NCBI GenBank assembly: GCA_949451605.1
Contig: CASTSB010000008.1
Location: 1 to 64,000, forward strand
Source of the DNA: an uncultured Bacilli bacterium
Lineage (GTDB): Bacteria > Bacillota_I > Bacilli_A > RF39 > UBA660
Direction: 5' to 3'
DNA: 64,000 nucleotides
Part shown: in pieces, positions 1 through 64,000 of the stretch
How the letters are laid out: each line of letters begins with the position of its first letter
Numbering within the stretch: position 1 is the first letter of the stretch
Translations under genes and position numbers: made by a program
Notes under the pieces: generated by a model
Told to the model about the DNA's origin: nothing
Database searches by the model: none
Seen by the model: the letters and a program-made list of their open reading frames with translations, nothing else

Positions 1-8
1 TTACCTCC
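1..8 (-). promoter_or_regulatory. Ribosome binding site of a gene beyond the window edge
   Basis: Read on the minus strand the first eight bases are GGAGGTAA, a strong Shine-Dalgarno sequence. It would serve a gene starting just outside the window, downstream of the TasA-like gene and separated from it by the hairpin at 24-53. Confidence 0.5.
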
Positions 9-23
9 AAATAATCTTGTTAA

Positions 24-53
24 AATATATTAAAGAAAAATCTTTAATATATT
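24..53 (-). terminator. Long AT-rich hairpin after the TasA-like gene
   Basis: A perfect 13-bp stem (24-36 with 41-53) closes on a four-base loop just past the stop of the TasA-like gene. The tract that follows on the minus strand is only TTTTAAC. It may be a weak terminator or a 3'-end stabiliser that lowers expression of the next gene. Confidence 0.45.
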
Positions 54-59
54 ATTTTA

Positions 60-716
60 TTATTTATCAACAGATCTATATTCTAATGATACATCACCAA
101 AAGCAACATCGAAGTTACCATCAGATCTATCTCCATCAGCAGCATATTCAATAGTGATTTCTACTACATCAGCAGCATTAGTAGCTAAACTATGGCTAGT
201 AATATTAGAAGTTGTTCCTGTAACTGCAGCTTCGCTACCTACTTTAACAGATAAAGTAATGTCATCACATGCAGCTTGAACTAAAGCATCTGTAACACCT
301 TCAGCAGCTGTACATACTCTAGCAGCATCTTTACCAGCAACGTTAGCATAAGTAATATTTTTTAAGTATGCAACATATTGACCAGCATTATAAGCATAGA
401 ATGAGTAAACAACTTTTTGTCCTGGAGCTGTAAAATTAGCTTTTAAACCTGAAACTGTTGGGTTAGTTGTATTATCAATAGTACCATTACCAAAAGTTAC
501 TGTGTTAGGTGTAGCAACACCTGTGATTGGATCTGTTTCAACTGCTGTATCAGATGTTGAAAAGTCAACATTGAAAGTAGTTTCATCAGGGTTAACTGTT
601 GCAGATGAACTAATATTTAATGTATTAGAGAATGCAGCAAAACCTACAGATAAACCAATTACACCAACTAATAAAGCAACGATTGCTATTACTTTAGTAC
701 TTCTTTCTCTTTCCAT
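60..716 (-). CDS. TasA/camelysin-like secreted surface protein
   Basis: A 218-residue exported protein. Residues 1-30 form a signal peptide or anchor: charged MERERSTK, then a hydrophobic run ending in GFAAF. The rest is a Ser/Thr/Asn-rich beta domain with PGQ and YNAGQ motifs. Start 716 is chosen over the upstream in-frame codon because TAGGAGGTGA lies just before it. The N-terminus (hydrophobic stretch, then FSNTLNISSSATV) resembles the other secreted proteins in this window at 23115, 28654 and 29902, and the general TasA/camelysin pattern of SipW substrates. Inference: a cell-surface or matrix fibre protein. Two cysteines (in ARVCTAAE and AACDD) could form a disulfide. It has its own promoter at 777-805. 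Confidence 0.6.
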   Translation of the reverse strand: MERERSTKVIAIVALLVGVIGLSVGFAAFSNTLNISSSATVNPDETTFNVDFSTSDTAVETDPITGVATPNTVTFGNGTIDNTTNPTVSGLKANFTAPGQKVVYSFYAYNAGQYVAYLKNITYANVAGKDAARVCTAAEGVTDALVQAACDDITLSVKVGSEAAVTGTTSNITSHSLATNAADVVEITIEYAADGDRSDGNFDVAFGDVSLEYRSVDK

Positions 717-776
717 TTTTTCACCTCCTATCCACTTCTTAGTAGCACATGATAACCTCATATACTATCTATATCC

Positions 777-805
777 ATTATAGTAAAACAAAAATAAAAT
801 AGCAA
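777..805 (-). promoter_or_regulatory. SigA-type promoter of the TasA-like gene
   Basis: On the minus strand: TTGCTA (800-805), 17-bp spacer, TATAAT (777-782). It lies upstream of the start at 716 and downstream of the aspS terminator, so the surface protein gene is probably its own transcription unit. Confidence 0.6.
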
Positions 806-823
806 CTACTTTCGACAAAAATA

Positions 824-847
824 AAAAGAATTATTTCTAATTCTTTT
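824..847 (-). terminator. Intrinsic terminator after aspS
   Basis: A 10-bp stem (824-833 with 838-847) with a GAAA loop on the minus strand, followed by a T-rich tract. It ends the hisS-aspS transcript. Confidence 0.75.
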
Positions 848-862
848 ATTTTATCTAAAATA

Positions 863-2182
863 CTAAGGATTTAATCTATTAGGTCCTCTAAATAAGAATT
901 GTGTTTCTTTTACACTAGGTATTCCAAGAAGTAACATAGTAAGACGATCCACTCCAATCGCAAACCCACCATGTGGAGGACAACCATATTTGAAGAATCC
1001 TAAATAGAACTTAACGTCATCTCCAAGTCCTTTACTCTTAGCATTCTTGCATATTTCCTCATATCTGTGTTCTCTTTGAGCTCCAGATGTAATCTCAACA
1101 CCTCTCCAAATTAAATCGTAACCTTGAAGTTTTCCATCTTTATCTCTCATATGATAAAAAGCTCGCTTCTCTGCTGGATAATCAGTTACAAACATAAATT
1201 CATGGTTAAACTTTTCTTGTGCAAGCTTAAAACATAATCTTTCGGCTTCAGTAGTTAAATCTGTCTTTTCACTTTCTTCTACTTTATATCCATATCTTTC
1301 CTCTAATTCCTTATAAACATCTTGAAGTCTCATAGTTGGGAAAGGTAATGTTGGCACAACAACTGGTTGACCAAATACTTCTTCTATTTTATCACCAAGT
1401 TCTTCTTTTAACTTTCCTAAAGCATAACTCAACATCTCTGCTTCTAAGTTCATAACATCTTCGTAACCATTTATATAACTAAATTCTACATCAAAACTTG
1501 TAAATTCAGTTGCATGTCTTGAAGTATTAGAATTCTCTGCTCTAAAACAAGGTGCAACTTCGAAGACATTACCCATTCCAGAAGCTATTGCCATTTGTTT
1601 ATAAAACTGTGGTGATTGAGCAAGATATGCAGATCTGTCAAAATACTTAACCTCAAACACTTCAGCACCAGACTCACTAGCAGCCCCTAAAAGCTTAGGA
1701 GTATGAATCTCCGTAAAATCATTATTATATAAATACTCTCTCATATATCTAATTAAAGTACTTTGAACTTTAAACATAAAATTATTTTTTTCATTACGAA
1801 GATCAATAAAACGATAATCAAGTCTAGTATCTATATTAACGTTTTCTAAATCTTTAAAATTAAATGGTAATTCATCTAGACTTTCGCTTGTAACTTCTAT
1901 ATTAGTTGGAATAATTTCCATTCCATTTAATTTAACTTTTTCATTCTTAACTACTTTTCCTGTTATTTTTACTGTACTTTCAACTGGCAAGCTATTTATA
2001 ATTTCTACCATCTTACTATTTTCTGAAGCACTCTTTTCAATAGTAACTTGAACCTTTCCAGTTGCATCTCTTAGTATAACAAATTGTACCCATTGTAAGT
2101 TTCTTATATTATCAACAAATCCACTTACAGTAATTTCTTTTTCAAAATAATCATTTAAATTTTCTATATTTATTTTATTCAT
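863..2182 (-). CDS. aspS: Aspartyl-tRNA synthetase, archaeal-type (AspS2 group)
   Basis: A class IIb synthetase of 439 residues that charges tRNA with aspartate. It has an N-terminal OB-fold anticodon-binding domain (about 1-95) and a catalytic domain with motif 2 (FRAENSNTSRHATEF) and motif 3 near the C-terminus (GVDRLTMLLLG). It lacks the roughly 100-residue GAD insertion of bacterial AspRS and reads like archaeal AspRS (FEVKYFDRSAYLAQSPQFYKQM). Such enzymes can be discriminating or also charge tRNA-Asn; the residues that decide this cannot be settled by eye. Start 2182 is preferred over the upstream in-frame codon because AGGAGG lies six bases before it. It follows hisS by 14 bp and shares its T-box-controlled transcript. 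Confidence 0.85.
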   Translation of the reverse strand: MNKINIENLNDYFEKEITVSGFVDNIRNLQWVQFVILRDATGKVQVTIEKSASENSKMVEIINSLPVESTVKITGKVVKNEKVKLNGMEIIPTNIEVTSESLDELPFNFKDLENVNIDTRLDYRFIDLRNEKNNFMFKVQSTLIRYMREYLYNNDFTEIHTPKLLGAASESGAEVFEVKYFDRSAYLAQSPQFYKQMAIASGMGNVFEVAPCFRAENSNTSRHATEFTSFDVEFSYINGYEDVMNLEAEMLSYALGKLKEELGDKIEEVFGQPVVVPTLPFPTMRLQDVYKELEERYGYKVEESEKTDLTTEAERLCFKLAQEKFNHEFMFVTDYPAEKRAFYHMRDKDGKLQGYDLIWRGVEITSGAQREHRYEEICKNAKSKGLGDDVKFYLGFFKYGCPPHGGFAIGVDRLTMLLLGIPSVKETQFLFRGPNRLNP

Positions 2183-2196
2183 AAAAATCCTCCTTA

Positions 2197-3579
2197 TCAT
2201 TCATGATGATGTCCACAACTGCAATGTTCATGCTCACATTCATCATGGCAACAATCGCCACCACAATTACACTCTAAATCAGAGCATGTACAATCATCAT
2301 ATTCATCACTAGCATTTAGCTTCTCATCTAAATAATATATTAAAGCATCTAAACTAATTGTTTCTTCTTCCTTAGTTCTATTATTTTTAATCTTTATCTC
2401 ATTATTGTTTAAATCCTCACTATTTAAAACTGCAATATATTTTGCATTTAGTCTATCTGCTTGTTTAAATTGAGCTTTTAATCCTCTTCCTACATATTCT
2501 GTATCTACAATAAAACCTGCCATACGCAATTCTTGAGAAAGATATGCCGCATATTTCTTTTCATCTTCATTAACATACATTAAAAATAAATCAATATCCA
2601 AAACTAAAGGCATTTTAACCTTTTCAAGCTCAAGTGCTTTAACAAGTCTACCTATTCCTGATGCAAAACCTATACATGGAGTATCTGGACCATCCAATTG
2701 ACCAACAAGTCCATTATATCTACCTCCACCACCAAGTACATTATTAGAACCAAAGCCTTCAACTTTAGCCTCAATTTCAAAAACAGTATGGTTATAATAG
2801 TCAAGCCCTCGAACAATATTAGGATTAACTTCGTAATTGACACCTAATATATCCAAATACTCTTTAACAGAATCAAATCTTTCCTTACTTTCGTCATTTA
2901 AATAATCTATAGTTTTTGGAGCGTTTTTAAGTAATTCATGTTCACTATCTACTTTACAATCTAATATTCTTAATGGATTTTTTTCCAATCTACTTTGACA
3001 ATCTTCACAAAGTTCTCCAATTCTTGGTTTAAAATAATTTATCAAAGCTTCTCTATAATTATTTCTAGATTCTGCATCTCCTAAAGAGTTAATATTAACT
3101 TTAATCTCCTTAAGTCCTAACATTTTATAAATGTTAACTGCTAAAGAAATAACTTCAGCATCACTAAGTGGATCATCACTACCTAAAACTTCCATTCCGA
3201 ATTGAGTAAGTTCTCTGTCTCTTCCAGATTGAGGTCTTTCATATCTATACATTGTACCATTATAATAAACCTTTACTGGCTGAGTGGGATCACCATACAT
3301 CTTATCCTCAATATAGCTTCTAACAACTCCTGCAGTACCTTCTGGTCTCAAAGTTATTTTTCTACCACCTCTATCTTCAAAGTCATAAGTCTCTTTAGTT
3401 ACTATATCAGTACTTTCTCCAATTCCTCTATGGAATAGTTCAGTAGCTTCAAATAATGGAGTTCTAATATAATTATAGTTATATTTCTCCATAGTCGCAT
3501 CAATTACAGCTTCAACATATTTCCATACTTTTGCTTCATAACCTTTAATATCATTACAGCCCTTTTGTTTTTGTATCAT
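2197..3579 (-). CDS. hisS: Histidyl-tRNA synthetase with a Cys/His-rich C-terminal tail
   Basis: A class II synthetase of 460 residues that charges tRNA-His. Motif 2 (YRYERPQSGRDRELTQF) and the histidine-specific motif RGLDYY are present, followed by the usual C-terminal anticodon domain. The last 36 residues (about 425-460, bases 2200-2307) are an extension with nine cysteines and six histidines, including CNCGGDCCHDEC and CSCGHHHE. This is not part of the usual fold and looks like a metal-binding tail. Start 3579 (MIQKQKG) follows AGGAGG; the longer reading begins inside the T-box terminator. It is first in an operon with aspS. Confidence 0.93.
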   Translation of the reverse strand: MIQKQKGCNDIKGYEAKVWKYVEAVIDATMEKYNYNYIRTPLFEATELFHRGIGESTDIVTKETYDFEDRGGRKITLRPEGTAGVVRSYIEDKMYGDPTQPVKVYYNGTMYRYERPQSGRDRELTQFGMEVLGSDDPLSDAEVISLAVNIYKMLGLKEIKVNINSLGDAESRNNYREALINYFKPRIGELCEDCQSRLEKNPLRILDCKVDSEHELLKNAPKTIDYLNDESKERFDSVKEYLDILGVNYEVNPNIVRGLDYYNHTVFEIEAKVEGFGSNNVLGGGGRYNGLVGQLDGPDTPCIGFASGIGRLVKALELEKVKMPLVLDIDLFLMYVNEDEKKYAAYLSQELRMAGFIVDTEYVGRGLKAQFKQADRLNAKYIAVLNSEDLNNNEIKIKNNRTKEEETISLDALIYYLDEKLNASDEYDDCTCSDLECNCGGDCCHDECEHEHCSCGHHHE

Positions 3580-3599
3580 TTTATTCCTCCTAAAAATAA

Positions 3600-3780
3600 A
3601 AAGATGGCTACCCAAAGGACGATAAATAATCGTGGTGCCACCTTATTTTTTACTTAATTTACTGTTAACGAAGTAACCCGCTTCCATTTATTGGATGTCT
3701 TCAAACTAATACTATGAATATTTTCACCAACCATATTCTCTCTAAAATAATAAGTAGCCATACTCTTTCCAAAGAAGTTA
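3600..3780 (-). promoter_or_regulatory. T-box riboswitch upstream of hisS-aspS
   Basis: On the minus strand the conserved T-box core AAGGTGGCACCACG occupies 3631-3644. AAGGTGGC can pair with GCCATCTT (3601-3608) to form a terminator followed by TTTTATTTTT, just before the hisS ribosome binding site. This is the usual tRNA-sensing transcription control of aminoacyl-tRNA synthetase operons; uncharged tRNA-His is the expected effector. I did not assign the specifier codon. Confidence 0.88.
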
Positions 3781-3785
3781 CCCAT

Positions 3786-3814
3786 ATTGTATATTACTTT
3801 AAAAAAAAAGTAAA
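3786..3814 (-). promoter_or_regulatory. SigA-type promoter of the hisS T-box leader
   Basis: On the minus strand: TTTACT (3809-3814), 17-bp spacer, TACAAT (3786-3791). It begins directly after the T-tract of the upstream terminator. Confidence 0.6.
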
Positions 3815-3844
3815 TAAAAAAGAAGCATTTTCTTAAATTGCTTC
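3815..3844 (-). terminator. Intrinsic terminator after the AI-2E-family gene
   Basis: GAAGCA (839-844 side) pairs with TGCTTC (822-827 side) on the minus strand, followed by a T-rich tract at 3815-3821. The stem includes the 3' end of the coding region. Confidence 0.65.
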
Positions 3845-4888
3845 TTTAACTTTACTAATTCCTCTTTTTAAGTCACCTTTATAAAAATGGTAAGTTGTTC
3901 TTAGTAATAAATAAACAGGAAGTGCAATAACTATTCCTACTAAACCAAACAAAGTACCACCAACAGAAACTACCATAATCGTAATTAATGGATTAATGTC
4001 ATTAGTTTTTCCATAAACATGTGGTGAAATAACATATCCATCAAGCTGAGGAAATATTAAACAAATTACAATAGTTGCAATTGTAAGAGGTGTCGAAATA
4101 ACAGTTGCAGTAAGAATTGCAATTATATTTGTTAAAACTCCTCCAAAATATGGAATAATAGTTGTAAGACACGCTAGTATACCAAGTATCAACCAGTTAG
4201 GATGACCTACTATAAAAAACAAAAGACTATATTCAAATAATTGAATTATCATAAATATAATTAGACCTTTTAACCAATTAAAGATTTCAATATCTAAACA
4301 CTCTATATATTCGAAAGTTCTCTTGTTATATTTGCTTGTTACAATTCTTACCCATTTTCTGATTTTAGACATATCTGCCAAGAAATAAATAAAGGCAACA
4401 AACCCTACAATAAACTTACTAAAAAAACCAAACGATCTATTTATTACATCAAATGTAGAAGCTGTTAAAAAGTTTCCTAAATCAGAAAGAATATTATTTA
4501 AATAATCTTCAATTTTAATTTCAAAAGAACCTAAATTTATATCAAACTTATATCCAATATTATCAATAAATTTTAATATCATATCAACAAATGAAGAAAA
4601 TTGTTCATATATTAATGGAAATGTTATAAAACAAACTGCCGCTACTATTAAAACCAAGCAAACTACTACAAGCGTAACTGCAAAGTTTTTACTAGCTCCC
4701 TTTTCACGCAAAAAGTTAACTATAGGAGTTAGTGCATAAGCAAAAGCAAATCCAACTATAAAAGGTGCCATAACTGATAAGAACTTAGAAAAAAATCCCA
4801 TCCATAAACCAATATTTGAAACACCTATATAAAGAAATAACATAAGCGCAGCCAAATTAATTATTGTATAATTTAATTTCTTAGTCAT
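3833..4888 (-). CDS. AI-2E family transporter (YtvI/PerM-like membrane protein)
   Basis: A 351-residue polytopic membrane protein with about seven hydrophobic segments: paired helices near the N-terminus, a soluble region around 95-150, then a C-terminal helix cluster. PYFGGVLTNIIAILTA and the PQLDGYVISPHVYGKTNDINPL segment are typical of the AI-2E/PerM family (formerly UPF0118). Members export small molecules or ions; the substrate cannot be predicted. It lies four bases after dtd, so it probably shares the rel-dtd transcript, and it has a terminator at its 3' end. Confidence 0.8.
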   Translation of the reverse strand: MTKKLNYTIINLAALMLFLYIGVSNIGLWMGFFSKFLSVMAPFIVGFAFAYALTPIVNFLREKGASKNFAVTLVVVCLVLIVAAVCFITFPLIYEQFSSFVDMILKFIDNIGYKFDINLGSFEIKIEDYLNNILSDLGNFLTASTFDVINRSFGFFSKFIVGFVAFIYFLADMSKIRKWVRIVTSKYNKRTFEYIECLDIEIFNWLKGLIIFMIIQLFEYSLLFFIVGHPNWLILGILACLTTIIPYFGGVLTNIIAILTATVISTPLTIATIVICLIFPQLDGYVISPHVYGKTNDINPLITIMVVSVGGTLFGLVGIVIALPVYLLLRTTYHFYKGDLKRGISKVKEAI

Positions 4889-4892
4889 AAAA

Positions 4893-5327
4893 TCACCTTT
4901 CTAACCAAATAGTAGTAGGACCTATATTAGTAAGATTAATCTCCATATCAGCACCAAACTCACCAGTAGATACTTCTACATATTTACTTAATTCATTATT
5001 AAATTCCTCATACAATTTAATTGCTTGATCATTTTTCATAGCTTTTATATAACTAGGTCGATTACCACCCGTAGCATCTGCATACAAAGTAAATTGGGAA
5101 ATAGATAACACACGTCCACCATAATCCAAAATACTTAAATTCATAACATCATTACTATCAGGAAATATTCTTAAGTTAGCAATTTTCTTAGCAAGATATT
5201 TAATATTTTCGGTTGAGTCACCTTCAGTAAATCCAACAAAAACAACCAATCCACTGTCAATACTTCCTACTGTCTTAGAAGAAACTTTACAAGAAGCTTT
5301 TCCACTTCTTTGAACTAAAACTCTCAT
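4893..5327 (-). CDS. dtd: D-aminoacyl-tRNA deacylase
   Basis: A 144-residue protein of the usual family length. It has the two signatures of the active site: SQFTLYADATGGNRPS in the middle and NIGPTTIWLE at the C-terminus, corresponding to the SQxTL and Gly-Pro motifs. It hydrolyses D-amino acids, and glycine mischarged on tRNA-Ala, from tRNA. Its start overlaps the end of rel by four bases, the classic Firmicutes rel-dtd arrangement. Confidence 0.95.
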   Translation of the reverse strand: MRVLVQRSGKASCKVSSKTVGSIDSGLVVFVGFTEGDSTENIKYLAKKIANLRIFPDSNDVMNLSILDYGGRVLSISQFTLYADATGGNRPSYIKAMKNDQAIKLYEEFNNELSKYVEVSTGEFGADMEINLTNIGPTTIWLER

Positions 5328-7477
5328 TTAAAAGCCCTCTCTATTTTATCTACATAAGTTAGTCTTTCAATACCTAACATTATTTTATTTAATTGCTCAA
5401 GACCGGTAACATAACAAGTCACTTCATAAATTACTTTATCTGTTTCGCTTAATGTCTTAATACCATCAACACTTACATTAAATAAAGAAATAGATTGCAT
5501 CAAATCAAGCATATGATTTTCAATATTATTAGTATGGATAAGTAAAGAAGTTAAATACCTTTTATTTACATTGCTATTCCAATTAACTTCTAATGTTCTA
5601 TCTTCTAACATTGATAAGTTATGACAATTCATTCTATGAACCGTTATACCATTTCCTTTAGTAATATATCCAACTATAGAATCTCCAAATATTGGATTAC
5701 AGCAATTAGCCAAATTTACTTTTATTTTATCTATTCCACTTACTATTATATCTGCATCAACATTTTTAGGTTGAACTTTTACAATTTTTGGAGCAGGTAC
5801 TTCTTCTACCTTATCGATAATATTAATTACACCACTTACAGTAGCTTTACCATTTCCAACTGCTAAATAAATTTCTTCTAAAGTTTCGACTTTTATCGCA
5901 TCACATATTTTTTTTATATTAATATCACTAAAGAATTCTTGAAAAGTAAGTTTTCTTTTTCTTAATTCTTTTTCTAAATTATACTTACCTCTTTCAATAT
6001 ATATTTCACGATCATTTTTAGTAAAGAAACTTCTAATCTTATTTTTTGTTTGCGTAGATTTAACCATATTTATCCACTCTTTAGAAGGAGTAGAACTTTT
6101 ATTAGTATTAATTTTTACAATATCATTATCTTTTAATTCATAGTTAAGTGGAACAATATTATTATTAACAATTGCTCCAACAGTTGTCTCACCAACTTTA
6201 GTATGAATTTTATAAGCAAAATCAAGAGGTGTAGCTCCTCTAGGTAATTCAATAACATCACCTTTTGGAGTAAATACATAAATATTATTATTTAATACTT
6301 CGTCCCTAACACTATTTACAAATTCTTCACTATTCATATGTTCATGACTTAAATCGATTATTGACTTAAAAAATTGTAATTTTTGTTCAGTAGTTGAAGT
6401 CAAATTTGCATTAGAATTAGATCCTTTGTTTTCTTTATATGACCAATGTGCAGCAATTCCATTTTCTGCAACCTCATCCATCTCATGAGTACGTATTTGA
6501 ATTTCAAATAAGTTTCCATCAATTCCAAATACTGTTGTATGTAGTGATTGATACATATTTGGTTTAGGCATTGCTACATAGTCTTTAAATCTACGTGGCA
6601 ATGGTCTAAACTTAGAATGAATTATACCTAAAGCTAAATAACATTCTTGCTCTGTCTGCACAAGTATTCTAAGTGCAAGTAAATCATAAATATCACTAAA
6701 CTTTTTGCCTTTATCAAGTTTCGTATAAATACTATAAATACATTTAGCACGTCCCTTAATCTCGTGAGGAATATGATGTTCCGTTAAAAGATCTGATACT
6801 TCTTGTTGCATATCATAAACATATTTATCTCGATCAAGTTTTGTCTTATTTAATTTTTCAGCAATATCATAAAATACTTCTGGTTTTAAATATCTAAGTG
6901 ATAAATCTTCAAGCTCACTTTTTATTTTATGTATTCCTAAATGATGAGCAATAGGAGCCAATATTTCAAGTGCTTCTTTTGCTTTTATTTTTTGTCTATC
7001 CTCAGGAATTGCCCAAAGTGTACGCATATTATGAAGACGATCAGCAAGCTTTATTATAATCACTCTTACATCTTCACTCATACCAACAATAATTTTTTTA
7101 TAATAATCAATCAAATACTCATTTTCAGTTGAAAAATGAATCTTACTAAGTTTTGTTACACCTTGAACTAATTTAGTAATTGTTGGTCCAAATTCTTCTT
7201 CCATCTCTTCTTTTGTACAATCACAATCTTCTAAAACATCATGCATAAAACCTGCAGAAATAGTTTCATAATCTGCATAAATAGTAGTAAGAATCATCGC
7301 AACATTCATTGGGTGATATATATAAGGCTCCCCACTTTTTCTATATTGCCCCTCATGCTTTTCTTTAGCAAAATTATAAGCCTTTTCAATTACTACAAGC
7401 TGAGATTCATCTTCTATATAATTCTTAGCACTTGCAATTATCTCTTCAAGGCTAATATCTTCTCTAGACTTTGACAA
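5324..7477 (-). CDS. rel: Bifunctional (p)ppGpp synthetase/hydrolase
   Basis: A 717-residue long RelA/SpoT homologue that makes and degrades the stringent-response alarmone. Domains in order: HD hydrolase (YHPMNVAMI and GFMHDVLEDCD, about 50-85, so the hydrolase is likely active), synthetase (RAKCIYSIYTKL, YDLLALRILV, about 240-330), TGS (VFTPKGDVIELPRGATPLDFAY, quoted here in pieces: VFTPKGDVIEL then PRGATPLDFAY, about 400), a zinc-finger/CC region with NCCNPIFGD, and a C-terminal ACT domain. It is coupled to dtd by a four-base overlap. Confidence 0.96.
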   Translation of the reverse strand: MSKSREDISLEEIIASAKNYIEDESQLVVIEKAYNFAKEKHEGQYRKSGEPYIYHPMNVAMILTTIYADYETISAGFMHDVLEDCDCTKEEMEEEFGPTITKLVQGVTKLSKIHFSTENEYLIDYYKKIIVGMSEDVRVIIIKLADRLHNMRTLWAIPEDRQKIKAKEALEILAPIAHHLGIHKIKSELEDLSLRYLKPEVFYDIAEKLNKTKLDRDKYVYDMQQEVSDLLTEHHIPHEIKGRAKCIYSIYTKLDKGKKFSDIYDLLALRILVQTEQECYLALGIIHSKFRPLPRRFKDYVAMPKPNMYQSLHTTVFGIDGNLFEIQIRTHEMDEVAENGIAAHWSYKENKGSNSNANLTSTTEQKLQFFKSIIDLSHEHMNSEEFVNSVRDEVLNNNIYVFTPKGDVIELPRGATPLDFAYKIHTKVGETTVGAIVNNNIVPLNYELKDNDIVKINTNKSSTPSKEWINMVKSTQTKNKIRSFFTKNDREIYIERGKYNLEKELRKRKLTFQEFFSDINIKKICDAIKVETLEEIYLAVGNGKATVSGVINIIDKVEEVPAPKIVKVQPKNVDADIIVSGIDKIKVNLANCCNPIFGDSIVGYITKGNGITVHRMNCHNLSMLEDRTLEVNWNSNVNKRYLTSLLIHTNNIENHMLDLMQSISLFNVSVDGIKTLSETDKVIYEVTCYVTGLEQLNKIMLGIERLTYVDKIERAFK

Positions 7478-7493
7478 GGAATCATCTCCTTCC

Positions 7494-9776
7494 TTAACAA
7501 TTAATCCCCTTTATTTTCTTTTCTTCTATTTCATCTTTATATACACGTTTTTTCTTTTCTGGTTTACCTAAATTTTTAGATTCAAAAATTAAGAATACTA
7601 ATGTCGCAATAAAAATAGATGAATAAGTTCCTGCAACTATTCCAAATAACATTGCCATATTAAATGTAAGTATTTCTTTACTTCCAAGGAATATTAACGC
7701 AACTACTGGTAAAAGAGTTGTTACAGTTGTATAAATAGTTCTACTAAATGTTTCTCGAACACTAATATTTACAATTTCTTCTAATCTTTCTTTAGTAATT
7801 TTTTTACTATTTTCATTATTTATATTTTCACGAATTCTATCAAAAGACACAATTGTATCATTAATTGAATAACCAATAATTGCAAGCAATGCTGCAATAA
7901 ACATAGAAGATACTTCTAATCTTAATAAAGCAAATAAACTACAAATTATTAAAACGTCATGGCAAAGAGCAATAACTCCACCTATAGCATAACTTAGCTT
8001 AAATCTTAGAGAAACATAAACAATGATACCAATTAGTGCAATAAGAACTGAAAATAATGCATTCTTAATTAATTCTTTTGCAACTATATTACTTACAACA
8101 CCAATATTAACTTTTGCATCATACTTATCCTCAAAATAATTATTTAATTCCTTAACTTTAGATCCACTTAATGCCTTATCTATTCTTATATTCGTTTCTG
8201 TATCATTTATATTAATAGAATAAGCTTTTAAATCATTTTCTGACAAATCACTAGTAAGTTCTTTTTTAGTTAGTTTTTCATCACTTACAATAGTAATATT
8301 TGTTCCAGCCTTATAATCAATTCCTAAATTAAATCCATTCATTGAAAAACTTACAATACCAATTAATATAATTACAACTGATAAGCCAACACATAATATT
8401 TTATGTTTAAAGAAATTAACATTTTTAAATGGTACTTTTTTAATTTCTTCATTTTTACTAACACTTGCAATATCATCTTTTTTAACAGCTATAAATAAAT
8501 TTGTTTTTCCTTCAAAATATTCAGTTTTAACAAATAATCCTAATAACCATCTAGTAAGTAATACCATAGTTAACATTGTAACAATTACTGTAATAATCAA
8601 CATTGTAGCAAAACCTTTAATGCTAGATTCACCTAACATAAACATTATAACTGCTACTATTAAAGTAGTAATATTAGAATCCACTATTGCACTAAAACTT
8701 GACTTAGTTCCTTCTTTAAATGCAAATGATAGACTTCTTCCTTTGTATAATTCTTCTTTTATTCTAGAGAAAGTTATAACATTTGAATCAACTGCCATAC
8801 CAATTCCTAGAACTAATGCTGCAATACCAGGAAGAGTTAAAGTTCCACCAACAATCCAAAATACTAAGAATACTAAGAAAGTATATAAAATCATTGCAAC
8901 TGATGAAATAAATCCAGCAAAATGATATACAAATAATAATATTAAAATTATTCCAACAACACCAATAATACCAGCTATTAATGTTTTCTCAAGAGTTTCA
9001 TCTCCAAAACTAGCTCCAACTGTGTTAGAAGATATTTCAGTAAGTTTAGAAGGTAAACTTCCAGAATTAATTAAATCAACTAAATTCTGAACTTCCTCTT
9101 GAGTAAAATTACCTTGAATTATAACATCGCTTGCAAAAGCTTGAGAAACTGATGCAGCACTTAGACAGTTAGACTCACTTGAACCACATAAATTTTTCTC
9201 TTTTTTAAATGAATTTTTCATTCCATTATAATCAAGCCATATAACAATTAAATTTTCTCCATCTTTTTTTGAGCTAATTTTACTTGTTACTTCTTGAAAT
9301 TTATCTTTATCTTTTACACTAAGAGCAACCGCAGGGTTACCTGAAGAGTCTTGTGAAACCTTAGCCGCAACTCCAGAACTTAAAACATCACTAGTCATAA
9401 GTAAATTATCATCTACATCTCGAAAAGTTAAAGTCGCAACTGTTGATAATTGACTACGCGCAACATCAGGATTTGTAACTCCCGCAAGTTGTACTCTAAT
9501 TCTATTATCATTTTCTAAAATGATTAAAGGTTCATTTACCCCTAATGAATCTATTCTTTTTGATAATGTCTTATATGTAGCAGTTAGTTTAGATTGATTC
9601 ATTTTAGAACCATCAATAGATTCTGCTTTATATAAAATTTCAAAACCACCTTGTAAATCAAGTCCAAATTTTAGACTAGAAAATAAAGGTATAAATAAAA
9701 AACAAATTAATACAACTAATAAAGTTAATATTAAAGAAGTAATAATCGTTTTTTTCTTTCCATTTTTCTTTTTCAT
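7494..9776 (-). CDS. secDF: SecD-SecF fusion protein translocase subunit
   Basis: A 760-residue fused SecDF of the Bacillus type, which uses proton motive force to help Sec export. The SecD half has an N-terminal helix, the FGLDLQGGFEILY motif, an extracytoplasmic P1 region and membrane helices with GIGMAVDSNVITFSRIKEE. The SecF half begins near residue 455 and has NLGIDYKAGTNI and GYSINDTIVSFDRIRE. Start 9776 is chosen because GAGGTG precedes it; the longer reading starts at a GTG inside that site. It lies 16 bp upstream of rel. The many secreted proteins in this window make an intact SecDF unsurprising. Confidence 0.95.
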   Translation of the reverse strand: MKKKNGKKKTIITSLILTLLVVLICFLFIPLFSSLKFGLDLQGGFEILYKAESIDGSKMNQSKLTATYKTLSKRIDSLGVNEPLIILENDNRIRVQLAGVTNPDVARSQLSTVATLTFRDVDDNLLMTSDVLSSGVAAKVSQDSSGNPAVALSVKDKDKFQEVTSKISSKKDGENLIVIWLDYNGMKNSFKKEKNLCGSSESNCLSAASVSQAFASDVIIQGNFTQEEVQNLVDLINSGSLPSKLTEISSNTVGASFGDETLEKTLIAGIIGVVGIILILLFVYHFAGFISSVAMILYTFLVFLVFWIVGGTLTLPGIAALVLGIGMAVDSNVITFSRIKEELYKGRSLSFAFKEGTKSSFSAIVDSNITTLIVAVIMFMLGESSIKGFATMLIITVIVTMLTMVLLTRWLLGLFVKTEYFEGKTNLFIAVKKDDIASVSKNEEIKKVPFKNVNFFKHKILCVGLSVVIILIGIVSFSMNGFNLGIDYKAGTNITIVSDEKLTKKELTSDLSENDLKAYSININDTETNIRIDKALSGSKVKELNNYFEDKYDAKVNIGVVSNIVAKELIKNALFSVLIALIGIIVYVSLRFKLSYAIGGVIALCHDVLIICSLFALLRLEVSSMFIAALLAIIGYSINDTIVSFDRIRENINNENSKKITKERLEEIVNISVRETFSRTIYTTVTTLLPVVALIFLGSKEILTFNMAMLFGIVAGTYSSIFIATLVFLIFESKNLGKPEKKKRVYKDEIEEKKIKGINC

Positions 9777-9927
9777 GCACTTCACCTCTAAATTAATATA
9801 ATCAAAAACAATCTCTCCAAAGTCAAGCGATGTAACTCTTTTCCTTTAAAAGACATTATTTCGAATAATTTTATTATATCTAAAAAGATTTAAATTTAAA
9901 AGATATTTAACAAATTTATACTAAAAA

Positions 9928-9945
9928 AAGGACCTTTTAGTCCTT
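9928..9945 (-). terminator. Intrinsic terminator at the end of the Xer gene
   Basis: AAGGAC pairs with GTCCTT around a six-base loop, followed on the minus strand by TTTTTTT. The stem overlaps the stop codon of the Xer recombinase gene. Confidence 0.8.
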
Positions 9946-10806
9946 ATCATCAATCTTTGCTCTTGGAAAAGAATTGTAATATACCTCTTTTAATCTATCA
10001 GTCGTAACATGCGTATAAATTTGAGTTGCTTTAATGCTTTCGTGACCTAGTAATTTTTGAACTGTAGTAAGTTCACATCCTTCATTAAGCAAATGCGTTG
10101 CAAAAGAATGTCTTAACATATGGGGAGAAATATTTTTATTAAGAGAAGTTTTTTCAATTATCTTATCAAGAATGAACCTTACACCTCTTTCTGTTAACTC
10201 TCCTCCATTATTATTTAAAAACAAATATTCACTACTCTTTTTATTTAATTCTAAATATCCATCTTTTAAATATTGTTCTAATATTTCACTACAATAATCC
10301 CCGTAAGTTACAATTCTCTCTTTATTACCCTTACCTAAAATTAATATAGTTCTACTACTTAAATCAATATCTTTAACTTTTATTTTTACAAGCTCTCCTA
10401 CTCGAACTCCAGTAGCATATAAAGCTTCAAGTAACAATCTATCTCTTTGACCAAGAGGAGTACTTAAGTCTGGTACTTCAAATAATTCCTCAAGTTCATT
10501 ATATTCAAAATATCTAGGTAACTTTTTAGCCTTCTTTAATCCATTAACTAAAGAAAAAGGATTCGATGAAATTTTTTTCTTTCCAGCTAAAAATTTATAA
10601 AAACCTCTTAAACTAGAAAGCTTACGATCAATAGAAGAATTAGAATCTTTTCTTTTATCTTTCAAATACATTAAATAAAATCTTATTTCATCATAAGTAA
10701 CATCTAAAAAATCAATTCCTTCACTACTAATAAAATCTAAAAATTCAAAAATATCTCTACCATAATTATCAACAGTATATTCTGAATAATTCTTTTCATA
10801 TTTCAA
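9937..10806 (-). CDS. xerC: Tyrosine recombinase XerC/XerD family
   Basis: A site-specific recombinase that resolves chromosome dimers. The catalytic set is present: Arg in ATGVRVGEL, Lys in LGKGNKER, HMLRHSFATHLL, LLGHESIKATQIYTH with the final Tyr. The gene position after topA matches the Bacillus topA-trmFO-codV(xerC) order. The start is a problem. The first in-frame start codon is a TTG at 10806 without a clear ribosome site, which cuts off family residues that are readable upstream (NSYLDYL, bases 10807-10827). An ATG at 10833-10835, overlapping the upstream stop as ATGA, is out of frame by one base. The gene may have a start-proximal indel or a rare start codon. Confidence 0.85.
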   Translation of the reverse strand: MKYEKNYSEYTVDNYGRDIFEFLDFISSEGIDFLDVTYDEIRFYLMYLKDKRKDSNSSIDRKLSSLRGFYKFLAGKKKISSNPFSLVNGLKKAKKLPRYFEYNELEELFEVPDLSTPLGQRDRLLLEALYATGVRVGELVKIKVKDIDLSSRTILILGKGNKERIVTYGDYCSEILEQYLKDGYLELNKKSSEYLFLNNNGGELTERGVRFILDKIIEKTSLNKNISPHMLRHSFATHLLNEGCELTTVQKLLGHESIKATQIYTHVTTDRLKEVYYNSFPRAKIDDKD

Positions 10807-10831
10807 ATAATCTAAATAACTATTTGTAAGT

Positions 10832-11980
10832 TCATTTTTTTTGATAAGTCTTCACATCCCAAGAACTGCAAGATTTGGTTTTTAATTTATTATAAGTTGT
10901 ACAAAATAGATAAGCTTTATTCACAGTACTTTCACTTTTTAAGTAATTTCTAATTTCTTTTAAATCAGCATTTATATCTTCTTCTAAAACCGAATATTCT
11001 CCATAACCTAAATTATTATTTTTTAACTTTTCATTATGAAAATTATAAAGATATGTTGCGTATAATAACCTTTTATTCAATCCACTAACAAGAGTCTTTT
11101 CTTCTTCTTTTGTAAAACTAACATTTAACTTATAAGGATTAATAATTGTCTTACCTTCTATGTTTTCAAAAATAGAAAGCTCTATTTTCTTTAAAGTTTT
11201 TAAAACATAGTTTTTCTTGTCTTCTAAACCAAGATCTTCTACATTAGATGCATCTTTGTTATCAAACAAAGAGACCTGTCCTTTAACATAATTCTTATCA
11301 CAGACTTTTAATAAATCATTTTTAATTAAAGATCTCTGATTATTTAGTTCATTAAAATACTTAACATGTTCACTGATACTTTTCAAATTATCATATCTAT
11401 TTAGCAAATCAATTATACTTCTAGATATTCCATAATTATCCATCATCCAAGCATTTTTATATTTTAAATTATATGGTACAGTATTACTATTTTTAATAGT
11501 ATAGCAAAGCTCTACTACTTTTCTAGGTAAAGCACTAAGTCCCGTAGAAATAACTTTATTAAAATCATTTTTATCATAATAAACTTTTGTAATAAATTTA
11601 TCAAAAAGTCTAATATTTTTAGGATTATCTTTTAGTTTATTATTTAAACTACTATAACTTATTTGTCTAAAGTCATTTATTCTTTCTTCTTTCGCATTAA
11701 AAATAACTTCTTGAACTCGTAATTTTTCCTCATTATCCTTTTTATATTTGCTAACTATAAAGAAGTCATATTTTCCATATTCTATTTGACCTTTTTCAAA
11801 AAGTCTTGCAGTCATTTCATCACTATCTTTAAACCTAGTAGTCACAAGGTCAATAGCTTCTAAGCTATTTGCTCTTTTTAGAATATCGTTACCATTTTTT
11901 AAGTACCATTTACTTTTAAGCTCAATAATTTTAAAACTATTAGTATCAACTTTTCTTGCAATTAAATAATAATTACTCAT
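10832..11980 (-). CDS. Protein of unknown function upstream of xerC
   Basis: A 382-residue, lysine/asparagine-rich, probably cytoplasmic protein with no signal peptide or membrane segment. I recognise no family. It begins with a short beta-rich region (YYLIARKVDTNSFKIIELK) and ends with helical repeats; the middle contains GLSALPRKVVELCYTIKN. It sits between topA and xerC, where Bacillus has trmFO, but shows no FAD-binding GxGxxG motif, so it is not TrmFO. Its stop overlaps an ATG that would start the Xer gene if the frame were intact, so the two are probably co-translated. Confidence 0.7.
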   Translation of the reverse strand: MSNYYLIARKVDTNSFKIIELKSKWYLKNGNDILKRANSLEAIDLVTTRFKDSDEMTARLFEKGQIEYGKYDFFIVSKYKKDNEEKLRVQEVIFNAKEERINDFRQISYSSLNNKLKDNPKNIRLFDKFITKVYYDKNDFNKVISTGLSALPRKVVELCYTIKNSNTVPYNLKYKNAWMMDNYGISRSIIDLLNRYDNLKSISEHVKYFNELNNQRSLIKNDLLKVCDKNYVKGQVSLFDNKDASNVEDLGLEDKKNYVLKTLKKIELSIFENIEGKTIINPYKLNVSFTKEEEKTLVSGLNKRLLYATYLYNFHNEKLKNNNLGYGEYSVLEEDINADLKEIRNYLKSESTVNKAYLFCTTYNKLKTKSCSSWDVKTYQKK

Positions 11981-12025
11981 ACCAAACCACCTATTGCATA
12001 TTATACCACAAATTCATTCAAAAAT

Positions 12026-12047
12026 CAAAAAAGGAGCTACTGCTCCT
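12026..12047 (-). terminator. Intrinsic terminator after topA
   Basis: AGGAGC pairs with GCTCCT (stem 12032-12047), followed by TTTTTT on the minus strand. The genes at 11980 and below therefore probably have their own promoter. Confidence 0.8.
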
Positions 12048-12049
12048 AA

Positions 12050-14077
12050 TTATTCTTTAGTATAATCACATTCCATACACTTAATAGTTCCGTCCTTCTT
12101 TTCCACTAAAAGTTTAGAACAATTTGGACAAACTTCACCTGTTGGTTTATCCCAAGTAGCTACCTTACATTTTGGATAATTGTCACAACCATAAAATACT
12201 TTTCCCTTTCTTGTAGGTTTTTCAACAATTTTTCCACCACATTCTGGACAATCAGCTATAAAAACAACTTCCTTTTCTTCTTTTTTTATAAATTTACATG
12301 TTGGATAATTACTACATGCAGTAAACTCACCATATTTACCTTTTCGAACAACAAGAGGACTACCACATTCTGGACAAGACTCACCTGTCTCAACAGGAGC
12401 TTTTTTCTCCATATCAGCAAATGCATCTTTTACACGTGGTTCAAATAATTTATAAAACTCTTCTAATACACTATTCCATACTAAGTTTCCTTCAGCAATC
12501 TTATCAAGTTCATCTTCCATATCTCTAGTATATTCTACATTTATTAAATCACTAAAAAATTCTTGTAGCTTATTAGTAGTCTCTACACCTATTTCTGTTG
12601 GTTTAAATTTTTTATCTTCCATAACTACATAGCCACGTTCACGAATAGTATCAATTGTTTTAGCATAAGTAGAAGGTCTTCCTATACCAAGTTCTTCCAT
12701 TTCTTTTATCAACTTAGCTTCACTATATCTAGCTGGTGGTTTAGTATAATGTTGCTCAGGAACAACTGCACATGACAATGCTTCTTCTTTTTCACCAACT
12801 TTAGGTAATATTTTATCTTCACTAGATTCAAAATCAGAATACACTTTTAAATATCCATCAAATAATAACTCTTGTCCTGTTGCTTTAAATTTATAATCAT
12901 TATTATCTAATATAATAGTAGTTTGATTAACTAAAGCATCTGCCATTAAAGAAGCAATAGTTCTTTTAAAAATCATATTATATAATTTATATTCGTCAGA
13001 AGATAAGAATTTTTTTATCTTTTCAGGCTCCCTAAGTACACTAGTTGGTCTAATACCTTCATGAGCATCTTGAACATTTTCTGTTTTTTTACTTGTTTTA
13101 ACACTACCTAAATATTCTTTTCCAAATTCTTCTTCAATATATTTCATTGCAGGATTTACAAAATCACTAGATAAACGAACTGAGTCTGTTCTCATATAAG
13201 TAATTAAACCTACGGTTTCTTTTTCAAGATCAATACCTTCATAAAGCTTTTGCGCAATAGACATAGTTTTCTTAGCAGAAAAACCAAGCTTAGTAGAAGC
13301 TTCTTGTTGCAAAGTTGATGTTATAAAAGGTAACTTACTCTTACGAGATTTTTCTTTTGCAGAAACACTTTCTACGATATATTTTTTATCTAAAGCATCT
13401 AAAACTTTATTTACTTCGTCCTCGTTATGTAATTCTATATCATCATTCTTATATTTAAATAAAACAGCTTCATATTGAGGAAATTGTGCAGTAATAGTCC
13501 AGTATTCTTCAGGAACAAATTTATTTATTTCATCTTCACGATCAACAATTAACTTTAAAGCTACGCTTTGTACACGACCTGCACTCTTAGCACCTATTTT
13601 ACTTTGTAAAAGCTTAGATAATCTAAACCCTATAATTCTATCAAGAATTCTTCTAGTTTCTTGAGACTTAACTAAATTATCATCAATAACAGTAGGATGA
13701 CTGATAGAATCAATTACTTTGTCATGTGTAATCTCATTAAATAAAACTCTTTTATAATTTTTATCTTTGATACCTAAAGCATCCTTTAAATGCCAAGCAA
13801 TAGCTTCTCCTTCACGGTCAGGATCGCTTGCAAGATAGACAAGTTCGCTATCTTTTACATCTTTTTTTAATTCCTTAATTATTTTACTTTTGCCCTTTAT
13901 TGGAACATAGTTTGGAGTAAAACCATTCTCAATATCTACACCTAATCCATAAGTACCAGTAGTTGCTAAATCTCTAATATGCCCTTTAGAAGAAACTACT
14001 TTATAGTCTTTTCCTAAATACTTTTCAATCGTTTTACTCTTACTTGGACTCTCCACTATAACTAAATATTTCTGCAT
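12050..14077 (-). CDS. topA: DNA topoisomerase I
   Basis: A 675-residue type IA topoisomerase that relaxes negative supercoils. It has an N-terminal TOPRIM domain (LVIVESPSKSKTIEKYLG; YLASDPDREGEAIAWHL), the catalytic tyrosine in GLITYMRTDSVRLS (about 290-305), and the PARYSEAKLIKEMEELGIGRPSTYA motif (given here as PARYSEAKLIKEMEE then LGIGRPSTYA). Three C-terminal zinc ribbons follow (CPECGSPLVVRKGKYGEF, CPECGGK, CPNCSK). Start 14077 (MQKYLV) follows AAAGGGA; two earlier in-frame ATGs look less likely. Confidence 0.96.
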   Translation of the reverse strand: MQKYLVIVESPSKSKTIEKYLGKDYKVVSSKGHIRDLATTGTYGLGVDIENGFTPNYVPIKGKSKIIKELKKDVKDSELVYLASDPDREGEAIAWHLKDALGIKDKNYKRVLFNEITHDKVIDSISHPTVIDDNLVKSQETRRILDRIIGFRLSKLLQSKIGAKSAGRVQSVALKLIVDREDEINKFVPEEYWTITAQFPQYEAVLFKYKNDDIELHNEDEVNKVLDALDKKYIVESVSAKEKSRKSKLPFITSTLQQEASTKLGFSAKKTMSIAQKLYEGIDLEKETVGLITYMRTDSVRLSSDFVNPAMKYIEEEFGKEYLGSVKTSKKTENVQDAHEGIRPTSVLREPEKIKKFLSSDEYKLYNMIFKRTIASLMADALVNQTTIILDNNDYKFKATGQELLFDGYLKVYSDFESSEDKILPKVGEKEEALSCAVVPEQHYTKPPARYSEAKLIKEMEELGIGRPSTYAKTIDTIRERGYVVMEDKKFKPTEIGVETTNKLQEFFSDLINVEYTRDMEDELDKIAEGNLVWNSVLEEFYKLFEPRVKDAFADMEKKAPVETGESCPECGSPLVVRKGKYGEFTACSNYPTCKFIKKEEKEVVFIADCPECGGKIVEKPTRKGKVFYGCDNYPKCKVATWDKPTGEVCPNCSKLLVEKKDGTIKCMECDYTKE

Positions 14078-14174
14078 TAAATCAATCCCTTTCATCAAAA
14101 AATACTTATACTAATAAATTTGAAGTTTGTCAACTCTCTATAATATAATACGTAACTTATTTGACATTCATAAA

Positions 14175-14807
14175 TTATTTTAAATTATTTTTTTTAATAT
14201 AATTAGAAACTGGTCCATAGCTTCTTCTATGCTCATCAATTATACCATATTCATCAATGGCTTCTAAATGCTTTTTTGTTGGATATCCTTTATTATTTTT
14301 AAAATCATACATAGGATATTTCAAATCCAAATCATAAAGCATCCTGTCTCTTGTCACTTTAGCTATTACAGATGCAGCACTTATTGTAATACTTTTTAAG
14401 TCCCCTTTTATTATAGAAGTAGTAGGAATATCTAATTCAAGTGGCATTGCATCTATTAATATGTGTTCTGGTTTAATAGTTAAATTATTTATAGCTTCCC
14501 TCATCGCTAACTTAGTAGCTTCATAAATATTAACTTCATCAATCTTTTTCTCATCTATTATACCAATACCATATGATATAGCTTGTCTTTTTATTTCTTC
14601 AAAAAAATAATCACGTTTTTTCTCACTAAGTTTCTTTGAATCAGTTAGACCATCTAAAATAAATTTTTCCGGTAAAATAACACATGCCGCAACAACTGGA
14701 CCTACTAATGGACCTCTACCAACTTCATCAACACCAGCTATTAAAGTTATTCCCTTATCTCTTAATTCTCTCTCATATATATAATTATCTATTTCTGTTT
14801 TATTCAT
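14175..14807 (-). CDS. rnhB: Ribonuclease HII
   Basis: A 210-residue RNase HII that removes RNA from RNA-DNA hybrids and misincorporated ribonucleotides. [17 protein letters not shown] carries the first catalytic Asp-Glu pair; [16 protein letters not shown] and [13 protein letters not shown] carry the remaining acidic and substrate-contact residues. It lies 64 bp after rbgA on the same strand, the usual Firmicutes rbgA-rnhB pair. Confidence 0.95.
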
Positions 14808-14871
14808 ATAATCATCACCTAATCAAAAACATTATATCTTAAAATTTAAAAAAACAAAAAGACTAAGCTTT

Positions 14872-15741
14872 TCATTTTAATCTATCAAATGTTACATTAC
14901 CAATATAACCATTTTTTAAATCTTTAACAATTATATTAGATACTTTTTCATAATCTGCTACTCCACCTTTAGATAAAGCTCCTCGCTTTGCAGCAATAAT
15001 GTCATATGCCTCTATAAAATCTTCATCTAATTCTTTAATACCATATCTTTCCTTCAAATTATTTGGATATAACTCATATAATTTTCTTAAAATAAAGCAA
15101 GCAATGTCATCAATATTTAATATCTCTTCTTTTATTGAAGAAAAACTTGCTAAAATATGAGCAGTTTCTTGATTCTCAAACTTTGGCCACAAAATACCAG
15201 GAGAATCCAAAAGTTCTAAATCTTTATTAATTCTTATCCAGCTAAGACTTTTAGTAAAACCTGGAGTATTTCCTACACCAGCACTTTTTCTTCCAACAAG
15301 TCTATTTATAAGTGTTGACTTTCCAGCATTAGGTACTCCAACTATTAAAACTCTACCATTTCTTGCTTTTAATCCTTTTGACTCTCTTCTTTCATTTTCT
15401 TCTTTCATTATTTGAGATGTTACATCTAGTATTTTCTTAACATTATTACCATTTAATAAATCAACTGGCACTACCTTATACCCTAGCTCTTCATAATATT
15501 TAATTATTTTATCCGTCTCAACTTTATCACATAAATCATATTTTGTCATAACCATTATTCTTGGCTTATCTTTAATTAAATCATCAATATCAGCTATTTT
15601 TGATGATAAAGGCATACGAGCATCAACCACTTCGTAAACTATATCTATTAAATTTAATTGCTCAGCAATCTGCCTTTTAGTCTTGGCCATATGGCCTGGG
15701 TACCAATTGATGTTACTTTGGGTTAACTTTTTTTCGTTCAT
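14872..15741 (-). CDS. rbgA: Ribosome biogenesis GTPase RbgA (YlqF)
   Basis: A 289-residue circularly permuted GTPase for late assembly of the 50S subunit. NWYPGHMAKTKRQI at the N-terminus is diagnostic. The permuted G motifs occur in the order G4 (MTKYDLCD), G1 (VGVPNAGKSTLINRL), G2/G3 (GNTPGFTKS, LLDSPGI). The C-terminal ANTAR-like RNA-binding region follows. The start lies two bases after the RhuM-like gene and its ribosome site GGTGAT is inside that gene's end. Confidence 0.95.
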   Translation of the reverse strand: MNEKKLTQSNINWYPGHMAKTKRQIAEQLNLIDIVYEVVDARMPLSSKIADIDDLIKDKPRIMVMTKYDLCDKVETDKIIKYYEELGYKVVPVDLLNGNNVKKILDVTSQIMKEENERRESKGLKARNGRVLIVGVPNAGKSTLINRLVGRKSAGVGNTPGFTKSLSWIRINKDLELLDSPGILWPKFENQETAHILASFSSIKEEILNIDDIACFILRKLYELYPNNLKERYGIKELDEDFIEAYDIIAAKRGALSKGGVADYEKVSNIIVKDLKNGYIGNVTFDRLK

Positions 15742-15743
15742 TA

Positions 15744-16760
15744 TTAATCACCTGCTTCTTCTAATAATAAATCAAAATCAGATTTATATAATTTGTCTTG
15801 TTTTATTCTATATTTTTCAAATTCAGTTAATGCTTTATCACAAGCAATTTCATGTGATATTTTGCCAGCATCTTTTAATATATCTCTATTATCTAGTAAT
15901 AAATACTTATCTAACAGATTGCTCCAATCATTCATTGTCATTGGAATATTTCTTTTTGCTCTTGATTCTGCTAAGTCTAAAAACGATGAAACAATTAATT
16001 CTAAACCTTCTATCTCTACTTTTGATAAATAATTTTTAGCAATTACTACATCTGTTTCTAAAATTTTACCATTTGGATAATTTTTCCAAGATGTAAGTCC
16101 CATATATTCTTTTTCAGAATCAACTCTATTATATATGGTTTCAGCAGCTGTATTATTAGAAACTGCAAAGTGCATTTTGTTTTGTACTTGCTTAAAAAAA
16201 TTAATTGTAATTGGTGATTTTCTATCATAATCTATACTTGTAGCATAAATATCCGTAATTTTTTGATAAAATCTTCTTTCTGATAGCCTTATTTCTCTAA
16301 TTTCAGCAAGTAAAGATTCAAAATAATCTTCACCAAAGAAAATACCATTTTCCATTCTCTTTTTATCAATTATATAACCTTTTTTTGCAAATTCCTTTAA
16401 AACATTTATACTCCATCTTCTAAATTGAATTGCCTTCTCAGAATTTACTCTAAATCCAATAGAAATAACTGCATCAAGATTATAATAATTAGTATTATAT
16501 TTTTTATTATCACTAGCAGTTGTCAAATATTTTTTGACAACTGAATTTTCATCCAATTCCAGTGTATTAAATACATTTTTCAAATGATAACTAACATCTT
16601 GTTTACTAGTATCAAATAAGTCAGATATCGCTTTTTGAGTTAACCACAAATCTCCATTTTCAAATCTTACTTCAATACCTTTTTCTCCTTTTTGTCTTTC
16701 AAAAATTAAAAATTCAGCACTACTGCTTCTAACCATTAAATCTTTTGTCAATTTTATCAT
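15744..16760 (-). CDS. RhuM family protein
   Basis: A 338-residue protein of the RhuM (virulence RhuM) family. The N-terminal half shows the family core: FENGDLWLTQKAISDLF, DVSYHLKNVF, ENSVVKKYLTTASDNKKYNT, YNLDAVISIGFRVNSEKA, QFRRWSINVLKEFAKKGY. The C-terminal half has a Fic/Doc-like flavour (YATSIDYDRKSPITINFFKQVQNKMH region) seen in longer members. The molecular role is unknown; homologues are scattered on phages and islands. It lies just upstream of rbgA with a two-base gap, an accessory insertion into a core operon. An 11-bp inverted repeat lies inside it at 16517-16543. Confidence 0.8.
   Translation of the reverse strand: MIKLTKDLMVRSSSAEFLIFERQKGEKGIEVRFENGDLWLTQKAISDLFDTSKQDVSYHLKNVFNTLELDENSVVKKYLTTASDNKKYNTNYYNLDAVISIGFRVNSEKAIQFRRWSINVLKEFAKKGYIIDKKRMENGIFFGEDYFESLLAEIREIRLSERRFYQKITDIYATSIDYDRKSPITINFFKQVQNKMHFAVSNNTAAETIYNRVDSEKEYMGLTSWKNYPNGKILETDVVIAKNYLSKVEIEGLELIVSSFLDLAESRAKRNIPMTMNDWSNLLDKYLLLDNRDILKDAGKISHEIACDKALTEFEKYRIKQDKLYKSDFDLLLEEAGD
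16517..16543. repeat. Perfect inverted repeat inside the RhuM-like gene
   Basis: Arms of 11 bp (CAGTTGTCAAA and its complement) flank a five-base loop. It encodes the conserved VVKKYLTT stretch, so it may be a by-product of protein conservation rather than a regulatory hairpin. Confidence 0.5.
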
Positions 16761-16905
16761 TTCCTTCCTTTGAATTTTTTGTAAATAATAAAATATATTT
16801 TTATTTAATATTATTTAGAATCATTTCTCTACTAATAGTATATCATAGATTCATCACTGGTTAGAAATTTAGTAATCTATTAAAACTTATCCTTATGTCT
16901 AATTA

Positions 16906-17601
16906 TTATATATTTTCTAAATGCTTCCATATTCTTTTGTATTGTTCCAATTGCTCTTCTTTTCTAATCTGTGCAGCTGGATGATAAAGAGGAATTACAA
17001 TAAAATTATTAAGGTGAATTTCAGGAGACCTTTTAATTGTTTCCTTTAATGTATTACTAATACCAAATCCATATATCTTTGATAAAGATATTAATGGATA
17101 TAATCCCAATGTTAAAACAACTCTTGGCTTAACAATTTCAATCTGTCTTTCAAGATATCTACTACAATTTATAGTAGAATTTTTTAAATCTATATTATTT
17201 CCTCTATAATTGTTCCCTTGTCTAGCGCACATGATAGCATTAGTTATAAAGCAATCATTTAAATTGTATTTATTTTTAGATGACTCTATAATAAATTTTT
17301 CTAGCATTTTTTTAGTAAGGCTTTTTTCTGATTCTATTAATTCTTTCCAATTAAGTTTGTCTTTTTCTAATGATCCATTAATTTTTTTCATCTCAATATA
17401 AGGTCCCCAATCCTGACCAATTATCATTATATTTGAATCTAATCTATTAAACCAGTCTGTCCAAATAGATGGAATATTAGTACAAAAATTATAATCTTTA
17501 TAAATATTAATTAAAGATTTACTTGCACATGGAAAATTCAAACATAAAGAACAATTACTCATATCTTGAATTAATTTTTCAAATCTTTTACTACTATTCA
17601 T
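16906..17601 (-). CDS. Uracil-DNA glycosylase superfamily protein
   Basis: A 231-residue protein. NIMIIGQDWGPY resembles motif A of family 4/5-type uracil-DNA glycosylases, ARQGNNYRG and TLGLYPL fill the middle, and PLYHPAAQIR resembles the C-terminal His motif. Cysteines near the N-terminus (NCSLCLNFPC) and in IMCARQ/NCSRY could hold an iron-sulfur cluster as in family 4. Inference: it excises damaged bases or acts on a related substrate; the motif A acid is replaced, so activity is uncertain. Start 17601 is an ATG; an in-frame TTG lies 18 bases upstream. Solitary gene between a RhuM-like and an HD-domain gene. Confidence 0.72.
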   Translation of the reverse strand: MNSSKRFEKLIQDMSNCSLCLNFPCASKSLINIYKDYNFCTNIPSIWTDWFNRLDSNIMIIGQDWGPYIEMKKINGSLEKDKLNWKELIESEKSLTKKMLEKFIIESSKNKYNLNDCFITNAIMCARQGNNYRGNNIDLKNSTINCSRYLERQIEIVKPRVVLTLGLYPLISLSKIYGFGISNTLKETIKRSPEIHLNNFIVIPLYHPAAQIRKEEQLEQYKRIWKHLENI

Positions 17602-17732
17602 ACAATTTACTCTCTCCAATATACAAACTTCATTTTTTAGTGAAAAAGTTTATAAACTACAAGTTCAACATATAATACATTTATTTTATTGTCAACCTAT
17701 CTATTTTAAAGTAAAAATTAATATTAATAAAA

Positions 17733-17752
17733 AAAGTACTTATAAGTACTTT
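17733..17752 (-). terminator. Intrinsic terminator after the HD-domain gene
   Basis: A perfect 20-base palindrome, AAAGTACTTATAAGTACTTT, followed by a T tract on the minus strand, just past the stop at 17773. Confidence 0.75.
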
Positions 17753-17772
17753 CTTTATATTTGATTTCAAAA

Positions 17773-19050
17773 TTATCTCCCAAAGAAATCCTTTAATTTC
17801 TTATCTAAAACTTTTTGCTTATTAGACTTTTTATCATCTAACTCTAAAGTTCTTGCAGTATCACCTTTAGGAGTATACTCATCTACATCTACAGGTAAAA
17901 CAGCACTTTGTAATTGACGATCCTGCATAGTACTTACTTTACTATCAGTAGATACATCATCTTGAAGTACTCTTCTAATAGTAATATTGGTAGTCTCACT
18001 TAAATCTATTACATTAGTACCTCTATTATCAATCACTAAAACGGAAGGTTTTGTAGGAAATTCTTTAGACTTACCAACAACAATAGCCTCTTGACCATTA
18101 GAAAGTAATACCTTAACGCCATGTGGATAAATTGTAAAATGATCGATAAACATTTTATAAGTATCTTTATCTATCTTTCCATTATGCGCAAGTTGAGACA
18201 TATATGATATAACATTTTCAAAAGGTGATAACAAATCATTCCCCATAGCATGTTCAAGTAATGTATCATATACATCACATAAAGATATTATACTCGCAGC
18301 TTTAACATCTGGCTTTACGCTAATTCTGCTATTAAAATCTTCATAATTACAATATAATATAGTTCTTCTTACCTCATCTGGAAGCTTATCTTTAAATGCA
18401 ACATATGAATAAACACTATGTAGATTATCATCATAACTACCACCTATTGACTTAGGATTTATAGTAGTCCCTTTAAGAGTACTAGCATTAAATGGTAGTG
18501 CACGTAATCCATTAGGATCATTTTTATATCTTTTACCAAAGTCATGTAATAATGCAGAAAGACAAATAGAATTTAATGGTATCTGCATATCTTTAGGTTT
18601 ATCTTTATTATAAATACTAGCTAATGCAACTGCCATTCTAGTAACTCTAAAATAATGACTACCAGGCTTATTATGATACATGATTTTTATAACATCATCT
18701 GGTAAGTCTGAAATTGTTTTTAAATCTTCACAAATATTAAAAATACTTAAATCAATTGAAGATAAAGCACGATCTAAATCTGCTCCTTCAGCTTTAAAAA
18801 CATCATTAATAAAATCTATGGCTTTAGATTGAAGATTTTCCATTTGAACATTCTTAGGTTCCTCCATATCTTCATTTACTTCTATAGTAAACTTATAATC
18901 AGAACCAGCAAACCATTGTCTCAATCTATCTAAATGTTTTTCATTTAGGACTACACCTTTTGCAATTAAAGTTTGTCCATCTCTTGCTTTAATGTCATCT
19001 GCAAGAGAACTCCCAATTTGAAGTTCATATATTGATACCTTCTTTTTCAT
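17773..19050 (-). CDS. HD-domain (degenerate HD-GYP-like) protein
   Basis: A 425-residue cytoplasmic protein. The N-terminus (VSIYELQIGSSLADDIKARDGQ, quoted as VSIYELQIGSSLADD) matches the region often found before HD-GYP domains. A metal-binding HD motif is present at LSALLHDFGKRYKND (about 165) and a CDVYDTLLE-type motif near 250. The GYP motif that contacts cyclic-di-GMP is not visible, so c-di-GMP hydrolysis is doubtful. The C-terminus (IYPHGVKVLLSNGQEAIVVG) is the usual post-domain beta segment. Start 19050 is an ATG after GGAGGAAGG. It lies 30 bp after the GIY-YIG-like gene and ends at a strong terminator. Confidence 0.75.
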   Translation of the reverse strand: MKKKVSIYELQIGSSLADDIKARDGQTLIAKGVVLNEKHLDRLRQWFAGSDYKFTIEVNEDMEEPKNVQMENLQSKAIDFINDVFKAEGADLDRALSSIDLSIFNICEDLKTISDLPDDVIKIMYHNKPGSHYFRVTRMAVALASIYNKDKPKDMQIPLNSICLSALLHDFGKRYKNDPNGLRALPFNASTLKGTTINPKSIGGSYDDNLHSVYSYVAFKDKLPDEVRRTILYCNYEDFNSRISVKPDVKAASIISLCDVYDTLLEHAMGNDLLSPFENVISYMSQLAHNGKIDKDTYKMFIDHFTIYPHGVKVLLSNGQEAIVVGKSKEFPTKPSVLVIDNRGTNVIDLSETTNITIRRVLQDDVSTDSKVSTMQDRQLQSAVLPVDVDEYTPKGDTARTLELDDKKSNKQKVLDKKLKDFFGR

Positions 19051-19080
19051 CAAACCTTCCTCCCTATATATTATTCTAAC

Positions 19081-19728
19081 CTATTTCTTAGATAATTTCC
19101 TAGCTTTTTTTAACTCTTTAATAAACGGCTTTAAAACAGTACTATTATTACCACTTATATTGATTGGTAAATTATTATTTTCTATTTCCTTTTTTTCGAT
19201 TTTTTCAATAATATTTTTGGCCTTTTTACTTTTAATCTTTTCATCAATAGTAAAATATTCTACATATAATTCATCAATAAATTTATTAGTAGATATTTCA
19301 TCATTATAATCTAAAGAAAGCAAACTACATAAACTAAATCTAAAAGTAGAAAGGTACCCACTTTTAAGACTACTTATAGTATGAGATTGCCTAATATGCC
19401 AATTAATTCTACTATAAATTGACTCTTTAACTGCTATCCCAACGTAAATATAATAATAGTCTTTTCCATCTATAATTTTAGAACATAAAAAAGGTAAAAT
19501 ATCATCTAAATACTTTTTATTAATAAAAGATGAGTTTAAAAGTAACTCTAAAGATTTTTTAGATGCCCACCACTTATAATAGCCTGGCTTATCATTAGGA
19601 ACATTTTTTCTTGTTTCTAAATCTCTAAAAGTTTTTGCTAAAAGTAAAGTCCCATTATCAGAATTTTCATTAACTAGATTTTTCTTATTATTTTGAACTT
19701 TAGAAAATTCTATCACATTACTATTCAT
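19081..19728 (-). CDS. GIY-YIG-like nuclease-domain protein
   Basis: A 215-residue basic protein. PGYYKWW followed about 50 residues later by YYYIYVGIAVKESIYSRINW matches the GIY-YIG signature (two short Tyr-rich strands, then Arg on a helix); a later Glu in DELYVEYF may be the metal ligand. The C-terminus is lysine-rich. The family assignment is by motif only. The longer reading starts at a GTG overlapping the M3 peptidase stop; 19728 is the first ATG. It sits in a run of accessory genes and is probably co-transcribed with the M3 peptidase. Confidence 0.55.
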   Translation of the reverse strand: MNSNVIEFSKVQNNKKNLVNENSDNGTLLLAKTFRDLETRKNVPNDKPGYYKWWASKKSLELLLNSSFINKKYLDDILPFLCSKIIDGKDYYYIYVGIAVKESIYSRINWHIRQSHTISSLKSGYLSTFRFSLCSLLSLDYNDEISTNKFIDELYVEYFTIDEKIKSKKAKNIIEKIEKKEIENNNLPINISGNNSTVLKPFIKELKKARKLSKK

Positions 19729-19736
19729 ATCTACTC

Positions 19737-21446
19737 TCACTTTTTAAATTTAGTTTTTACATTTATTTTTCTAGTTTCAAGTTCTTTATCTAAAAGATTG
19801 CCAATAAATTCTACATTCTTTGACGAAAAAGGATTTTCAAGATGATATTTACTAATCAAGTCATTTAAAGGATAATAAGATGCAACACTTCCTATTTCTT
19901 TGAAAAACTCTAAATTAAGAGATGAATTATTCCAAATAGAAAAAGCCCCAAAATAAGATAAAGCATAATCTATATAATATAAAGGATTCATAAAAATATG
20001 TGATTGCCTATAAAAATATCCTCCATTATCTAGATTCTGATGTCCTGAATTACTAACTTCTAAATGATATTTAGAGACTAATTCAAGCCAAATCTTAGAA
20101 GGATCATCCTTTTTTAAATTATTACATTTATATACTTTTTCTTGAAATTCATCAACTAGACAAATATATGGAAGAGTTGAAACCATATCTTTTATTTTTA
20201 AAAAACAATATTTTTGATAATCTTCATCATTAAATATATTATCTACATGATCCATCATTATTAATTCCATAGCATAAGAAAACATTTCAGCAATATCAAA
20301 AGTTGGATACTTTAAAAGTGGAGAAACTATATAATTTTTATCCATTTTACTTGCACAATATTTTTGAAAAGCATGACCAACTTCATGAGTAGTAACTTCT
20401 ACATCATAAGAAGTACCTTTCAAGTTTCCAGTTATAGTTGGCATACAAGTATCTGTTAAATAATTCGTAATACCAATATTAAGTTTATTATCATTAGGTA
20501 TTAGATCAATATAGTTATTTTTAAGCATAATGCAATACAAATTATATAAATCTTTATCTACACTCATAAATGATTCTTCTAAATTAGTTAGTAATTGCTG
20601 ATCATTATATAATGGCTTAGGCATTTCATTAAAATAAATAGTATCAAAATATTCTAAATGATTAATAGATAATTCGTCCTTCTTCCACTCATTAATTTTA
20701 TCTATTATTGGAGAAAAATATTCTAAAATATTTTCTCTAAAATCTCTAATATCAGAATAATCATAACCAAATCTTCTAAGAGAGTATAAGCTATATTCAG
20801 AATAATCACTAAAACCTAGTTTACGTGCTAATTCGCCTCTTACATTGACCATGTCATAAAATATTTCATCATATTGATCTTTTTTTGATAAATAAAAGTC
20901 ATTAACCGCATCATGAGCATTTTTTCTTATTTCACGATTATTAGAACTAAAAAATGAAGTTACAAAAGATAGAGGTCTTTCCTCATTATTAAAACTAATT
21001 AAACTCCTATTTAATTCTCTGTACTTTGCTTTTAATTGATTTTCTTTTTGTTGTAGAGAAATAATTGAATCATCAGAAATTCTTAGCTTGTATTTAATAG
21101 TATTAAAAAAATTATCTGGTATTACTTTCTTCAGTTTCTCTTGAAAAGGAGAATTTAAAGCCAATTTATAAAAAGGAATAAACAAAAGATCATACCTAGG
21201 TTTAAATTCATCCCAATATTCAAGTTCTTCTTTAAAAAATTGATCTTTAGAATTTCTCATATTTCTAATATCAGCATAATCAGCTAATTCTTCAATGTGA
21301 GACTGATAAGAAATTATTTCTCTAAAAATTTCTAAATATGATGAAAAATTATTTTCATTACTTAATCTATCTATTAAGCTATTTATCTTTTCTTTAATCT
21401 CTTCAAAATCAGTTCGTTCATAATTTATATCATTAAAATTAATCAT
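19737..21446 (-). CDS. M3 family oligoendopeptidase (PepF-like)
   Basis: A 569-residue zinc metallopeptidase. The zinc site HEVGHAFQ lies near residue 350 and the downstream Glu ligand is in FDIAEMFSYAMEL. The N-terminal helical region and overall length fit the oligoendopeptidase F group, which cleaves short peptides in the cytoplasm. No signal peptide. Start 21446 follows GGAGAAACAA. It begins 9 bp after the flavin reductase gene, so both are probably in one transcript. Confidence 0.9.
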   Translation of the reverse strand: MINFNDINYERTDFEEIKEKINSLIDRLSNENNFSSYLEIFREIISYQSHIEELADYADIRNMRNSKDQFFKEELEYWDEFKPRYDLLFIPFYKLALNSPFQEKLKKVIPDNFFNTIKYKLRISDDSIISLQQKENQLKAKYRELNRSLISFNNEERPLSFVTSFFSSNNREIRKNAHDAVNDFYLSKKDQYDEIFYDMVNVRGELARKLGFSDYSEYSLYSLRRFGYDYSDIRDFRENILEYFSPIIDKINEWKKDELSINHLEYFDTIYFNEMPKPLYNDQQLLTNLEESFMSVDKDLYNLYCIMLKNNYIDLIPNDNKLNIGITNYLTDTCMPTITGNLKGTSYDVEVTTHEVGHAFQKYCASKMDKNYIVSPLLKYPTFDIAEMFSYAMELIMMDHVDNIFNDEDYQKYCFLKIKDMVSTLPYICLVDEFQEKVYKCNNLKKDDPSKIWLELVSKYHLEVSNSGHQNLDNGGYFYRQSHIFMNPLYYIDYALSYFGAFSIWNNSSLNLEFFKEIGSVASYYPLNDLISKYHLENPFSSKNVEFIGNLLDKELETRKINVKTKFKK

Positions 21447-21455
21447 TTGTTTCTC

Positions 21456-22055
21456 CTAGTTCTTCTTTTCAAATAAAGTTCTATCTACACCACATTTAGG
21501 ACACTTGAAATCCTCTGGCAGTTCTTCTCCATAATAGATATAACCACAAACAGTGCATACCCAAGCAGTTTTTCCTAATGAAGTTTTAACCTTCAACAAT
21601 TCATCTTTATTTTCTTGATAATATTGATATGTCATTGGCTTAGAATCAGAAAAAACATCAGCTTCAATTAATTTACCAATAAAAACTGTATGTGTATCAT
21701 TTTCAATTGAGTCAACTATTTCACAAATCATATACCCAAGTGAATCGTTGATTATTCTTATTTCTTCTACAATAGAAGTATCAACATTTTCAAATTTATT
21801 AATATCTCTCATTGAATTCATTCCAAATGTCTTAATAAGATTACCATCAACATTTTCTCCTATTACAGATAATGCAAACTTATCGCTTTTCTTTAACAAT
21901 TCATTAGTATAATTATTCTTCATTACTGCAACCGAAATAAGTGGTTCATCACTTGAGCTTATCTGCGAAACCGCATCAACTATACATCCTCCATCATATG
22001 TTGTCAAAACATACATACCTTGGCTTATTTTTCTTGTTATTTTTTTATTTTTCAT
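21456..22055 (-). CDS. Flavin reductase-rubredoxin fusion
   Basis: A 199-residue redox protein. Residues 1-150 are a flavin reductase-like FMN-binding domain ([11 protein letters not shown], then [17 protein letters not shown]). Residues about 160-199 are a rubredoxin with two CxxC pairs ([14 protein letters not shown] and FKCPKCGVD) that hold one iron. Such fusions pass electrons from NAD(P)H or flavin to oxygen or peroxide detoxification enzymes in anaerobes. Start 22055 follows GAGGTAGTAAT; an upstream in-frame start would overlap lepB more deeply. Confidence 0.88.
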
Positions 22056-22059
22056 ATTA

Positions 22060-22557
22060 CTACCTCTTATCTCCAAGTCTATTAAATGGAAAAATAGTCA
22101 AATTTGTTTTACCCTTTATTTTATCCTTAGTAATAGCTCCTAATACTCTACTATCTGTAGAATTAACTCTATTATCTCCTAAAACAAAGTATCCATCTTT
22201 TGAAACATTTGCTTTAAAATCTATAGTTTTCTCATGACTAAAATTTTCCTTTATTTTTTTATCATTAACATATAAATTATTATCTTTATATTCTATTTTC
22301 TCTCCTGGCAAACCTATAACTCTTTTAATTATATATTCATTATCCAGTTTAATGACTATAATATCAAACCTTTTTATATCGTTAAAACGATAATAATATT
22401 CATTTAATATCATTATATCTTTATCCTCTAATGTTGGATGCATAGACTCACCACTAACTCTAATTGGAGAAAAAATATATATTTTAATAAATAGCACTAT
22501 TAAAATAATAATTATATAAATTAAATTTTCTTTTATCACACTAACTACTTTTTCCAT
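22060..22557 (-). CDS. lepB: Signal peptidase I (Lys-type)
   Basis: A 165-residue membrane-anchored signal peptidase that removes Sec signal peptides. One N-terminal helix (about 8-28), catalytic Ser in [11 protein letters not shown], catalytic Lys in [14 protein letters not shown], and [16 protein letters not shown] near the C-terminus. The Ser-Lys dyad separates it from the ER-type SipW enzyme at 45333. It follows the rplS terminator, as in the clostridial rplS-lepB-rbgA order, though here several accessory genes separate it from rbgA. Confidence 0.95.
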
Positions 22558-22585
22558 TCAAATCACCCAATCTAATTATAACAAA

Positions 22586-22609
22586 AAAATAGAGCCTTGG
22601 CTCTATTTT
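22586..22609 (-). terminator. Intrinsic terminator after rplS
   Basis: AAAATAGAGCC pairs with GGCTCTATTTT around two bases, with a T tract following on the minus strand. Confidence 0.85.
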
Positions 22610-22610
22610 A

Positions 22611-22955
22611 TTATTTTTGTCCTCTTTCTTTAATACGGTAACTACCAACCATACCTCTAAGGAATGTAAGCTTAGCACGTCTAACTTTACCTTTACGTAC
22701 AACTACTATTCCAGCAACTTTTGGTGAGTTTACTGGGAAAGTTCTTTCAACTCCTACACCACTAGATATTTTACGAACTGTAAAAGTTTCAGATACGCTT
22801 CCTCCACGTTTAGCAACTACTACACCTTCGAAAGCTTGGATACGTTCTCTCTTACCTTCAATAATCTTAACATCTACTCTTACTGTATCTCCAACACGGA
22901 ACTCAGGAATGTTAGGATTAATTTGTTTTGCATTAATTTTGTCAATAATGTTCAT
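22611..22955 (-). CDS. rplS: 50S ribosomal protein L19
   Basis: A 114-residue ribosomal protein at the 30S-50S interface. [19 protein letters not shown] and [20 protein letters not shown] are family signatures, and the ending [12 protein letters not shown] is complete. Start 22955 (MNIIDKINA) follows GGAG; the longer reading would add residues not found in L19. It is transcribed alone from its own promoter to its own terminator. Confidence 0.97.
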
Positions 22956-23040
22956 TAAAAATTCTCCTCTCAATATATATTCTACCAACGATCATAATTA
23001 AATTATTTTTGAGTAATCAGCGGATCATCTCACTTGACAA
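22956..23040 (-). promoter_or_regulatory. Untranslated leader of rplS
   Basis: About 85 bases lie between the promoter and the rplS start, with potential to fold (GTGAGATGATCCGC). Firmicutes rplS leaders often bind L19 for autoregulation; that function here is inference. Confidence 0.4.
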
Positions 23041-23045
23041 AGTAG

Positions 23046-23074
23046 ATTATAGCATAACACCTATTAAAAATCAA
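23046..23074 (-). promoter_or_regulatory. SigA-type promoter of rplS
   Basis: On the minus strand: TTGATT (23069-23074), 17-bp spacer, TATAAT (23046-23051) with an extended TG motif just before the -10. Confidence 0.75.
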
Positions 23075-23090
23075 CACATTTACAAAGAAA

Positions 23091-23114
23091 AAAATACTAC
23101 TTCTGTAGTATTTT
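23091..23114 (-). terminator. Intrinsic terminator after the 23.1-kb surface gene
   Basis: A 10-bp stem (AAAATACTAC with its complement) on a four-base loop, followed by T residues on the minus strand. It insulates rplS from the surface-protein pair. Confidence 0.85.
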
Positions 23115-23678
23115 CTAGCTTTTATTGCTTCTTAACTTAGCATTTTCATCAGCCATAACATAAGTAGCTGTTAAATTAAGCCTAAATTCTGAGTCACCTT
23201 TAGAAGGTAAATCTTCAACTTCAATATCAGTTCTATATTTTACATATATTTTTAAAGTATCTTTTCCTTCAGTCTTTTCAAGTAAATCATACTGTTTTAA
23301 CTCAGTACCATCATTATAAGTAACAGTAGCAGTAATAAACTTCTTTTGTTCATCAGTTAACCCTGTTATTTCATAGTTATTAAGCATAACATCCATTGTA
23401 CCTTTATTTACAATATCTGCATAAAAATAATATTCATCGCCTGGTTTATTTAAAGTAACTTGATAATCAATAGATAATTTATCCTCTGAGATATTAGCAG
23501 GAATATCAATAGTTGCACCTTTGTGTGTATCAACTATATTTTCAAAATGCAAATCCCATACATTTCTTTTAACAATAGAAACACCATTAATATCTAGATT
23601 AGTTGAAAGATAGGCATATCCAACACTAAGAAATAACACTAATATGATTACTACAATATACTTATTTTTCTTTTTCAT
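23115..23678 (-). CDS. Secreted TasA/camelysin-like protein
   Basis: A 187-residue exported protein with a Lys-rich start and one hydrophobic segment (about 7-22, VVIILVLFLSVGYAYLS). The following domain shares a pattern with the N-terminal domains of the proteins at 28654 and 29902: VWDLHFENI, then NKPGDEYYFYADIVNKGTMD, then GLTDEQKKFITATVTYNDGT, then DIEVEDLPS. It is therefore the stand-alone version of that module, without LamG. Inference: surface or matrix protein, perhaps a SipW substrate. It follows the 477-residue membrane protein by 17 bp, suggesting a two-gene operon. Confidence 0.65.
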   Translation of the reverse strand: MKKKNKYIVVIILVLFLSVGYAYLSTNLDINGVSIVKRNVWDLHFENIVDTHKGATIDIPANISEDKLSIDYQVTLNKPGDEYYFYADIVNKGTMDVMLNNYEITGLTDEQKKFITATVTYNDGTELKQYDLLEKTEGKDTLKIYVKYRTDIEVEDLPSKGDSEFRLNLTATYVMADENAKLRSNKS

Positions 23679-23695
23679 AACTTTTCTCCTAAATA

Positions 23696-25129
23696 TTATT
23701 TTCCTTCATCTTTCATACTATACAAATAAATAGTCTTATCATCTTCTAAATAAAATTTACTTTTAATATTATTTATTCTTTCATAAACAATAGGCTTTTC
23801 TAACGAATTTCTAGCATCCATTAATTCTTGGAAACTTTCAAGCTCTACAACCTTATATCCATCAGGTATTACATATCTACTAATTGTATTTACTATAATA
23901 TCATCATGCTCTTTTAAAATAGCTTTTAACTTAGTATTATATTCATTATCAGAATTTAATCCCATTTTAATAAAGTTAACAAGATAGATAAATAATAATA
24001 CATCCATAATCATTGACACAACAGCAATAAATAAATATACTGGATCAACAACTTTTTCTTCTTTATTAGAAATAACTAATTGATTTTGATTATCTAAATT
24101 ACTAGTCTTAATCATAAAAGCTTCTTCTGTAAGCGGTATAGTAATATAAGAAATTTTTCTAGAAACATCATTTTCTTCTAAATATAGAGCTACTTCTAAT
24201 TCACCACTAGAAACAAGACCTATCTTACTATTATAATCTTTAACTATATTACTATAATTTATAAAATCAACATCTACATCTACTGAAAAAGACGCAACTT
24301 CACTATTTGATTCTAAAGAAGTACTATGAACTAAAACATCCTCTTTTGTATATCTAACACGAGTTGAATCAGCTTTATCAAATATTTTTAACTTACCTAT
24401 AACATAATAGTTAGCCTTATAGCTATTCTTCTTACTAAACAAAGCTTCATAGTCAAATGTAGCTTGAATATTTTCAGTAATACTCGAAATATATTCCAAA
24501 TCACGTTCTAAGCATGTTCCTTTATAAATACCATTTTCACTAGTACATACAGAATAATCATTAGAAGTATACTCAGAATAAGTAATTCCTCCACCCAATT
24601 CATAATCTATCGCTTTAAAAATAAAAACAATACACAAAACTAAGAATAATAAAAACATTAATACTAATGTACAAACTCTAGAAGTAAAACCATAATGAGC
24701 TCTATTCATATTGTTTGTTTTAGGAACCACCCTATCATGTTTTTTTTCTTCTTTAATAGGCTCTTCATTATCTAATTGTTCATAAGCTTTTATAATTTCT
24801 TCCTTATTTAAAACATCAGTTTTTTGAATATTATACTTTTCAGTTAAATATGCTCTGTCTACTCGTTTGCCCTCTCTTTTACTAATTGAAGAGCTTGGAG
24901 ACTTTTCTTCTTTTTTAACAACAGTTTTTTTAACTACTTTTTTAGGAGTCTCACTTTTTTTAGTAGTCGTTTTCTTTACCGTAGACTTCTTTGTAGTAGT
25001 TTTTTTAACTGTTTTAGTTGCTTCTTTTTCTTCACTCTTTTTTGCTTTCCATTTTGGATCACTATTTACTTTACTTTTAGCTCTAGTTGAACTTGTTGCC
25101 TTTTTCTTAGTCTTTGTAGTATCTTTCAT
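23696..25129 (-). CDS. Two-pass membrane protein with Lys/Thr-rich N-terminal tail (DUF5305-like)
   Basis: A 477-residue protein. Residues 1-90 are low-complexity and very basic (repeats of KKTTTKKST). A membrane helix lies near 155-175 (VLMFLLFLVLCIVFIF), an extracytoplasmic beta domain near 180-365 contains two cysteines (YSVCTSENGIYKGTC), and a second helix near 370-390 precedes a cytoplasmic tail. The layout resembles DUF5305 proteins, which I recall as neighbours of SipW-type peptidases; this is a tentative match. Together with the TasA-like gene it interrupts the conserved trmD-rplS order. Role unknown, possibly assembly or anchoring of the surface protein. Confidence 0.55.
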   Translation of the reverse strand: MKDTTKTKKKATSSTRAKSKVNSDPKWKAKKSEEKEATKTVKKTTTKKSTVKKTTTKKSETPKKVVKKTVVKKEEKSPSSSISKREGKRVDRAYLTEKYNIQKTDVLNKEEIIKAYEQLDNEEPIKEEKKHDRVVPKTNNMNRAHYGFTSRVCTLVLMFLLFLVLCIVFIFKAIDYELGGGITYSEYTSNDYSVCTSENGIYKGTCLERDLEYISSITENIQATFDYEALFSKKNSYKANYYVIGKLKIFDKADSTRVRYTKEDVLVHSTSLESNSEVASFSVDVDVDFINYSNIVKDYNSKIGLVSSGELEVALYLEENDVSRKISYITIPLTEEAFMIKTSNLDNQNQLVISNKEEKVVDPVYLFIAVVSMIMDVLLFIYLVNFIKMGLNSDNEYNTKLKAILKEHDDIIVNTISRYVIPDGYKVVELESFQELMDARNSLEKPIVYERINNIKSKFYLEDDKTIYLYSMKDEGK

Positions 25130-25222
25130 ACTAACTAATCACCACCATAATATATTTATTTCCTACCCCTACTCTTATAAATAAAGTATAACACAAATCT
25201 AGAAAAAAAAGAAAGAAAAATA

Positions 25223-25666
25223 CTATTTTCCTTTCCCATTTTTATAACTAATTATGTTTTCATTTAAAATGATTAGTCTTTTTTCAGCTTCTTTTTTTAA
25301 AGTAGTCAATTCATGTGACATTTTTTCAATTTCTTTTTGTTTTAAATAATGTCTATATTTATTTTTAATTTCTAATCTAAATCTTTCAATTTGATTTAGA
25401 GCTTCACGATAATCACTGCCACTATCATCATCACTTATTATTAATTCTGTAAGTAAGTTAAGAAGTTTCTTATATCTTCTTTCTACTTTTTCACTTACTA
25501 TTTTATATGCCAAAGATTTATCAATAATTTTCAAATCGTTAATTAATTGATTATTAATATTAAATCCCTTTTTAGTAAACATAGTAAAGCCTTCTAAATT
25601 AAATAATTCTAAACCATTAACTTTATTTTTTTTAAACTTAACATTCTTAAAACTTACAGAATACAT
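25223..25666 (-). CDS. Small basic protein of unknown function after trmD
   Basis: A 147-residue cytoplasmic protein with a lysine-rich helical C-terminal half (KQKEIEKMSHELTTLKKEAEK) likely to form a coiled coil. No family recognised. Start 25666 is preferred because AGGTG lies six bases before it; two earlier in-frame starts overlap the ribosome site. It begins 9 bp after trmD ends and is probably translated from the rimM-trmD transcript. Confidence 0.6.
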   Translation of the reverse strand: MYSVSFKNVKFKKNKVNGLELFNLEGFTMFTKKGFNINNQLINDLKIIDKSLAYKIVSEKVERRYKKLLNLLTELIISDDDSGSDYREALNQIERFRLEIKNKYRHYLKQKEIEKMSHELTTLKKEAEKRLIILNENIISYKNGKGK

Positions 25667-25675
25667 TTTCATCAC

Positions 25676-26344
25676 CTACTCTTTATCTAATAAATCAGGT
25701 CTTCTCTCCAATGTCTTTTTAAGACTCTCTTGATATCTATATTCAGCTATTTTTTTATGATCCCCAGAAAGTAACACTTCTGGCACTTCCATTCCTTCAT
25801 ATACTCTAGGTTTAGTATATGTTGGATAATCAAGTAATTTTCCACTAAAAGAATCATTTAAATGAGACTCTTCAGTAATAACACCTGGTAGTAATCTAGT
25901 AACAGAATCAACTATAACCATAGCAGCCATTTCCCCACCAGTTAATACGTAATCACCAATACTAAGTTCCATATCACAAATACTTCTAATTCTTTCATCA
26001 AACCCTTCATAATGTCCACAAATTAATATAATATGCTCTTTATGACTAAGTTCATAAGCCCTAGATTGTTTATAAACTTCTCCATCAGGAGTTAATAAAA
26101 TAACTAAAGAATTATCTTTTCTTAGTGACTTAACACAATCAAATATAGGTTGTGGAGTAAGTACCATTCCAGCACCTCCGCCATAAGGAGTATCATCAAC
26201 CTTATTATGAGGATCATTGGTAAAATCTCTAAAATTAACAATATTAATATCAACTTTTCCAAGCTCTTTAGCTCTTTTTATAATAGATTCATTAAATACA
26301 TTGTTAAACATCTCAGGAAACAATGAAAGTATATCAATCCTCAT
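25676..26344 (-). CDS. trmD: tRNA (guanine37-N1)-methyltransferase
   Basis: A 222-residue SPOUT enzyme that methylates G37 of tRNAs. Signatures include DILSLFPEMF, DDTPYGGGAGMVLTP, LICGHYEGFDERI and SIGDYVLTGGE (the trefoil-knot SAM site), with the C-terminal tRNA-binding helices ending in KTLERRPDLL. Complete length. Neighbour of rimM as usual, but a DUF4325-like gene lies between them. Confidence 0.97.
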   Translation of the reverse strand: MRIDILSLFPEMFNNVFNESIIKRAKELGKVDINIVNFRDFTNDPHNKVDDTPYGGGAGMVLTPQPIFDCVKSLRKDNSLVILLTPDGEVYKQSRAYELSHKEHIILICGHYEGFDERIRSICDMELSIGDYVLTGGEMAAMVIVDSVTRLLPGVITEESHLNDSFSGKLLDYPTYTKPRVYEGMEVPEVLLSGDHKKIAEYRYQESLKKTLERRPDLLDKE

Positions 26345-26371
26345 ATATAAACCTCTTCTCTACATTCTATT

Positions 26372-26734
26372 TTATTTTTTATTAAACAATACTTTTATTT
26401 TATTATTTTTCTTTATCTTATCATGTTCTTTTATGCATGTTACTATCTTTTCACTTAATGATGGCTGATCTTTTGTTATAAATACCATATTCTTAATCAT
26501 TTTCTTAGCACTATATCCATCTCTAACCATTCCACCGAAAGCTTCATCTATAAAACTTATAGGATAACCATAACCACCATCAAAATTAATAATTAATTTT
26601 TCCTTATTTAGTAAACAATAATCATATTTAACTTTCAAAATAGTTTCTCTAAATTCTTCTCCAGAATAAGGTCCCTGTTTAATATACCTACCTCCTGGAG
26701 TATCAGTAAATTCTTTTACAATATTTATTTCCAT
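26372..26734 (-). CDS. STAS-like DUF4325 protein
   Basis: A 120-residue protein. GGRYIKQGPYSGEEFRE, then KLIINFDGGYGYPISFIDEAFGGMVRDG match the DUF4325 STAS-like pattern (quoted here as GGRYIKQGPYSGEEFRE and ISFIDEAFGGMV). Such proteins often accompany toxin-antitoxin or signalling modules, where the domain mediates protein-protein contact. No partner kinase or toxin is visible nearby. It sits between rimM and trmD with gaps of 9 and 27 bp, an unusual insertion in a conserved operon. Confidence 0.65.
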   Translation of the reverse strand: MEINIVKEFTDTPGGRYIKQGPYSGEEFRETILKVKYDYCLLNKEKLIINFDGGYGYPISFIDEAFGGMVRDGYSAKKMIKNMVFITKDQPSLSEKIVTCIKEHDKIKKNNKIKVLFNKK

Positions 26735-26743
26735 AATATTCTC

Positions 26744-27220
26744 CTATTTAAACTCTTCAATATCTACAACTATTTCTTTTCTATTTTTATTAACCCCTAC
26801 AAGCATAGGTGAATTAAAAGGTATTAAATATTCCTTATCAAACATTACTCTTATAATTTTATTTGAAGGAGAAGCCAAGAAAACTTCAACTACTTTTCCA
26901 ATCTCATTATTAGTAGAAATCACTATATATTCCAATAAATCTCTATCTAAAACTTCTTTATCATTTAAAGATAAATCTTCTTTTTTAAAATAGACTTTAG
27001 ACTTTAGTAGATGCAAAACATCATTGATATTATTATAGTCATTTAAAGTAACCATGTCAAAATTCTTATGTCTACGATAACTCATTATTTTATATTCTTT
27101 ATCATCTATATATAACTTATTTCCAACTTTAAAAACTTTATCTTTAAATTGAAAGTCACTAATAATTTTAAGTTCTCCTTTTATACCATGTGTTGAAACA
27201 ATCCTACCTACAAATAACAT
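26744..27220 (-). CDS. rimM: Ribosome maturation factor RimM
   Basis: A 158-residue 30S maturation factor that binds S19. The N-terminal domain has GRIVSTHGIKGELKI and the C-terminal PRC-barrel has LLEYIVISTNNEIGKVVEVF and YLIPF. Start 27220 follows GGGGAGATAGT, whereas the longer reading adds residues foreign to the family. It begins one base after the TrmH-family gene. Confidence 0.94.
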   Translation of the reverse strand: MLFVGRIVSTHGIKGELKIISDFQFKDKVFKVGNKLYIDDKEYKIMSYRRHKNFDMVTLNDYNNINDVLHLLKSKVYFKKEDLSLNDKEVLDRDLLEYIVISTNNEIGKVVEVFLASPSNKIIRVMFDKEYLIPFNSPMLVGVNKNRKEIVVDIEEFK

Positions 27221-27221
27221 A

Positions 27222-27956
27222 CTATCTCCCCATCTCATATAAAAGAATAGAAGTTGCGATTGCGACATTTAAACTTTCAACATTACTATTCATTTTTATA
27301 TACAAATTTTTATCGGCCAAAGCTTTAATTTCTTCTCTAACTCCATTACCTTCATTTCCCATTATTAAGGCAAAGCTTTTTTTAGCATTACCTTCTAAAC
27401 TACGAGCATCTATTCCATTATTAACATCAGTTGCATAAATCTCTATTCCAAGATTTTTGATATTATCTATTGCTAAAGCCATATCCATAGTAATTATATT
27501 GGTATGAAACATCATTCCTTGAGTAGCTCTAATTACTTTAGGGTTATATAAATCAACTGTATTTTCACTAAGAATTATTGTATCTATATTAAACGCAACT
27601 GCACTACGTATTATGGTTCCTAAATTACCAGGATCCTGTAATTCATCTAAAAGAAGAATTTTATTGCCAACAATCTGATTACTGCTTTTTTTCTTACAAA
27701 CACCTATTATATTAGTTGGTGTCTCAACTGAAGAAATTGCATTAATTATTTTAGAACTAACATAAGTTATTGGCATCTCTATAGAAAAATCATTATTTTC
27801 TTCTAAAATCACTTCTTCTAAAACTCCACTTTTAAAAGCTTCCATAACAAGATGGTCACCCTCAACTAAATAAAGTGATGTAATATCTCTATACTTTTTC
27901 TTATTAAGTCTTATTAAATTTTTAACTTTTTCATTTTCCAAACTAGTTATGACCAT
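27222..27956 (-). CDS. TrmH-family RNA methyltransferase
   Basis: A 244-residue SpoU-type enzyme that probably 2'-O-methylates rRNA or tRNA ribose. The N-terminal substrate-binding domain (RDITSLYLVEGDHLVMEA) is followed by the SPOUT domain with its three motifs: LQDPGNLGTIIRSAVAF, ALIMGNEGNGV, and IKMNSNVESLNVAIATSIL. The target nucleotide cannot be fixed from sequence. Its start overlaps the stop of the upstream DUF45-type gene by one base (TAATG), so translation is probably coupled. Confidence 0.92.
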   Translation of the reverse strand: MVITSLENEKVKNLIRLNKKKYRDITSLYLVEGDHLVMEAFKSGVLEEVILEENNDFSIEMPITYVSSKIINAISSVETPTNIIGVCKKKSSNQIVGNKILLLDELQDPGNLGTIIRSAVAFNIDTIILSENTVDLYNPKVIRATQGMMFHTNIITMDMALAIDNIKNLGIEIYATDVNNGIDARSLEGNAKKSFALIMGNEGNGVREEIKALADKNLYIKMNSNVESLNVAIATSILLYEMGR

Positions 27957-28594
27957 TAAAATTCTTTCATCTCCTTACGATACTTCTTAAAATTAGGCAT
28001 ATTCTCTTCAACGACACTCCAAAACTCTCTAGAATGATCGCCATGTACTAAATGAGTAAGCTCATGAATAATTACATAATCTAAATAACCTATATCTCTT
28101 TTAATAAGTTCTAAATTTAAAGTAATTATATGTGTCTTTATATTACAAACTCCCCACCTAGAAGTCATCTTCCTAATTCTTAACTTTGGATGAGGGATGT
28201 TACGAGTATAATTATTATAATTTAACTCAAGACGCTCTAAAAATAATTTGTTGGCTTCTTTCTTATAAAATTTATAAATATCATAATCTTTACCCATATA
28301 TACAGAATCACCATCTAAATATAACTTATCTTCTTCTATATATTTAATATCATACTTTTTTCCAAGAAAATAAAAACCATCATTATTTTCCTTTTTCTTT
28401 TTTTGAATTATTATCATATTTTCTATTTTAGAATAATTAGCTTCAATTAACTTAACTATTGACCTGTTAGAAGTTAACTTTCCAGTAGATACATGTATTT
28501 TTAAATCTTTTTTAACTCTAATATAAGTATTTTTTTGACCTAAAGTTCTTTCTATTATTACTGGATAATTTTCTCCATCAAGTAAAAAATTCAT
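27956..28594 (-). CDS. YgjP-like metal-dependent hydrolase (DUF45)
   Basis: A 212-residue protein of the SprT/YgjP-type metallopeptidase group. The zinc motif HELTHLVHGDHSREFW lies near residue 175, preceded by RKMTSRWGVCNIKTHIITLN, both family hallmarks. The physiological substrate is unknown. Start 28594 (MNFLLDG) follows GGTGATACAC; two upstream in-frame starts lack spacing. It overlaps the methyltransferase gene by one base. Confidence 0.88.
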   Translation of the reverse strand: MNFLLDGENYPVIIERTLGQKNTYIRVKKDLKIHVSTGKLTSNRSIVKLIEANYSKIENMIIIQKKKKENNDGFYFLGKKYDIKYIEEDKLYLDGDSVYMGKDYDIYKFYKKEANKLFLERLELNYNNYTRNIPHPKLRIRKMTSRWGVCNIKTHIITLNLELIKRDIGYLDYVIIHELTHLVHGDHSREFWSVVEENMPNFKKYRKEMKEF

Positions 28595-28633
28595 GTGTAT
28601 CACCAATCTTATTTTATAATAAAAAACAAAAAA

Positions 28634-28655
28634 AAGAAAGGATTTAACCTTTCTT
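28634..28655 (-). terminator. Intrinsic terminator after the first TasA-LamG gene
   Basis: AAGAAAGG pairs with CCTTTCTT around six bases, followed by a long T tract on the minus strand. Confidence 0.85.
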
Positions 28656-29883
28656 AATTAAAATCATAATAAGCAATTATTTTATCAAAGCTTATAGCTT
28701 CTCCATCAATAGCTCCTGTATAATTAGCACTTATCTCTTCAGCAGTTAACGCTCTATCAAAAATTAAGGCATCATCCACAGTAATTGCTGAAGGATTTTG
28801 AAATGGAAGTTCATTATCCCAAATATTAGGATTACCACCAATATATATAGGAAGAGAACTAACCGCAACATTACCAGTAACAGGCAACTCAAAATCAGTT
28901 GTACTACCAGCTCTACTTATTGCATTTCCATTTGCATAAATCTTAATCTTAGATCCATCATAAGTAAGAATAATAGTATAATAATCACTAGTATTTACTA
29001 TGAAGTCTGATGCAAAAAACTTATAAGATCCTTCTGTCATAATTGAAGCATTTATCTTTCCCTCAGAAGTCAAATAAAGTCCTAATCCAGCAACTTCCCA
29101 GTTCCCAAAAAATTCTTGATCTCTCTCAGACCTTATTTTATCAAATCTAGTTCTAATAACTAAGCTCACACCACTTCCAAAATCATGATTATCAAGACCT
29201 AAATCTATAATTTGATTTTCTCCATTTAAAGTAATTGTTCCACCATCATTTTTTACTGCACCATAACTCATAACAGCATCATTACCTTTTCCAGATAAAT
29301 CTTTTATAACTCTAGACTTAACAGCATTATTTCTAATTAAATCAGCATCTTTAGCTTGTGAATATTCAACTCTTAAAGATAAATTCACCTCACTATCACT
29401 ACTAGGTAAATCTTCCATTTGAATATCTCTTTTAAACTTAACAGTTACTTTAAACGAATCTCTACTGTGTTTTGGTAAAAAATTCTTTTCAGTAATAGGA
29501 GTACTATCACTATAAGTAATAATATAATCAGTTATTTTATTTTGTTCCTCTGTAAGTTCACTATTGTTTATTAAACTAATCATCGCATCTATTGTTCCAT
29601 CATTTACAACATCAACATCAAAAGAATACTCATCTCCTGGATCTTCAAGCGCTATTTTATAGTTTAATGTAGTAGTATTTTTATTGCTCGCAACAGGAGC
29701 TTCTACTTGAAACTTTTCACCTTTTAAAACTCTTATATTATCAAAATATATTTTCCAGCTTACACGGCTAACATTAGCAAATCCCCCAATTTCCAAAGTA
29801 GTCGCAATTAAAGCATAACCAACACTTATGAACATTACTAAAGCTAAAAGTATAATGACATATTTATTATTTTTCTTTTTCAT
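28654..29883 (-). CDS. Secreted protein with TasA-like module and LamG-like domain
   Basis: A 409-residue exported protein. Residues 1-27 form a signal or anchor (KKKNNKYVIILLALVMFISV). Residues about 35-190 are the same module as the 187-residue protein at 23115 (VSWKIYFDNI, DPGDEYSFDVDVVNDGTIDA, DIQMEDLPSSD). After a linker with DLSGKGNDAVM comes a concanavalin-like LamG domain (about 200-409) with ITLNGENQIIDLG, YTIILTYDGSKIKIYANG and IFDRALTAEEISANY. LamG domains bind glycans or host-matrix proteins. It lies 18 bp after its paralogue at 29902 and ends at a terminator. Confidence 0.72.
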   Translation of the reverse strand: MKKKNNKYVIILLALVMFISVGYALIATTLEIGGFANVSRVSWKIYFDNIRVLKGEKFQVEAPVASNKNTTTLNYKIALEDPGDEYSFDVDVVNDGTIDAMISLINNSELTEEQNKITDYIITYSDSTPITEKNFLPKHSRDSFKVTVKFKRDIQMEDLPSSDSEVNLSLRVEYSQAKDADLIRNNAVKSRVIKDLSGKGNDAVMSYGAVKNDGGTITLNGENQIIDLGLDNHDFGSGVSLVIRTRFDKIRSERDQEFFGNWEVAGLGLYLTSEGKINASIMTEGSYKFFASDFIVNTSDYYTIILTYDGSKIKIYANGNAISRAGSTTDFELPVTGNVAVSSLPIYIGGNPNIWDNELPFQNPSAITVDDALIFDRALTAEEISANYTGAIDGEAISFDKIIAYYDFN

Positions 29884-29901
29884 AATATTTCCTCCCTAGT
29901 C

Positions 29902-31101
29902 CTATTCAAAATTATAATAAGCCAACATATTAGTAGTATCCACTGGATTAACTGTAGACTTATAATTATCATTAATTTCTTCTGCAGTTAATGCTCTATT
30001 AAATATTAACACATCTGAAACAGTTATAGCTGAAGGCTGAGTAATAATACCATCAGGTTCTGGATTAGCTCCAACATAGATTGGAAGAGAACTACTTAAA
30101 ACTGCATCCGTATTATCCATTTCTGTAGTTGATGTTTCTGTTGAAGTTTGAGCAGCACCATTAACATAAAGTTTTACTTTTGCCCCATCATAAGTTAATA
30201 CAAGAGTATACCATGTATTTTCACTTCTAACAGGGGTAGTCATAAACCTTGTATAATTATTAGCTCTAGAAAAAACAGATGCCCTAAAAGTATTGTTTTC
30301 TTGTAAATCTATTCCCATTCCTGCTTGTTGCCAATTTCCCATTAAATAACTAATTCTAGAACCTTGATTAATTTTTGTTCTAAGTACATAACTTAAAGTA
30401 TTTCCAAAATCATAATTATCAAATCCACAATTCATGTAATCATTTACACCATCAAGTGTAATCGTATTATCATTATTCTTTTTACCACCAATTAAAATTG
30501 CATCATTTCCGTTTTCTGATAAATCTTTTATTACTAAAGATTTATTTTTTCTATTATCAGAGTCTTTTGCTTGAGTATATTCAAGTCCAAGTTCAAAATT
30601 GATTGATGCCTCAGTCGTTGGCAAATCCTCTACATTAATGTCTTTTCTATAACTAACTGTTACTGTAAATGAGTCACTCATTTTACTACCTAAAAAATTC
30701 TTCTCTTGAAGCAAACTTCCATCAGCATATGTAATTGTAAAATCCGCAAATTTTTTCAGATCATCAGTTAACTCCGTTTTGTTAATTAAACTAATCATTG
30801 CATCCATTGTTCCATCATTTACAACATCTACATTAAATTGATAAACATCTCCTGGCTTAGTAAAATTAACTGAATATTCTAAAGACGTAGTTTTATTTCC
30901 GTTTATCGTTGGAGCTGTAGTCGCAAGACTTTCTCCTTTAGTAACTTTCAAATCATAAAAATAGATAGACCAAACACTCCTATTTAAATGTCCAAGCCCT
31001 GTAATATTTAAACTACTTGAAAGATAGGCGTAACCAATACTTACACATAAAACTAATCCTAAAACTACTAAATATTTTGTTCTAGACTTTTTTCTTCTCA
31101 T
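29902..31101 (-). CDS. Secreted protein with TasA-like module and LamG-like domain, paralogue
   Basis: A 399-residue paralogue of the next gene, with the same two-part plan: basic start and hydrophobic segment (TKYLVVLGLVLCVSIGYAYL), TasA-like module (VWSIYFYDLKVTKG, KPGDVYQFNVDVVNDGTMDA, DINVEDLPTTE), linker DLSENGNDAIL, then LamG-like domain (ITLDGVNDYMNCGFDNYDFG, WYTLVLTYDGAKVKLYVNG, IFNRALTAEEINDNY). The tandem pair probably arose by duplication. Both likely sit on the cell surface; SipW at 45333 is a plausible processing enzyme but is 14 kb away. Confidence 0.72.
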   Translation of the reverse strand: MRRKKSRTKYLVVLGLVLCVSIGYAYLSSSLNITGLGHLNRSVWSIYFYDLKVTKGESLATTAPTINGNKTTSLEYSVNFTKPGDVYQFNVDVVNDGTMDAMISLINKTELTDDLKKFADFTITYADGSLLQEKNFLGSKMSDSFTVTVSYRKDINVEDLPTTEASINFELGLEYTQAKDSDNRKNKSLVIKDLSENGNDAILIGGKKNNDNTITLDGVNDYMNCGFDNYDFGNTLSYVLRTKINQGSRISYLMGNWQQAGMGIDLQENNTFRASVFSRANNYTRFMTTPVRSENTWYTLVLTYDGAKVKLYVNGAAQTSTETSTTEMDNTDAVLSSSLPIYVGANPEPDGIITQPSAITVSDVLIFNRALTAEEINDNYKSTVNPVDTTNMLAYYNFE

Positions 31102-31233
31102 ACCAATTCTCCTTTAGTATAATCCCTACTATAATTCATTATATAAAAAAAATGCTTTTATTTCAATTAGTATTTTAGGAAATATTTGTATAAATTTTAT
31201 TATATTAACCAAAATAAATTAAAGGAGGATTTT

Positions 31234-31458
31234 ATGGACGTTGATATAAGAGAACATATTATAAATAACTTTAAAGGAGACAACTATGAAACTTTACGTA
31301 GAGCGATTACAGAATCTGTAAAAGAAAAAGATGAAATAACACTACCAGGACTAGGAGTATTTTTTGAACTAATTTGGGAAAATGCAACTGAAGAGTTAAA
31401 AGATCAACTAATAATGATAATAAAAAGAAGAGTTGAAAAAGGACCAGTTATTGATTAA
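31234..31458 (+). CDS. sspI: Small acid-soluble spore protein SspI
   Basis: A 74-residue protein on the plus strand. MDVDIREHIINNFKGDNYE and especially LPGLGVFFELIWENATEE match the SspI (SASP H/I-type minor spore protein) family. It is made in the forespore and is found in the spore core. Start 31234 follows AAAGGAGGA; the longer reading begins in AT-rich leader. Its promoter should be SigG-dependent; only a weak GTATA-type -35 is visible at about 31189. It converges on pheT and shares a terminator. Confidence 0.9.
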   Translation: MDVDIREHIINNFKGDNYETLRRAITESVKEKDEITLPGLGVFFELIWENATEELKDQLIMIIKRRVEKGPVID

Positions 31459-31473
31459 TAACTAGTCCTTTTT
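31436..31473. terminator. Bidirectional terminator between sspI and pheT
   Basis: GGACCAGTTATT at 31441-31452 pairs with AATAACTAGTCC at 31457-31468, flanked by A5 and T5, so it can end transcripts from both sides. It overlaps the end of sspI. Confidence 0.8.
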
Positions 31474-33843
31474 CTATTTATCTCTTAAAATTGCATTAAA
31501 TTCCTTACATACTTTTTCATTAATATTATTAAATATTTGCATTACTTCTTCTTCAGTTAATGTTCTATTATTATCCATAAATACTAAATTAAATGCTAAT
31601 GATTTTTTATCATTACTTACATTTTCACCAGTATATACATCAAATACTTTAACATCACTTAAAAGTCTTCCCCCTGCTTTTTTAATTAAATCAAGAACAC
31701 TTCCTGCAGTAACATCTTTATCTAATATAAAAGCAATGTCTTTTTCAATAGTCGGATACTTTGGAGCCTCCTTATACTTTAATGGCTTAATTTTACTCAT
31801 TAAAGCCTGTAAAGAAAGTTCAAAAACATATACTTCATCTTTTACAATTTTTGGATGTACTCTACCAATAATACCAATTACTTTTCTATCAAGTAAAATA
31901 TCAGCACTTATACCAGGATGTAAGTCTTTAGAATGACTAATAGAAAAACTATATCTATTTTTAAATCCCATATAATCTAAAATATTTTCAACAATTCCTT
32001 TTACTAAATAGAAATCTACTTTTTTATCTAAATCCCATCCATTGGATAAATAACTTCCTGATAATAACCCACAAACTTTACTCTCCTCATTATAAGATTT
32101 ATCATATGTTTTAGCTATTTCATATAACATAACATCTTTTACTTTACGTTTTTTATTATAGTCATAAACATTTAGTAATGAAGGAATTAAAGTTGTTCTA
32201 ACTATACTTTTATCAACACTCATCGGATTTGGCAAGACAACCTTTTCTTTTCCTTCATAATCAAACAATTCTGCCATTGAAGGAGAAACCAAAGTATAAG
32301 TTTTAGCTTCATTTAATCCTAAACTTCTTAATCTTTTTGAAACTAGCTTACGATATTTAACGTCCCCTACATACTCACCTTGTCTAATAGAAACTTTTGG
32401 AAGTGTAGAAACTAAATTTTGATAACCATAAAGTCTACCAATCTCTTCAGCAATATCATTAACATTTGGATCTACATCAAGTCTTCTTTTTGGTATAACC
32501 ACTTTAAACATACCGTTATTTAATTCATATTCAAAGTCAAGTCTTCCAAGTTCAATCTTCATATCTTCTTCTGTTATTTTAATTCCAAGAATTTTATTAA
32601 TATCTTCAGCGCTAAATTCTACAAATTTTTCAGTCTTTGGAATCACATCATACTTAACAACTCCAGATAAAATTTCAGCATCAGCATATTTTTCTAATAA
32701 ATGGCAAGCACGATTTAAAGCTTTCTCTGTATATTCATAACTCAAACCCTTACCATATCTAATAGATGCTTCACTTCTTAAATCTAAGTTTGCTGCAGTA
32801 TATCTAATACTAACAGGATCAAATATTGCAGCTTCAATTAAAATATCAGTCGTATTACTATCAACTTCAGTATTTTCTCCACCCATTACTCCTGCAATAC
32901 AAACAGCTTTTTCTCCATCAGTAATAACAATATCATTACTGTTTAATACACGACTCTTTCCATCAAGTGTAACTACTTCTTCATTATCCTTAGCATCTCT
33001 TACTAAAATTCTATCTCCTAGCTTTTTCTTATCAAAGAAATGTAGTGGCTGACCATACTCTAACATTACATAATTAGAAATATCTACAACATTATTAATA
33101 GGTCTCATACCAGCAGCACTAAGACGTCTTTTTATAAATTCTGGGCTTTCCTTAATCTTTACACCTCTTACCAGTTTAGCACTATAATAAGGACATTTCT
33201 TAGACTCAACATCTAAAGAAAAATGTTTTTCAATTGAATCACTAACTTCCTTATAATCACAATTTGGAAGAGTAACGCTTCTATTTAAAATAGCGCCAAT
33301 CTCATAAGCAAATCCGATATGATAATAACAATCATTATTTCTATGTTTATGAATATCTAACTCATATAAAGTATCGTCAAGTCCTAAATATTTTAGAGGA
33401 TCTGCACCAACAGGAGCATCTTTATCTAACTCTTCAATTCCCCTATTATATGCTTCTTCAGTTTTTTCTTCTAATCCTAATTCATACAAAGCACATATCA
33501 TTCCATTAGATTCTTCTCCTCTAATTTTACTTGCTTTAATTACAAAGTCACCGGGTAAAACAGCACCTGGCAATGAAACAATAACTTTTAAACCTTTTCT
33601 AACATTAGGAGCACCACAAACAATTTGAGTTACCTTATCTCCAATATTAACTTGACATACATGCAAATGATCACTATCAGGATGATCAACACATTCAACA
33701 ACTTCACCAATTACTAAATTATCAATATGATTAGTTATAACCTTCTCAACATTAATACCAGACTTAGTAATTTTAACAGCTAATTCTTTTAAATCTTGAT
33801 CAGAAATATCAATATAATCTTTAACCCATTCTAAACTAATCAT
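31474..33843 (-). CDS. pheT: Phenylalanyl-tRNA synthetase beta subunit
   Basis: A 789-residue beta chain of the alpha2-beta2 PheRS. It contains the EMAP-like tRNA-binding domain (VGEVVECVDHPDSDHLHVC region, about 35-150), B3/B4 editing domain (ITDGEKAVCIAGVMGGENTE, given as ITDGEKAVCIAGVMGG), B5 domain, core domain, and the C-terminal FDX-ACB anticodon domain (KYPTIEKDIAFILDKDV). Start 33843 (MISLEWVKDY) overlaps pheS by eight bases, so translation is coupled. Confidence 0.97.
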   Translation of the reverse strand: MISLEWVKDYIDISDQDLKELAVKITKSGINVEKVITNHIDNLVIGEVVECVDHPDSDHLHVCQVNIGDKVTQIVCGAPNVRKGLKVIVSLPGAVLPGDFVIKASKIRGEESNGMICALYELGLEEKTEEAYNRGIEELDKDAPVGADPLKYLGLDDTLYELDIHKHRNNDCYYHIGFAYEIGAILNRSVTLPNCDYKEVSDSIEKHFSLDVESKKCPYYSAKLVRGVKIKESPEFIKRRLSAAGMRPINNVVDISNYVMLEYGQPLHFFDKKKLGDRILVRDAKDNEEVVTLDGKSRVLNSNDIVITDGEKAVCIAGVMGGENTEVDSNTTDILIEAAIFDPVSIRYTAANLDLRSEASIRYGKGLSYEYTEKALNRACHLLEKYADAEILSGVVKYDVIPKTEKFVEFSAEDINKILGIKITEEDMKIELGRLDFEYELNNGMFKVVIPKRRLDVDPNVNDIAEEIGRLYGYQNLVSTLPKVSIRQGEYVGDVKYRKLVSKRLRSLGLNEAKTYTLVSPSMAELFDYEGKEKVVLPNPMSVDKSIVRTTLIPSLLNVYDYNKKRKVKDVMLYEIAKTYDKSYNEESKVCGLLSGSYLSNGWDLDKKVDFYLVKGIVENILDYMGFKNRYSFSISHSKDLHPGISADILLDRKVIGIIGRVHPKIVKDEVYVFELSLQALMSKIKPLKYKEAPKYPTIEKDIAFILDKDVTAGSVLDLIKKAGGRLLSDVKVFDVYTGENVSNDKKSLAFNLVFMDNNRTLTEEEVMQIFNNINEKVCKEFNAILRDK

Positions 33844-34885
33844 TCCACTCCATCTCCTTCCTATCAAATGCTTTTGCTTCTCTTAAATCTGTATTATAAA
33901 TAGCACGACAATCATCTATTCCATACTTAAGCATAGTAAGTCTATCTGCACCAAATCCAAACGCAAATCCACTCCACTTTTCTGGATCATAGCCACTCAT
34001 ACGAAGAACATTAGGGTGAACAACACCAGCACCAACCACTGTAATCCAACCAGTATTTTTACAAATATGACATCCTTCTCCATGGCAATTAAAACAGCTA
34101 ATATCTCCTTCAACTGAAGGCTCAGTAAATTGATAATAACTTGGATGGAAACGAGTTTCAGTTTCAGGTCCAAATAATCTTTTAGCAAGTACATCAATAG
34201 TTCCCTTTAAATCAGATAAAGAAATATCTTTATCAACTAAAAGACCTTCTATTTGCATAAATTGATGTGAATGAGTTGCATCATCATCATCTCTTCTATA
34301 TGTCTTACCTGGACAAATTACTCTAATTGGAACTTCTCCCTTTCCCTTTAACATAGTTCTAACTTGAACTGGTGAAGTTTGACTTCTAAGTAATATTTCT
34401 TCTCCTTCAATATAGAATGTATCTTGAGCATCTCTTGCTGGATGACCTTTTGGAATATTAAGCATTTCAAAATTATATTTATCAAGTTCAATCTCAGGAC
34501 CATCCACAACATCATATCCCATAGACATAAAAATTTCTTCAACATCTTCTACTAACTTTTCAAGCATATTAGGTGCACCACTTTGAACATGGGTAGCAGG
34601 TAAAGAAATATCAATAGCTTCTTTTGCTAGTTTCTCATTTAGTTTAGCAGTTTCATATTCATTCTTTTTATTTTCATAAAAATCATTAAAAGTATTTCTT
34701 AATTCATTTACTTTTTGACCAAATTCTTTTTTCTTATCATTTTCAATATTTTTAATTTCACTATTTAGTTCTGTAATTAAACCCTTTTTACTTAAATACT
34801 TAATCTTTAATTCATTTAAATCTTCTAGTGAATTAACTTTTTTCAAGTCTTTTTCTAAGTCTTCTTTAACACTTTCTATACTCAT
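33836..34885 (-). CDS. pheS: Phenylalanyl-tRNA synthetase alpha subunit
   Basis: The 349-residue catalytic alpha chain. An N-terminal coiled-coil arm binds tRNA-Phe. Class II motifs: DTFYIEGEEILLRSQTSPVQ (motif 2 region), FHPSYYQFTEPSVEGDISC, and GFGADRLTMLKYGIDD (motif 3). Start follows GGAGG. First gene of pheST behind a T-box leader. Confidence 0.97.
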   Translation of the reverse strand: MSIESVKEDLEKDLKKVNSLEDLNELKIKYLSKKGLITELNSEIKNIENDKKKEFGQKVNELRNTFNDFYENKKNEYETAKLNEKLAKEAIDISLPATHVQSGAPNMLEKLVEDVEEIFMSMGYDVVDGPEIELDKYNFEMLNIPKGHPARDAQDTFYIEGEEILLRSQTSPVQVRTMLKGKGEVPIRVICPGKTYRRDDDDATHSHQFMQIEGLLVDKDISLSDLKGTIDVLAKRLFGPETETRFHPSYYQFTEPSVEGDISCFNCHGEGCHICKNTGWITVVGAGVVHPNVLRMSGYDPEKWSGFAFGFGADRLTMLKYGIDDCRAIYNTDLREAKAFDRKEMEWND

Positions 34886-34904
34886 ATTTTCCTCCTTAAA
34901 TTAC

Positions 34905-35127
34905 ATGGATTAAAAAAAGAACTATAAACTTAAGGACGACTTTATCGCGGTACCACCTTAATTCATAGTTCTCTACTATACACTCTAATCTTTTAACGCA
35001 AGAAATACGCTTACTATTAATAAGAACTCCTAAGACGAATTCGTAAACTATCTTTACTTGTTCACACCTAATCACAAGTTCTCTTAAAAAGAATCATTTA
35101 CTACTACTTCTTAATCCATGTCGATAT
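34905..35127 (-). promoter_or_regulatory. T-box riboswitch upstream of pheST
   Basis: The T-box core AAGGTGGTACCGCG lies at 34946-34959 on the minus strand, followed by a GTCCTTAAGTTTATAGT segment that can pair back (ACTATGAATTAAGG) to form the terminator. Uncharged tRNA-Phe is the expected ligand. Confidence 0.88.
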
Positions 35128-35132
35128 CAATT

Positions 35133-35141
35133 ATTATAACA
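35133..35141 (-). promoter_or_regulatory. Extended -10 promoter of the pheST leader
   Basis: TGTTATAAT on the minus strand is an extended -10. No good -35 is visible. It sits just upstream of the T-box leader and just past the preceding unknown gene. Confidence 0.45.
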
Positions 35142-35150
35142 CAAAATTAT

Positions 35151-35669
35151 TTAATTAAAATAATTTTTACTATAAATTTTTATTTTTTCTTTAGAATTTT
35201 CTAACTTTTCAATATCATCTTCTAATATATTCTCCGAATATTTAAATAAATCGTGATTTTGAAGATCATTTATAAGTTTATTCCCAAAATTATCTAATAA
35301 ATAACCATAATTATCTGCTTCTTCTCTTTGTCTTACAAAATTTAATACATTATATCTATTTAAATTTGCACTAGCAGTATTTGAGCCATTCAAAGCTATA
35401 ATATGGTTTATTTTTGTTTGATTATAAGTTGAACATAAATATAAAATACTACTTAATAAATACTCAGCTTCAAATTCTATTCTTTTACCTATTGCCATAT
35501 AACCTGCTAAATACCCAAAAGTTTTTTTAAAATCAGTATTATTAATTACATCTAACTCTTCTAATAAATTAAAACGATGAAACTTAATTAATGCATTATA
35601 TTCTTTATCGCTTAACTCTTCATTATTCTTTAACTTTCTTGTCAAATCTGAAACATTATATGCTGCCAT
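35151..35669 (-). CDS. Unknown protein, tandem paralogue B
   Basis: A 172-residue, probably helical cytoplasmic protein of unknown family. It aligns loosely along its length with the neighbouring 172-residue protein: SDKEYNALIKFHRFNLLEELD here against DDLEYLRIINYRRNIMKEDLD there (both given in part), then DVINNTDFKKTFGYL against DNINNSNYFITFAKL. No membrane segments or catalytic motifs stand out. It begins one base after its paralogue. Confidence 0.6.
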   Translation of the reverse strand: MAAYNVSDLTRKLKNNEELSDKEYNALIKFHRFNLLEELDVINNTDFKKTFGYLAGYMAIGKRIEFEAEYLLSSILYLCSTYNQTKINHIIALNGSNTASANLNRYNVLNFVRQREEADNYGYLLDNFGNKLINDLQNHDLFKYSENILEDDIEKLENSKEKIKIYSKNYFN

Positions 35670-35670
35670 A

Positions 35671-36189
35671 TTATCTCCTATATTGAAGGCTTAAAGTTTT
35701 AATCTTTTCTTGAGATTCATCAAGAGCAATCATCTCTTCCAAACATACTGGTGCACGGAAAGTCTTTAATCCCTTATTTAATTTTTTAGTAAATTCACCT
35801 TCAAATTTATCAAGCAAGTTATCATAATTTTGAAGTTCTTTTACTTGTCCTAAAAAAGTAACCATATTAGTTTTAGTTCTATTAAATGTTACTATATCTG
35901 CTCCATTTAATACTTCATTATAATTATCCTTTAAATTATTTAATGTTGAACCATAATAAGTTGCTATATCAGGTAAAAACTTCGTCTTTTTACCACCTAA
36001 TTTACCTAATAAAGTTAATACTTTTAATTTAGCAAAAGTAATAAAATAATTTGAATTATTTATATTATCTAAGTCTTCCTTCATAATATTTCTTCGATAG
36101 TTAATAATTCTTAGATATTCTAAATCATCTAAACTTTCTCCAGCTATTAATTTCTCTTCTAAATCTTTTATAATTTGATATTGATTCAC
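35671..36189 (-). CDS. Unknown protein, tandem paralogue A
   Basis: A 172-residue protein of unknown family and identical length to paralogue B. Mostly helical, with a basic middle (KLGGKKTKFLPDIATYYG). Located downstream of frr and upstream of the pheST leader. Duplication and retention of both copies in a tight operon suggests they act together, perhaps as a heterodimer; this is inference. Confidence 0.6.
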   Translation of the reverse strand: MNQYQIIKDLEEKLIAGESLDDLEYLRIINYRRNIMKEDLDNINNSNYFITFAKLKVLTLLGKLGGKKTKFLPDIATYYGSTLNNLKDNYNEVLNGADIVTFNRTKTNMVTFLGQVKELQNYDNLLDKFEGEFTKKLNKGLKTFRAPVCLEEMIALDESQEKIKTLSLQYRR

Positions 36190-36265
36190 TTTTATCTTCT
36201 CCCCTTAAAAAGTAGCATAATTATACCATTTTTTCATTATTTTGTCAATTTACGACCTAAGATAA

Positions 36266-36293
36266 AAGAACTACTATACAGTTAGTAGTTCTT
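36266..36293 (-). terminator. Intrinsic terminator at the end of frr
   Basis: An 11-bp stem (AAGAACTACTA with its complement) around six bases, followed by a short T-rich tract. The stem includes the frr stop codon. Confidence 0.7.
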
Positions 36294-36822
36294 GTTCTTT
36301 TTCTTTTAATTTAGCCTCTATCTTTTTATTTGCATCATTAATCATATCTTGGATATCTTTTTCCATTCCTTTTTCTACATCTTCAGGAAGTTCAGCTGCT
36401 TTAACATCTTCTAAACCATCATGTCTAATATTTCTTACAGTTACTTTAGATTCTTCTGATAAAGCCTTTACTTGTTTTACAAGTTCTCTTCTTCTTTCTT
36501 CAGTAAGTTCAGGAATAACTATACGAATAGTTTCTCCATCATTACCAGGTGTATATCCTAAATTAGATGCAAGAATTGCCTTTTCAATTGCACTAAGACA
36601 ACTTTTATCAAAAGGCTTAATTAATAATTGTCTTGCTTCAGGTACAGATATAGTAGCTAATTGTTTTAATGGAGTCATACTACCATAGTAATCAACTACG
36701 ATTCCATCTAAACTTGACGGATTAGCACGACCAGCACGAACAGTTGCAAATCTTTTGTCTAATGTTTCTAATGCTTTTTCCAATTTATCTGTAATATCCA
36801 GTTTAATCATTTCAGTGTCCAT
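36274..36822 (-). CDS. frr: Ribosome recycling factor
   Basis: A 182-residue factor that, with EF-G, splits post-termination ribosomes. Signatures: FATVRAGRANPSSLDGIVVDYYG (given in part), TPLKQLATISVPEARQLLIKPFD and the C-terminal long helices (ELTEERRRELVKQVKALSEE). Start 36822 is favoured because AAGGAGAG lies at proper distance; an earlier ATG directly abuts the ribosome site. In most Firmicutes pyrH precedes frr; here a tail-anchored protein does. Confidence 0.95.
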   Translation of the reverse strand: MDTEMIKLDITDKLEKALETLDKRFATVRAGRANPSSLDGIVVDYYGSMTPLKQLATISVPEARQLLIKPFDKSCLSAIEKAILASNLGYTPGNDGETIRIVIPELTEERRRELVKQVKALSEESKVTVRNIRHDGLEDVKAAELPEDVEKGMEKDIQDMINDANKKIEAKLKEKEQELLTV

Positions 36823-36885
36823 TAAATTCATCTCTCCTTAAAATAATTATATTATATTTTATAACATTTTAAAAGTAAAATAAAA

Positions 36886-37263
36886 CTAAATTGCTAAGAT
36901 AAAAATAATAACTGCTATTATTAAAGTCCCTATCACAATACATAAACTATTTTCTACAACATCGTTATAAATATCTGTATCTAAATAATCAATTACAAAT
37001 TTTTTAATTTTAGAAACAAATGATAAATCAACTTTTTTATTCAAATCCTTTGCCCCATAAACCATAGTTTTATTTTCATAATCAGGCATTAAATTATCCA
37101 ATAAATTAATATCAGTTAAAGTAGGCTCCTCTTGGATTACTTTTCTTGTCTTCACTTCTTTTTTAGTAAAAAGCTTTTTAGTCTTTTCTAAGAATTCTTC
37201 ATTTGCTAACATATCAATTTGCTTATTTAACTTTTCAATTGATGATACTTTTACATTTTCCAT
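36886..37263 (-). CDS. Small C-terminally anchored membrane protein
   Basis: A 125-residue protein with a charged cytoplasmic body and a single hydrophobic helix at the very C-terminus (about 105-125, LCIVIGTLIIAVIIFILAI), as in tail-anchored proteins. No family recognised. Start 37263 (MENVKVSS) follows GGGGATTAAGATT; the longer reading overlaps the tsf terminator. It takes the place that pyrH has between tsf and frr in Bacillus. Confidence 0.6.
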   Translation of the reverse strand: MENVKVSSIEKLNKQIDMLANEEFLEKTKKLFTKKEVKTRKVIQEEPTLTDINLLDNLMPDYENKTMVYGAKDLNKKVDLSFVSKIKKFVIDYLDTDIYNDVVENSLCIVIGTLIIAVIIFILAI

Positions 37264-37325
37264 AATCTTAATCCCCCTCTTATTGGTGCATATTATATCA
37301 AAAAAAAGGAAAAAATGCAAAAAAA

Positions 37326-37350
37326 AGAGCATACAACCACTGTATACTCT
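37326..37350 (-). terminator. Intrinsic terminator after tsf
   Basis: AGAGTATACA pairs with TGTATGCTCT (one G-T pair) around five bases, followed by TTTTTT. Confidence 0.85.
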
Positions 37351-37361
37351 GTAAAGTAAAA

Positions 37362-38237
37362 TTATGAATTTTGAATTTGACTCATTACTTCACTTGCAAA
37401 ATCTTCTTGTTTCTTTTCAATTCCTTCACCAACAGCAAATCTAATCATAGAAACGATTTCTCCACCATTGTTTTTAACATAATCTTTAACTGTTACACCT
37501 GAATCTTTAATAAAAGCTTGTTCTTCAAGACAAATTTCTTTATAGAATTTATTAAGTCTACCAGTTACCATTTTTTCAGCTATCTCTTCTGGTTTTCCTT
37601 CTCCCATAACTTGTTCTTTAATAACTTTTGCTTCTCTATCAACTACTTCTTGTGGAACTTGTTCTCTCTTTAATGCAGTTGGATTCATAGCAGCAGTTTG
37701 CATTGCAACATCTTTTGCTACTTCTTCGCTTACTCCATTTGCAACAATGATAGCACCAATAGTACCACCCATATGTTTATAAGTTCCAAATACTTCATTA
37801 TCATTCTTTGTAACTTTTTCAAAACGTCTAAAACTAATTTTTTCTCCTATTTTAGCAACTAATGCAATTAGCTTATCATTAATAGTTTCTTCTCCATCTT
37901 TAATTGCTAATGCTTCTTCTAAAGTAGTAGCATCACTTTCTAATACTTTATCAGTTAAATAATCTACAAAAGTTGTAAAATCACTATTTTTAGCAACGAA
38001 ATCAGTTTCTGAGTTAACTTCTATAATAATAGCAGTATTTCCTGAAACTTTAATTTGGCAAATTCCTTCAGCAGCAATTCTAGATTCTTTCTTTGCAGCT
38101 TTAGCAATACCTTTTTCTCTTAACCAATCGATTGATTTATCAATATCACCATCGCAAGCTTCTAATGCTTTTTTACAATCCATCATACCTGCGCCAGTTC
38201 TTTCTCTTAATTCTTTAACATCTGTAATTTTATACAT
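37362..38237 (-). CDS. tsf: Elongation factor Ts
   Basis: A 291-residue nucleotide exchange factor for EF-Tu. The N-terminal UBA-like region has VKELRERTGAGMMDCKKALE (given as ELRERTGAGMMDCKKALE), followed by the core dimerisation domain with VEVNSETDFVAKN and AMQTAAMNPTAL. C-terminal helices are complete. It follows rpsB in the usual order, but with a hairpin between them. Confidence 0.97.
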   Translation of the reverse strand: MYKITDVKELRERTGAGMMDCKKALEACDGDIDKSIDWLREKGIAKAAKKESRIAAEGICQIKVSGNTAIIIEVNSETDFVAKNSDFTTFVDYLTDKVLESDATTLEEALAIKDGEETINDKLIALVAKIGEKISFRRFEKVTKNDNEVFGTYKHMGGTIGAIIVANGVSEEVAKDVAMQTAAMNPTALKREQVPQEVVDREAKVIKEQVMGEGKPEEIAEKMVTGRLNKFYKEICLEEQAFIKDSGVTVKDYVKNNGGEIVSMIRFAVGEGIEKKQEDFASEVMSQIQNS

Positions 38238-38320
38238 AATATAACCTCCTCAAATTATTTTTCAAAAATATTATAACTTATTTACTAATCATATTAAAAG
38301 TAAAAAATAAAATAAATAAG

Positions 38321-38344
38321 CAAAAAGAGAATGGCTACCCATCC
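38321..38344 (-). terminator. Partial terminator between rpsB and tsf
   Basis: On the minus strand GGATGG pairs with CCATTC around GTAG, followed by TCTTTTTG. It could attenuate transcription from rpsB into tsf. Confidence 0.5.
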
Positions 38345-38363
38345 TCCTTCCTAAAAATCACTA

Positions 38364-39281
38364 TTATTTAGTTAAAGCTTCAATAATTTCAGCTTTTTTC
38401 ATTCCTGATACACTAACATTGTTTTTAGCAGCAACTTCTTTTAATTCAGCAACTGTCATTTTAGAATAATCTACTGTAACAGTTTCTTCTTTAGCTGGAG
38501 CTTCTACTTCAACTTTAACTTCTTCTTTTTCTTCTTGTTTAGAAACTTTTTTAGGAGCTTCTTCTTTCTTATCTTCTTCTTTAACATAATCAATTACTTC
38601 ATTACCATTAACTTCAGCAATTGCATTAGTTAAAGCACCAATTAATAACTTAACAGAACGAACTGCATCATCATTTCCTGGAATAACATAATCAACCATA
38701 TCTGGGTCACAGTTTGTATCTACAACACCAAATACTGGAATACCTAAAATACGAGCTTCTTTAATTGCGATTTCTTCTTTACGAGGATCAACAATAACCA
38801 TAGCTTGAGGAAGTCTCTTCATTTCACGAATTCCTCTTAAGTTTTTATTTAATTTTTCATATTCTTTTTTAATTTGAATAACTTCTTTTTTAGGTAGAGC
38901 TTCAAAAGTTCCATCTTTTTCCATGTTTTCAATTTCTTCCATTCTTCTAATTCTTGAACGGATAGTTTTGAAGTTAGTTAAAGTACCACCTAACCATCTT
39001 TCATTTACGAAATACATGTTAGTTCTAGTAGCACATTCTTCAGCAGCTTCTTGAGCTTGTTTCTTAGTTCCAACAAATAAAACTTTTCCACCAGCTTCAG
39101 CAATTTCCTTCATAGCAGCATAAGCTTCTTCAATTTTTTTAACTGATTTTTGTAAATCGATAATATAAATATCATCACGTGTAGTATAGATGTACTCCTT
39201 CATTTTTGGATTCCATCTTCTTTTTTGATGTCCGAATTGAACACCAGCTTCTAATAAATAATTCATTGATATAACTGTCAT
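38364..39281 (-). CDS. rpsB: 30S ribosomal protein S2 with C-terminal SAP-like tail
   Basis: A 305-residue S2. The core (1-235) is complete: [59 protein letters not shown]. After it come an acidic/lysine linker ([20 protein letters not shown]) and a 35-residue domain with [19 protein letters not shown] and [11 protein letters not shown], which fits the SAP/HeH or Rho-N-like fold that binds nucleic acids. Ribosomal protein L20, the neighbour, ends with almost the same domain. Usual S2 length is about 230-260, so the tail is an addition. Confidence 0.95.
38371..38471 (-). repeat. Direct repeat copy 1 (SAP-tail coding DNA in rpsB)
   Basis: Blocks of 37 and 48 bases are identical to those at 39373-39409 and 39426-39473 in rplT; only a 16-base middle differs. 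The offset is exactly 1002 bases. This points to a recent duplication or gene conversion. Confidence 0.95.
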
Positions 39282-39365
39282 ATAATTCTCCTTCGTTTTC
39301 TCTTCTATTAGTTTCTAAAATTCATCACCAATTAAGGCACTAGATAAATCAATTCACTAATATGT

Positions 39366-39971
39366 TTATTTTGTTAAAGCTTCAATAATTTCAGCTTTTT
39401 TCATTCCTGTTACGTTAACTTTTTCTTTAGCAGCAACTTCTTTTAATTCAGCAACTGTCATTTTAGAATAATCAACTTTTTCTGTCTTTTCTTCTTTAGC
39501 TTCTACTTTTTTAGTAGCTGTTTTAGTAGTCTTTTCTTCTTTTACAGTTTTCTTAGTAGCTGTAGCACCAATTGTTACTTCTTTACCAGAAACTTCAGTA
39601 GCTCTTGTAATTTTACCAGCCTTTCCATCTTTAGCAACTTTTACTAATTCACTAAATGTTTTTGGATCATTAATAGCAATTTCAGATAACATTTTACGGT
39701 TAACTTCAACACCTGCTTTATTTAATCCTTCAATAAATCTAGAATAACTGATTTCATTTTGACGACAAGCAGCATTGATTCTTGTAATCCATAACTTTCT
39801 GAAATCTCTTTTCTTTTGTTTTCTATCTCTGAATGCATATTGACCTGAATGCATTAATTGTTCTTTAGCTGATTTATATAATCTATGTTTACTACCAAAA
39901 TAACCTTTAGCAGCTTTTAATACTTTTTTATGACGAGCTTTTGTAACTGCTCCATTTTTAACTCTTGCCAT
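39366..39971 (-). CDS. rplT: 50S ribosomal protein L20 with C-terminal SAP-like tail
   Basis: A 201-residue L20; usual length is about 118. The core ([57 protein letters not shown]) is complete by about residue 118 and would bind 23S rRNA in early 50S assembly. Then follow about 45 lysine/threonine-rich residues and a SAP/HeH-like domain with [19 protein letters not shown] and [11 protein letters not shown]. The same tail ends S2 next door. It lies in the infC-rpmI-rplT operon. Confidence 0.95.
39373..39473 (-). repeat. Direct repeat copy 2 (SAP-tail coding DNA in rplT)
   Basis: Partner of the repeat at 38371-38471, in the same reading phase and at the same place relative to the stop codon. 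Confidence 0.95.
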
Positions 39972-39998
39972 GTATAATTCCTCCTTCTCTTAGACTGA

Positions 39999-40184
39999 TT
40001 AAATAAGGTTCTTTAATCTGTTATGATCTGCCTTACTTAAGTTAGATCCCTTTCTACCTTTTCTGTTAAAACTTTGTGACTTAGAACCAGTATTGTGACG
40101 TGTTCCAGGTTTTCCAATTTTAATATCGTTTTTACGTTTATTTGCTACTTTAGCAAAACCTTTATGTGTTTTAATTTTTGGCAT
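39999..40184 (-). CDS. rpmI: 50S ribosomal protein L35
   Basis: A 61-residue very basic protein: PKIKTHKGFAKVANKRKND and KAYKSHILTKK-like positions replaced by TGSKSQSFNRKGRKG, then LSKADHNRLKNLI, the usual L35 ending. Lies between infC and rplT, 18 and 27 bp away. Confidence 0.95.
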   Translation of the reverse strand: MPKIKTHKGFAKVANKRKNDIKIGKPGTRHNTGSKSQSFNRKGRKGSNLSKADHNRLKNLI

Positions 40185-40202
40185 ATTTAATTCCTCCTAC
40201 TA

Positions 40203-40733
40203 TTATTTGTCTTTCTTTGGTACTAACAACATAGTCATTGTTTTACCTTCTAATTTAGGTCGTTGCTCTATATCCGCATAATCTGTTACTCGAGATGCAA
40301 AACGTTCAAGAACTTCCTTACCTAATTCTGTATGAGCCATTTGGCGACCCTTAAAACGAATTGAAAGTTTAATTCTATCACCTTTTTGTAAATACTTTGT
40401 AGCATTTCTAAGTTTAGTTTCAAAGTCCCCTACATCAATAACTGGGGATAATCTAAATTCTTTTAACTCAGACATATTTGCCTTTTGTTTCTTTAATGCT
40501 TCCTTTTCCTTTTTTTGTTTTTCATAACGGAATTTATTATAATCCATTACTTTACAAACTGGTGGATTTGCATTTGGACTAATAAGTACTAGGTCCAAAG
40601 AAGCATAAGTTGCAAGTGTTAAAGCATCTTGTAAAGGTTTAACACCTACTTGTTCTCCATTAGGTCCTATTACTAACACCTCACGAGCCTTGATTTGATC
40701 GTTAATCAACAAGCCATTCTTATTGTTTGCTAT
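40203..40733 (-). CDS. infC: Translation initiation factor IF-3 with AUA start
   Basis: A 176-residue IF-3 that keeps ribosomal subunits apart and proofreads start codons. N-domain: LLINDQIKAREVLVIGPNGE; C-domain: LSIRFKGRQMAHTELGKEVL and the ending MTMLLVPKKD. The first ATG (40748) overlaps the Shine-Dalgarno sequence itself (ATGGAGGTG). An ATA at 40733 lies eight bases after GGAGG and gives the usual IF-3 N-terminus. Rare AUU/AUC/AUA starts are known in infC and allow IF-3 to repress its own synthesis. Confidence 0.93.
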   Translation of the reverse strand: MANNKNGLLINDQIKAREVLVIGPNGEQVGVKPLQDALTLATYASLDLVLISPNANPPVCKVMDYNKFRYEKQKKEKEALKKQKANMSELKEFRLSPVIDVGDFETKLRNATKYLQKGDRIKLSIRFKGRQMAHTELGKEVLERFASRVTDYADIEQRPKLEGKTMTMLLVPKKDK

Positions 40734-40740
40734 AACTAAC

Positions 40741-40885
40741 ACCTCCATAAAATAAGAAAAGCGGATATAAAATTATACCCACTTTTGCAATCAAAAAACC
40801 ATTAGAAAAATTTTCATTATTGGCATTTGACCTAGGACTATTCGTCCTCAGGTGGATATAAATCTCTTTCCTTTTTTTCTCGACT
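40741..40885 (-). promoter_or_regulatory. infC-rpmI-rplT leader with attenuator-like hairpin
   Basis: The roughly 150-base untranslated leader contains GAGGACGAATAGTCCT-type pairing and then a segment from CCAATAATG to CTAATGG followed by TTTTTTG (near 40793-40822), which looks like an attenuator. Leaders bound by L20 control this operon in Bacilli; the exact fold is not verified here. Confidence 0.55.
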
Positions 40886-40891
40886 AGTAAT

Positions 40892-40920
40892 ATTATATGC
40901 ATCTAGTCTTTATTTGTCAA
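40892..40920 (-). promoter_or_regulatory. Consensus SigA promoter of the infC operon
   Basis: On the minus strand: TTGACA (40915-40920), 17-bp spacer, TATAAT (40892-40897). A perfect match to the housekeeping consensus, fitting a highly expressed translation operon. Confidence 0.92.
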
Positions 40921-40935
40921 CACTTTTTTCTTTTT

Positions 40936-42621
40936 TTATAAACCAAGAGTAAATGGATTATCTATTGTTCCATCACCACTTAATATTTTTACAGATTTTT
41001 TAATATTTACAACTGGTCTTACACCATAATTTTTCGATACGCCTGTAGTTGAATCAATGGCTCCACTTCCAAGAACGCTCCAAACTCTAGCTGTTATATC
41101 ACTTGGGTGAAAATATGAAGCAGTCATTGTTACAAAGGACGAATCATTATTATAATTTAAATAATACAAAGGATTAACATTATTAGAAAGACCACCTGAC
41201 AATAAAACTTCATCAGCAGTAATTGTACCAATAGCATATGTAAGCTTAGAATTTCCTATTGTATCAGAAACACTAAACTTATCACTAAGATTACTACATG
41301 TTAAAGTTGGTTGGTTTAAGAAGCTTAATCTATTAAAAGATTTATATATTGTATTTTCTAAAGAATAACCATTACCAGTTTGTAAACTTCTATCATTACA
41401 AAAAATATTATCTGCTAAATAATTTTCTATTAAATTACCACTCTCATCATTTTTACCTAAAATATTATTCTGATACCATAAATCTATCGAAGATTTAATA
41501 GTTGAATTACTAGTATTAGCAACTATTTCATCATAAGATTTAGGATGCATGGTCTGATAAGTTACTTTAGCAGAAGTAGGACTTTCATAAGCTTCTAAAT
41601 TCATAGCAACACGGCTTTTGGCATTAATATCAGTACTAAAAAGTGTATAACTATAACCATCATTTAAAAGCTTTTCATGATCTCTTTCCCAATTAGCCAA
41701 TAAACATTGATGATTTAAATCAAATTCTCCAGTTGCAAAAGAAAAACCTAAACTGCCTTTAGAAAAACAATATTCAGCATCTTTATCTATTCCACTAAAA
41801 ATCGCTTCTTGAGAAGTATTTGGCACATCAGAGACACTTTCATTAATCATATATCCAACATATGTAGGATTCCAAGCAGATTCATTAAAACTGCTAGTTA
41901 TTGGATCAACTCCTAAACTACCTTCTTTGCCATAATAGATAAGTCTTACACTACCATCACCATTTTGTCTAATTATTTTCCAGTACATATCATTAAATAA
42001 CACTAAATTATTCTTAACATTTCCTCTATAGTAATATGATTTACCTAAATCATCATCCATGGCATATAATCCATAATCTGATTCAAAAGTTTTCCAAACA
42101 TCATATGTATGAATATTGTATTTTAAAAGAGACACTTCATCTTCTTCAATTACTCTATAAATAGTACTACAAGTAGTTTTATCTGATAAACATGTAAAAT
42201 TACCAAAATGATTATCACCAGATACCCAGCTCTTAACATTATTTATAGTATAATTACCAGTATCAACATTAAAATTATAGTATGTTCCAAATTTATATGA
42301 AGTATCTAAAGTAATAATATCAGTAACATTTTCTTTTATCAACTCTTTATACTTAACAATAGGAGCAGTTTTAGAAAAATCAGGGCTTCCTTTAGAATTA
42401 ATATACATCTTTGCATTATTAACACTATCAGAATAGTTTTCCATAACAAGCATACAATCACTTAACGTTTCAAAGCCATTATTTAAACAATAATTATTTT
42501 CAGGAACTATAATACTTCCATCTATCTCTTTAGATGCATGAAATTTAGCAAAAGTTGAAGGAGTAAAACCATACAAAAGTAACAAAAAAATTATTATCAT
42601 TATAATATTCTTAATCTTCAT
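40936..42621 (-). CDS. Large secreted surface protein of the SipW cluster
   Basis: A 561-residue exported protein with an N-terminal signal (KNIIMIIIFLLLLYGF then TPSTFAKFH). The body is rich in Tyr, Asn and Ser with scattered cysteines. NNLVLFNDMYWKIIRQNGDG, SVRLIYYG and, at the end, NYGVRPVVNIKKSVKI and GDGTIDNPFTL are motifs of a repeated surface-protein type in gut Firmicutes (DUF6273-like, tentative). It is the last gene of the cluster and probably an adhesin or matrix component. No sortase motif or C-terminal anchor is visible. Confidence 0.6.
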   Translation of the reverse strand: MKIKNIIMIIIFLLLLYGFTPSTFAKFHASKEIDGSIIVPENNYCLNNGFETLSDCMLVMENYSDSVNNAKMYINSKGSPDFSKTAPIVKYKELIKENVTDIITLDTSYKFGTYYNFNVDTGNYTINNVKSWVSGDNHFGNFTCLSDKTTCSTIYRVIEEDEVSLLKYNIHTYDVWKTFESDYGLYAMDDDLGKSYYYRGNVKNNLVLFNDMYWKIIRQNGDGSVRLIYYGKEGSLGVDPITSSFNESAWNPTYVGYMINESVSDVPNTSQEAIFSGIDKDAEYCFSKGSLGFSFATGEFDLNHQCLLANWERDHEKLLNDGYSYTLFSTDINAKSRVAMNLEAYESPTSAKVTYQTMHPKSYDEIVANTSNSTIKSSIDLWYQNNILGKNDESGNLIENYLADNIFCNDRSLQTGNGYSLENTIYKSFNRLSFLNQPTLTCSNLSDKFSVSDTIGNSKLTYAIGTITADEVLLSGGLSNNVNPLYYLNYNNDSSFVTMTASYFHPSDITARVWSVLGSGAIDSTTGVSKNYGVRPVVNIKKSVKILSGDGTIDNPFTLGL

Positions 42622-42656
42622 AGCTCTCCTCCAATCTCATAAATTTAACTTTACTA

Positions 42657-43166
42657 TTATTCTTTAGCACTTTGATTTGATTCTAATCTTACAGTATAAT
42701 TAACTGTTGTCTTCTTAGTACCATCAGTCCTAACATATATTTTATATTTATTTGAATCTTTTTCTGAATTTAAATGGCCATTAGGGATAATTAAAGAAGA
42801 AGTTGGTTCTTCTATTTTATTTCCTTTATTATCAGCATAAGTAAAAAGACCATTTGAACCTTCTTTATTATCTATATGTAGCTCATAGTCAAATGCTGTA
42901 GCACTAAGCAAAGTAACATTACCATTAACCCTAAAATTTTTAACAATTACATAAAAATAAGGGATATTATTTTCAACATAATTTTCATTTGTATCTATTT
43001 CTATATCAGAAATCATTTCTCCTGCAACGGTTGTTACAGAAACATTAACAATTCCTTTATAAAAGGCATATGTACCAGGAACTATAACTAAAATAAGCAA
43101 AAATAAAGCAATTAATAACACTCTTTTCTTTCCTTTATTACTAAGTTTATTCCATCTATCCTTCAT
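42657..43166 (-). CDS. Membrane-anchored TasA-like protein of the SipW cluster
   Basis: A 169-residue protein. Basic start (RWNKLSNKGKKR), one hydrophobic helix (VLLIALFLLILVIVPGTYAF, about 13-33), then a beta-rich domain beginning VNVSVTTVAGEM, similar to SipW substrates where a Tyr/Phe-Ala segment marks the cleavage region. Start 43166 follows GGAAGTGATAATA; it overlaps the previous gene by 11 bases. Inference: minor subunit or fibre anchor. Confidence 0.6.
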   Translation of the reverse strand: MKDRWNKLSNKGKKRVLLIALFLLILVIVPGTYAFYKGIVNVSVTTVAGEMISDIEIDTNENYVENNIPYFYVIVKNFRVNGNVTLLSATAFDYELHIDNKEGSNGLFTYADNKGNKIEEPTSSLIIPNGHLNSEKDSNKYKIYVRTDGTKKTTVNYTVRLESNQSAKE

Positions 43167-43815
43167 TATTATCACTTCCAATTGCCGTAGTCTCTTGTCT
43201 AGCTTCAGTTAAAAGACTTAAAATAATTTCTTTATTAGCCCAAGAATTTTCATCATCATCAGTATAATTCCACTTCCAATAAATCCTTTTTATTAAAGAT
43301 TTATTAATATTATCAAGAGTAACTTTTCCTGAATAGCCATTAAAAGGAATTTGATAATTACTATCTTCATAAAATTTTAAATTAGCAGGCACTACTGTAC
43401 TTTTACTATTAATACTAATATCATATAAAGCAGAAACCTTAGTATTTGATAAATCTATATCAAATTGAATAATCCCACATGTTCCTGGAACAACTTTAGT
43501 TAAAGAATAATTATTATCAGTAATAGTGTCTGCAAGATCAATATCATATTTAGAAGTTTTATTTCCTACCTTAAAGGACCAAGTCGCAACATTAAGTTTT
43601 TCTTTTGGCTTTGAAGCAGTCTTATAGCTAGCAAACGAAAAAGGCACAACTAAAACAACACATATTAAAATTAATAATATAGATTGTAAAAACAACTTAG
43701 TTTTTAGATAATGATTTTTATTTATCTTTTTAGAAACTTTATTAGTAGTTGTACATTCTTCTTTATGCCAACCATCAATATCTAAAACTTCTATATATTG
43801 TTGTCCTTTCTTCAT
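43156..43815 (-). CDS. Membrane-anchored beta protein of the SipW cluster
   Basis: A 219-residue protein with a roughly 40-residue cytoplasmic N-terminus containing GQQYIEVLDIDGWHKEECTT, a helix (about 42-64, LLILICVVLVVPFSFASY), and an extracytoplasmic domain (VATWSFKVGNKTSKYDIDLA, VPGTCGIIQFDIDLSNT) like TasA-type folds. Start 43815 follows AAGGATGTGCTAAA. It lies 13 bp after the gene at 43829. Confidence 0.58.
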   Translation of the reverse strand: MKKGQQYIEVLDIDGWHKEECTTTNKVSKKINKNHYLKTKLFLQSILLILICVVLVVPFSFASYKTASKPKEKLNVATWSFKVGNKTSKYDIDLADTITDNNYSLTKVVPGTCGIIQFDIDLSNTKVSALYDISINSKSTVVPANLKFYEDSNYQIPFNGYSGKVTLDNINKSLIKRIYWKWNYTDDDENSWANKEIILSLLTEARQETTAIGSDNNEG

Positions 43816-43828
43816 TTTAGCACATCCT

Positions 43829-44608
43829 TTATTTTTCCTCTTCTTCCTCCATTTGTTCACTATATCCAACTATTCTAAGATCTAAGCTATAATAAACATT
43901 CTGACTATTAATACCAATTTCTGTATCATTTGACCCATCAAACCATTTCCATTCTATTATATAATCATCTAAGTTTGTACTTTCTAGATTTCCTTCTTCT
44001 AATAGAAGTTCATTAATTCTTTTCCAATTTTTATTAACATATTTCTCGTTTTTTCTAATTCTATATAAAATATTGATATTTTCTTGATTACTTTCTGTAA
44101 AACTTAATTTATAGTAAAAAGTATAATCTGTTTTATTTTGGATTTGAAAGTGATATGCATTATAAACACCAGGATATAAAATATTCTTTCCCCCACGTTT
44201 AGGATTTTTAAAAATATTAAGTGTATTTTCACTATCCCAAATCTTATCAGAATCTACTTGTAGAAAACCAACATGTCCATCTGTAGAGACAACAGGTTCT
44301 ATATAAACATCAAAAGGTTCAATGTACTCTTCTTCTTTATTTTCATCATTTTTATTATCATTATTAGAACCATTATTACCTGTAAAAAAGTTTTTAATAT
44401 TTTGAATTATATTAGATGACTGATTATCATTTTTATTATCTTTTTTATCATCTTTAGATGTATCAACAATATAAATATTAGTCTTCCCATCTTTTATTAT
44501 CCTACTATCAGCACTAAAACCTATAAAGTAATCAAACAAAATTAAAAAAGTAATTACTATTAATATGATAATCACTAAAAATAATGCAATAAGACCATTC
44601 TTCTTCAT
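43829..44608 (-). CDS. Membrane-anchored protein with Asn/Asp-rich linker, SipW cluster
   Basis: A 259-residue protein with one helix near the N-terminus (about 5-26, LIALFLVIIILIVITFLILF), a long Asp/Asn/Lys linker (about 50-85), and a beta domain with YPGVYNAYHFQIQNKTDYTF. The YPGxxxxxxFxxxN pattern is shared in outline with the TasA-like subunits. C-terminus is a run of glutamates. Start 44608 follows GGGGAATTATT. Confidence 0.58.
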   Translation of the reverse strand: MKKNGLIALFLVIIILIVITFLILFDYFIGFSADSRIIKDGKTNIYIVDTSKDDKKDNKNDNQSSNIIQNIKNFFTGNNGSNNDNKNDENKEEEYIEPFDVYIEPVVSTDGHVGFLQVDSDKIWDSENTLNIFKNPKRGGKNILYPGVYNAYHFQIQNKTDYTFYYKLSFTESNQENINILYRIRKNEKYVNKNWKRINELLLEEGNLESTNLDDYIIEWKWFDGSNDTEIGINSQNVYYSLDLRIVGYSEQMEEEEEK

Positions 44609-44662
44609 AATAATTCCCCACTTTAATTTTCTAAAAGTCCAACGAACTTTCATTAGACTTTT

Positions 44663-44680
44663 AGGAAGCTAAAGCCTCCT
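44663..44680 (-). other. 3' hairpin after the TasA-like subunit, no T tract
   Basis: AGGAGGCT pairs with AGCTTCCT around two bases directly after the stop at 44682. Without a T tract it is more likely a transcript-stabilising or processing stem than a full terminator, allowing higher levels of the upstream subunit mRNA. Confidence 0.5.
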
Positions 44681-44681
44681 A

Positions 44682-45278
44682 TTATTCAGTAACTTGAGAT
44701 ACAGTAACTGTAATTGGAATTTCAATTGATTCTAATGTTGATCCAATTTCAGTATCTGACTCATTATTTTCTTCACTATTTACCCATTCAATTTCAACAG
44801 GTACACTTACAACTTTATTTGCACTTTCTGCATTAACATCAATTACATCTGAATATCCATCAATTACAGATCCAGTAGATAAATCTACTGCTTCTCCACC
44901 TATTCTTACAACAAGTTGTGGATATTTACCAAAAGTTGTAGCTAAAGCTGTAGTATCAATTGAAATAGCATAGTTTAATGTTACATCAGTTTGAGTAACA
45001 TCTAATTCTATCTCAGTTGATCCTTTTACTCCTGGTGCAATATGATTTTCTAAAACTGCTCCACTTGCATTCTTATATTCCCAAGTAAAATCATCTATAG
45101 TAAATTCTTTAGTTTGAGTTACTTCTTCCTTATTTACAAGAATATGCCATCTAGCAATTTGTGCTGAAGATTTTCCATTAGCTTCTGTTAAATATCTAGA
45201 GTAAGTTACTGCAACTATTCCAGAAGTAACTGCAACTAATAAGAAAATTCCAAGTAATAATACATTTTTCTTTTTCAT
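44682..45278 (-). CDS. TasA-like major subunit candidate
   Basis: A 198-residue secreted protein. Signal: KKKNVLLLGIFLLVAVTSG, then TYSRYLTEANGKSSAQIARW, which corresponds to the cleavage zone and first strand of TasA/camelysin proteins. The mature part is acidic, beta-rich and cysteine-free, as expected for a fibre subunit. It lies next to SipW, has a strong ribosome site (GGAGGTGAA), and is followed by a stabilising hairpin, all suggesting high expression. Confidence 0.72.
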   Translation of the reverse strand: MKKKNVLLLGIFLLVAVTSGIVAVTYSRYLTEANGKSSAQIARWHILVNKEEVTQTKEFTIDDFTWEYKNASGAVLENHIAPGVKGSTEIELDVTQTDVTLNYAISIDTTALATTFGKYPQLVVRIGGEAVDLSTGSVIDGYSDVIDVNAESANKVVSVPVEIEWVNSEENNESDTEIGSTLESIEIPITVTVSQVTE

Positions 45279-45332
45279 TTAGTTCACCTCCTTTATTAAT
45301 TTATATCTATATTCACATCACCAAATGGAATA

Positions 45333-45893
45333 TCAAATAATCTCTAGCTCTTCTTCTTTGTTTTTCTCTTTTTTTAATTCTGCAATAAACAAAGTAGAAA
45401 GAAAAATTATTAAAGTAACTAAAACAATAACTACTTTTCCTGTCATAGTATTTAAAAACGAAAAGATAAATCCTAAAGACTTAATTCTGTGAACCATAAC
45501 ACCTTCAATAGATTTTCCTGGAACTAAATCCAAATCTTTAGAATCATTATTGTCTCCCTTAGTTTCAAAATAATATTTTTCATCTCTAATTATCAAACCT
45601 GTAACCCTATGAGTTATTATCTTATTTTTTTCTCCTCGATAAGAAAGTATGTCACCAACTAGAATATCTGAGCTTTTTACATCTTTAATAATTAAAAGAT
45701 CTCCTGTTTTAATAGTATCGTTCATTGAATCAGATAGTTCAATTAATAATTTATAGCCAAATAAACTTGGTAATTTATCACTATTCTTAGCTTTTACTAA
45801 TAAATATATATTTGAAACTATTATTAAGACACCTATTAATATTAAAGCATTGGTAATGAATGATGCAAATTTATTCTTACTTTTCTTTTTCAA
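45333..45893 (-). CDS. sipW: SipW-type signal peptidase I (ER-type)
   Basis: A 186-residue membrane peptidase. Two hydrophobic segments (about 12-32 and 150-175) flank the catalytic domain. The nucleophile is in ELSDSMNDTIKTGDLLI and the general base is a His in NKIITHRVTGL where Lys-type enzymes have Lys, marking the ER/SipW class. In Bacillus SipW processes TasA and TapA. It begins at a TTG codon, has its own promoter, and opens a six-gene cluster of secreted proteins. Confidence 0.9.
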   Translation of the reverse strand: MKKKSKNKFASFITNALILIGVLIIVSNIYLLVKAKNSDKLPSLFGYKLLIELSDSMNDTIKTGDLLIIKDVKSSDILVGDILSYRGEKNKIITHRVTGLIIRDEKYYFETKGDNNDSKDLDLVPGKSIEGVMVHRIKSLGFIFSFLNTMTGKVVIVLVTLIIFLSTLFIAELKKEKNKEEELEII

Positions 45894-45936
45894 GCAATCA
45901 CTACCCTCTAGAGTAAACTTTCCTACTCTATAAAAA

Positions 45937-45964
45937 ATTATATCATAAATTGTCGAATTTTCAA
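45937..45964 (-). promoter_or_regulatory. Promoter of the SipW/surface-protein operon
   Basis: On the minus strand: TTGAAA (45959-45964), 16-bp spacer, TATAAT (45937-45942) with TG at the extended -10. Confidence 0.7.
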
Positions 45965-46004
45965 TTAAAAATAGTTAGCAAAACAAAAATTTACAAACAA
46001 AAAA

Positions 46005-46036
46005 AAATGTAGATCGCTTTTTTTGTGTCTACATTT
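46005..46036 (-). terminator. Intrinsic terminator after glyS
   Basis: AAATGTAGA pairs with TCTACATTT, followed by a long T tract on the minus strand. Confidence 0.85.
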
Positions 46037-46059
46037 ACTATATTAGTTTAATTCACTTC

Positions 46060-47439
46060 TTATAAATTAATCTTTTCATCAATATAATTTGCTACTTCTG
46101 AAACTTTAATTATAATTTGTTCCATAGTATCTCTATCTCTTAATGTAACTACTCCATTGTTAATAGTTTCATCATCAATAGTAATTACAAAAGGTGTACC
46201 AATTGCATCACATCTTCTATATCTCTTACCAATTGATCCAGCATCATCATAACTAGTCATGAATTTATTAGAAAGTTCTTTGTAAACTTCTTCTGCTTTT
46301 TCACTATGATATTTTTTAGCAAGTGGAAGTACTGCAACTTTATATGGTGCAAGAGAAGGATGTAATTTTAACACTTCACGCTCTTCTCCATTTTCTAAAG
46401 TTTCAAGATTATAAGCATCACATACAACTGCTAAAAATAATCTATCTACTCCTACAGATGGTTCAATAACATATGGTAAATATTTTTCGTTAGTTTCTGG
46501 ATCCAAATACTTCATATCCACTTTAGAATGTGCCTCATGTACTCCTAAATCATAATCAGTACGATCAGCAATTCCCCATAATTCTCCCCATCCCATAGGA
46601 TAGTTATATTCGATATCAGTAGTTGCTTTACTATAGAATACTAACTCATGTTTTTCATGATCTCTATATCTTAAATTTTCATCTTTTAATCCAATAGACT
46701 TTAAGAAATTTAAACAATTCTTCTTATAGTATTCAAACCATTCTAAATCAGTACCTGGTTTACAGAAAAATTCATATTCCATTTGCTCAAATTCACGGGT
46801 TCTAAATATAAAGTTTCCTGGTGTAATTTCATTTCTAAACGCTTTACCAATTTGACCTATACCAAAAGGTACTTTAGCTCTTTGACTTCTTTGAACATTA
46901 TTAAAATTAACAAATATACCTTGTGCTGTTTCTCCTCGTAAATAAACTTTACTAGATGAATCTTGAGTAACACCCATACTTGTTTCAAATAGTAAATTGA
47001 ATTGACGAATTGAAGTAAAGTCACATTTTCCACATTCTGGACATAGAACATTATTTTCTTTAATAAATGATTCTAATTTCTCATTACTCCATCCATCACC
47101 AGTTTCTTCTCCATTTGTAAATTCTTCTATAAGTTTATCAGCTCTATGTCTTGTCTTACAAGCTTTACAATCAATTAAAGGATCTGAAAAACTTGCCACA
47201 TGTCCAGAAGCAACCCATACGTTTGGATTCATCAAAATAGCTGCATCTAAACCATAACTATTTTTCTCTTCTTGAATAAATTTTTTCCACCATGCCTTTT
47301 TTAAATTTTCCTTTAACTCCTTACCAAGTGGACCATAATCCCAAGTATTCGCAAGACCTCCATAAATTTCACTTCCTTGAAATATATAACCATATTGCTT
47401 GCAGTAGTTAACTACCTTTTCCATTGTGATTTTATCCAT
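46060..47439 (-). CDS. glyS: Glycyl-tRNA synthetase, single-chain type
   Basis: A 459-residue homodimeric (alpha2) GlyRS of class IIa. YGGLANTWDYGPLGKELKEN at the N-terminus, RGETAQGIFVNFNNVQRSQR (motif 2 region quoted in part), EFFCKPGTDLEWF, and EPSVGVDRLFLAVVCDAY (motif 3) are diagnostic, with a C-terminal anticodon domain. Two CxxC pairs (CKACKTRH, CPECGKC) suggest a zinc site. Bacillus uses the glyQ-glyS two-subunit enzyme at this position; this lineage has the single-chain form. Confidence 0.96.
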   Translation of the reverse strand: MDKITMEKVVNYCKQYGYIFQGSEIYGGLANTWDYGPLGKELKENLKKAWWKKFIQEEKNSYGLDAAILMNPNVWVASGHVASFSDPLIDCKACKTRHRADKLIEEFTNGEETGDGWSNEKLESFIKENNVLCPECGKCDFTSIRQFNLLFETSMGVTQDSSSKVYLRGETAQGIFVNFNNVQRSQRAKVPFGIGQIGKAFRNEITPGNFIFRTREFEQMEYEFFCKPGTDLEWFEYYKKNCLNFLKSIGLKDENLRYRDHEKHELVFYSKATTDIEYNYPMGWGELWGIADRTDYDLGVHEAHSKVDMKYLDPETNEKYLPYVIEPSVGVDRLFLAVVCDAYNLETLENGEEREVLKLHPSLAPYKVAVLPLAKKYHSEKAEEVYKELSNKFMTSYDDAGSIGKRYRRCDAIGTPFVITIDDETINNGVVTLRDRDTMEQIIIKVSEVANYIDEKINL

Positions 47440-47479
47440 TTTATCTTCCTCCTTTATTGAATGTGTTCCCTATAACAAA

Positions 47480-47600
47480 AAAACTTCTAGAATAATGTAA
47501 GGACGAGTTGTTACCCGCGGTTCCACCTTACTTATTCTAGAAGAATCTGCTTTCATCTTATACTGCTCGGGATTTTCCACATCCGTCATCACACTTATAA
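47480..47600 (-). promoter_or_regulatory. T-box riboswitch upstream of glyS
   Basis: The T-box core AAGGTGGAACCGCGGGTAA occupies 47511-47529 on the minus strand. TTCTAGAATAAGTAAGG can pair with the later CCTTAC...TTCTAGAA segment to form a terminator before the start codon. The leader is short, as in tRNA-Gly-sensing T-boxes. Confidence 0.9.
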
Positions 47601-47605
47601 CATAT

Positions 47606-47634
47606 AATATACTAATTAATTAATTAGGTGTCAA
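47606..47634 (-). promoter_or_regulatory. SigA promoter of the glyS leader
   Basis: On the minus strand: TTGACA (47629-47634), 17-bp spacer, TATATT (47606-47611). Confidence 0.8.
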
Positions 47635-47641
47635 GTAAAAA

Positions 47642-47926
47642 TTATCCAATTCTTGAAACACGTCTTTTACGTGCATTAAATAATTTTAAATTTACTCTAC
47701 ATAAATTATGCTTTTTTATTTTTTTCATTCTATGATAATCTAATATTTCTTTTAGAGAAGTCATAATACTTATTAATGTATAAATAATAAATAATATAAA
47801 AACAAATTTAATATTACCTTTAATAAGTAAAAACAATATTGTATAAATAAATAACCCTATAATTGATAAACCAAGTATTATATAGTCAAGCATCACAAGT
47901 TCTCTCATTTGTTTTCTATATTTCAT
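47642..47926 (-). CDS. Small two- or three-helix membrane protein
   Basis: A 94-residue protein with hydrophobic segments at about 13-32 (IILGLSIIGLFIYTILFLL) and 38-58 (FVFILFIIYTLISIMTSL), and a basic cytoplasmic C-terminus (KKIKKHNLC, NARKRRVSRI). No family recognised. Start 47926 is an ATG; the longer reading adds eight residues without a better ribosome site. It lies between recO and the glyS promoter. Confidence 0.5.
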   Translation of the reverse strand: MKYRKQMRELVMLDYIILGLSIIGLFIYTILFLLIKGNIKFVFILFIIYTLISIMTSLKEILDYHRMKKIKKHNLCRVNLKLFNARKRRVSRIG

Positions 47927-48015
47927 AAATTTAACCCCCTGAAACTTCAAAAGCCAATAAGCTCTAAAAGTGTCTAAATTATATCATAAAATATTAAAAA
48001 ATGCAAATATAAATG

Positions 48016-48038
48016 AAAAAAGATATGACATCCATATC
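48016..48038 (-). terminator. Intrinsic terminator after recO
   Basis: GATATG pairs with CATATC around five bases, followed by TTTTTT on the minus strand. Confidence 0.8.
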
Positions 48039-48039
48039 C

Positions 48040-48783
48040 TTACTCTTTATTAGATAGCTTATTTATTTGTTTTATAAAACTTTTACTTTTTAAATATAAT
48101 CCAGTATGCTCATAATACTCATCTAGAAATACATTTATTTCTGAAACAATTTTTCTATCAATATTTAATTTTGTAATATTCTTTATCTCTACATAACTAT
48201 ACATCCTAATTGTTTTAATAACCTCTTCACTAGTTAATTTCTGATTAGTATAACAGTCACTACAAACAAAACCATATTCACTGCTTGATAAAGATATAAT
48301 ATTTTTAGTGCTACCACATAAACTACAAGAATCTAAATTAGGTTTAACACCCAAAAAATCCAGCAATTTAAGTTCCAAGATATTAGTTAAAATAAGTGGG
48401 TCTAAACCATCTTCAATTTTTAGTAATGTATCTTTTAAATAATCAAAAATTAAAGGGTCTGAATTTTGCCTTTCAACCTGCATTACTAAATCCATTAAAA
48501 ATGAAGAATAACTTATTTTTTCAAGATCCATTAATGTATTAGTAAAAGAGTTAATTAAATCTACACTAATTAATGTTGATAACCCACTCTCTTTATAATA
48601 AATATTGAAAGTACCATAAATTAATTTTCTACTAACACCCCTAAGTTTACTCTTTATATTGCGTGCACCCTTTGACATTACACCAATAAGCCCATATTCT
48701 TTAGTTAAAACATTTAATATTTTACTAGACTCAGAATAATTAACTTCACTTAGAATAATTCCCTCTATACTTTCAATCTTCAA
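48040..48783 (-). CDS. recO: DNA repair protein RecO
   Basis: A 247-residue recombination mediator that helps load RecA. N-terminal OB fold: EGIILSEVNYSESSKILNVL, GLIGVMSKGARN. The C-terminal domain has a zinc site with CSLCGSTKN and CSDCYTNQ. Located after era and yqzL in the standard order and followed by a terminator. Confidence 0.93.
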   Translation of the reverse strand: MKIESIEGIILSEVNYSESSKILNVLTKEYGLIGVMSKGARNIKSKLRGVSRKLIYGTFNIYYKESGLSTLISVDLINSFTNTLMDLEKISYSSFLMDLVMQVERQNSDPLIFDYLKDTLLKIEDGLDPLILTNILELKLLDFLGVKPNLDSCSLCGSTKNIISLSSSEYGFVCSDCYTNQKLTSEEVIKTIRMYSYVEIKNITKLNIDRKIVSEINVFLDEYYEHTGLYLKSKSFIKQINKLSNKE

Positions 48784-48794
48784 TAAATATCACT

Positions 48795-48887
48795 CTACTT
48801 CTTTTTTAATTCTTGTAATAAATTATAATATTTGATATCTCCGGTTTTCTTAAATAAATTCCATAATATCTTTTCTTGCTTATTCAT
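48795..48887 (-). CDS. yqzL: YqzL-like small protein between era and recO
   Basis: A 30-residue reading frame I read directly: it starts MNKQEKILWNLFKKTG and ends LLQELKKK. The WNLFKKTGDI then YYNLLQEL pattern fits the YqzL family, which occupies this exact slot between era and recO in Bacillus. The start follows AGAGGTGA at the right distance. Function unknown. It lies 11 bp upstream of recO. Confidence 0.8.
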   Translation of the reverse strand: MNKQEKILWNLFKKTGDIKYYNLLQELKKK

Positions 48888-48940
48888 AAAAATCACCTCT
48901 ACCTATATAGTGGTGATTTATTAATTATTTATTCATTTTT

Positions 48941-49831
48941 TTATTCATCTTCGTCTTTTAGTCCCAACTCTATAAAATATTTTTCTTCATCTCGCCAATT
49001 TTTAAGAGTTTTAACATAAGTTTCTAAAAAAACTTTTTTTTCTAAAAATTCTTCCATATCTTTACGAGCTAATGTTCCTATTTCTTTCAGCATTGAACCA
49101 TTCTTACCAATAATTATTTTCTTTACATTGTCTCTATCAACCACAACCAAAACTTGAATATGAACACTATTTTTATTTTCTTCAAAATTTTCAACATAAC
49201 AAGTAACAGTATGTGGAATCTCATCATGAGTAAGTTCAAGAATTTTTTCTCTTACAAACTCAGCCATTATAAATCTAGTAGAAACATTAGTAAGATCTTC
49301 AGAAGAATAAATTTGTTCTGAATCAGGAAGATTTTTCTTTATACAAGTAAGTAAATCTCCAACATTATCACTTTTTTTAGCACTAATTGGAATAATTTCT
49401 GCAAAATCATATAATTCCTTAACTTTATTTATTTCTTCTAATAATTTGGTTTTATCTTTTACTTGATCGATTTTATTCAAAAGTAAAAATATTGGAACTC
49501 CTTTATCTTTAATTCTATCAAGAACAAACTGATCTCCTCTTCCAAAACCAGTTGATACATCAATTAAAAATAAAATAACGTCTACTCCTTCAGTATTATT
49601 ATAAGCTTTCTTATTCATTAAATTTCCAAGCTTATGAGTTGGTTTATGAATACCAGGTGTATCTACAAATATAATTTGTGAATCATTATCATTATAAATT
49701 CCTTGAATAATATTTCTAGTTGTTCCACTAACATTGGATGTGATAGCAAGTTTCATTCCTAGTATATTATTAAGTAAAGTACTTTTACCAACATTAGGTC
49801 TTCCAACTAAACTAACAAATCCACATTTCAT
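48941..49831 (-). CDS. era: GTPase Era
   Basis: A 296-residue GTPase for 16S rRNA 3'-end maturation and 30S assembly. G1 GRPNVGKSTLLNNI, G3 DTPGIHKPTHKLG, G4 NKIDQV, then the C-terminal KH domain (IIIGKNGSMLKEIGTLARKD). Its start overlaps cdd by four bases. Confidence 0.97.
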   Translation of the reverse strand: MKCGFVSLVGRPNVGKSTLLNNILGMKLAITSNVSGTTRNIIQGIYNDNDSQIIFVDTPGIHKPTHKLGNLMNKKAYNNTEGVDVILFLIDVSTGFGRGDQFVLDRIKDKGVPIFLLLNKIDQVKDKTKLLEEINKVKELYDFAEIIPISAKKSDNVGDLLTCIKKNLPDSEQIYSSEDLTNVSTRFIMAEFVREKILELTHDEIPHTVTCYVENFEENKNSVHIQVLVVVDRDNVKKIIIGKNGSMLKEIGTLARKDMEEFLEKKVFLETYVKTLKNWRDEEKYFIELGLKDEDE

Positions 49832-50214
49832 TTTAAATCATCTCCAGAAAATGGATAAGGACAAAGCTCAGATACAGTATGCACTTCAACTCGACCTACT
49901 GTATCATAACAATAAATATTACAATTCTTATCAAAAAACTCAGAAATTAATTGACGACATACAAAACAAGGCATGCCAATTCTTCCAGAAGAAACCATAA
50001 CATGGATTTCCTTAAAATCTCCTTTTTTTACTCCTGAAGTAATTGCATTAAATATTGCTGCGCGTTCTGCACAAGTACCAGCTCTAGTACTTGCATCTTC
50101 TACATTAACTCCAAAAAACTCTTGTCCATCTTTTGTTACTACACAAGCAGAAACTGGAAAATTAGAAATTGGCACATAACTATTTTTATGAAGTTCTAAT
50201 AATTTATCTTTCAT
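49828..50214 (-). CDS. cdd: Cytidine deaminase
   Basis: A 128-residue zinc enzyme that converts cytidine and deoxycytidine to uridine forms for pyrimidine salvage. The catalytic motifs are TCAERAAIFNA (Cys/Glu) and PCFVCRQLISEF (zinc cysteines). ENG/FFGVNVEDAS binds the ribose, with VEDAS in place of the usual VENAS. Overlaps dgkA and era by four bases each. Confidence 0.95.
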   Translation of the reverse strand: MKDKLLELHKNSYVPISNFPVSACVVTKDGQEFFGVNVEDASTRAGTCAERAAIFNAITSGVKKGDFKEIHVMVSSGRIGMPCFVCRQLISEFFDKNCNIYCYDTVGRVEVHTVSELCPYPFSGDDLK

Positions 50215-50615
50215 AATAAACCTCCAATAAATGAAATAATTTTAGGAACAAATATAATTAATCCAACAATTGACGAAATAATTGCCATCATAAGAACACC
50301 AGCTGCTGCTGTATCTTTAGCACTTTTAGCCAAAGGATGTATATCAGGAGAAGCTAAATCAACTACATTTTCAATAGAAGTATTAAAAAACTCTGCCATT
50401 AATACAAGACCAATTAGTACTAAGCATACTAACCACTCAACATAGCTTATTTTAAAAACAAAACCAAAAATAATTACTAAAAAAGCAACTATTGTATGAA
50501 TTTTTAAATTTTGTTCTCCCTTATAAGATTGAAGTATTCCATAAAAGGCATATTTAAAACTATTGGTTAATCTTTTCTTATCTAATTTCAAATTAGTTTT
50601 CCCTTTTAATGCCAT
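50211..50615 (-). CDS. dgkA: Undecaprenol/diacylglycerol kinase family protein
   Basis: A 134-residue membrane kinase with three helices (about 30-50, 53-72, 108-130). The signature EFFNTSIENVVDLASPD and AKDTAAAGVLM carry the conserved Glu, Asn and Asp of the active site. In Gram-positives it phosphorylates undecaprenol. Start 50615 (MALKGKTN) overlaps the end of ybeY by 23 bases. Confidence 0.92.
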   Translation of the reverse strand: MALKGKTNLKLDKKRLTNSFKYAFYGILQSYKGEQNLKIHTIVAFLVIIFGFVFKISYVEWLVCLVLIGLVLMAEFFNTSIENVVDLASPDIHPLAKSAKDTAAAGVLMMAIISSIVGLIIFVPKIISFIGGLL

Positions 50616-51054
50616 ATAAATCAAGTACCTCCTCTTGTTTTTTAAACATGACTTCTTCATCTTCCTTATTCATATGATCATATCCAAGTAAATGATAAAA
50701 ACCATGAACAGCTAAGAAAGAAAGTTCTCGAAGTAATGAATGATTAAATTCCTTGGCTTGACTCTTAGCTTTATCAATAGATATATAAATATCACCTAAA
50801 ACTCTAATCCCATCAGGAAGCACCATTGTATCATCATCCTCTAATGCAAATGTTATTACATCAGTTTCTCTATCAATTCCTCTATAAGTTTTATTAAGTT
50901 CATGTATAAACTCATTATCAACAATAATTAAATTAAAATTAATAGCTTCAAGCTTTTCTTTATCAATTGCACTATATAATACTTTTAAAACTGTATCCAA
51001 CTCTTTAATTTCTTCGTTAGTTTGATTAAACACTTCAATATTACTACTATTCAT
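50593..51054 (-). CDS. ybeY: Endoribonuclease YbeY
   Basis: A 153-residue zinc endonuclease involved in 16S rRNA 3'-end processing and ribosome quality control. DRETDVITFAL and the zinc motif LAVHGFYHLLGYDH (HGxLHLLGYDH family pattern) are present. In Bacillus phoH and yqfF precede it; both are missing here and a VanZ-like gene precedes it instead. Confidence 0.95.
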   Translation of the reverse strand: MNSSNIEVFNQTNEEIKELDTVLKVLYSAIDKEKLEAINFNLIIVDNEFIHELNKTYRGIDRETDVITFALEDDDTMVLPDGIRVLGDIYISIDKAKSQAKEFNHSLLRELSFLAVHGFYHLLGYDHMNKEDEEVMFKKQEEVLDLYGIKREN

Positions 51055-51062
51055 ATACTCTC

Positions 51063-51662
51063 CTATATCAGCGTTATTATAAACATTAAAATAATTACAG
51101 CTAAAACATTTAAAAACAACTCACTTTTTAATGCTTCTGGTAACTTATTCCAAATACGTTTAATAACATAATAAATTAAATAACCTAAAAATCCTCCTAA
51201 AACATTAAGAATAATATCATCTATATCAAATACTCTACCAATTATTAATTGAACTGTTTCAATAGCACATGATGTAAGCAAAGTTAAAAATAAAGTAAGA
51301 TATGGCTTTTCGTTTTTCAAATAAAGACTTGTAAATAAACCATAAGGTAAAAACAAAAACATATTTCCAATAACATTCTTAATGAATAATCGACTGCCCA
51401 TATTATACCTCAATATTTCCCTAAATGGAATAAAATTATTCGTAGACCATGAGACATCATCTTGAAATGTAACTATTTGGAATAAACATAAAATATAAAT
51501 AATAAAAGTAAACATTAATAATTCTTTATAAAAAACAAACTTTTCCTTATTTTTTATAATATAACTAAGTCTAACTGAGATAAGTACAACACTACATATC
51601 ACAAGAATTGGCCAAGTAAGATCAATTACAGCTTGTATAGTATCATTAAACGTTTTTAACAA
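51063..51662 (-). CDS. VanZ-like membrane protein
   Basis: A 199-residue protein with about five membrane helices. FIPFREILRYNM, GNMFLFLPYGLFTSLYLK, and TSCAIETVQLIIGRVFDIDDIILNVLGG (given here in parts: ETVQLIIGR, FDIDDIILNVLGGFLGY) are VanZ hallmarks. VanZ proteins affect cell-envelope antibiotic tolerance; the mechanism is not established. Start TTG at 51662 is chosen because GAGGAG lies seven bases before it, within the yqfD stop. It stands where phoH and pgpH usually lie. Confidence 0.85.
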   Translation of the reverse strand: MLKTFNDTIQAVIDLTWPILVICSVVLISVRLSYIIKNKEKFVFYKELLMFTFIIYILCLFQIVTFQDDVSWSTNNFIPFREILRYNMGSRLFIKNVIGNMFLFLPYGLFTSLYLKNEKPYLTLFLTLLTSCAIETVQLIIGRVFDIDDIILNVLGGFLGYLIYYVIKRIWNKLPEALKSELFLNVLAVIILMFIITLI

Positions 51663-51666
51663 AGTA

Positions 51667-52827
51667 TCACTCCTCTTCTTGCATATATTTATTAAGATCA
51701 TCTATAGATATTTCTTCTATTTTAGTTATATCCTCTCTTACCTTAAAGAATACTCCTATTATTATTCTACTATCTTTCACCTCTTTTTTCAAAATTTTTT
51801 TATGTAATATTTTATCATCCTTACCTAGTTTATTAATAAGTTTAGCCTCTGCTACTTCTATTGCATAAGAATCAACATTTTCTAAAGTAAAATTTTTATC
51901 TATTACTTTAGTTTCCATATAAGTCGTATAATAAAATCTTATTGGAAGTATTTTACTATTCAAGATATTTATATCCTTACTTTTATATGTTTTATAACTA
52001 CTTTTACTCTTAAAATTAAAAAACTCAACTCCTAAGCTTTTACTACTTCTACCTGTAACATTTTCTTCGTGATAATGCTTAGGTAAATCAACATATACTT
52101 GATACCAAACTTCTCCAAATACTCTTCCCTTAGCACATCTAGTACTAACAATTTCTTCCTTATTAAAAATATTACCACTAATTAACACATCACCTTTTTT
52201 TACACTTCTATTAATAGCAGTCATAACCTCACCACTAGTTGCTTCAATTTGTGTAACAAAGGCATCCTTTTTAGCAACAATATTAGTTGGAGTACATTTA
52301 TCTTCATCTTTATTTTTAACACGTTCTACAACATTAATTATATACTTCGTCCCAACTTCTTCAATTTCAAGCCACTCTATAGTATCTTTTTCTTCAGCTA
52401 AAATTTCTTTAATTATTTGATTTTTTCGATTATATCCTACTTTAAATTGATACTTATAAACACCTCTAACTTTCAAATCTTCTAGTATTTGTTTAGTTAA
52501 TGTTTTACTACTTGTAATAATTTCTATATCAAAAATCATACAAGAAGTTAAAAAAATTAAAATACAGCATATAAAAAAACAAATAATAAAAGATAAATAA
52601 TTATTAAATATATTTTTTAGATGAGAAACACCATAAATTCTTAGAACAGTTATTTTGTAGCTTGTTTTAATCTTTTTTATTTTTTTATAATCTTCTAAAT
52701 CAACTACAATTATAAAATAATCTTGATATTTAGCAAGTTCCAAAATTTTAATACCTTTACTAATTAAAAGATGAATAAAGTAATCAATATTTTTCCCACT
52801 TATCTTTAATTTGTACTTAGATATCAT
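51667..52827 (-). CDS. yqfD: Sporulation protein YqfD
   Basis: A 386-residue membrane protein. An N-terminal cytoplasmic domain (YFIHLLISKGIKILELAKYQ), one helix near 85-105 (SFIICFFICCILIFLTSCMI), then an extracytoplasmic domain with GVYKYQFKVGYNRKN, IEWLEIEEVGTKYIINVVER and a region containing SGEVMTAINRSVKKGDVLISG, as in YqfD/SpoIV-type proteins. Made in the mother cell under SigE in Bacillus; needed for sporulation. Overlaps yqfC by 11 bases. Confidence 0.92.
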   Translation of the reverse strand: MISKYKLKISGKNIDYFIHLLISKGIKILELAKYQDYFIIVVDLEDYKKIKKIKTSYKITVLRIYGVSHLKNIFNNYLSFIICFFICCILIFLTSCMIFDIEIITSSKTLTKQILEDLKVRGVYKYQFKVGYNRKNQIIKEILAEEKDTIEWLEIEEVGTKYIINVVERVKNKDEDKCTPTNIVAKKDAFVTQIEATSGEVMTAINRSVKKGDVLISGNIFNKEEIVSTRCAKGRVFGEVWYQVYVDLPKHYHEENVTGRSSKSLGVEFFNFKSKSSYKTYKSKDINILNSKILPIRFYYTTYMETKVIDKNFTLENVDSYAIEVAEAKLINKLGKDDKILHKKILKKEVKDSRIIIGVFFKVREDITKIEEISIDDLNKYMQEEE

Positions 52828-53065
52828 TAACTTCTACCCCGTTAACTTCTCCATATATTAAAACTTCATCATCTAATAATTTGTTAAGTACAAAATTATT
52901 TCCTTTAAAAATAATTCTTTTATTATTTAAAATAATACTTACTCTATCAGTTTCTAAAGACAATATTTTAGTATAATTAATAATATGAAGTCTATCTGAA
53001 TATACAGTAAATCTAAATTCTAAATCATCAAAATAATTTCTTACTTTATCTCTCATTATCTTCAC
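52817..53065 (-). CDS. yqfC: Sporulation protein YqfC
   Basis: An 82-residue YabP/YqfC-type protein. IINYTKILSLETDRVSIIL and RIIFKGNNFVLNKLLDDEVL fit the family. YqfC precedes yqfD in all known sporulators and is expressed from a SigE promoter; I could not recognise that promoter with confidence. Confidence 0.88.
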   Translation of the reverse strand: MKIMRDKVRNYFDDLEFRFTVYSDRLHIINYTKILSLETDRVSIILNNKRIIFKGNNFVLNKLLDDEVLIYGEVNGVEVNDI

Positions 53066-53090
53066 CTAAAAAAGTATATGAAATAAATCA

Positions 53091-53118
53091 AAAAAAAAGA
53101 AATACATATAAGTATTTC
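53091..53118 (-). terminator. Intrinsic terminator after the YhgE-like gene
   Basis: GAAATAC pairs with GTATTTC around six bases, followed by eight T residues on the minus strand. Confidence 0.85.
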
Positions 53119-53119
53119 T

Positions 53120-54730
53120 CTATTTAGCACTTTTTACTTTATATATAAATATTGTAGAATTAGCGTTATCTGAAGCAAAACCAATATAATTTTTAGATAG
53201 TTTAACAAGTTTTTTACTCTTTAATAAATAATCATCGATTGTTTTAGCATAATTATTTAAAACTTTAATACCTTGTTTATTTAAAGCTTCCATTCCTAAA
53301 TTTAAAGTTTTGGCTCCATCCATAAAGGCATCAGTTCCTTTATCTAATTGATTAGCTCCTTCAAATAACTGTGAAGAACCTTCTACTAACTTACAAGTAC
53401 CACTTTTAAGAGTAGTAAATCCTAAAGATAGTTCACTACTTCCATCAATTGCACTCTTAAGACCATATTCTAAATCTTTTAGCTTGGATGTATAAGTAAT
53501 TAAGTTAGAAAAACTTTTAATAGCAGGATAATTAGATGAAGCAAGTTCTACAAGATCTGTTTTTTCTTCATAAAAACGTTTAGCTTTAATTAACTCAAGT
53601 TTTTCACTTTCTCCTAAAGATAGATTATTAATATTATCCTCATTCAAGTCCTTCAATCCATAAGAAAAATATATGTTTTTTATATTATAAAGATTTTCAT
53701 CAGTTACTTTTAAAGTATTTAAATTGTTAATTGTCTCATCCGTAATACCCATGTCTATTATCATTTTATTAAGACTAGAAACTTGCTCATACATATAAAC
53801 AAGACCTTGGTTTAAGTTAAAAGTTCCTTTATCTAACATTTCAATACCCTTTTTTAAATTATTTAATTCTTTATTAAGCTCATATGCTCCTTGTTTTACC
53901 TTATTAGTACCATTTTTTAATTCGCCTAAAGAACTAACTAAAGTATTAGAACCTAATTCTAATTTATCCATATTTTTAGAAATAGTATTTATTGAATTAA
54001 CCAATGTATTTAATTGATTAATTTTATTTACATCAACTTTTTCTAATAATTTAGGTGTCGCAACAAAATATATATTATTTAAACTAAAAGAATTTGTTGA
54101 ATAATTAATACTAATCTCATTAAGTTTTTCCAATTCAGCAATTTTTAAATCATTATATAAACCAGGAGAAGCCAAGGCAACAACCATACTATTATTGCCA
54201 GTATCTACTACACTACCATTACTTACTTCAATATTATAATTATTCTTATTTGAAATAGAAGTACCTAAAGTAACAACAAATGGCGTATGTAAATTATAAT
54301 CTGAATTAAATTCATTATTTTCTAAGTTTATTTTTATATCTATTTTTCCTGATTTACCTAGCATTTTCTTAGGAGTCATTTCTTTTCCATTTAAATAATA
54401 TTTAATATTTATCTTTATAGGATTTTCCATCTCAGTCTTTCCTTGATAATATATATCTCTTCCTTTACTATACCAAGTAAGCTTATTACCTTCTAAATTA
54501 AATTTTTCATTTCCGTTTAAATTCATAATACTTTTTAAAACTGTTTCGTCTTCAATTTCTTTTTGCTCAAAGTTAAGCAAATGATTATTTACAACTACTT
54601 TATTAGTAGTCCCATTATGATTCAAACTAGATATTATAGTTTCTTTCTTTTCAAACGCAAAAGTAGTTATTGGCTGTAATAAAATTGAAGAAACTAGAAC
54701 ACAAATAATAATTTTATTAATATTTTTCAT
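53120..54730 (-). CDS. Secreted YhgE/Pip-like repeat protein
   Basis: A 536-residue protein with a signal peptide (about 1-25, IICVLVSSILLQPITTFAF). Residues 250-500 contain repeated LxxGxxxLxxG heptad-like units (LGSNTLVSSLGELKNGTNKV, LDKGTFNLNQGL, LFEGANQLDKGTDAFMDGA), the helical rod pattern of YhgE/Pip extracellular domains. The C-terminal multi-helix domain of full YhgE is absent. It sits three bases after the MMPL exporter and is probably its extracytoplasmic partner. Confidence 0.7.
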   Translation of the reverse strand: MKNINKIIICVLVSSILLQPITTFAFEKKETIISSLNHNGTTNKVVVNNHLLNFEQKEIEDETVLKSIMNLNGNEKFNLEGNKLTWYSKGRDIYYQGKTEMENPIKINIKYYLNGKEMTPKKMLGKSGKIDIKINLENNEFNSDYNLHTPFVVTLGTSISNKNNYNIEVSNGSVVDTGNNSMVVALASPGLYNDLKIAELEKLNEISINYSTNSFSLNNIYFVATPKLLEKVDVNKINQLNTLVNSINTISKNMDKLELGSNTLVSSLGELKNGTNKVKQGAYELNKELNNLKKGIEMLDKGTFNLNQGLVYMYEQVSSLNKMIIDMGITDETINNLNTLKVTDENLYNIKNIYFSYGLKDLNEDNINNLSLGESEKLELIKAKRFYEEKTDLVELASSNYPAIKSFSNLITYTSKLKDLEYGLKSAIDGSSELSLGFTTLKSGTCKLVEGSSQLFEGANQLDKGTDAFMDGAKTLNLGMEALNKQGIKVLNNYAKTIDDYLLKSKKLVKLSKNYIGFASDNANSTIFIYKVKSAK

Positions 54731-54733
54731 AGA

Positions 54734-56797
54734 CTAAACCTCCTTATTTATTTTTGTAGTCTTTAAAATAAATTTATCAAAAATCATAAGTAATGTAGGT
54801 AAAATAAATATAACCACTAACATACTTATAATTGAACCTCTAGCAAGTAATTTACAAATTGCTCCAATCATATCTATTTTAGTAAAAACTGCTACTCCAA
54901 ATGTTGCAGCAAAAAAACATAAAGCAGACGTAATAATTGATGGTATAGTTACATTAAGTGTATTTTCCATTGCCTTTTTCTTATCATAATTTATTCTTTC
55001 ATCTAAATATTTAGTAGACATTAATATCGCATAATCTATTGTTGCTCCCAATTGAATTGTTCCAACTACAATTGATGCTATAAATGGCAAAGCTTCTCCC
55101 ATATAATAAGCAAATGCCATGTTCGTAAATATTGCAAATTCAATAGCTAAAATTAAAATTATTGGTAAAGCAAAAGACTTTAATACAAATAACATGATTA
55201 TAAAAATAACTATAATTGAGGTATAATTAACCATTTGAAAATCATGATCTGCGATTGTTACTAAATCCTTCATAAGTGGACCTTCCCCCGCAACTATTGC
55301 ATTGTTGTCATATTTTTTTAATATTTTATTTACTTTACTTATTTGATTATTTAATTTGTCACTTGCAATTGAATATTTAGAATTAATAATCATTAACTGA
55401 TATTTACTATTATCTAGTGTATCAATTAAATCTTCTGGTAATAATTCAAGTACTTCACTATCAACTAAAGCATTAACTGGTAATACCATCTCAATTCCAT
55501 CTATATTCTCTATTTCATTAACAAGTTCTTCTAATTCATATTTCTTAATATTGTTATCAAGTAATGCAATCTCAGGAAAAACAATATTATATTTTTCAGC
55601 TAACTTAGAGTTAGATACTTGAAAAGCCAAATCCTTAGGAAGTGATTCATCAAGCTTATAATAAACTTGATAATTACTATTACCAATAAGAGCTGGAACT
55701 AATAGAATAATAAATAAAATGGCTATTAACTTATATCTTTTAATAGAAAAACTACTAAGTTTATTAAAATTAGGAAGTAATTGCTTATGTCTAGTCTTTT
55801 GTATTAGTTTATCAAAAGTAAGTAATAACGCTGGGAACAATGTCAATACACAAATTACTCCAAATAAAACTCCTTTAGCCATTACAATACCTATATCAGT
55901 TCCAAGAGTTAGATCCATAGTACATAAAGCTAAGAATCCCGCAAAAGTTGTTAAAGAAGAACCCAACACAGATTTAAACGTTTCCAAAATAGCAAATTTC
56001 ATAGCTTGTTTATTATTTTTAAATGTATTACTTTCTTTAGCTTGCTCATATTTATGATATAAAAATATTGAAAAATCTGTTGTAACGCCAAGTTGTAAAA
56101 CGGCAGTTATTGCTTTTGTAATATAACTAATTTGTCCAAGAAATATATTAGTACCTAAATTATAAAGAATTGCTATTCCAATATTTGAAAGCAATAATAC
56201 TGGAACTATATAAGAGTCAGTCGCAACTATTAAAACAATTAAACATAAAATAACCGCAATTATTATATAAGAAACCATTTCTGAATCAGATAACTCCATA
56301 GTATCTACTACCATAGAAGTCATACTACTAACATTTTTAGCATCTCCCACTACTCTTCTAAGTTCTTTTATGGCATTAATTGTAGAATCTTCAGAAGTAG
56401 AGCCTGTAAAAGTAACCATAATTACAGTTTCATTATCTTTATATAATTTATCTGCTATTTCATCAGGTAACATTTCACTTGGAATAGTAGTACCAATCAC
56501 ATCTACTAAACTGACTACTTTATCAACACTTTCTATTTTTCTAATTTTGTCTTCTAACTTTAATATATTTTTAGCGGACTCATTCTCGATCATTACAAAC
56601 GCATAAGAACCAATATGAAAATCATCTTTTAAAATATTTTGCCCTTTAATAGTTTCAACTTCTTCTGGCAAATATATTAAAATATCATAATTAACCCTAG
56701 TATTAAGAGAGCCTATTATCGCAGGTACAAGTAATATTAAAGATATAAATACAATTAATAAATGATTTTTAACAATAAAATCTGAAATTTTTTTCAT
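54734..56797 (-). CDS. MMPL/RND-family exporter
   Basis: A 687-residue membrane protein with two similar halves, each one helix, a porter loop, then five helices. AVLQLGVTTDFSIFLYHKYE in the first half and GTIQLGATIDYAILMSTKYL in the second are the duplicated MMPL signatures with the proton-relay Asp. It exports lipids or hydrophobic compounds in other Gram-positives; the substrate here is unknown. Divergent from the TetR regulator and co-transcribed with the YhgE-like gene. Confidence 0.9.
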   Translation of the reverse strand: MKKISDFIVKNHLLIVFISLILLVPAIIGSLNTRVNYDILIYLPEEVETIKGQNILKDDFHIGSYAFVMIENESAKNILKLEDKIRKIESVDKVVSLVDVIGTTIPSEMLPDEIADKLYKDNETVIMVTFTGSTSEDSTINAIKELRRVVGDAKNVSSMTSMVVDTMELSDSEMVSYIIIAVILCLIVLIVATDSYIVPVLLLSNIGIAILYNLGTNIFLGQISYITKAITAVLQLGVTTDFSIFLYHKYEQAKESNTFKNNKQAMKFAILETFKSVLGSSLTTFAGFLALCTMDLTLGTDIGIVMAKGVLFGVICVLTLFPALLLTFDKLIQKTRHKQLLPNFNKLSSFSIKRYKLIAILFIILLVPALIGNSNYQVYYKLDESLPKDLAFQVSNSKLAEKYNIVFPEIALLDNNIKKYELEELVNEIENIDGIEMVLPVNALVDSEVLELLPEDLIDTLDNSKYQLMIINSKYSIASDKLNNQISKVNKILKKYDNNAIVAGEGPLMKDLVTIADHDFQMVNYTSIIVIFIIMLFVLKSFALPIILILAIEFAIFTNMAFAYYMGEALPFIASIVVGTIQLGATIDYAILMSTKYLDERINYDKKKAMENTLNVTIPSIITSALCFFAATFGVAVFTKIDMIGAICKLLARGSIISMLVVIFILPTLLMIFDKFILKTTKINKEV

Positions 56798-56871
56798 TTT
56801 TTACCTCCTCGTTAAAACATTTTATTCATATCTATAATAAAGTTCATTAACATAAAATTTTTTTTGTACGA

Positions 56872-56902
56872 TATCCAACATATTTATATAAGCTGTTGGA
56901 TA
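56872..56902. promoter_or_regulatory. Inverted repeat, probable TetR operator
   Basis: TATCCAACA at 56872-56880 and TGTTGGATA at 56894-56902 form perfect 9-bp arms 13 bp apart, centred between the divergent exporter and regulator genes. Binding here would control both. Confidence 0.75.
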
Positions 56903-56972
56903 ATTATGCATACACTAGTTGTTTATATTTACTTTTGTAGATAAACTTATATAATAATTATTAGGTGATAAA

Positions 56973-57536
56973 ATGGAAAAGAGAGAAGATTTAAGAATTA
57001 TAAAAACAAAAAAGAACCTTTATGAAGGTTTACTTATTTTATTAAAAGATCAATCTTTTGAAAATGTAAAAGTTTCTGATATTTGTAAAATATCTTTAGT
57101 AAATCGTTCAACATTTTATGATCACTTTCAAGATAAATATGAATTACTAAATTCACTTATAAAAGATTTAGAAATAGAATTTACTTCAAAATTAAATAGT
57201 GAAAAAACTTATTCTTCTCAAAAAGAGTATTATTTAAATTTAGTAAAAATACTCTTCGAACATTTAAATGAAAATATAGATATTTATTCTAAAATATTAA
57301 AAAACAATAATAACAGTATTGCTTTTGATATTTTTAAAGATTCTATAGAACGAGATGTCAAAAAGCATATTAATGAACTCTATAATGGTAAATCAACAGT
57401 TCCAGTAGAAATTATTACTAACTTTTATGTCACTGCTGTTATAAGTGTTTGTAGTGAATATCTAAAAGACCATTCTAAATATAATGAAAAAGAATTTTTA
57501 ACTTATTTAGATAAATTAATAGTTAACATTATATAA
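56973..57536 (+). CDS. TetR-family transcriptional regulator
   Basis: A 187-residue regulator on the plus strand. N-terminal helix-turn-helix: LLKDQSFENVKVSDICKISL then VNRSTFYDHFQDKYELL. The remaining helical domain binds the inducer, and its pattern resembles the YcaJ/DhaS-like TetR group with a C-terminal TetR_C-type region. Start follows AGGTGATAAA. It faces the exporter gene and most likely represses it through the operator at 56872-56902. Confidence 0.9.
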   Translation: MEKREDLRIIKTKKNLYEGLLILLKDQSFENVKVSDICKISLVNRSTFYDHFQDKYELLNSLIKDLEIEFTSKLNSEKTYSSQKEYYLNLVKILFEHLNENIDIYSKILKNNNNSIAFDIFKDSIERDVKKHINELYNGKSTVPVEIITNFYVTAVISVCSEYLKDHSKYNEKEFLTYLDKLIVNII

Positions 57537-57564
57537 AAAAATTGGGAATTATCCCAATTTTTTT
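57535..57564. terminator. Bidirectional terminator between tetR gene and yqeY
   Basis: ATTGGGA and TCCCAAT (57541-57547 with 57552-57558), flanked by A and T runs, end both convergent genes. Confidence 0.85.
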
Positions 57565-57566
57565 CT

Positions 57567-58004
57567 TTATTGTAATTTTTCTTTTATTATTGAACTAACT
57601 TCTTTCATATCAGCTTTGCCTTTTAATCTAGCTTGAGCCTCTTTCATTACTTTTCCCATATCCTTTTGACTTTCAGGCTTTATAGTTTCAAATATTTCAT
57701 TAATTACTGATATAACTTCTTCATGAGATAATTGTTCAGGTAAATAAGTCATTAATATATCTATCTCATTTTGAGTTTTCTCTATTAAATCTTCTCTTCC
57801 ACCTTTTTCAAATTCAGCTATAGAATCTTTTCTCATTTTAATTTGTTTATTAACAACGTCTAATAATAAATCATCATTTTCTTCACGTTTATTATCTATT
57901 CTTTCTTGAGTCATACTTGCTTTAATCATACGAATTACAGTAAGTCTTTCTTTTTCTCTATTTTTCATAGCTTCAATCATATCTTTTTGTAATTTTTCTA
58001 CCAT
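57567..58004 (-). CDS. yqeY: GatB/YqeY domain protein
   Basis: A 145-residue protein of the YqeY family, related to the C-terminal tRNA-binding part of GatB. Markers: LQKDMIEAMKNREKERLTVIR, EFEKGGREDLIEKTQNEI, YLPEQLSHEEV, GKVMKEAQARLKGKADMKEV (given in part). The role is not firmly known. Start 58004 follows GGAG at nine bases. It is 57 bp after rpsU, the usual pair in Firmicutes, but a terminator lies between. Confidence 0.92.
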   Translation of the reverse strand: MVEKLQKDMIEAMKNREKERLTVIRMIKASMTQERIDNKREENDDLLLDVVNKQIKMRKDSIAEFEKGGREDLIEKTQNEIDILMTYLPEQLSHEEVISVINEIFETIKPESQKDMGKVMKEAQARLKGKADMKEVSSIIKEKLQ

Positions 58005-58047
58005 ATTTCTCATCTCCTAGCTCATATTATACAATAAAAAGAAAAAA

Positions 58048-58078
58048 AATAATAGAGATATTAATAATCTCTATTATT
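58048..58078 (-). terminator. Intrinsic terminator after rpsU
   Basis: A 12-bp stem (58048-58059 with 58067-58078) and a T8 tract on the minus strand. It includes the rpsU stop. Confidence 0.85.
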
Positions 58079-58261
58079 AGCACGATTTCTTTTTTGAGAA
58101 TTTTTGATACCCTCTTTTTTAGCAGCTCTTCTTTTAACTCCTGGTTTATCATAAGCTTCTCTTTTTTTCCATTCTGAAGGGACACCGTCTCTTGCTACTT
58201 TTTGTTTGAACTTTCTTAGAGCTTGATCTAAATTTCCTCTAACAGTTACTTTAGTTGCCAT
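58061..58261 (-). CDS. rpsU: 30S ribosomal protein S21
   Basis: A 66-residue basic protein: TKVTVRGNLDQALRKFKQKV, then EWKKREAYDKPGVKRRAAKK. S21 sits near the anti-Shine-Dalgarno end of 16S rRNA. Start 58261 follows GGAGGGATAATG; another ATG directly precedes it. Confidence 0.94.
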   Translation of the reverse strand: MATKVTVRGNLDQALRKFKQKVARDGVPSEWKKREAYDKPGVKRRAAKKEGIKNSQKRNRANNRDY

Positions 58262-58339
58262 CATTATCCCTCCCTTCGCTTCAACTACCAAGAATTATAA
58301 CAGACAATTTCTCATTTTTCAACATTTTTCTTTGTTTTT

Positions 58340-58480
58340 TTAAGAAAAATAAAGAAATAAAAGTATTTTTCTTAAAAATATTCCAAAATAAATTCCATTT
58401 TCATATATAAATTTTAAAGCATAAGCAATTATAGGGAGTAAAGCAATAACTATTAAACAAGTAATTAATCTATTGAACAT
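58340..58480 (-). CDS. Small hydrophobic peptide, candidate immunity protein (peptide C)
   Basis: A 46-residue peptide read directly from the sequence. It starts MFNRLITCLIVIALLPIIAY and ends KILLFLYFS. It has one clear helix (about 5-25) and a second hydrophobic stretch (about 29-45) around a basic RK pair. It has no leader. GAAGG lies six bases before its ATG, and it overlaps the end of peptide B by 16 bases. Small membrane peptides downstream of class II bacteriocin genes are often immunity proteins; that role is inference. A 14-bp inverted repeat (58337-58350 with 58365-58378) lies at its 3' end. Confidence 0.6.
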   Translation of the reverse strand: MFNRLITCLIVIALLPIIAYALKFIYENGIYFGIFLRKILLFLYFS

Positions 58481-58641
58481 AGATTACCTTCACTTATTCT
58501 TCTTATAGCAGACCCAACACTATGTCCAGCATCAAATAATACTTTTATTATATTAGTAAATGCATTAACAAAACTAGATGTAAGAGTTGTGCCTGCTCCT
58601 CCCTTAATATTACTAAGTTCTAAATTACTAATCTTTTTCAT
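58465..58641 (-). CDS. Double-glycine leader peptide B (class IIb-like bacteriocin candidate)
   Basis: A 58-residue peptide read directly. Leader of 15: MKKISNLELSNIKGG, nearly the same as in peptide A. The predicted mature part is 43 residues, beginning AGTTLTSSFVNAFTN and ending EGNLCSID. It contains a GHSVG motif (residues 39-43, GxxxG), a basic RR pair, and one cysteine at 55. GxxxG motifs mediate pairing in two-peptide bacteriocins. Its ATG overlaps the stop of peptide A (ATGA), so translation is coupled. It could instead be a signalling peptide. Confidence 0.82.
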   Translation of the reverse strand: MKKISNLELSNIKGGAGTTLTSSFVNAFTNIIKVLFDAGHSVGSAIRRISEGNLCSID

Positions 58642-58784
58642 GATCTACATTTATCTGGATTTGTAAACCCTTCTATAACTCCTGAAATAAATACTATTAA
58701 AGCAGTTATACCAAGTGCAATCCAGCCATTAAAAGTAAATCCACCTTTAATATTACTAAGCTCTGTACTATTTAGTTTCTTCAT
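58638..58784 (-). CDS. Double-glycine leader peptide A (class IIb-like bacteriocin candidate)
   Basis: A 48-residue peptide read directly. Leader MKKLNSTELSNIKGG (residues 1-15) with LxxxELxxIxGG pattern for C39 cleavage. Mature part of 33 residues: hydrophobic, beginning FTFNGWIALGITAL, with GVIEG (35-39, GxxxG) and one cysteine at 46. A strong ribosome site GGAAGGAAGG lies just before it. It starts inside the last codons of the accessory gene (17-base overlap) and ends at the start of peptide B. Leader similarity of A and B and the adjoining C39 exporter make them the likely cargo. Confidence 0.85.
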   Translation of the reverse strand: MKKLNSTELSNIKGGFTFNGWIALGITALIVFISGVIEGFTNPDKCRS

Positions 58785-59196
58785 CCATACCTTCCTTCCA
58801 TATTACATTAAATATTTCAATTAATTTAATTTTTTCTTGAAAAATAGAAATTTTAATAAAATCTTTATCCTTGATATTATTTACTCCTTTATATTTTATT
58901 ATTAATTCATGATATTCTTTACCTTTTCTTTTCAATATACCTTTATTTACTTCTTTTATTTGATAAGAATATTTTTTATCCTTAATATAAAAAGTGCTAT
59001 TAGCTATAAATAATTTCAACTCATTAGAACTAACAACAAATTGTACCAAATTATTTTTAATAGAAATACCATTTAAAACAATATATTTGCTTATTTTGAT
59101 ATTAAATAATAAATAAACAAAAACACTCTCAATTATAAATACAAATACTATAAAAACTCTTATAAAATAAAAAATTTCATATTTTTTCTTACTCAT
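58768..59196 (-). CDS. Small membrane accessory protein of the peptide exporter
   Basis: A 142-residue protein: one membrane helix near the N-terminus (about 10-31, RVFIVFVFIIESVFVYLLF), then an extracytoplasmic, lysine-rich, probably beta domain. Gram-positive peptide exporters often work with a membrane-fusion protein of 400 or more residues with a long coiled coil; this protein keeps only an anchor and a short beta part. I do not recognise a family. Start 59196 is chosen because GAGG lies nine bases upstream, inside the exporter gene. It overlaps both neighbours. Confidence 0.62.
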   Translation of the reverse strand: MSKKKYEIFYFIRVFIVFVFIIESVFVYLLFNIKISKYIVLNGISIKNNLVQFVVSSNELKLFIANSTFYIKDKKYSYQIKEVNKGILKRKGKEYHELIIKYKGVNNIKDKDFIKISIFQEKIKLIEIFNVIWKEGMDEETK

Positions 59197-61258
59197 ACAC
59201 ATTTGCCTCTTTAAGGTTTAAAATTCTATTAAAATACTTTTTCCCATTTTGTCTATGACTTATTACAATAACAATCTTATCTTTTAAATATATAAACATA
59301 TCCTTAAGTATTTTATTAGTTAATTCAATATCTATTTGACCAAACGCTTCATCAAATATATAAATATTACTTTTTCTTACTAAACTCCTCGCAAGAATTA
59401 TTCTTTGTTTTTCTCCACTACTTAAGAAAAAGCCATTCTCTTCAATATTTTTTTTATAATTATTTAACTCATTTCCAAAAATTAAATTTACTCTAGTAAT
59501 TTTTATAATTTCCATGAATCTCTCATCACTAATTTCTTGATATAAACAAATATTATTATATATAGTATCTGTATATAAGAATTCATTAGAGCTAACATAT
59601 GTAATATACCTTCTTAAATTCTCTAAATGATAATGATTTATATCTATATTATCAATTTTAATCATACCAAAAGGAACTTCCACATATCTAAGTAACATCT
59701 TTACTAATGTACTTTTACCACTCCCACTACTACCAAAAAGTAAAACTTTATCACACCTATCAATAGTAAAAGAAACTCTATTAAAAATAATTTTATTATT
59801 AATTGAATAGTTCAAATTATTAAAACAAATTTTTCCATTCAAATTAAAAGGTAAAAAATAGTAGCTCTTAGAAAAGTCTTCACCTAAAATCATATATAAC
59901 TCTTCTATCCTATCTAAAGACACTAAATAGCTAGGAATCTCTTCTATAACTCCAGTAACTCCTTTAAAAACATTTAGAAAGTATTGAAAAAAAGTTTGAA
60001 AAATAATTAGATTTTCAATAGTAAGTTTATCTTTTATAACTAAATAACCTCCACAGCAACATATTAATACTAAAAGAATATTATATATAAATTTAGAAAA
60101 ACTAATATTGTTTTCTAAAAAACAACTATATCTATAATTATTATCGATTAAATACTTATATTTTAATAAAAATTTATCACTAAATCTTTTTTCTAGATGG
60201 CATCCCTTAGTAGTATCTGCACAAGATAAGGCCTCAGTTATAGTCATTTGTATATAGTCCTCCAGACTTTTAATATTCTTATATAATATTTTTCTCTTAT
60301 TAAATTTCAAATATTGAAAAGTACTTGTAAAAAGTATATAAATAAAAATATAAAAAGATAATTCTTTACTTATAACTACTAAAATAATAAGAAAAATAAT
60401 TAATGAGATTACATCAATAATAAAAGAAGACATAACTCTAAAGATGAAATTTTTAATAGTATTTAAATCATTAAATCTTGAAAGTATTTCTCCAGTTGAT
60501 CTATTATTATAATAAAAATACGGAAGTAAGAGTAATCTTTTATAAGTATTAAAAGTTAATTCAAAATCAAATATAGACATAATCTTAAATAATAATCTCT
60601 TTTGTAAATTACCAATAATTAATATTAGAATAATAATATATATTAAACAAATAAATAAAAGATAAATATTATTAGTTATTCCATAATTTATTGAAAAAGA
60701 AACAATATATTTAAAGTTAAAAGCAAAGATAATTTCTAAAATTAAAAGATTGAGGGTAAGTATGAATAAAAAGATATAATTGGATAAATTGGTTTTCAAA
60801 TTTTCATTTAACTTTTTTACTAAAAATCTTTCTTTTTTTAATATTGGCAATTTTTTTCTTGGCTTTAAAAATATATAATTATTTGATGACATTAGTCTAA
60901 ATTCAGAATGAGTTAGAAGTCTTTTCCCTTTTCCAGGATCCATAACTACAATTTTATCTTTTAGGATTTTATAAATAACCACAAAATGCTGGTAATTATG
61001 CTTTATGTTCACATGAGCAATACAGGGTAAGTTATTCTCTTCTATTTTATTCAAGTCGCCCATTACTCCATAAGCGTCCATTCCAACTATTTTAGCAGCT
61101 TCTATCAGATTATAAGCAGTAACTCCATCTCTACTAGTATTTGTTAATTTTCTTAAATATTCCTTAGACACATCTCCACCATAAAATCTAATAATACTAA
61201 GTAAAGAACAAATACCACAGTCCATCATTCCATCTTGTAAAACAACTTTTAACTTAAT
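59189..61258 (-). CDS. Peptidase-containing ABC transporter (PCAT) with apparent AUU start
   Basis: A 689-residue exporter that trims and secretes double-glycine peptides. C39 peptidase (1-135): oxyanion Gln8, catalytic Cys14 (MMDCGICSLL), His91 (YQHFVVIY), Asp107 (VVMDPGKG). Six membrane helices (about 150-440) follow. ATPase: Walker A FGSSGSGKSTL, signature LSSGEKQR, Walker B IYIFDEAFG, H-loop ISHRQ. The first ATG (61228) would leave out Gln8, which the peptidase needs. Upstream in frame, an ATT at 61258 lies nine bases after a perfect AGGAGGTG and gives KLKVVLQDGMMDCG. No other start codon exists between. AUU starts are rare and IF-3-sensitive. Confidence 0.88.
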   Translation of the reverse strand: MKLKVVLQDGMMDCGICSLLSIIRFYGGDVSKEYLRKLTNTSRDGVTAYNLIEAAKIVGMDAYGVMGDLNKIEENNLPCIAHVNIKHNYQHFVVIYKILKDKIVVMDPGKGKRLLTHSEFRLMSSNNYIFLKPRKKLPILKKERFLVKKLNENLKTNLSNYIFLFILTLNLLILEIIFAFNFKYIVSFSINYGITNNIYLLFICLIYIIILILIIGNLQKRLLFKIMSIFDFELTFNTYKRLLLLPYFYYNNRSTGEILSRFNDLNTIKNFIFRVMSSFIIDVISLIIFLIILVVISKELSFYIFIYILFTSTFQYLKFNKRKILYKNIKSLEDYIQMTITEALSCADTTKGCHLEKRFSDKFLLKYKYLIDNNYRYSCFLENNISFSKFIYNILLVLICCCGGYLVIKDKLTIENLIIFQTFFQYFLNVFKGVTGVIEEIPSYLVSLDRIEELYMILGEDFSKSYYFLPFNLNGKICFNNLNYSINNKIIFNRVSFTIDRCDKVLLFGSSGSGKSTLVKMLLRYVEVPFGMIKIDNIDINHYHLENLRRYITYVSSNEFLYTDTIYNNICLYQEISDERFMEIIKITRVNLIFGNELNNYKKNIEENGFFLSSGEKQRIILARSLVRKSNIYIFDEAFGQIDIELTNKILKDMFIYLKDKIVIVISHRQNGKKYFNRILNLKEANVYE

Positions 61259-61264
61259 TTTCTC

Positions 61265-61273
61265 TCACCTCCT
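61265..61273 (-). promoter_or_regulatory. Shine-Dalgarno that decides the AUU start of the exporter
   Basis: AGGAGGTGA-type sequence (minus strand, within 61265-61273) at nine bases from ATT 61258. At ATG 61228 no comparable site is found, only GATGGA. Confidence 0.75.
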
Positions 61274-61338
61274 ATTTATATATTTCGAAGTAAAAATAAA
61301 AATCATAAAAAAAAGTTATTTTTTTAATAAAAACAAAA

Positions 61339-61362
61339 AAACTAGCTATTTCTAACTAGTTT
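61339..61362 (-). terminator. Terminator between tRNA-Arg and the peptide cassette
   Basis: AAACTAG pairs with CTAGTTT around an imperfect middle, followed by seven T residues on the minus strand. It separates the tRNA transcript from the cassette, which must then have its own promoter between about 61265 and 61338; I found no convincing one. Confidence 0.7.
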
Positions 61363-61375
61363 CTTATTACTAAAA

Positions 61376-61452
61376 TGGTGTCCGCGAGGCGACTCGAACG
61401 CCTGACCGATCGCTTAGAAGGCGATTGCTCTATCCAGCTGAGCTACGCAGAC
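61376..61452 (-). tRNA. tRNA-Arg (anticodon TCT)
   Basis: A complete 77-base cloverleaf with encoded CCA. Acceptor GTCTGCG/CGCGGAC, D-arm GCTC...GAGC, anticodon stem ATCGC/GCGAT with loop CTTCTAA (anticodon TCT, reads AGA), T-arm AGGCG TTCGAGT CGCCT, discriminator A. Confidence 0.97.
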
Positions 61453-61472
61453 ATAATCAACTGACAAGTACG

Positions 61473-61501
61473 ATTATATAATAAAAGCACTTGAATTTCA
61501 A
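61473..61501 (-). promoter_or_regulatory. Promoter of tRNA-Arg
   Basis: On the minus strand: TTGAAA (61496-61501), 17-bp spacer, TATAAT (61473-61478). The -35 lies in the loop and stem of the GerM terminator. Confidence 0.7.
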
Positions 61502-61507
61502 GTACTT
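61485..61507 (-). terminator. Intrinsic terminator after the GerM-like gene
   Basis: AAGTACTTG pairs with CAAGTGCTT (one G-U pair) around five bases, followed by TTTATTAT on the minus strand. Confidence 0.65.
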
Positions 61508-61517
61508 TTTTCATTTT

Positions 61518-62429
61518 TTATATATCATTCTTAGAAATTTGATCGATATTTTTACCATCTACTTCTAACATTATCATATCAACATCATAATTATCAAAAA
61601 CAGAATATGAAATACAATACAATACTTCTTCTAAAACTTCATCATTATTATCAAACAAAAAATTATTAAAATTTAATATTAAAGTATCATTATCTTCTCT
61701 TGACTCAATTAATTCTACATTACTATTAACATAACTTACTAAATCGCTTGATGTATTACTCACAAGTTCATCAACTATTATATTAATCTTTTCTCTTGAG
61801 TCATTTAAATATTTTGTAACTGGCACATAATATACCTCTTTATTATCTTCTAAAAGATAATATACAACTACCTTTGATATTTCATCTCTACTAGTTATAG
61901 AAGTTTCTTTATTAATATCCATTTTTTTATCCATTATATATGGATAACCCTCAATAGATTTACCATCTACTAAAATACTTACTCCCTTTACTTCCCCAAG
62001 CTCAATAATACTATAAACTATAGCTGTAACAGTAAGATCTAAATTTTTACTTTCTTCGATTTCTCTTGAAAAATTGACAGTTACATAAAATTCATCATAA
62101 TAAACATCAAGTATTTTAGTCGCCTTTGGAATTAAACCTTTCAAATTAGATGAATACTTACTATTACTATTAATCATTAAATAACTTAAAACTTTTTTTA
62201 CTTTATCTTCCATTTTTTCACTATCTATAAATATTTTCTTTTTTGCTAAATATCCATCTCTACTAAGTAAATACACGCTATGATTAGTAAGTCCAGTAAC
62301 ATCTTCCACTTCTAAATTAACTTTTAAAGAATTATTTTTATAAATATTAGGAATTGTTGAGACAACAAGTACAATAAATAAACAAAGAGTAGTAGTAAAT
62401 ATTTTTCTAACAGCTTTACTTTTAATCAT
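61518..62429 (-). CDS. GerM-like spore protein (GerMN domains)
   Basis: A 303-residue protein with one N-terminal membrane anchor (about 8-25, KIFTTTLCLFIVLVVSTI) and two GerMN-type domains: KVKKVLSYLMINSNSKYSSN...LIPKATKILDVYYDEFYVTVNFS, then a second with IIVDELVSNTSSDL and LILNFNNFLF (all given in part). GerM is involved in spore germination and cortex or SpoIIIA-channel functions in Bacillus. Start 62429 follows GGTGATATTA. Neighbour of gerE- and spoIIIAH-like genes. Confidence 0.8.
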   Translation of the reverse strand: MIKSKAVRKIFTTTLCLFIVLVVSTIPNIYKNNSLKVNLEVEDVTGLTNHSVYLLSRDGYLAKKKIFIDSEKMEDKVKKVLSYLMINSNSKYSSNLKGLIPKATKILDVYYDEFYVTVNFSREIEESKNLDLTVTAIVYSIIELGEVKGVSILVDGKSIEGYPYIMDKKMDINKETSITSRDEISKVVVYYLLEDNKEVYYVPVTKYLNDSREKINIIVDELVSNTSSDLVSYVNSNVELIESREDNDTLILNFNNFLFDNNDEVLEEVLYCISYSVFDNYDVDMIMLEVDGKNIDQISKNDI

Positions 62430-62457
62430 TAATATCACCTACAAAATAATATGAAAA

Positions 62458-62480
62458 AAACGCACAATTTAGTACGCTTT
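62458..62480 (-). terminator. Terminator after the GerE-like gene
   Basis: AAGCGTAC pairs with GTGCGTTT using two G-U pairs, followed by a T tract on the minus strand. Confidence 0.6.
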
Positions 62481-62685
62481 ATAAAGATAATTCCTGCAAT
62501 TTTATTAATTCAACTAACGCACCCGATCTACTACTTGAACCTAACTTTTGAATAACATTAGAAATGTGATTTCTAACAGTCTTTTCACTTATACCAAGGG
62601 TAAAGGCAATATCACGAGTTGTATAATCATCGATTAATAATTCAAAAATTCTCTTCTCTCTATTAGTCAAAATTGAAGTAGACAT
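62479..62685 (-). CDS. gerE: GerE-like LuxR-type transcription factor
   Basis: A 68-residue stand-alone LuxR-type helix-turn-helix, the length of GerE (about 74). LTNREKRIFELLIDDYTTRD, GISEKTVRNHISNVIQKLG and ALVELIKLQEL match the family. GerE controls late SigK-dependent coat genes in the mother cell. Start 62685 follows AGGTGATTAAG. Confidence 0.85.
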   Translation of the reverse strand: MSTSILTNREKRIFELLIDDYTTRDIAFTLGISEKTVRNHISNVIQKLGSSSRSGALVELIKLQELSL

Positions 62686-62728
62686 CTTAATCACCTACAA
62701 TATCTTATGTAAGTTTTCTGAAAATGTC

Positions 62729-63223
62729 CTAACTCTTTTGAAATTTAACTGTTATGTATTTCTTACTATCAAATTGTTCTTGTAAAAGTCGCATAACCTT
62801 ATTAGCTAAAGCTGAATCATGTTCAGTTGAGATACATACTGTATTAATATTTGTATTATCCATCTTTACAAAACAATCTAGTTTTAAGTTATCCTTAAGT
62901 TTTAACTCTAAATCTTGTTCTTTAGCTTGTACCTCATTTAAATATTTTAATTTTTCATAGGCATTATTTTTCTCCTCAGCCGATTTTGATGAAGTCATTT
63001 GCTCCTGTAGAACAGTCATTTCTTCTTGTCTTTCTTCTTGCAAATTAACTCTTAACGCAACTAATGAAGAAGCTTCTTCTATAGTCTCTACTACTTCAGG
63101 TTCTTTTTTAGGATCTGTATTTATTGTTTTCAATAAATCATTAGGCATTGTTATATAATAAGCACATAATACAACAATAATACTAAATAATGTAAAATAC
63201 CATAAATTTTTCTTTTTTATCAT
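62729..63223 (-). CDS. spoIIIAH: SpoIIIAH-like protein
   Basis: A 164-residue membrane protein: one N-terminal helix (about 7-26, YFTLFSIIVVLCAYYITM), then a charged helical extracytoplasmic region (LQEERQEEMTVLQEQMTSSK), and a YscJ-like C-terminal domain (DCFVKMDNTNINTVCIST). SpoIIIAH forms the mother-cell ring of the channel across the engulfment membranes, meeting SpoIIQ. The other spoIIIA genes are not in this window. Confidence 0.75.
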   Translation of the reverse strand: MIKKKNLWYFTLFSIIVVLCAYYITMPNDLLKTINTDPKKEPEVVETIEEASSLVALRVNLQEERQEEMTVLQEQMTSSKSAEEKNNAYEKLKYLNEVQAKEQDLELKLKDNLKLDCFVKMDNTNINTVCISTEHDSALANKVMRLLQEQFDSKKYITVKFQKS

Positions 63224-63267
63224 AGACTTCCTCTTCCTCTCTATAGTTCAATATATGAAAAAAAAAG

Positions 63268-63287
63268 AAGAATATGAAAATATTCTT
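63268..63287 (-). terminator. Intrinsic terminator after the YnbB-like gene
   Basis: AAGAATA pairs with TATTCTT around six bases, followed by a long T tract on the minus strand. Confidence 0.8.
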
Positions 63288-64000
63288 ACTTAATTATTTT
63301 ATTAACTGCACTCATAAGACCTAATTTACCATAATTATATGTAAGTCCACCTTGCATATAAGCAATATATGGGCTTCTAATTGGACCATCACAAGAAAGC
63401 TCAATTGAAGATCCTTGAGTAAATGCTCCTGCTGCCATAATAACCTTATCAGTGTAACCTGGCATATCAGATGCCTCAACTAGTGCATTAGAATCAATTG
63501 GCGATGCTTCCTGAATTCCTCTAGTAAATTCTACTAATAAATTAGGATCTCTAAATATAATGTTTTGCACAATATCAGCTCTTTCATCATTATATCTAGG
63601 CTCTACATCATATCCTAAACTCTCTAGAACTTTACTAGTAAGAACCGCAGTTTTTAAAGCACTGCTTACAACACTAGGAGCCATAAATAGACCTTGTAGA
63701 ATTTGTTTATTAATTCCAAGACTTGGTCCAACTTCTCTACCTTCTCCTGGAAGAGTAAGTCTCTCAGCACAAAGTTCTACTAAATCATGACGACCAGCAA
63801 TATAAGCTCCATTAGGAGCAATTCCACCACCTAAATTTTTAATTAAAGATCCTACCATTACATCTGCACCTATAGATACTGGCTCAACACGATTTACAAA
63901 TTCACAATAACAATTATCTACCATTATTATAATATTACTATCAATACTCTTTATAAAGTTAATAACTTTTTCAACTTTTTCTATTGTAAGACTCTTTCTA
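63286..64000 (-). CDS. YnbB-like PLP enzyme (methionine gamma-lyase family), partial
   Basis: The C-terminal 238 or so residues of a PLP-dependent protein of the YnbB/aluminium-resistance group. The frame remains open through 64000, beyond the ATG at 63924, so the gene extends outside the window. DVMVGSLIKNLGGGIAPNGA includes the PLP lysine; GAYIAGR, EGREVGP and GAFTQGSSIELSCDGPIR follow. Proteins of this family resemble cystathionine-type lyases, with no proven substrate in most bacteria. Confidence 0.88.
   Translation of the reverse strand, partial: RKSLTIEKVEKVINFIKSIDSNIIIMVDNCYCEFVNRVEPVSIGADVMVGSLIKNLGGGIAPNGAYIAGRHDLVELCAERLTLPGEGREVGPSLGINKQILQGLFMAPSVVSSALKTAVLTSKVLESLGYDVEPRYNDERADIVQNIIFRDPNLLVEFTRGIQEASPIDSNALVEASDMPGYTDKVIMAAGAFTQGSSIELSCDGPIRSPYIAYMQGGLTYNYGKLGLMSAVNKIIK

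Follow-up and report, generated by a model that had tools for sequence, protein, structure and literature searches.

What does a compact run of overlapping genes, coding for a peptide exporter, a small accessory protein and three very short peptides, do in an uncultured bacterium with a genome of 1.33 Mb? The genes lie in the window, the whole stretch of 64,000 nucleotides analysed here (contig CASTSB010000008.1, assembly GCA_949451605.1). It belongs to the GTDB order RF39, which has been described as uncultured and genome-reduced (PMC6784871). An earlier note on this DNA had proposed a two-peptide bacteriocin or signalling system; the class IIb-like traits and the exporter behind that proposal stand, and either function is one that we infer from sequence.

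The five genes and their products

The features of the cassette are given below with the evidence for each.

59189..61258, minus strand: exporter of the PCAT type (C39 peptidase, ABC transmembrane and ATPase domains) with an ATT start; Pfam, invariant residues, solved-structure relatives
58768..59196, minus strand: small accessory protein, one membrane helix and a predicted adaptor-type beta barrel; AlphaFold2, barrel alignment, profile
58638..58784, minus strand: peptide A precursor, 48 residues, GG leader, GxxxG, C-terminal PxxC; loci counts, alignment
58465..58641, minus strand: peptide B precursor, 58 residues, GG leader, GxxxG-xxx-RR, one C-terminal cysteine; loci counts, alignment, model
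58340..58480, minus strand: peptide C, 46 residues, no GG leader, membrane helix and a B-like stretch; profile-profile match, loci counts
61278..61307, minus strand: probable promoter box TATGATTT-N12-CGAAATATAT; position, T-rich/CGAA core

All five ORFs lie on the minus strand (58340-61258) in the order exporter, accessory, A, B, C, and every junction overlaps: by 8 bases when the accessory gene starts at 59196, its most likely start (14 bases if at 59202), then by 17, 4 and 16 bases. The earlier note had described this overlapping arrangement, and the ORFs and overlaps are found where it placed them. It was also right that the cassette holds no regulator and that the small genes fall below the usual gene-calling length. 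Because they are too short for routine annotation, the system is easy to miss.

The exporter gene begins with ATT at 61258, nine bases past a perfect Shine-Dalgarno site (AGGAGG), and in its orthologues an ATG, GTG or TTG codon opens the gene at about that residue. Together, these observations make the ATT start credible; a rare start codon is apparently used here. The protein matches PF03412 (1e-31), PF00664 and PF00005, and has the C39 peptidase, transmembrane and ATPase domains of a PCAT with their catalytic residues. Residues Q8, C14, H91 and D107 of the C39 domain, as well as the ATPase motifs, are invariant in 11 relatives. Among solved structures, PCAT1 and ComA, a competence exporter, come nearest; they share the same three-domain build and these invariant residues. 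In contrast, against the NCBI models for bacteriocin exporters the protein stays under cut-off; the top NCBI model, the mycoplasma Mbov_0121 family, is likewise under its cut-off. Pairwise identity of exporters is only 55-58% within the genus. When the A and B profiles were run against the window's genome, no other double-glycine cargo was found.

The accessory protein is 142-144 residues long (142 when started at 59196). Its AlphaFold2 model (mean pLDDT 92) has a single membrane helix followed by a beta barrel and ends in another helix. The barrel aligns with the membrane fusion proteins Spr0693, BesA, AcrA, CusB, MexA and MacA at Z 7-8, an alignment that is supportive and not decisive since unrelated barrels score similarly. 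On the basis of fold plus gene context, we predict an adaptor-type barrel without a hairpin. Like accessory proteins of the HlyD/LcnD type, it would place an adaptor-type barrel after a membrane helix; it differs from them by its length of only 142 residues, by its absence from some loci, and by a model that is helix-barrel-helix only, in which neither a coiled-coil hairpin nor a lipoyl domain was found. A match to Imm63 (E 0.01) was rejected, being under cut-off and at odds with the adaptor-like barrel of the model.

The GG-ending leaders and GxxxG motifs reported earlier for A and B were confirmed, and C likewise has GxxxG. Of the A, B and C peptides, 96%, 100% and 98% respectively contain the motif. 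Similarity between A and B is limited to the leader. Mature A is a hydrophobic helix of about 32 residues and mature B an amphipathic helix of about 40 (in the B model, a single helix at residues 22-51). Exactly one cysteine, near the C-terminus, is present in about 90% of mature A and B. To our knowledge, class IIb bacteriocins are not characterised by a cysteine conserved in both peptides. Peptide C carries a B-like [F/L]xxGxxxGxxxR stretch, and the profiles of B and C match each other (E 8e-7 across 28 columns), so that C looks like a leaderless B.

As in class IIb bacteriocins (TIGR03949, lactobin A/cerein 7B; NF038034, lactococcin G-beta), the two peptides are adjacent, with GG leaders and GxxxG-type helices, and they are accompanied by a dedicated PCAT exporter and an accessory protein. 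They differ from that class by their conserved C-terminal cysteines and by the absence of a constant immunity gene. The comparison with bacteriocin-family models that the earlier note had suggested gave a divided answer. Peptide A of the window scored 26.1 bits with NF038034 (cut-off 37) and 11.9 with TIGR03949 (cut-off 21.5), and its match to PF10439 was below cut-off. Peptide B of the window matched a leader model only, under cut-off, and all tested B peptides were under the class IIb family cut-offs; several A orthologues do pass TIGR03949. Since the window's own peptides fail the model, we do not file the cassette as a class IIb member, though some A orthologues would qualify. A search of the PDB gave no convincing relative of A or B. 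Three A peptides match the NCBI MPN313 family weakly.

Distribution and inheritance across the order

The genomes drawn from the order are all of one family, and exporter homologues occur throughout those sampled. The B profile was found in 178/193 family genomes (132/139 good ones; 137/148 genera) and in 183/193 order genomes (173/181 of good quality, about 95%), mostly as one copy. Those relatives that are named are uncultured genomes derived from metagenomes, and many bear the label of a gut sample (goat, sheep, rabbit or other).

The survey of gene content covered 92 distinct loci in which 1.1 kb or more of sequence lies downstream of the exporter. Profiles detected A and B in 92/92 of them, the accessory gene in 80 and C in 48; in 91, A comes before B. 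The A and B peptides of relatives are 30-71% identical to those of the window. The earlier note had staked its reading on conservation of the small ORFs and had proposed looking for the same gene order in related genomes; both were found. This conservation across the order also rules out chance ORFs. Eight loci consist of exporter, A and B with no further gene; because these relatives keep so little, the cassette of the window is not unusually reduced, contrary to the earlier description. As for the immunity gene expected of a two-peptide bacteriocin, C remains a candidate self-protection partner and is present in only about half of the loci.

The cassette lies upstream of rpsU in 54 of the 74 loci with 3.3 kb of sequence. 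Other sites are found before ftsA-ftsZ-like genes and, once, beside pilB and a pilin-like cluster. Exporter similarity correlates with that of yqeY (Mantel rho 0.69), A (0.49) and B (0.54), as vertical descent would give. Judged from these comparisons, the cassette belongs to the core of the order: nearly all genomes have it, and it is passed on vertically. A horizontally moving bacteriocin island is ruled out by the near-universality and the correlation with yqeY distances. What survives of the view of a stray bacteriocin is the exporter with two GG peptides and class IIb-like traits.

Matches of the B profile beyond the order, elsewhere in the class, cover only the leaders of unrelated peptides, none near a PCAT, and were rejected as homologues. 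Two other families of the class have a conserved GG peptide of their own, GGEAIT...VICYRLFMSS.G..TLPGG..F.W (L103, 7970-8149, minus; L108, 7782-7970, plus), and the surrounding 8 kb or so hold no PCAT. In small, Mycoplasma-like genomes of this class, a conserved GG-leader protein is encoded near uvrC, away from a PCAT (L099, 8039-8431, minus; L101, 7411-7698, minus).

A promoter box shared with competence genes

Upstream of the exporter, relatives have AAGGAAAT, 13-14 bases, CGAATRATAT and then the Shine-Dalgarno site. In an exact pattern search, the strong form (AAGGAAAT-N13-CGAATRATAT) was found in 13/193 genomes, at few sites each; the highest count was 8 in one genome, where the reversed pattern gave 0. 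Other copies are followed by comEA and then comEC (twice), by recA, by genes for PD-(D/E)XK nucleases and a helicase resembling UvrD, by a solitary GG peptide, and in one case by a spoIIAA-sigF-like arrangement of a STAS protein and a sigma factor.

A motif was trained solely on 105 exporter promoters, with the upstream regions of rpsU and yqeY as controls. Of 29 comEA promoters, 72% exceed the 95th percentile of the controls (p 5e-10). Sporulation control was considered because the box resembles a SigH site, and was rejected: spoIIAA promoters show no enrichment, with just 3 of 20 clear. One shared, drifting regulator predicts that the comEA and exporter boxes co-vary. Within the same genome, the two boxes agree at 17.2/25 positions, against 13.0 when shuffled (19 genomes, p 5e-5); TTTGGCAATATAACTAA and CTTGGCAATATAACTAA in genome G025 are an example. 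For the regions upstream of rpsU and yqeY, the same comparison yielded differences of 0.2-0.4 (p 0.19 and 0.07). In the window's genome, the comEA box (TATGAACT-N13-CGAATGATAA) and the exporter box, which was read by eye, the automatic best match having fallen elsewhere, are both weak relative to the order consensus and deviate from it in the same way. The box is weak in the window's genus as well. At pilB-type loci, no box was found.

A SigH-like sigma gene is present in the neighbourhood rlmB-sigma-orf-secE-nusG, and its product matches the PRK08295/SigH models best, far under cut-off. The interval between rlmB and secE-nusG is the position of sigH in Bacillus subtilis. The box is probably read by a sigma factor of this SigH/ComX type.

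The cassette and comEA are also lost together. comEA was found in 29/29 tested genomes chosen from cassette carriers and is missing in 8/18 without B. Among good genomes, it is lacking in 0/23 with B versus 5/10 without B (Fisher p 0.001), a figure that disfavours assembly gaps as the sole cause of the joint absence, to which they may contribute in part. Five good genomes keep comEA with no detectable B. As the box is shared and co-varies with that of comEA, the sequence evidence indicates that the cassette is part of the competence regulon of the order, a link missing from the earlier bacteriocin reading. Among the papers searched, none on competence in RF39 was found. The results suggest that regulated natural competence is ancestral in this abundant, uncultured, genome-reduced gut order, whose regulon can be defined by the promoter box that the cassette supplies.

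Three further observations concern the box. Genes for PD-(D/E)XK nucleases (Rpn-type, PF12784) are repeatedly found behind it (L206, L218, L225, L307; G079, G030), which suggests recombination nucleases in the same regulon as the cassette. It also precedes a spoIIAA-like gene in three genomes (L214 = G076:C1, L293, L304), with a sigma factor next in L214, hinting that the regulator touches sporulation in some species. Finally, a lone 41-residue double-glycine peptide lies right behind a box, away from the cassette (L215, minus strand, near 1500; G209:C13), and is a possible extra cargo of the exporter.

What the peptide pair might do

In our preferred reading, to which we give a probability of about one half, the cassette would be a competence-induced two-peptide killing system, CibAB-like, core and vertically inherited in the order. 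The SigH/ComX-type sigma factor would read the like boxes ahead of comEA-comEC and of the exporter. The C39 domain of the exporter would cut the GG leaders, and A and B would be exported, aided in most species by the small adaptor protein. Outside the cell, hydrophobic A and amphipathic B would pair via their GxxxG motifs, and a disulfide might link the one cysteine of each. The pair may then permeabilise the membranes of nearby non-competent cells, whose freed DNA would be taken up, and C, B-like and membrane-retained, may shield the producing cell at loci that have it.

The comparison is with two-peptide bacteriocins made late in competence, CibAB/CibC from Streptococcus pneumoniae and CabAB from S. 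mitis, which are under an alternative sigma factor and lyse neighbours (PMC5295010, PMC13059744). In common are two GG-leader peptides, a small third peptide, a competence sigma-factor regulon and PCAT export; the competence-type promoter is found order-wide and is weak in the window's genome. The likeness drawn here is one of organisation and regulation. The cassette differs in having its own exporter and adaptor, in being near-universal and vertically inherited across an order, in the one invariant cysteine of each peptide, and in a third peptide that is B-like and often absent. If our reading is right, it suggests that competence-linked predation extends beyond streptococci as a fixed, vertically inherited part of the competence programme. 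Against killing stand the roughly half of loci without C, the minimal loci without an obvious immunity gene, and a near-universal, slowly changing presence unlike that of most bacteriocins. The weak box of the window's genus, the pilB-type loci where no box was found, the five good genomes with comEA and no detectable B, and the conserved cysteines also count against our reading. The loci with exporter, A and B only make the question of self-protection directly testable.

Two other readings stay alive because the cassette is so nearly universal and because minimal loci have no immunity gene. A and B could be a competence signal pair exported in a ComA-like manner, with an unlinked receptor and a positive loop within the regulon. 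This is unlikely: ComA is among the closest solved exporters and the cassette belongs to the competence regulon, but known competence pheromones do not resemble two obligatory membrane-type helices with GxxxG, and the mature parts are not hypervariable, showing about the same conservation as the exporter. The cassette also has no receptor or histidine kinase, and no linked receptor kinase and response regulator of the ComC type were found in the cassettes or immediate flanks of the loci read.

In the other reading, which is rather doubtful as a whole, the order's core competence regulon includes an exported single-cysteine peptide pair with a membrane-retained paralogue, and the pair acts in DNA uptake itself and not as a bacteriocin. 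Its more specific form, in which A and B would build, for example, an exported heteromeric component of membrane or wall with ComEA/ComEC or an uptake pilus, and C would be a membrane-anchored partner, is quite doubtful. Near-universality in single copy, co-loss with comEA, the one cassette adjoining pilB and pilin-like genes, and minimal loci that would need no immunity gene speak for it; the five good genomes with comEA and no detectable B speak against it, and we know of no transformation machine that uses a PCAT-exported peptide pair.

The view of the earlier note, taken to mean that this is an ordinary two-peptide bacteriocin locus regulated on its own and unrelated to competence, accounts for the peptide pair, GG leaders, exporter, accessory and candidate immunity peptide but is very improbable, given a promoter shared and co-varying with that of comEA, absence jointly with comEA, and order-wide, single-copy presence by vertical descent.

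Some relatives depart from a single pair: two loci (L179, L192) seemingly have additional GG-peptide-like ORFs, and in another (L193) A and B are tandemly repeated behind the exporter.
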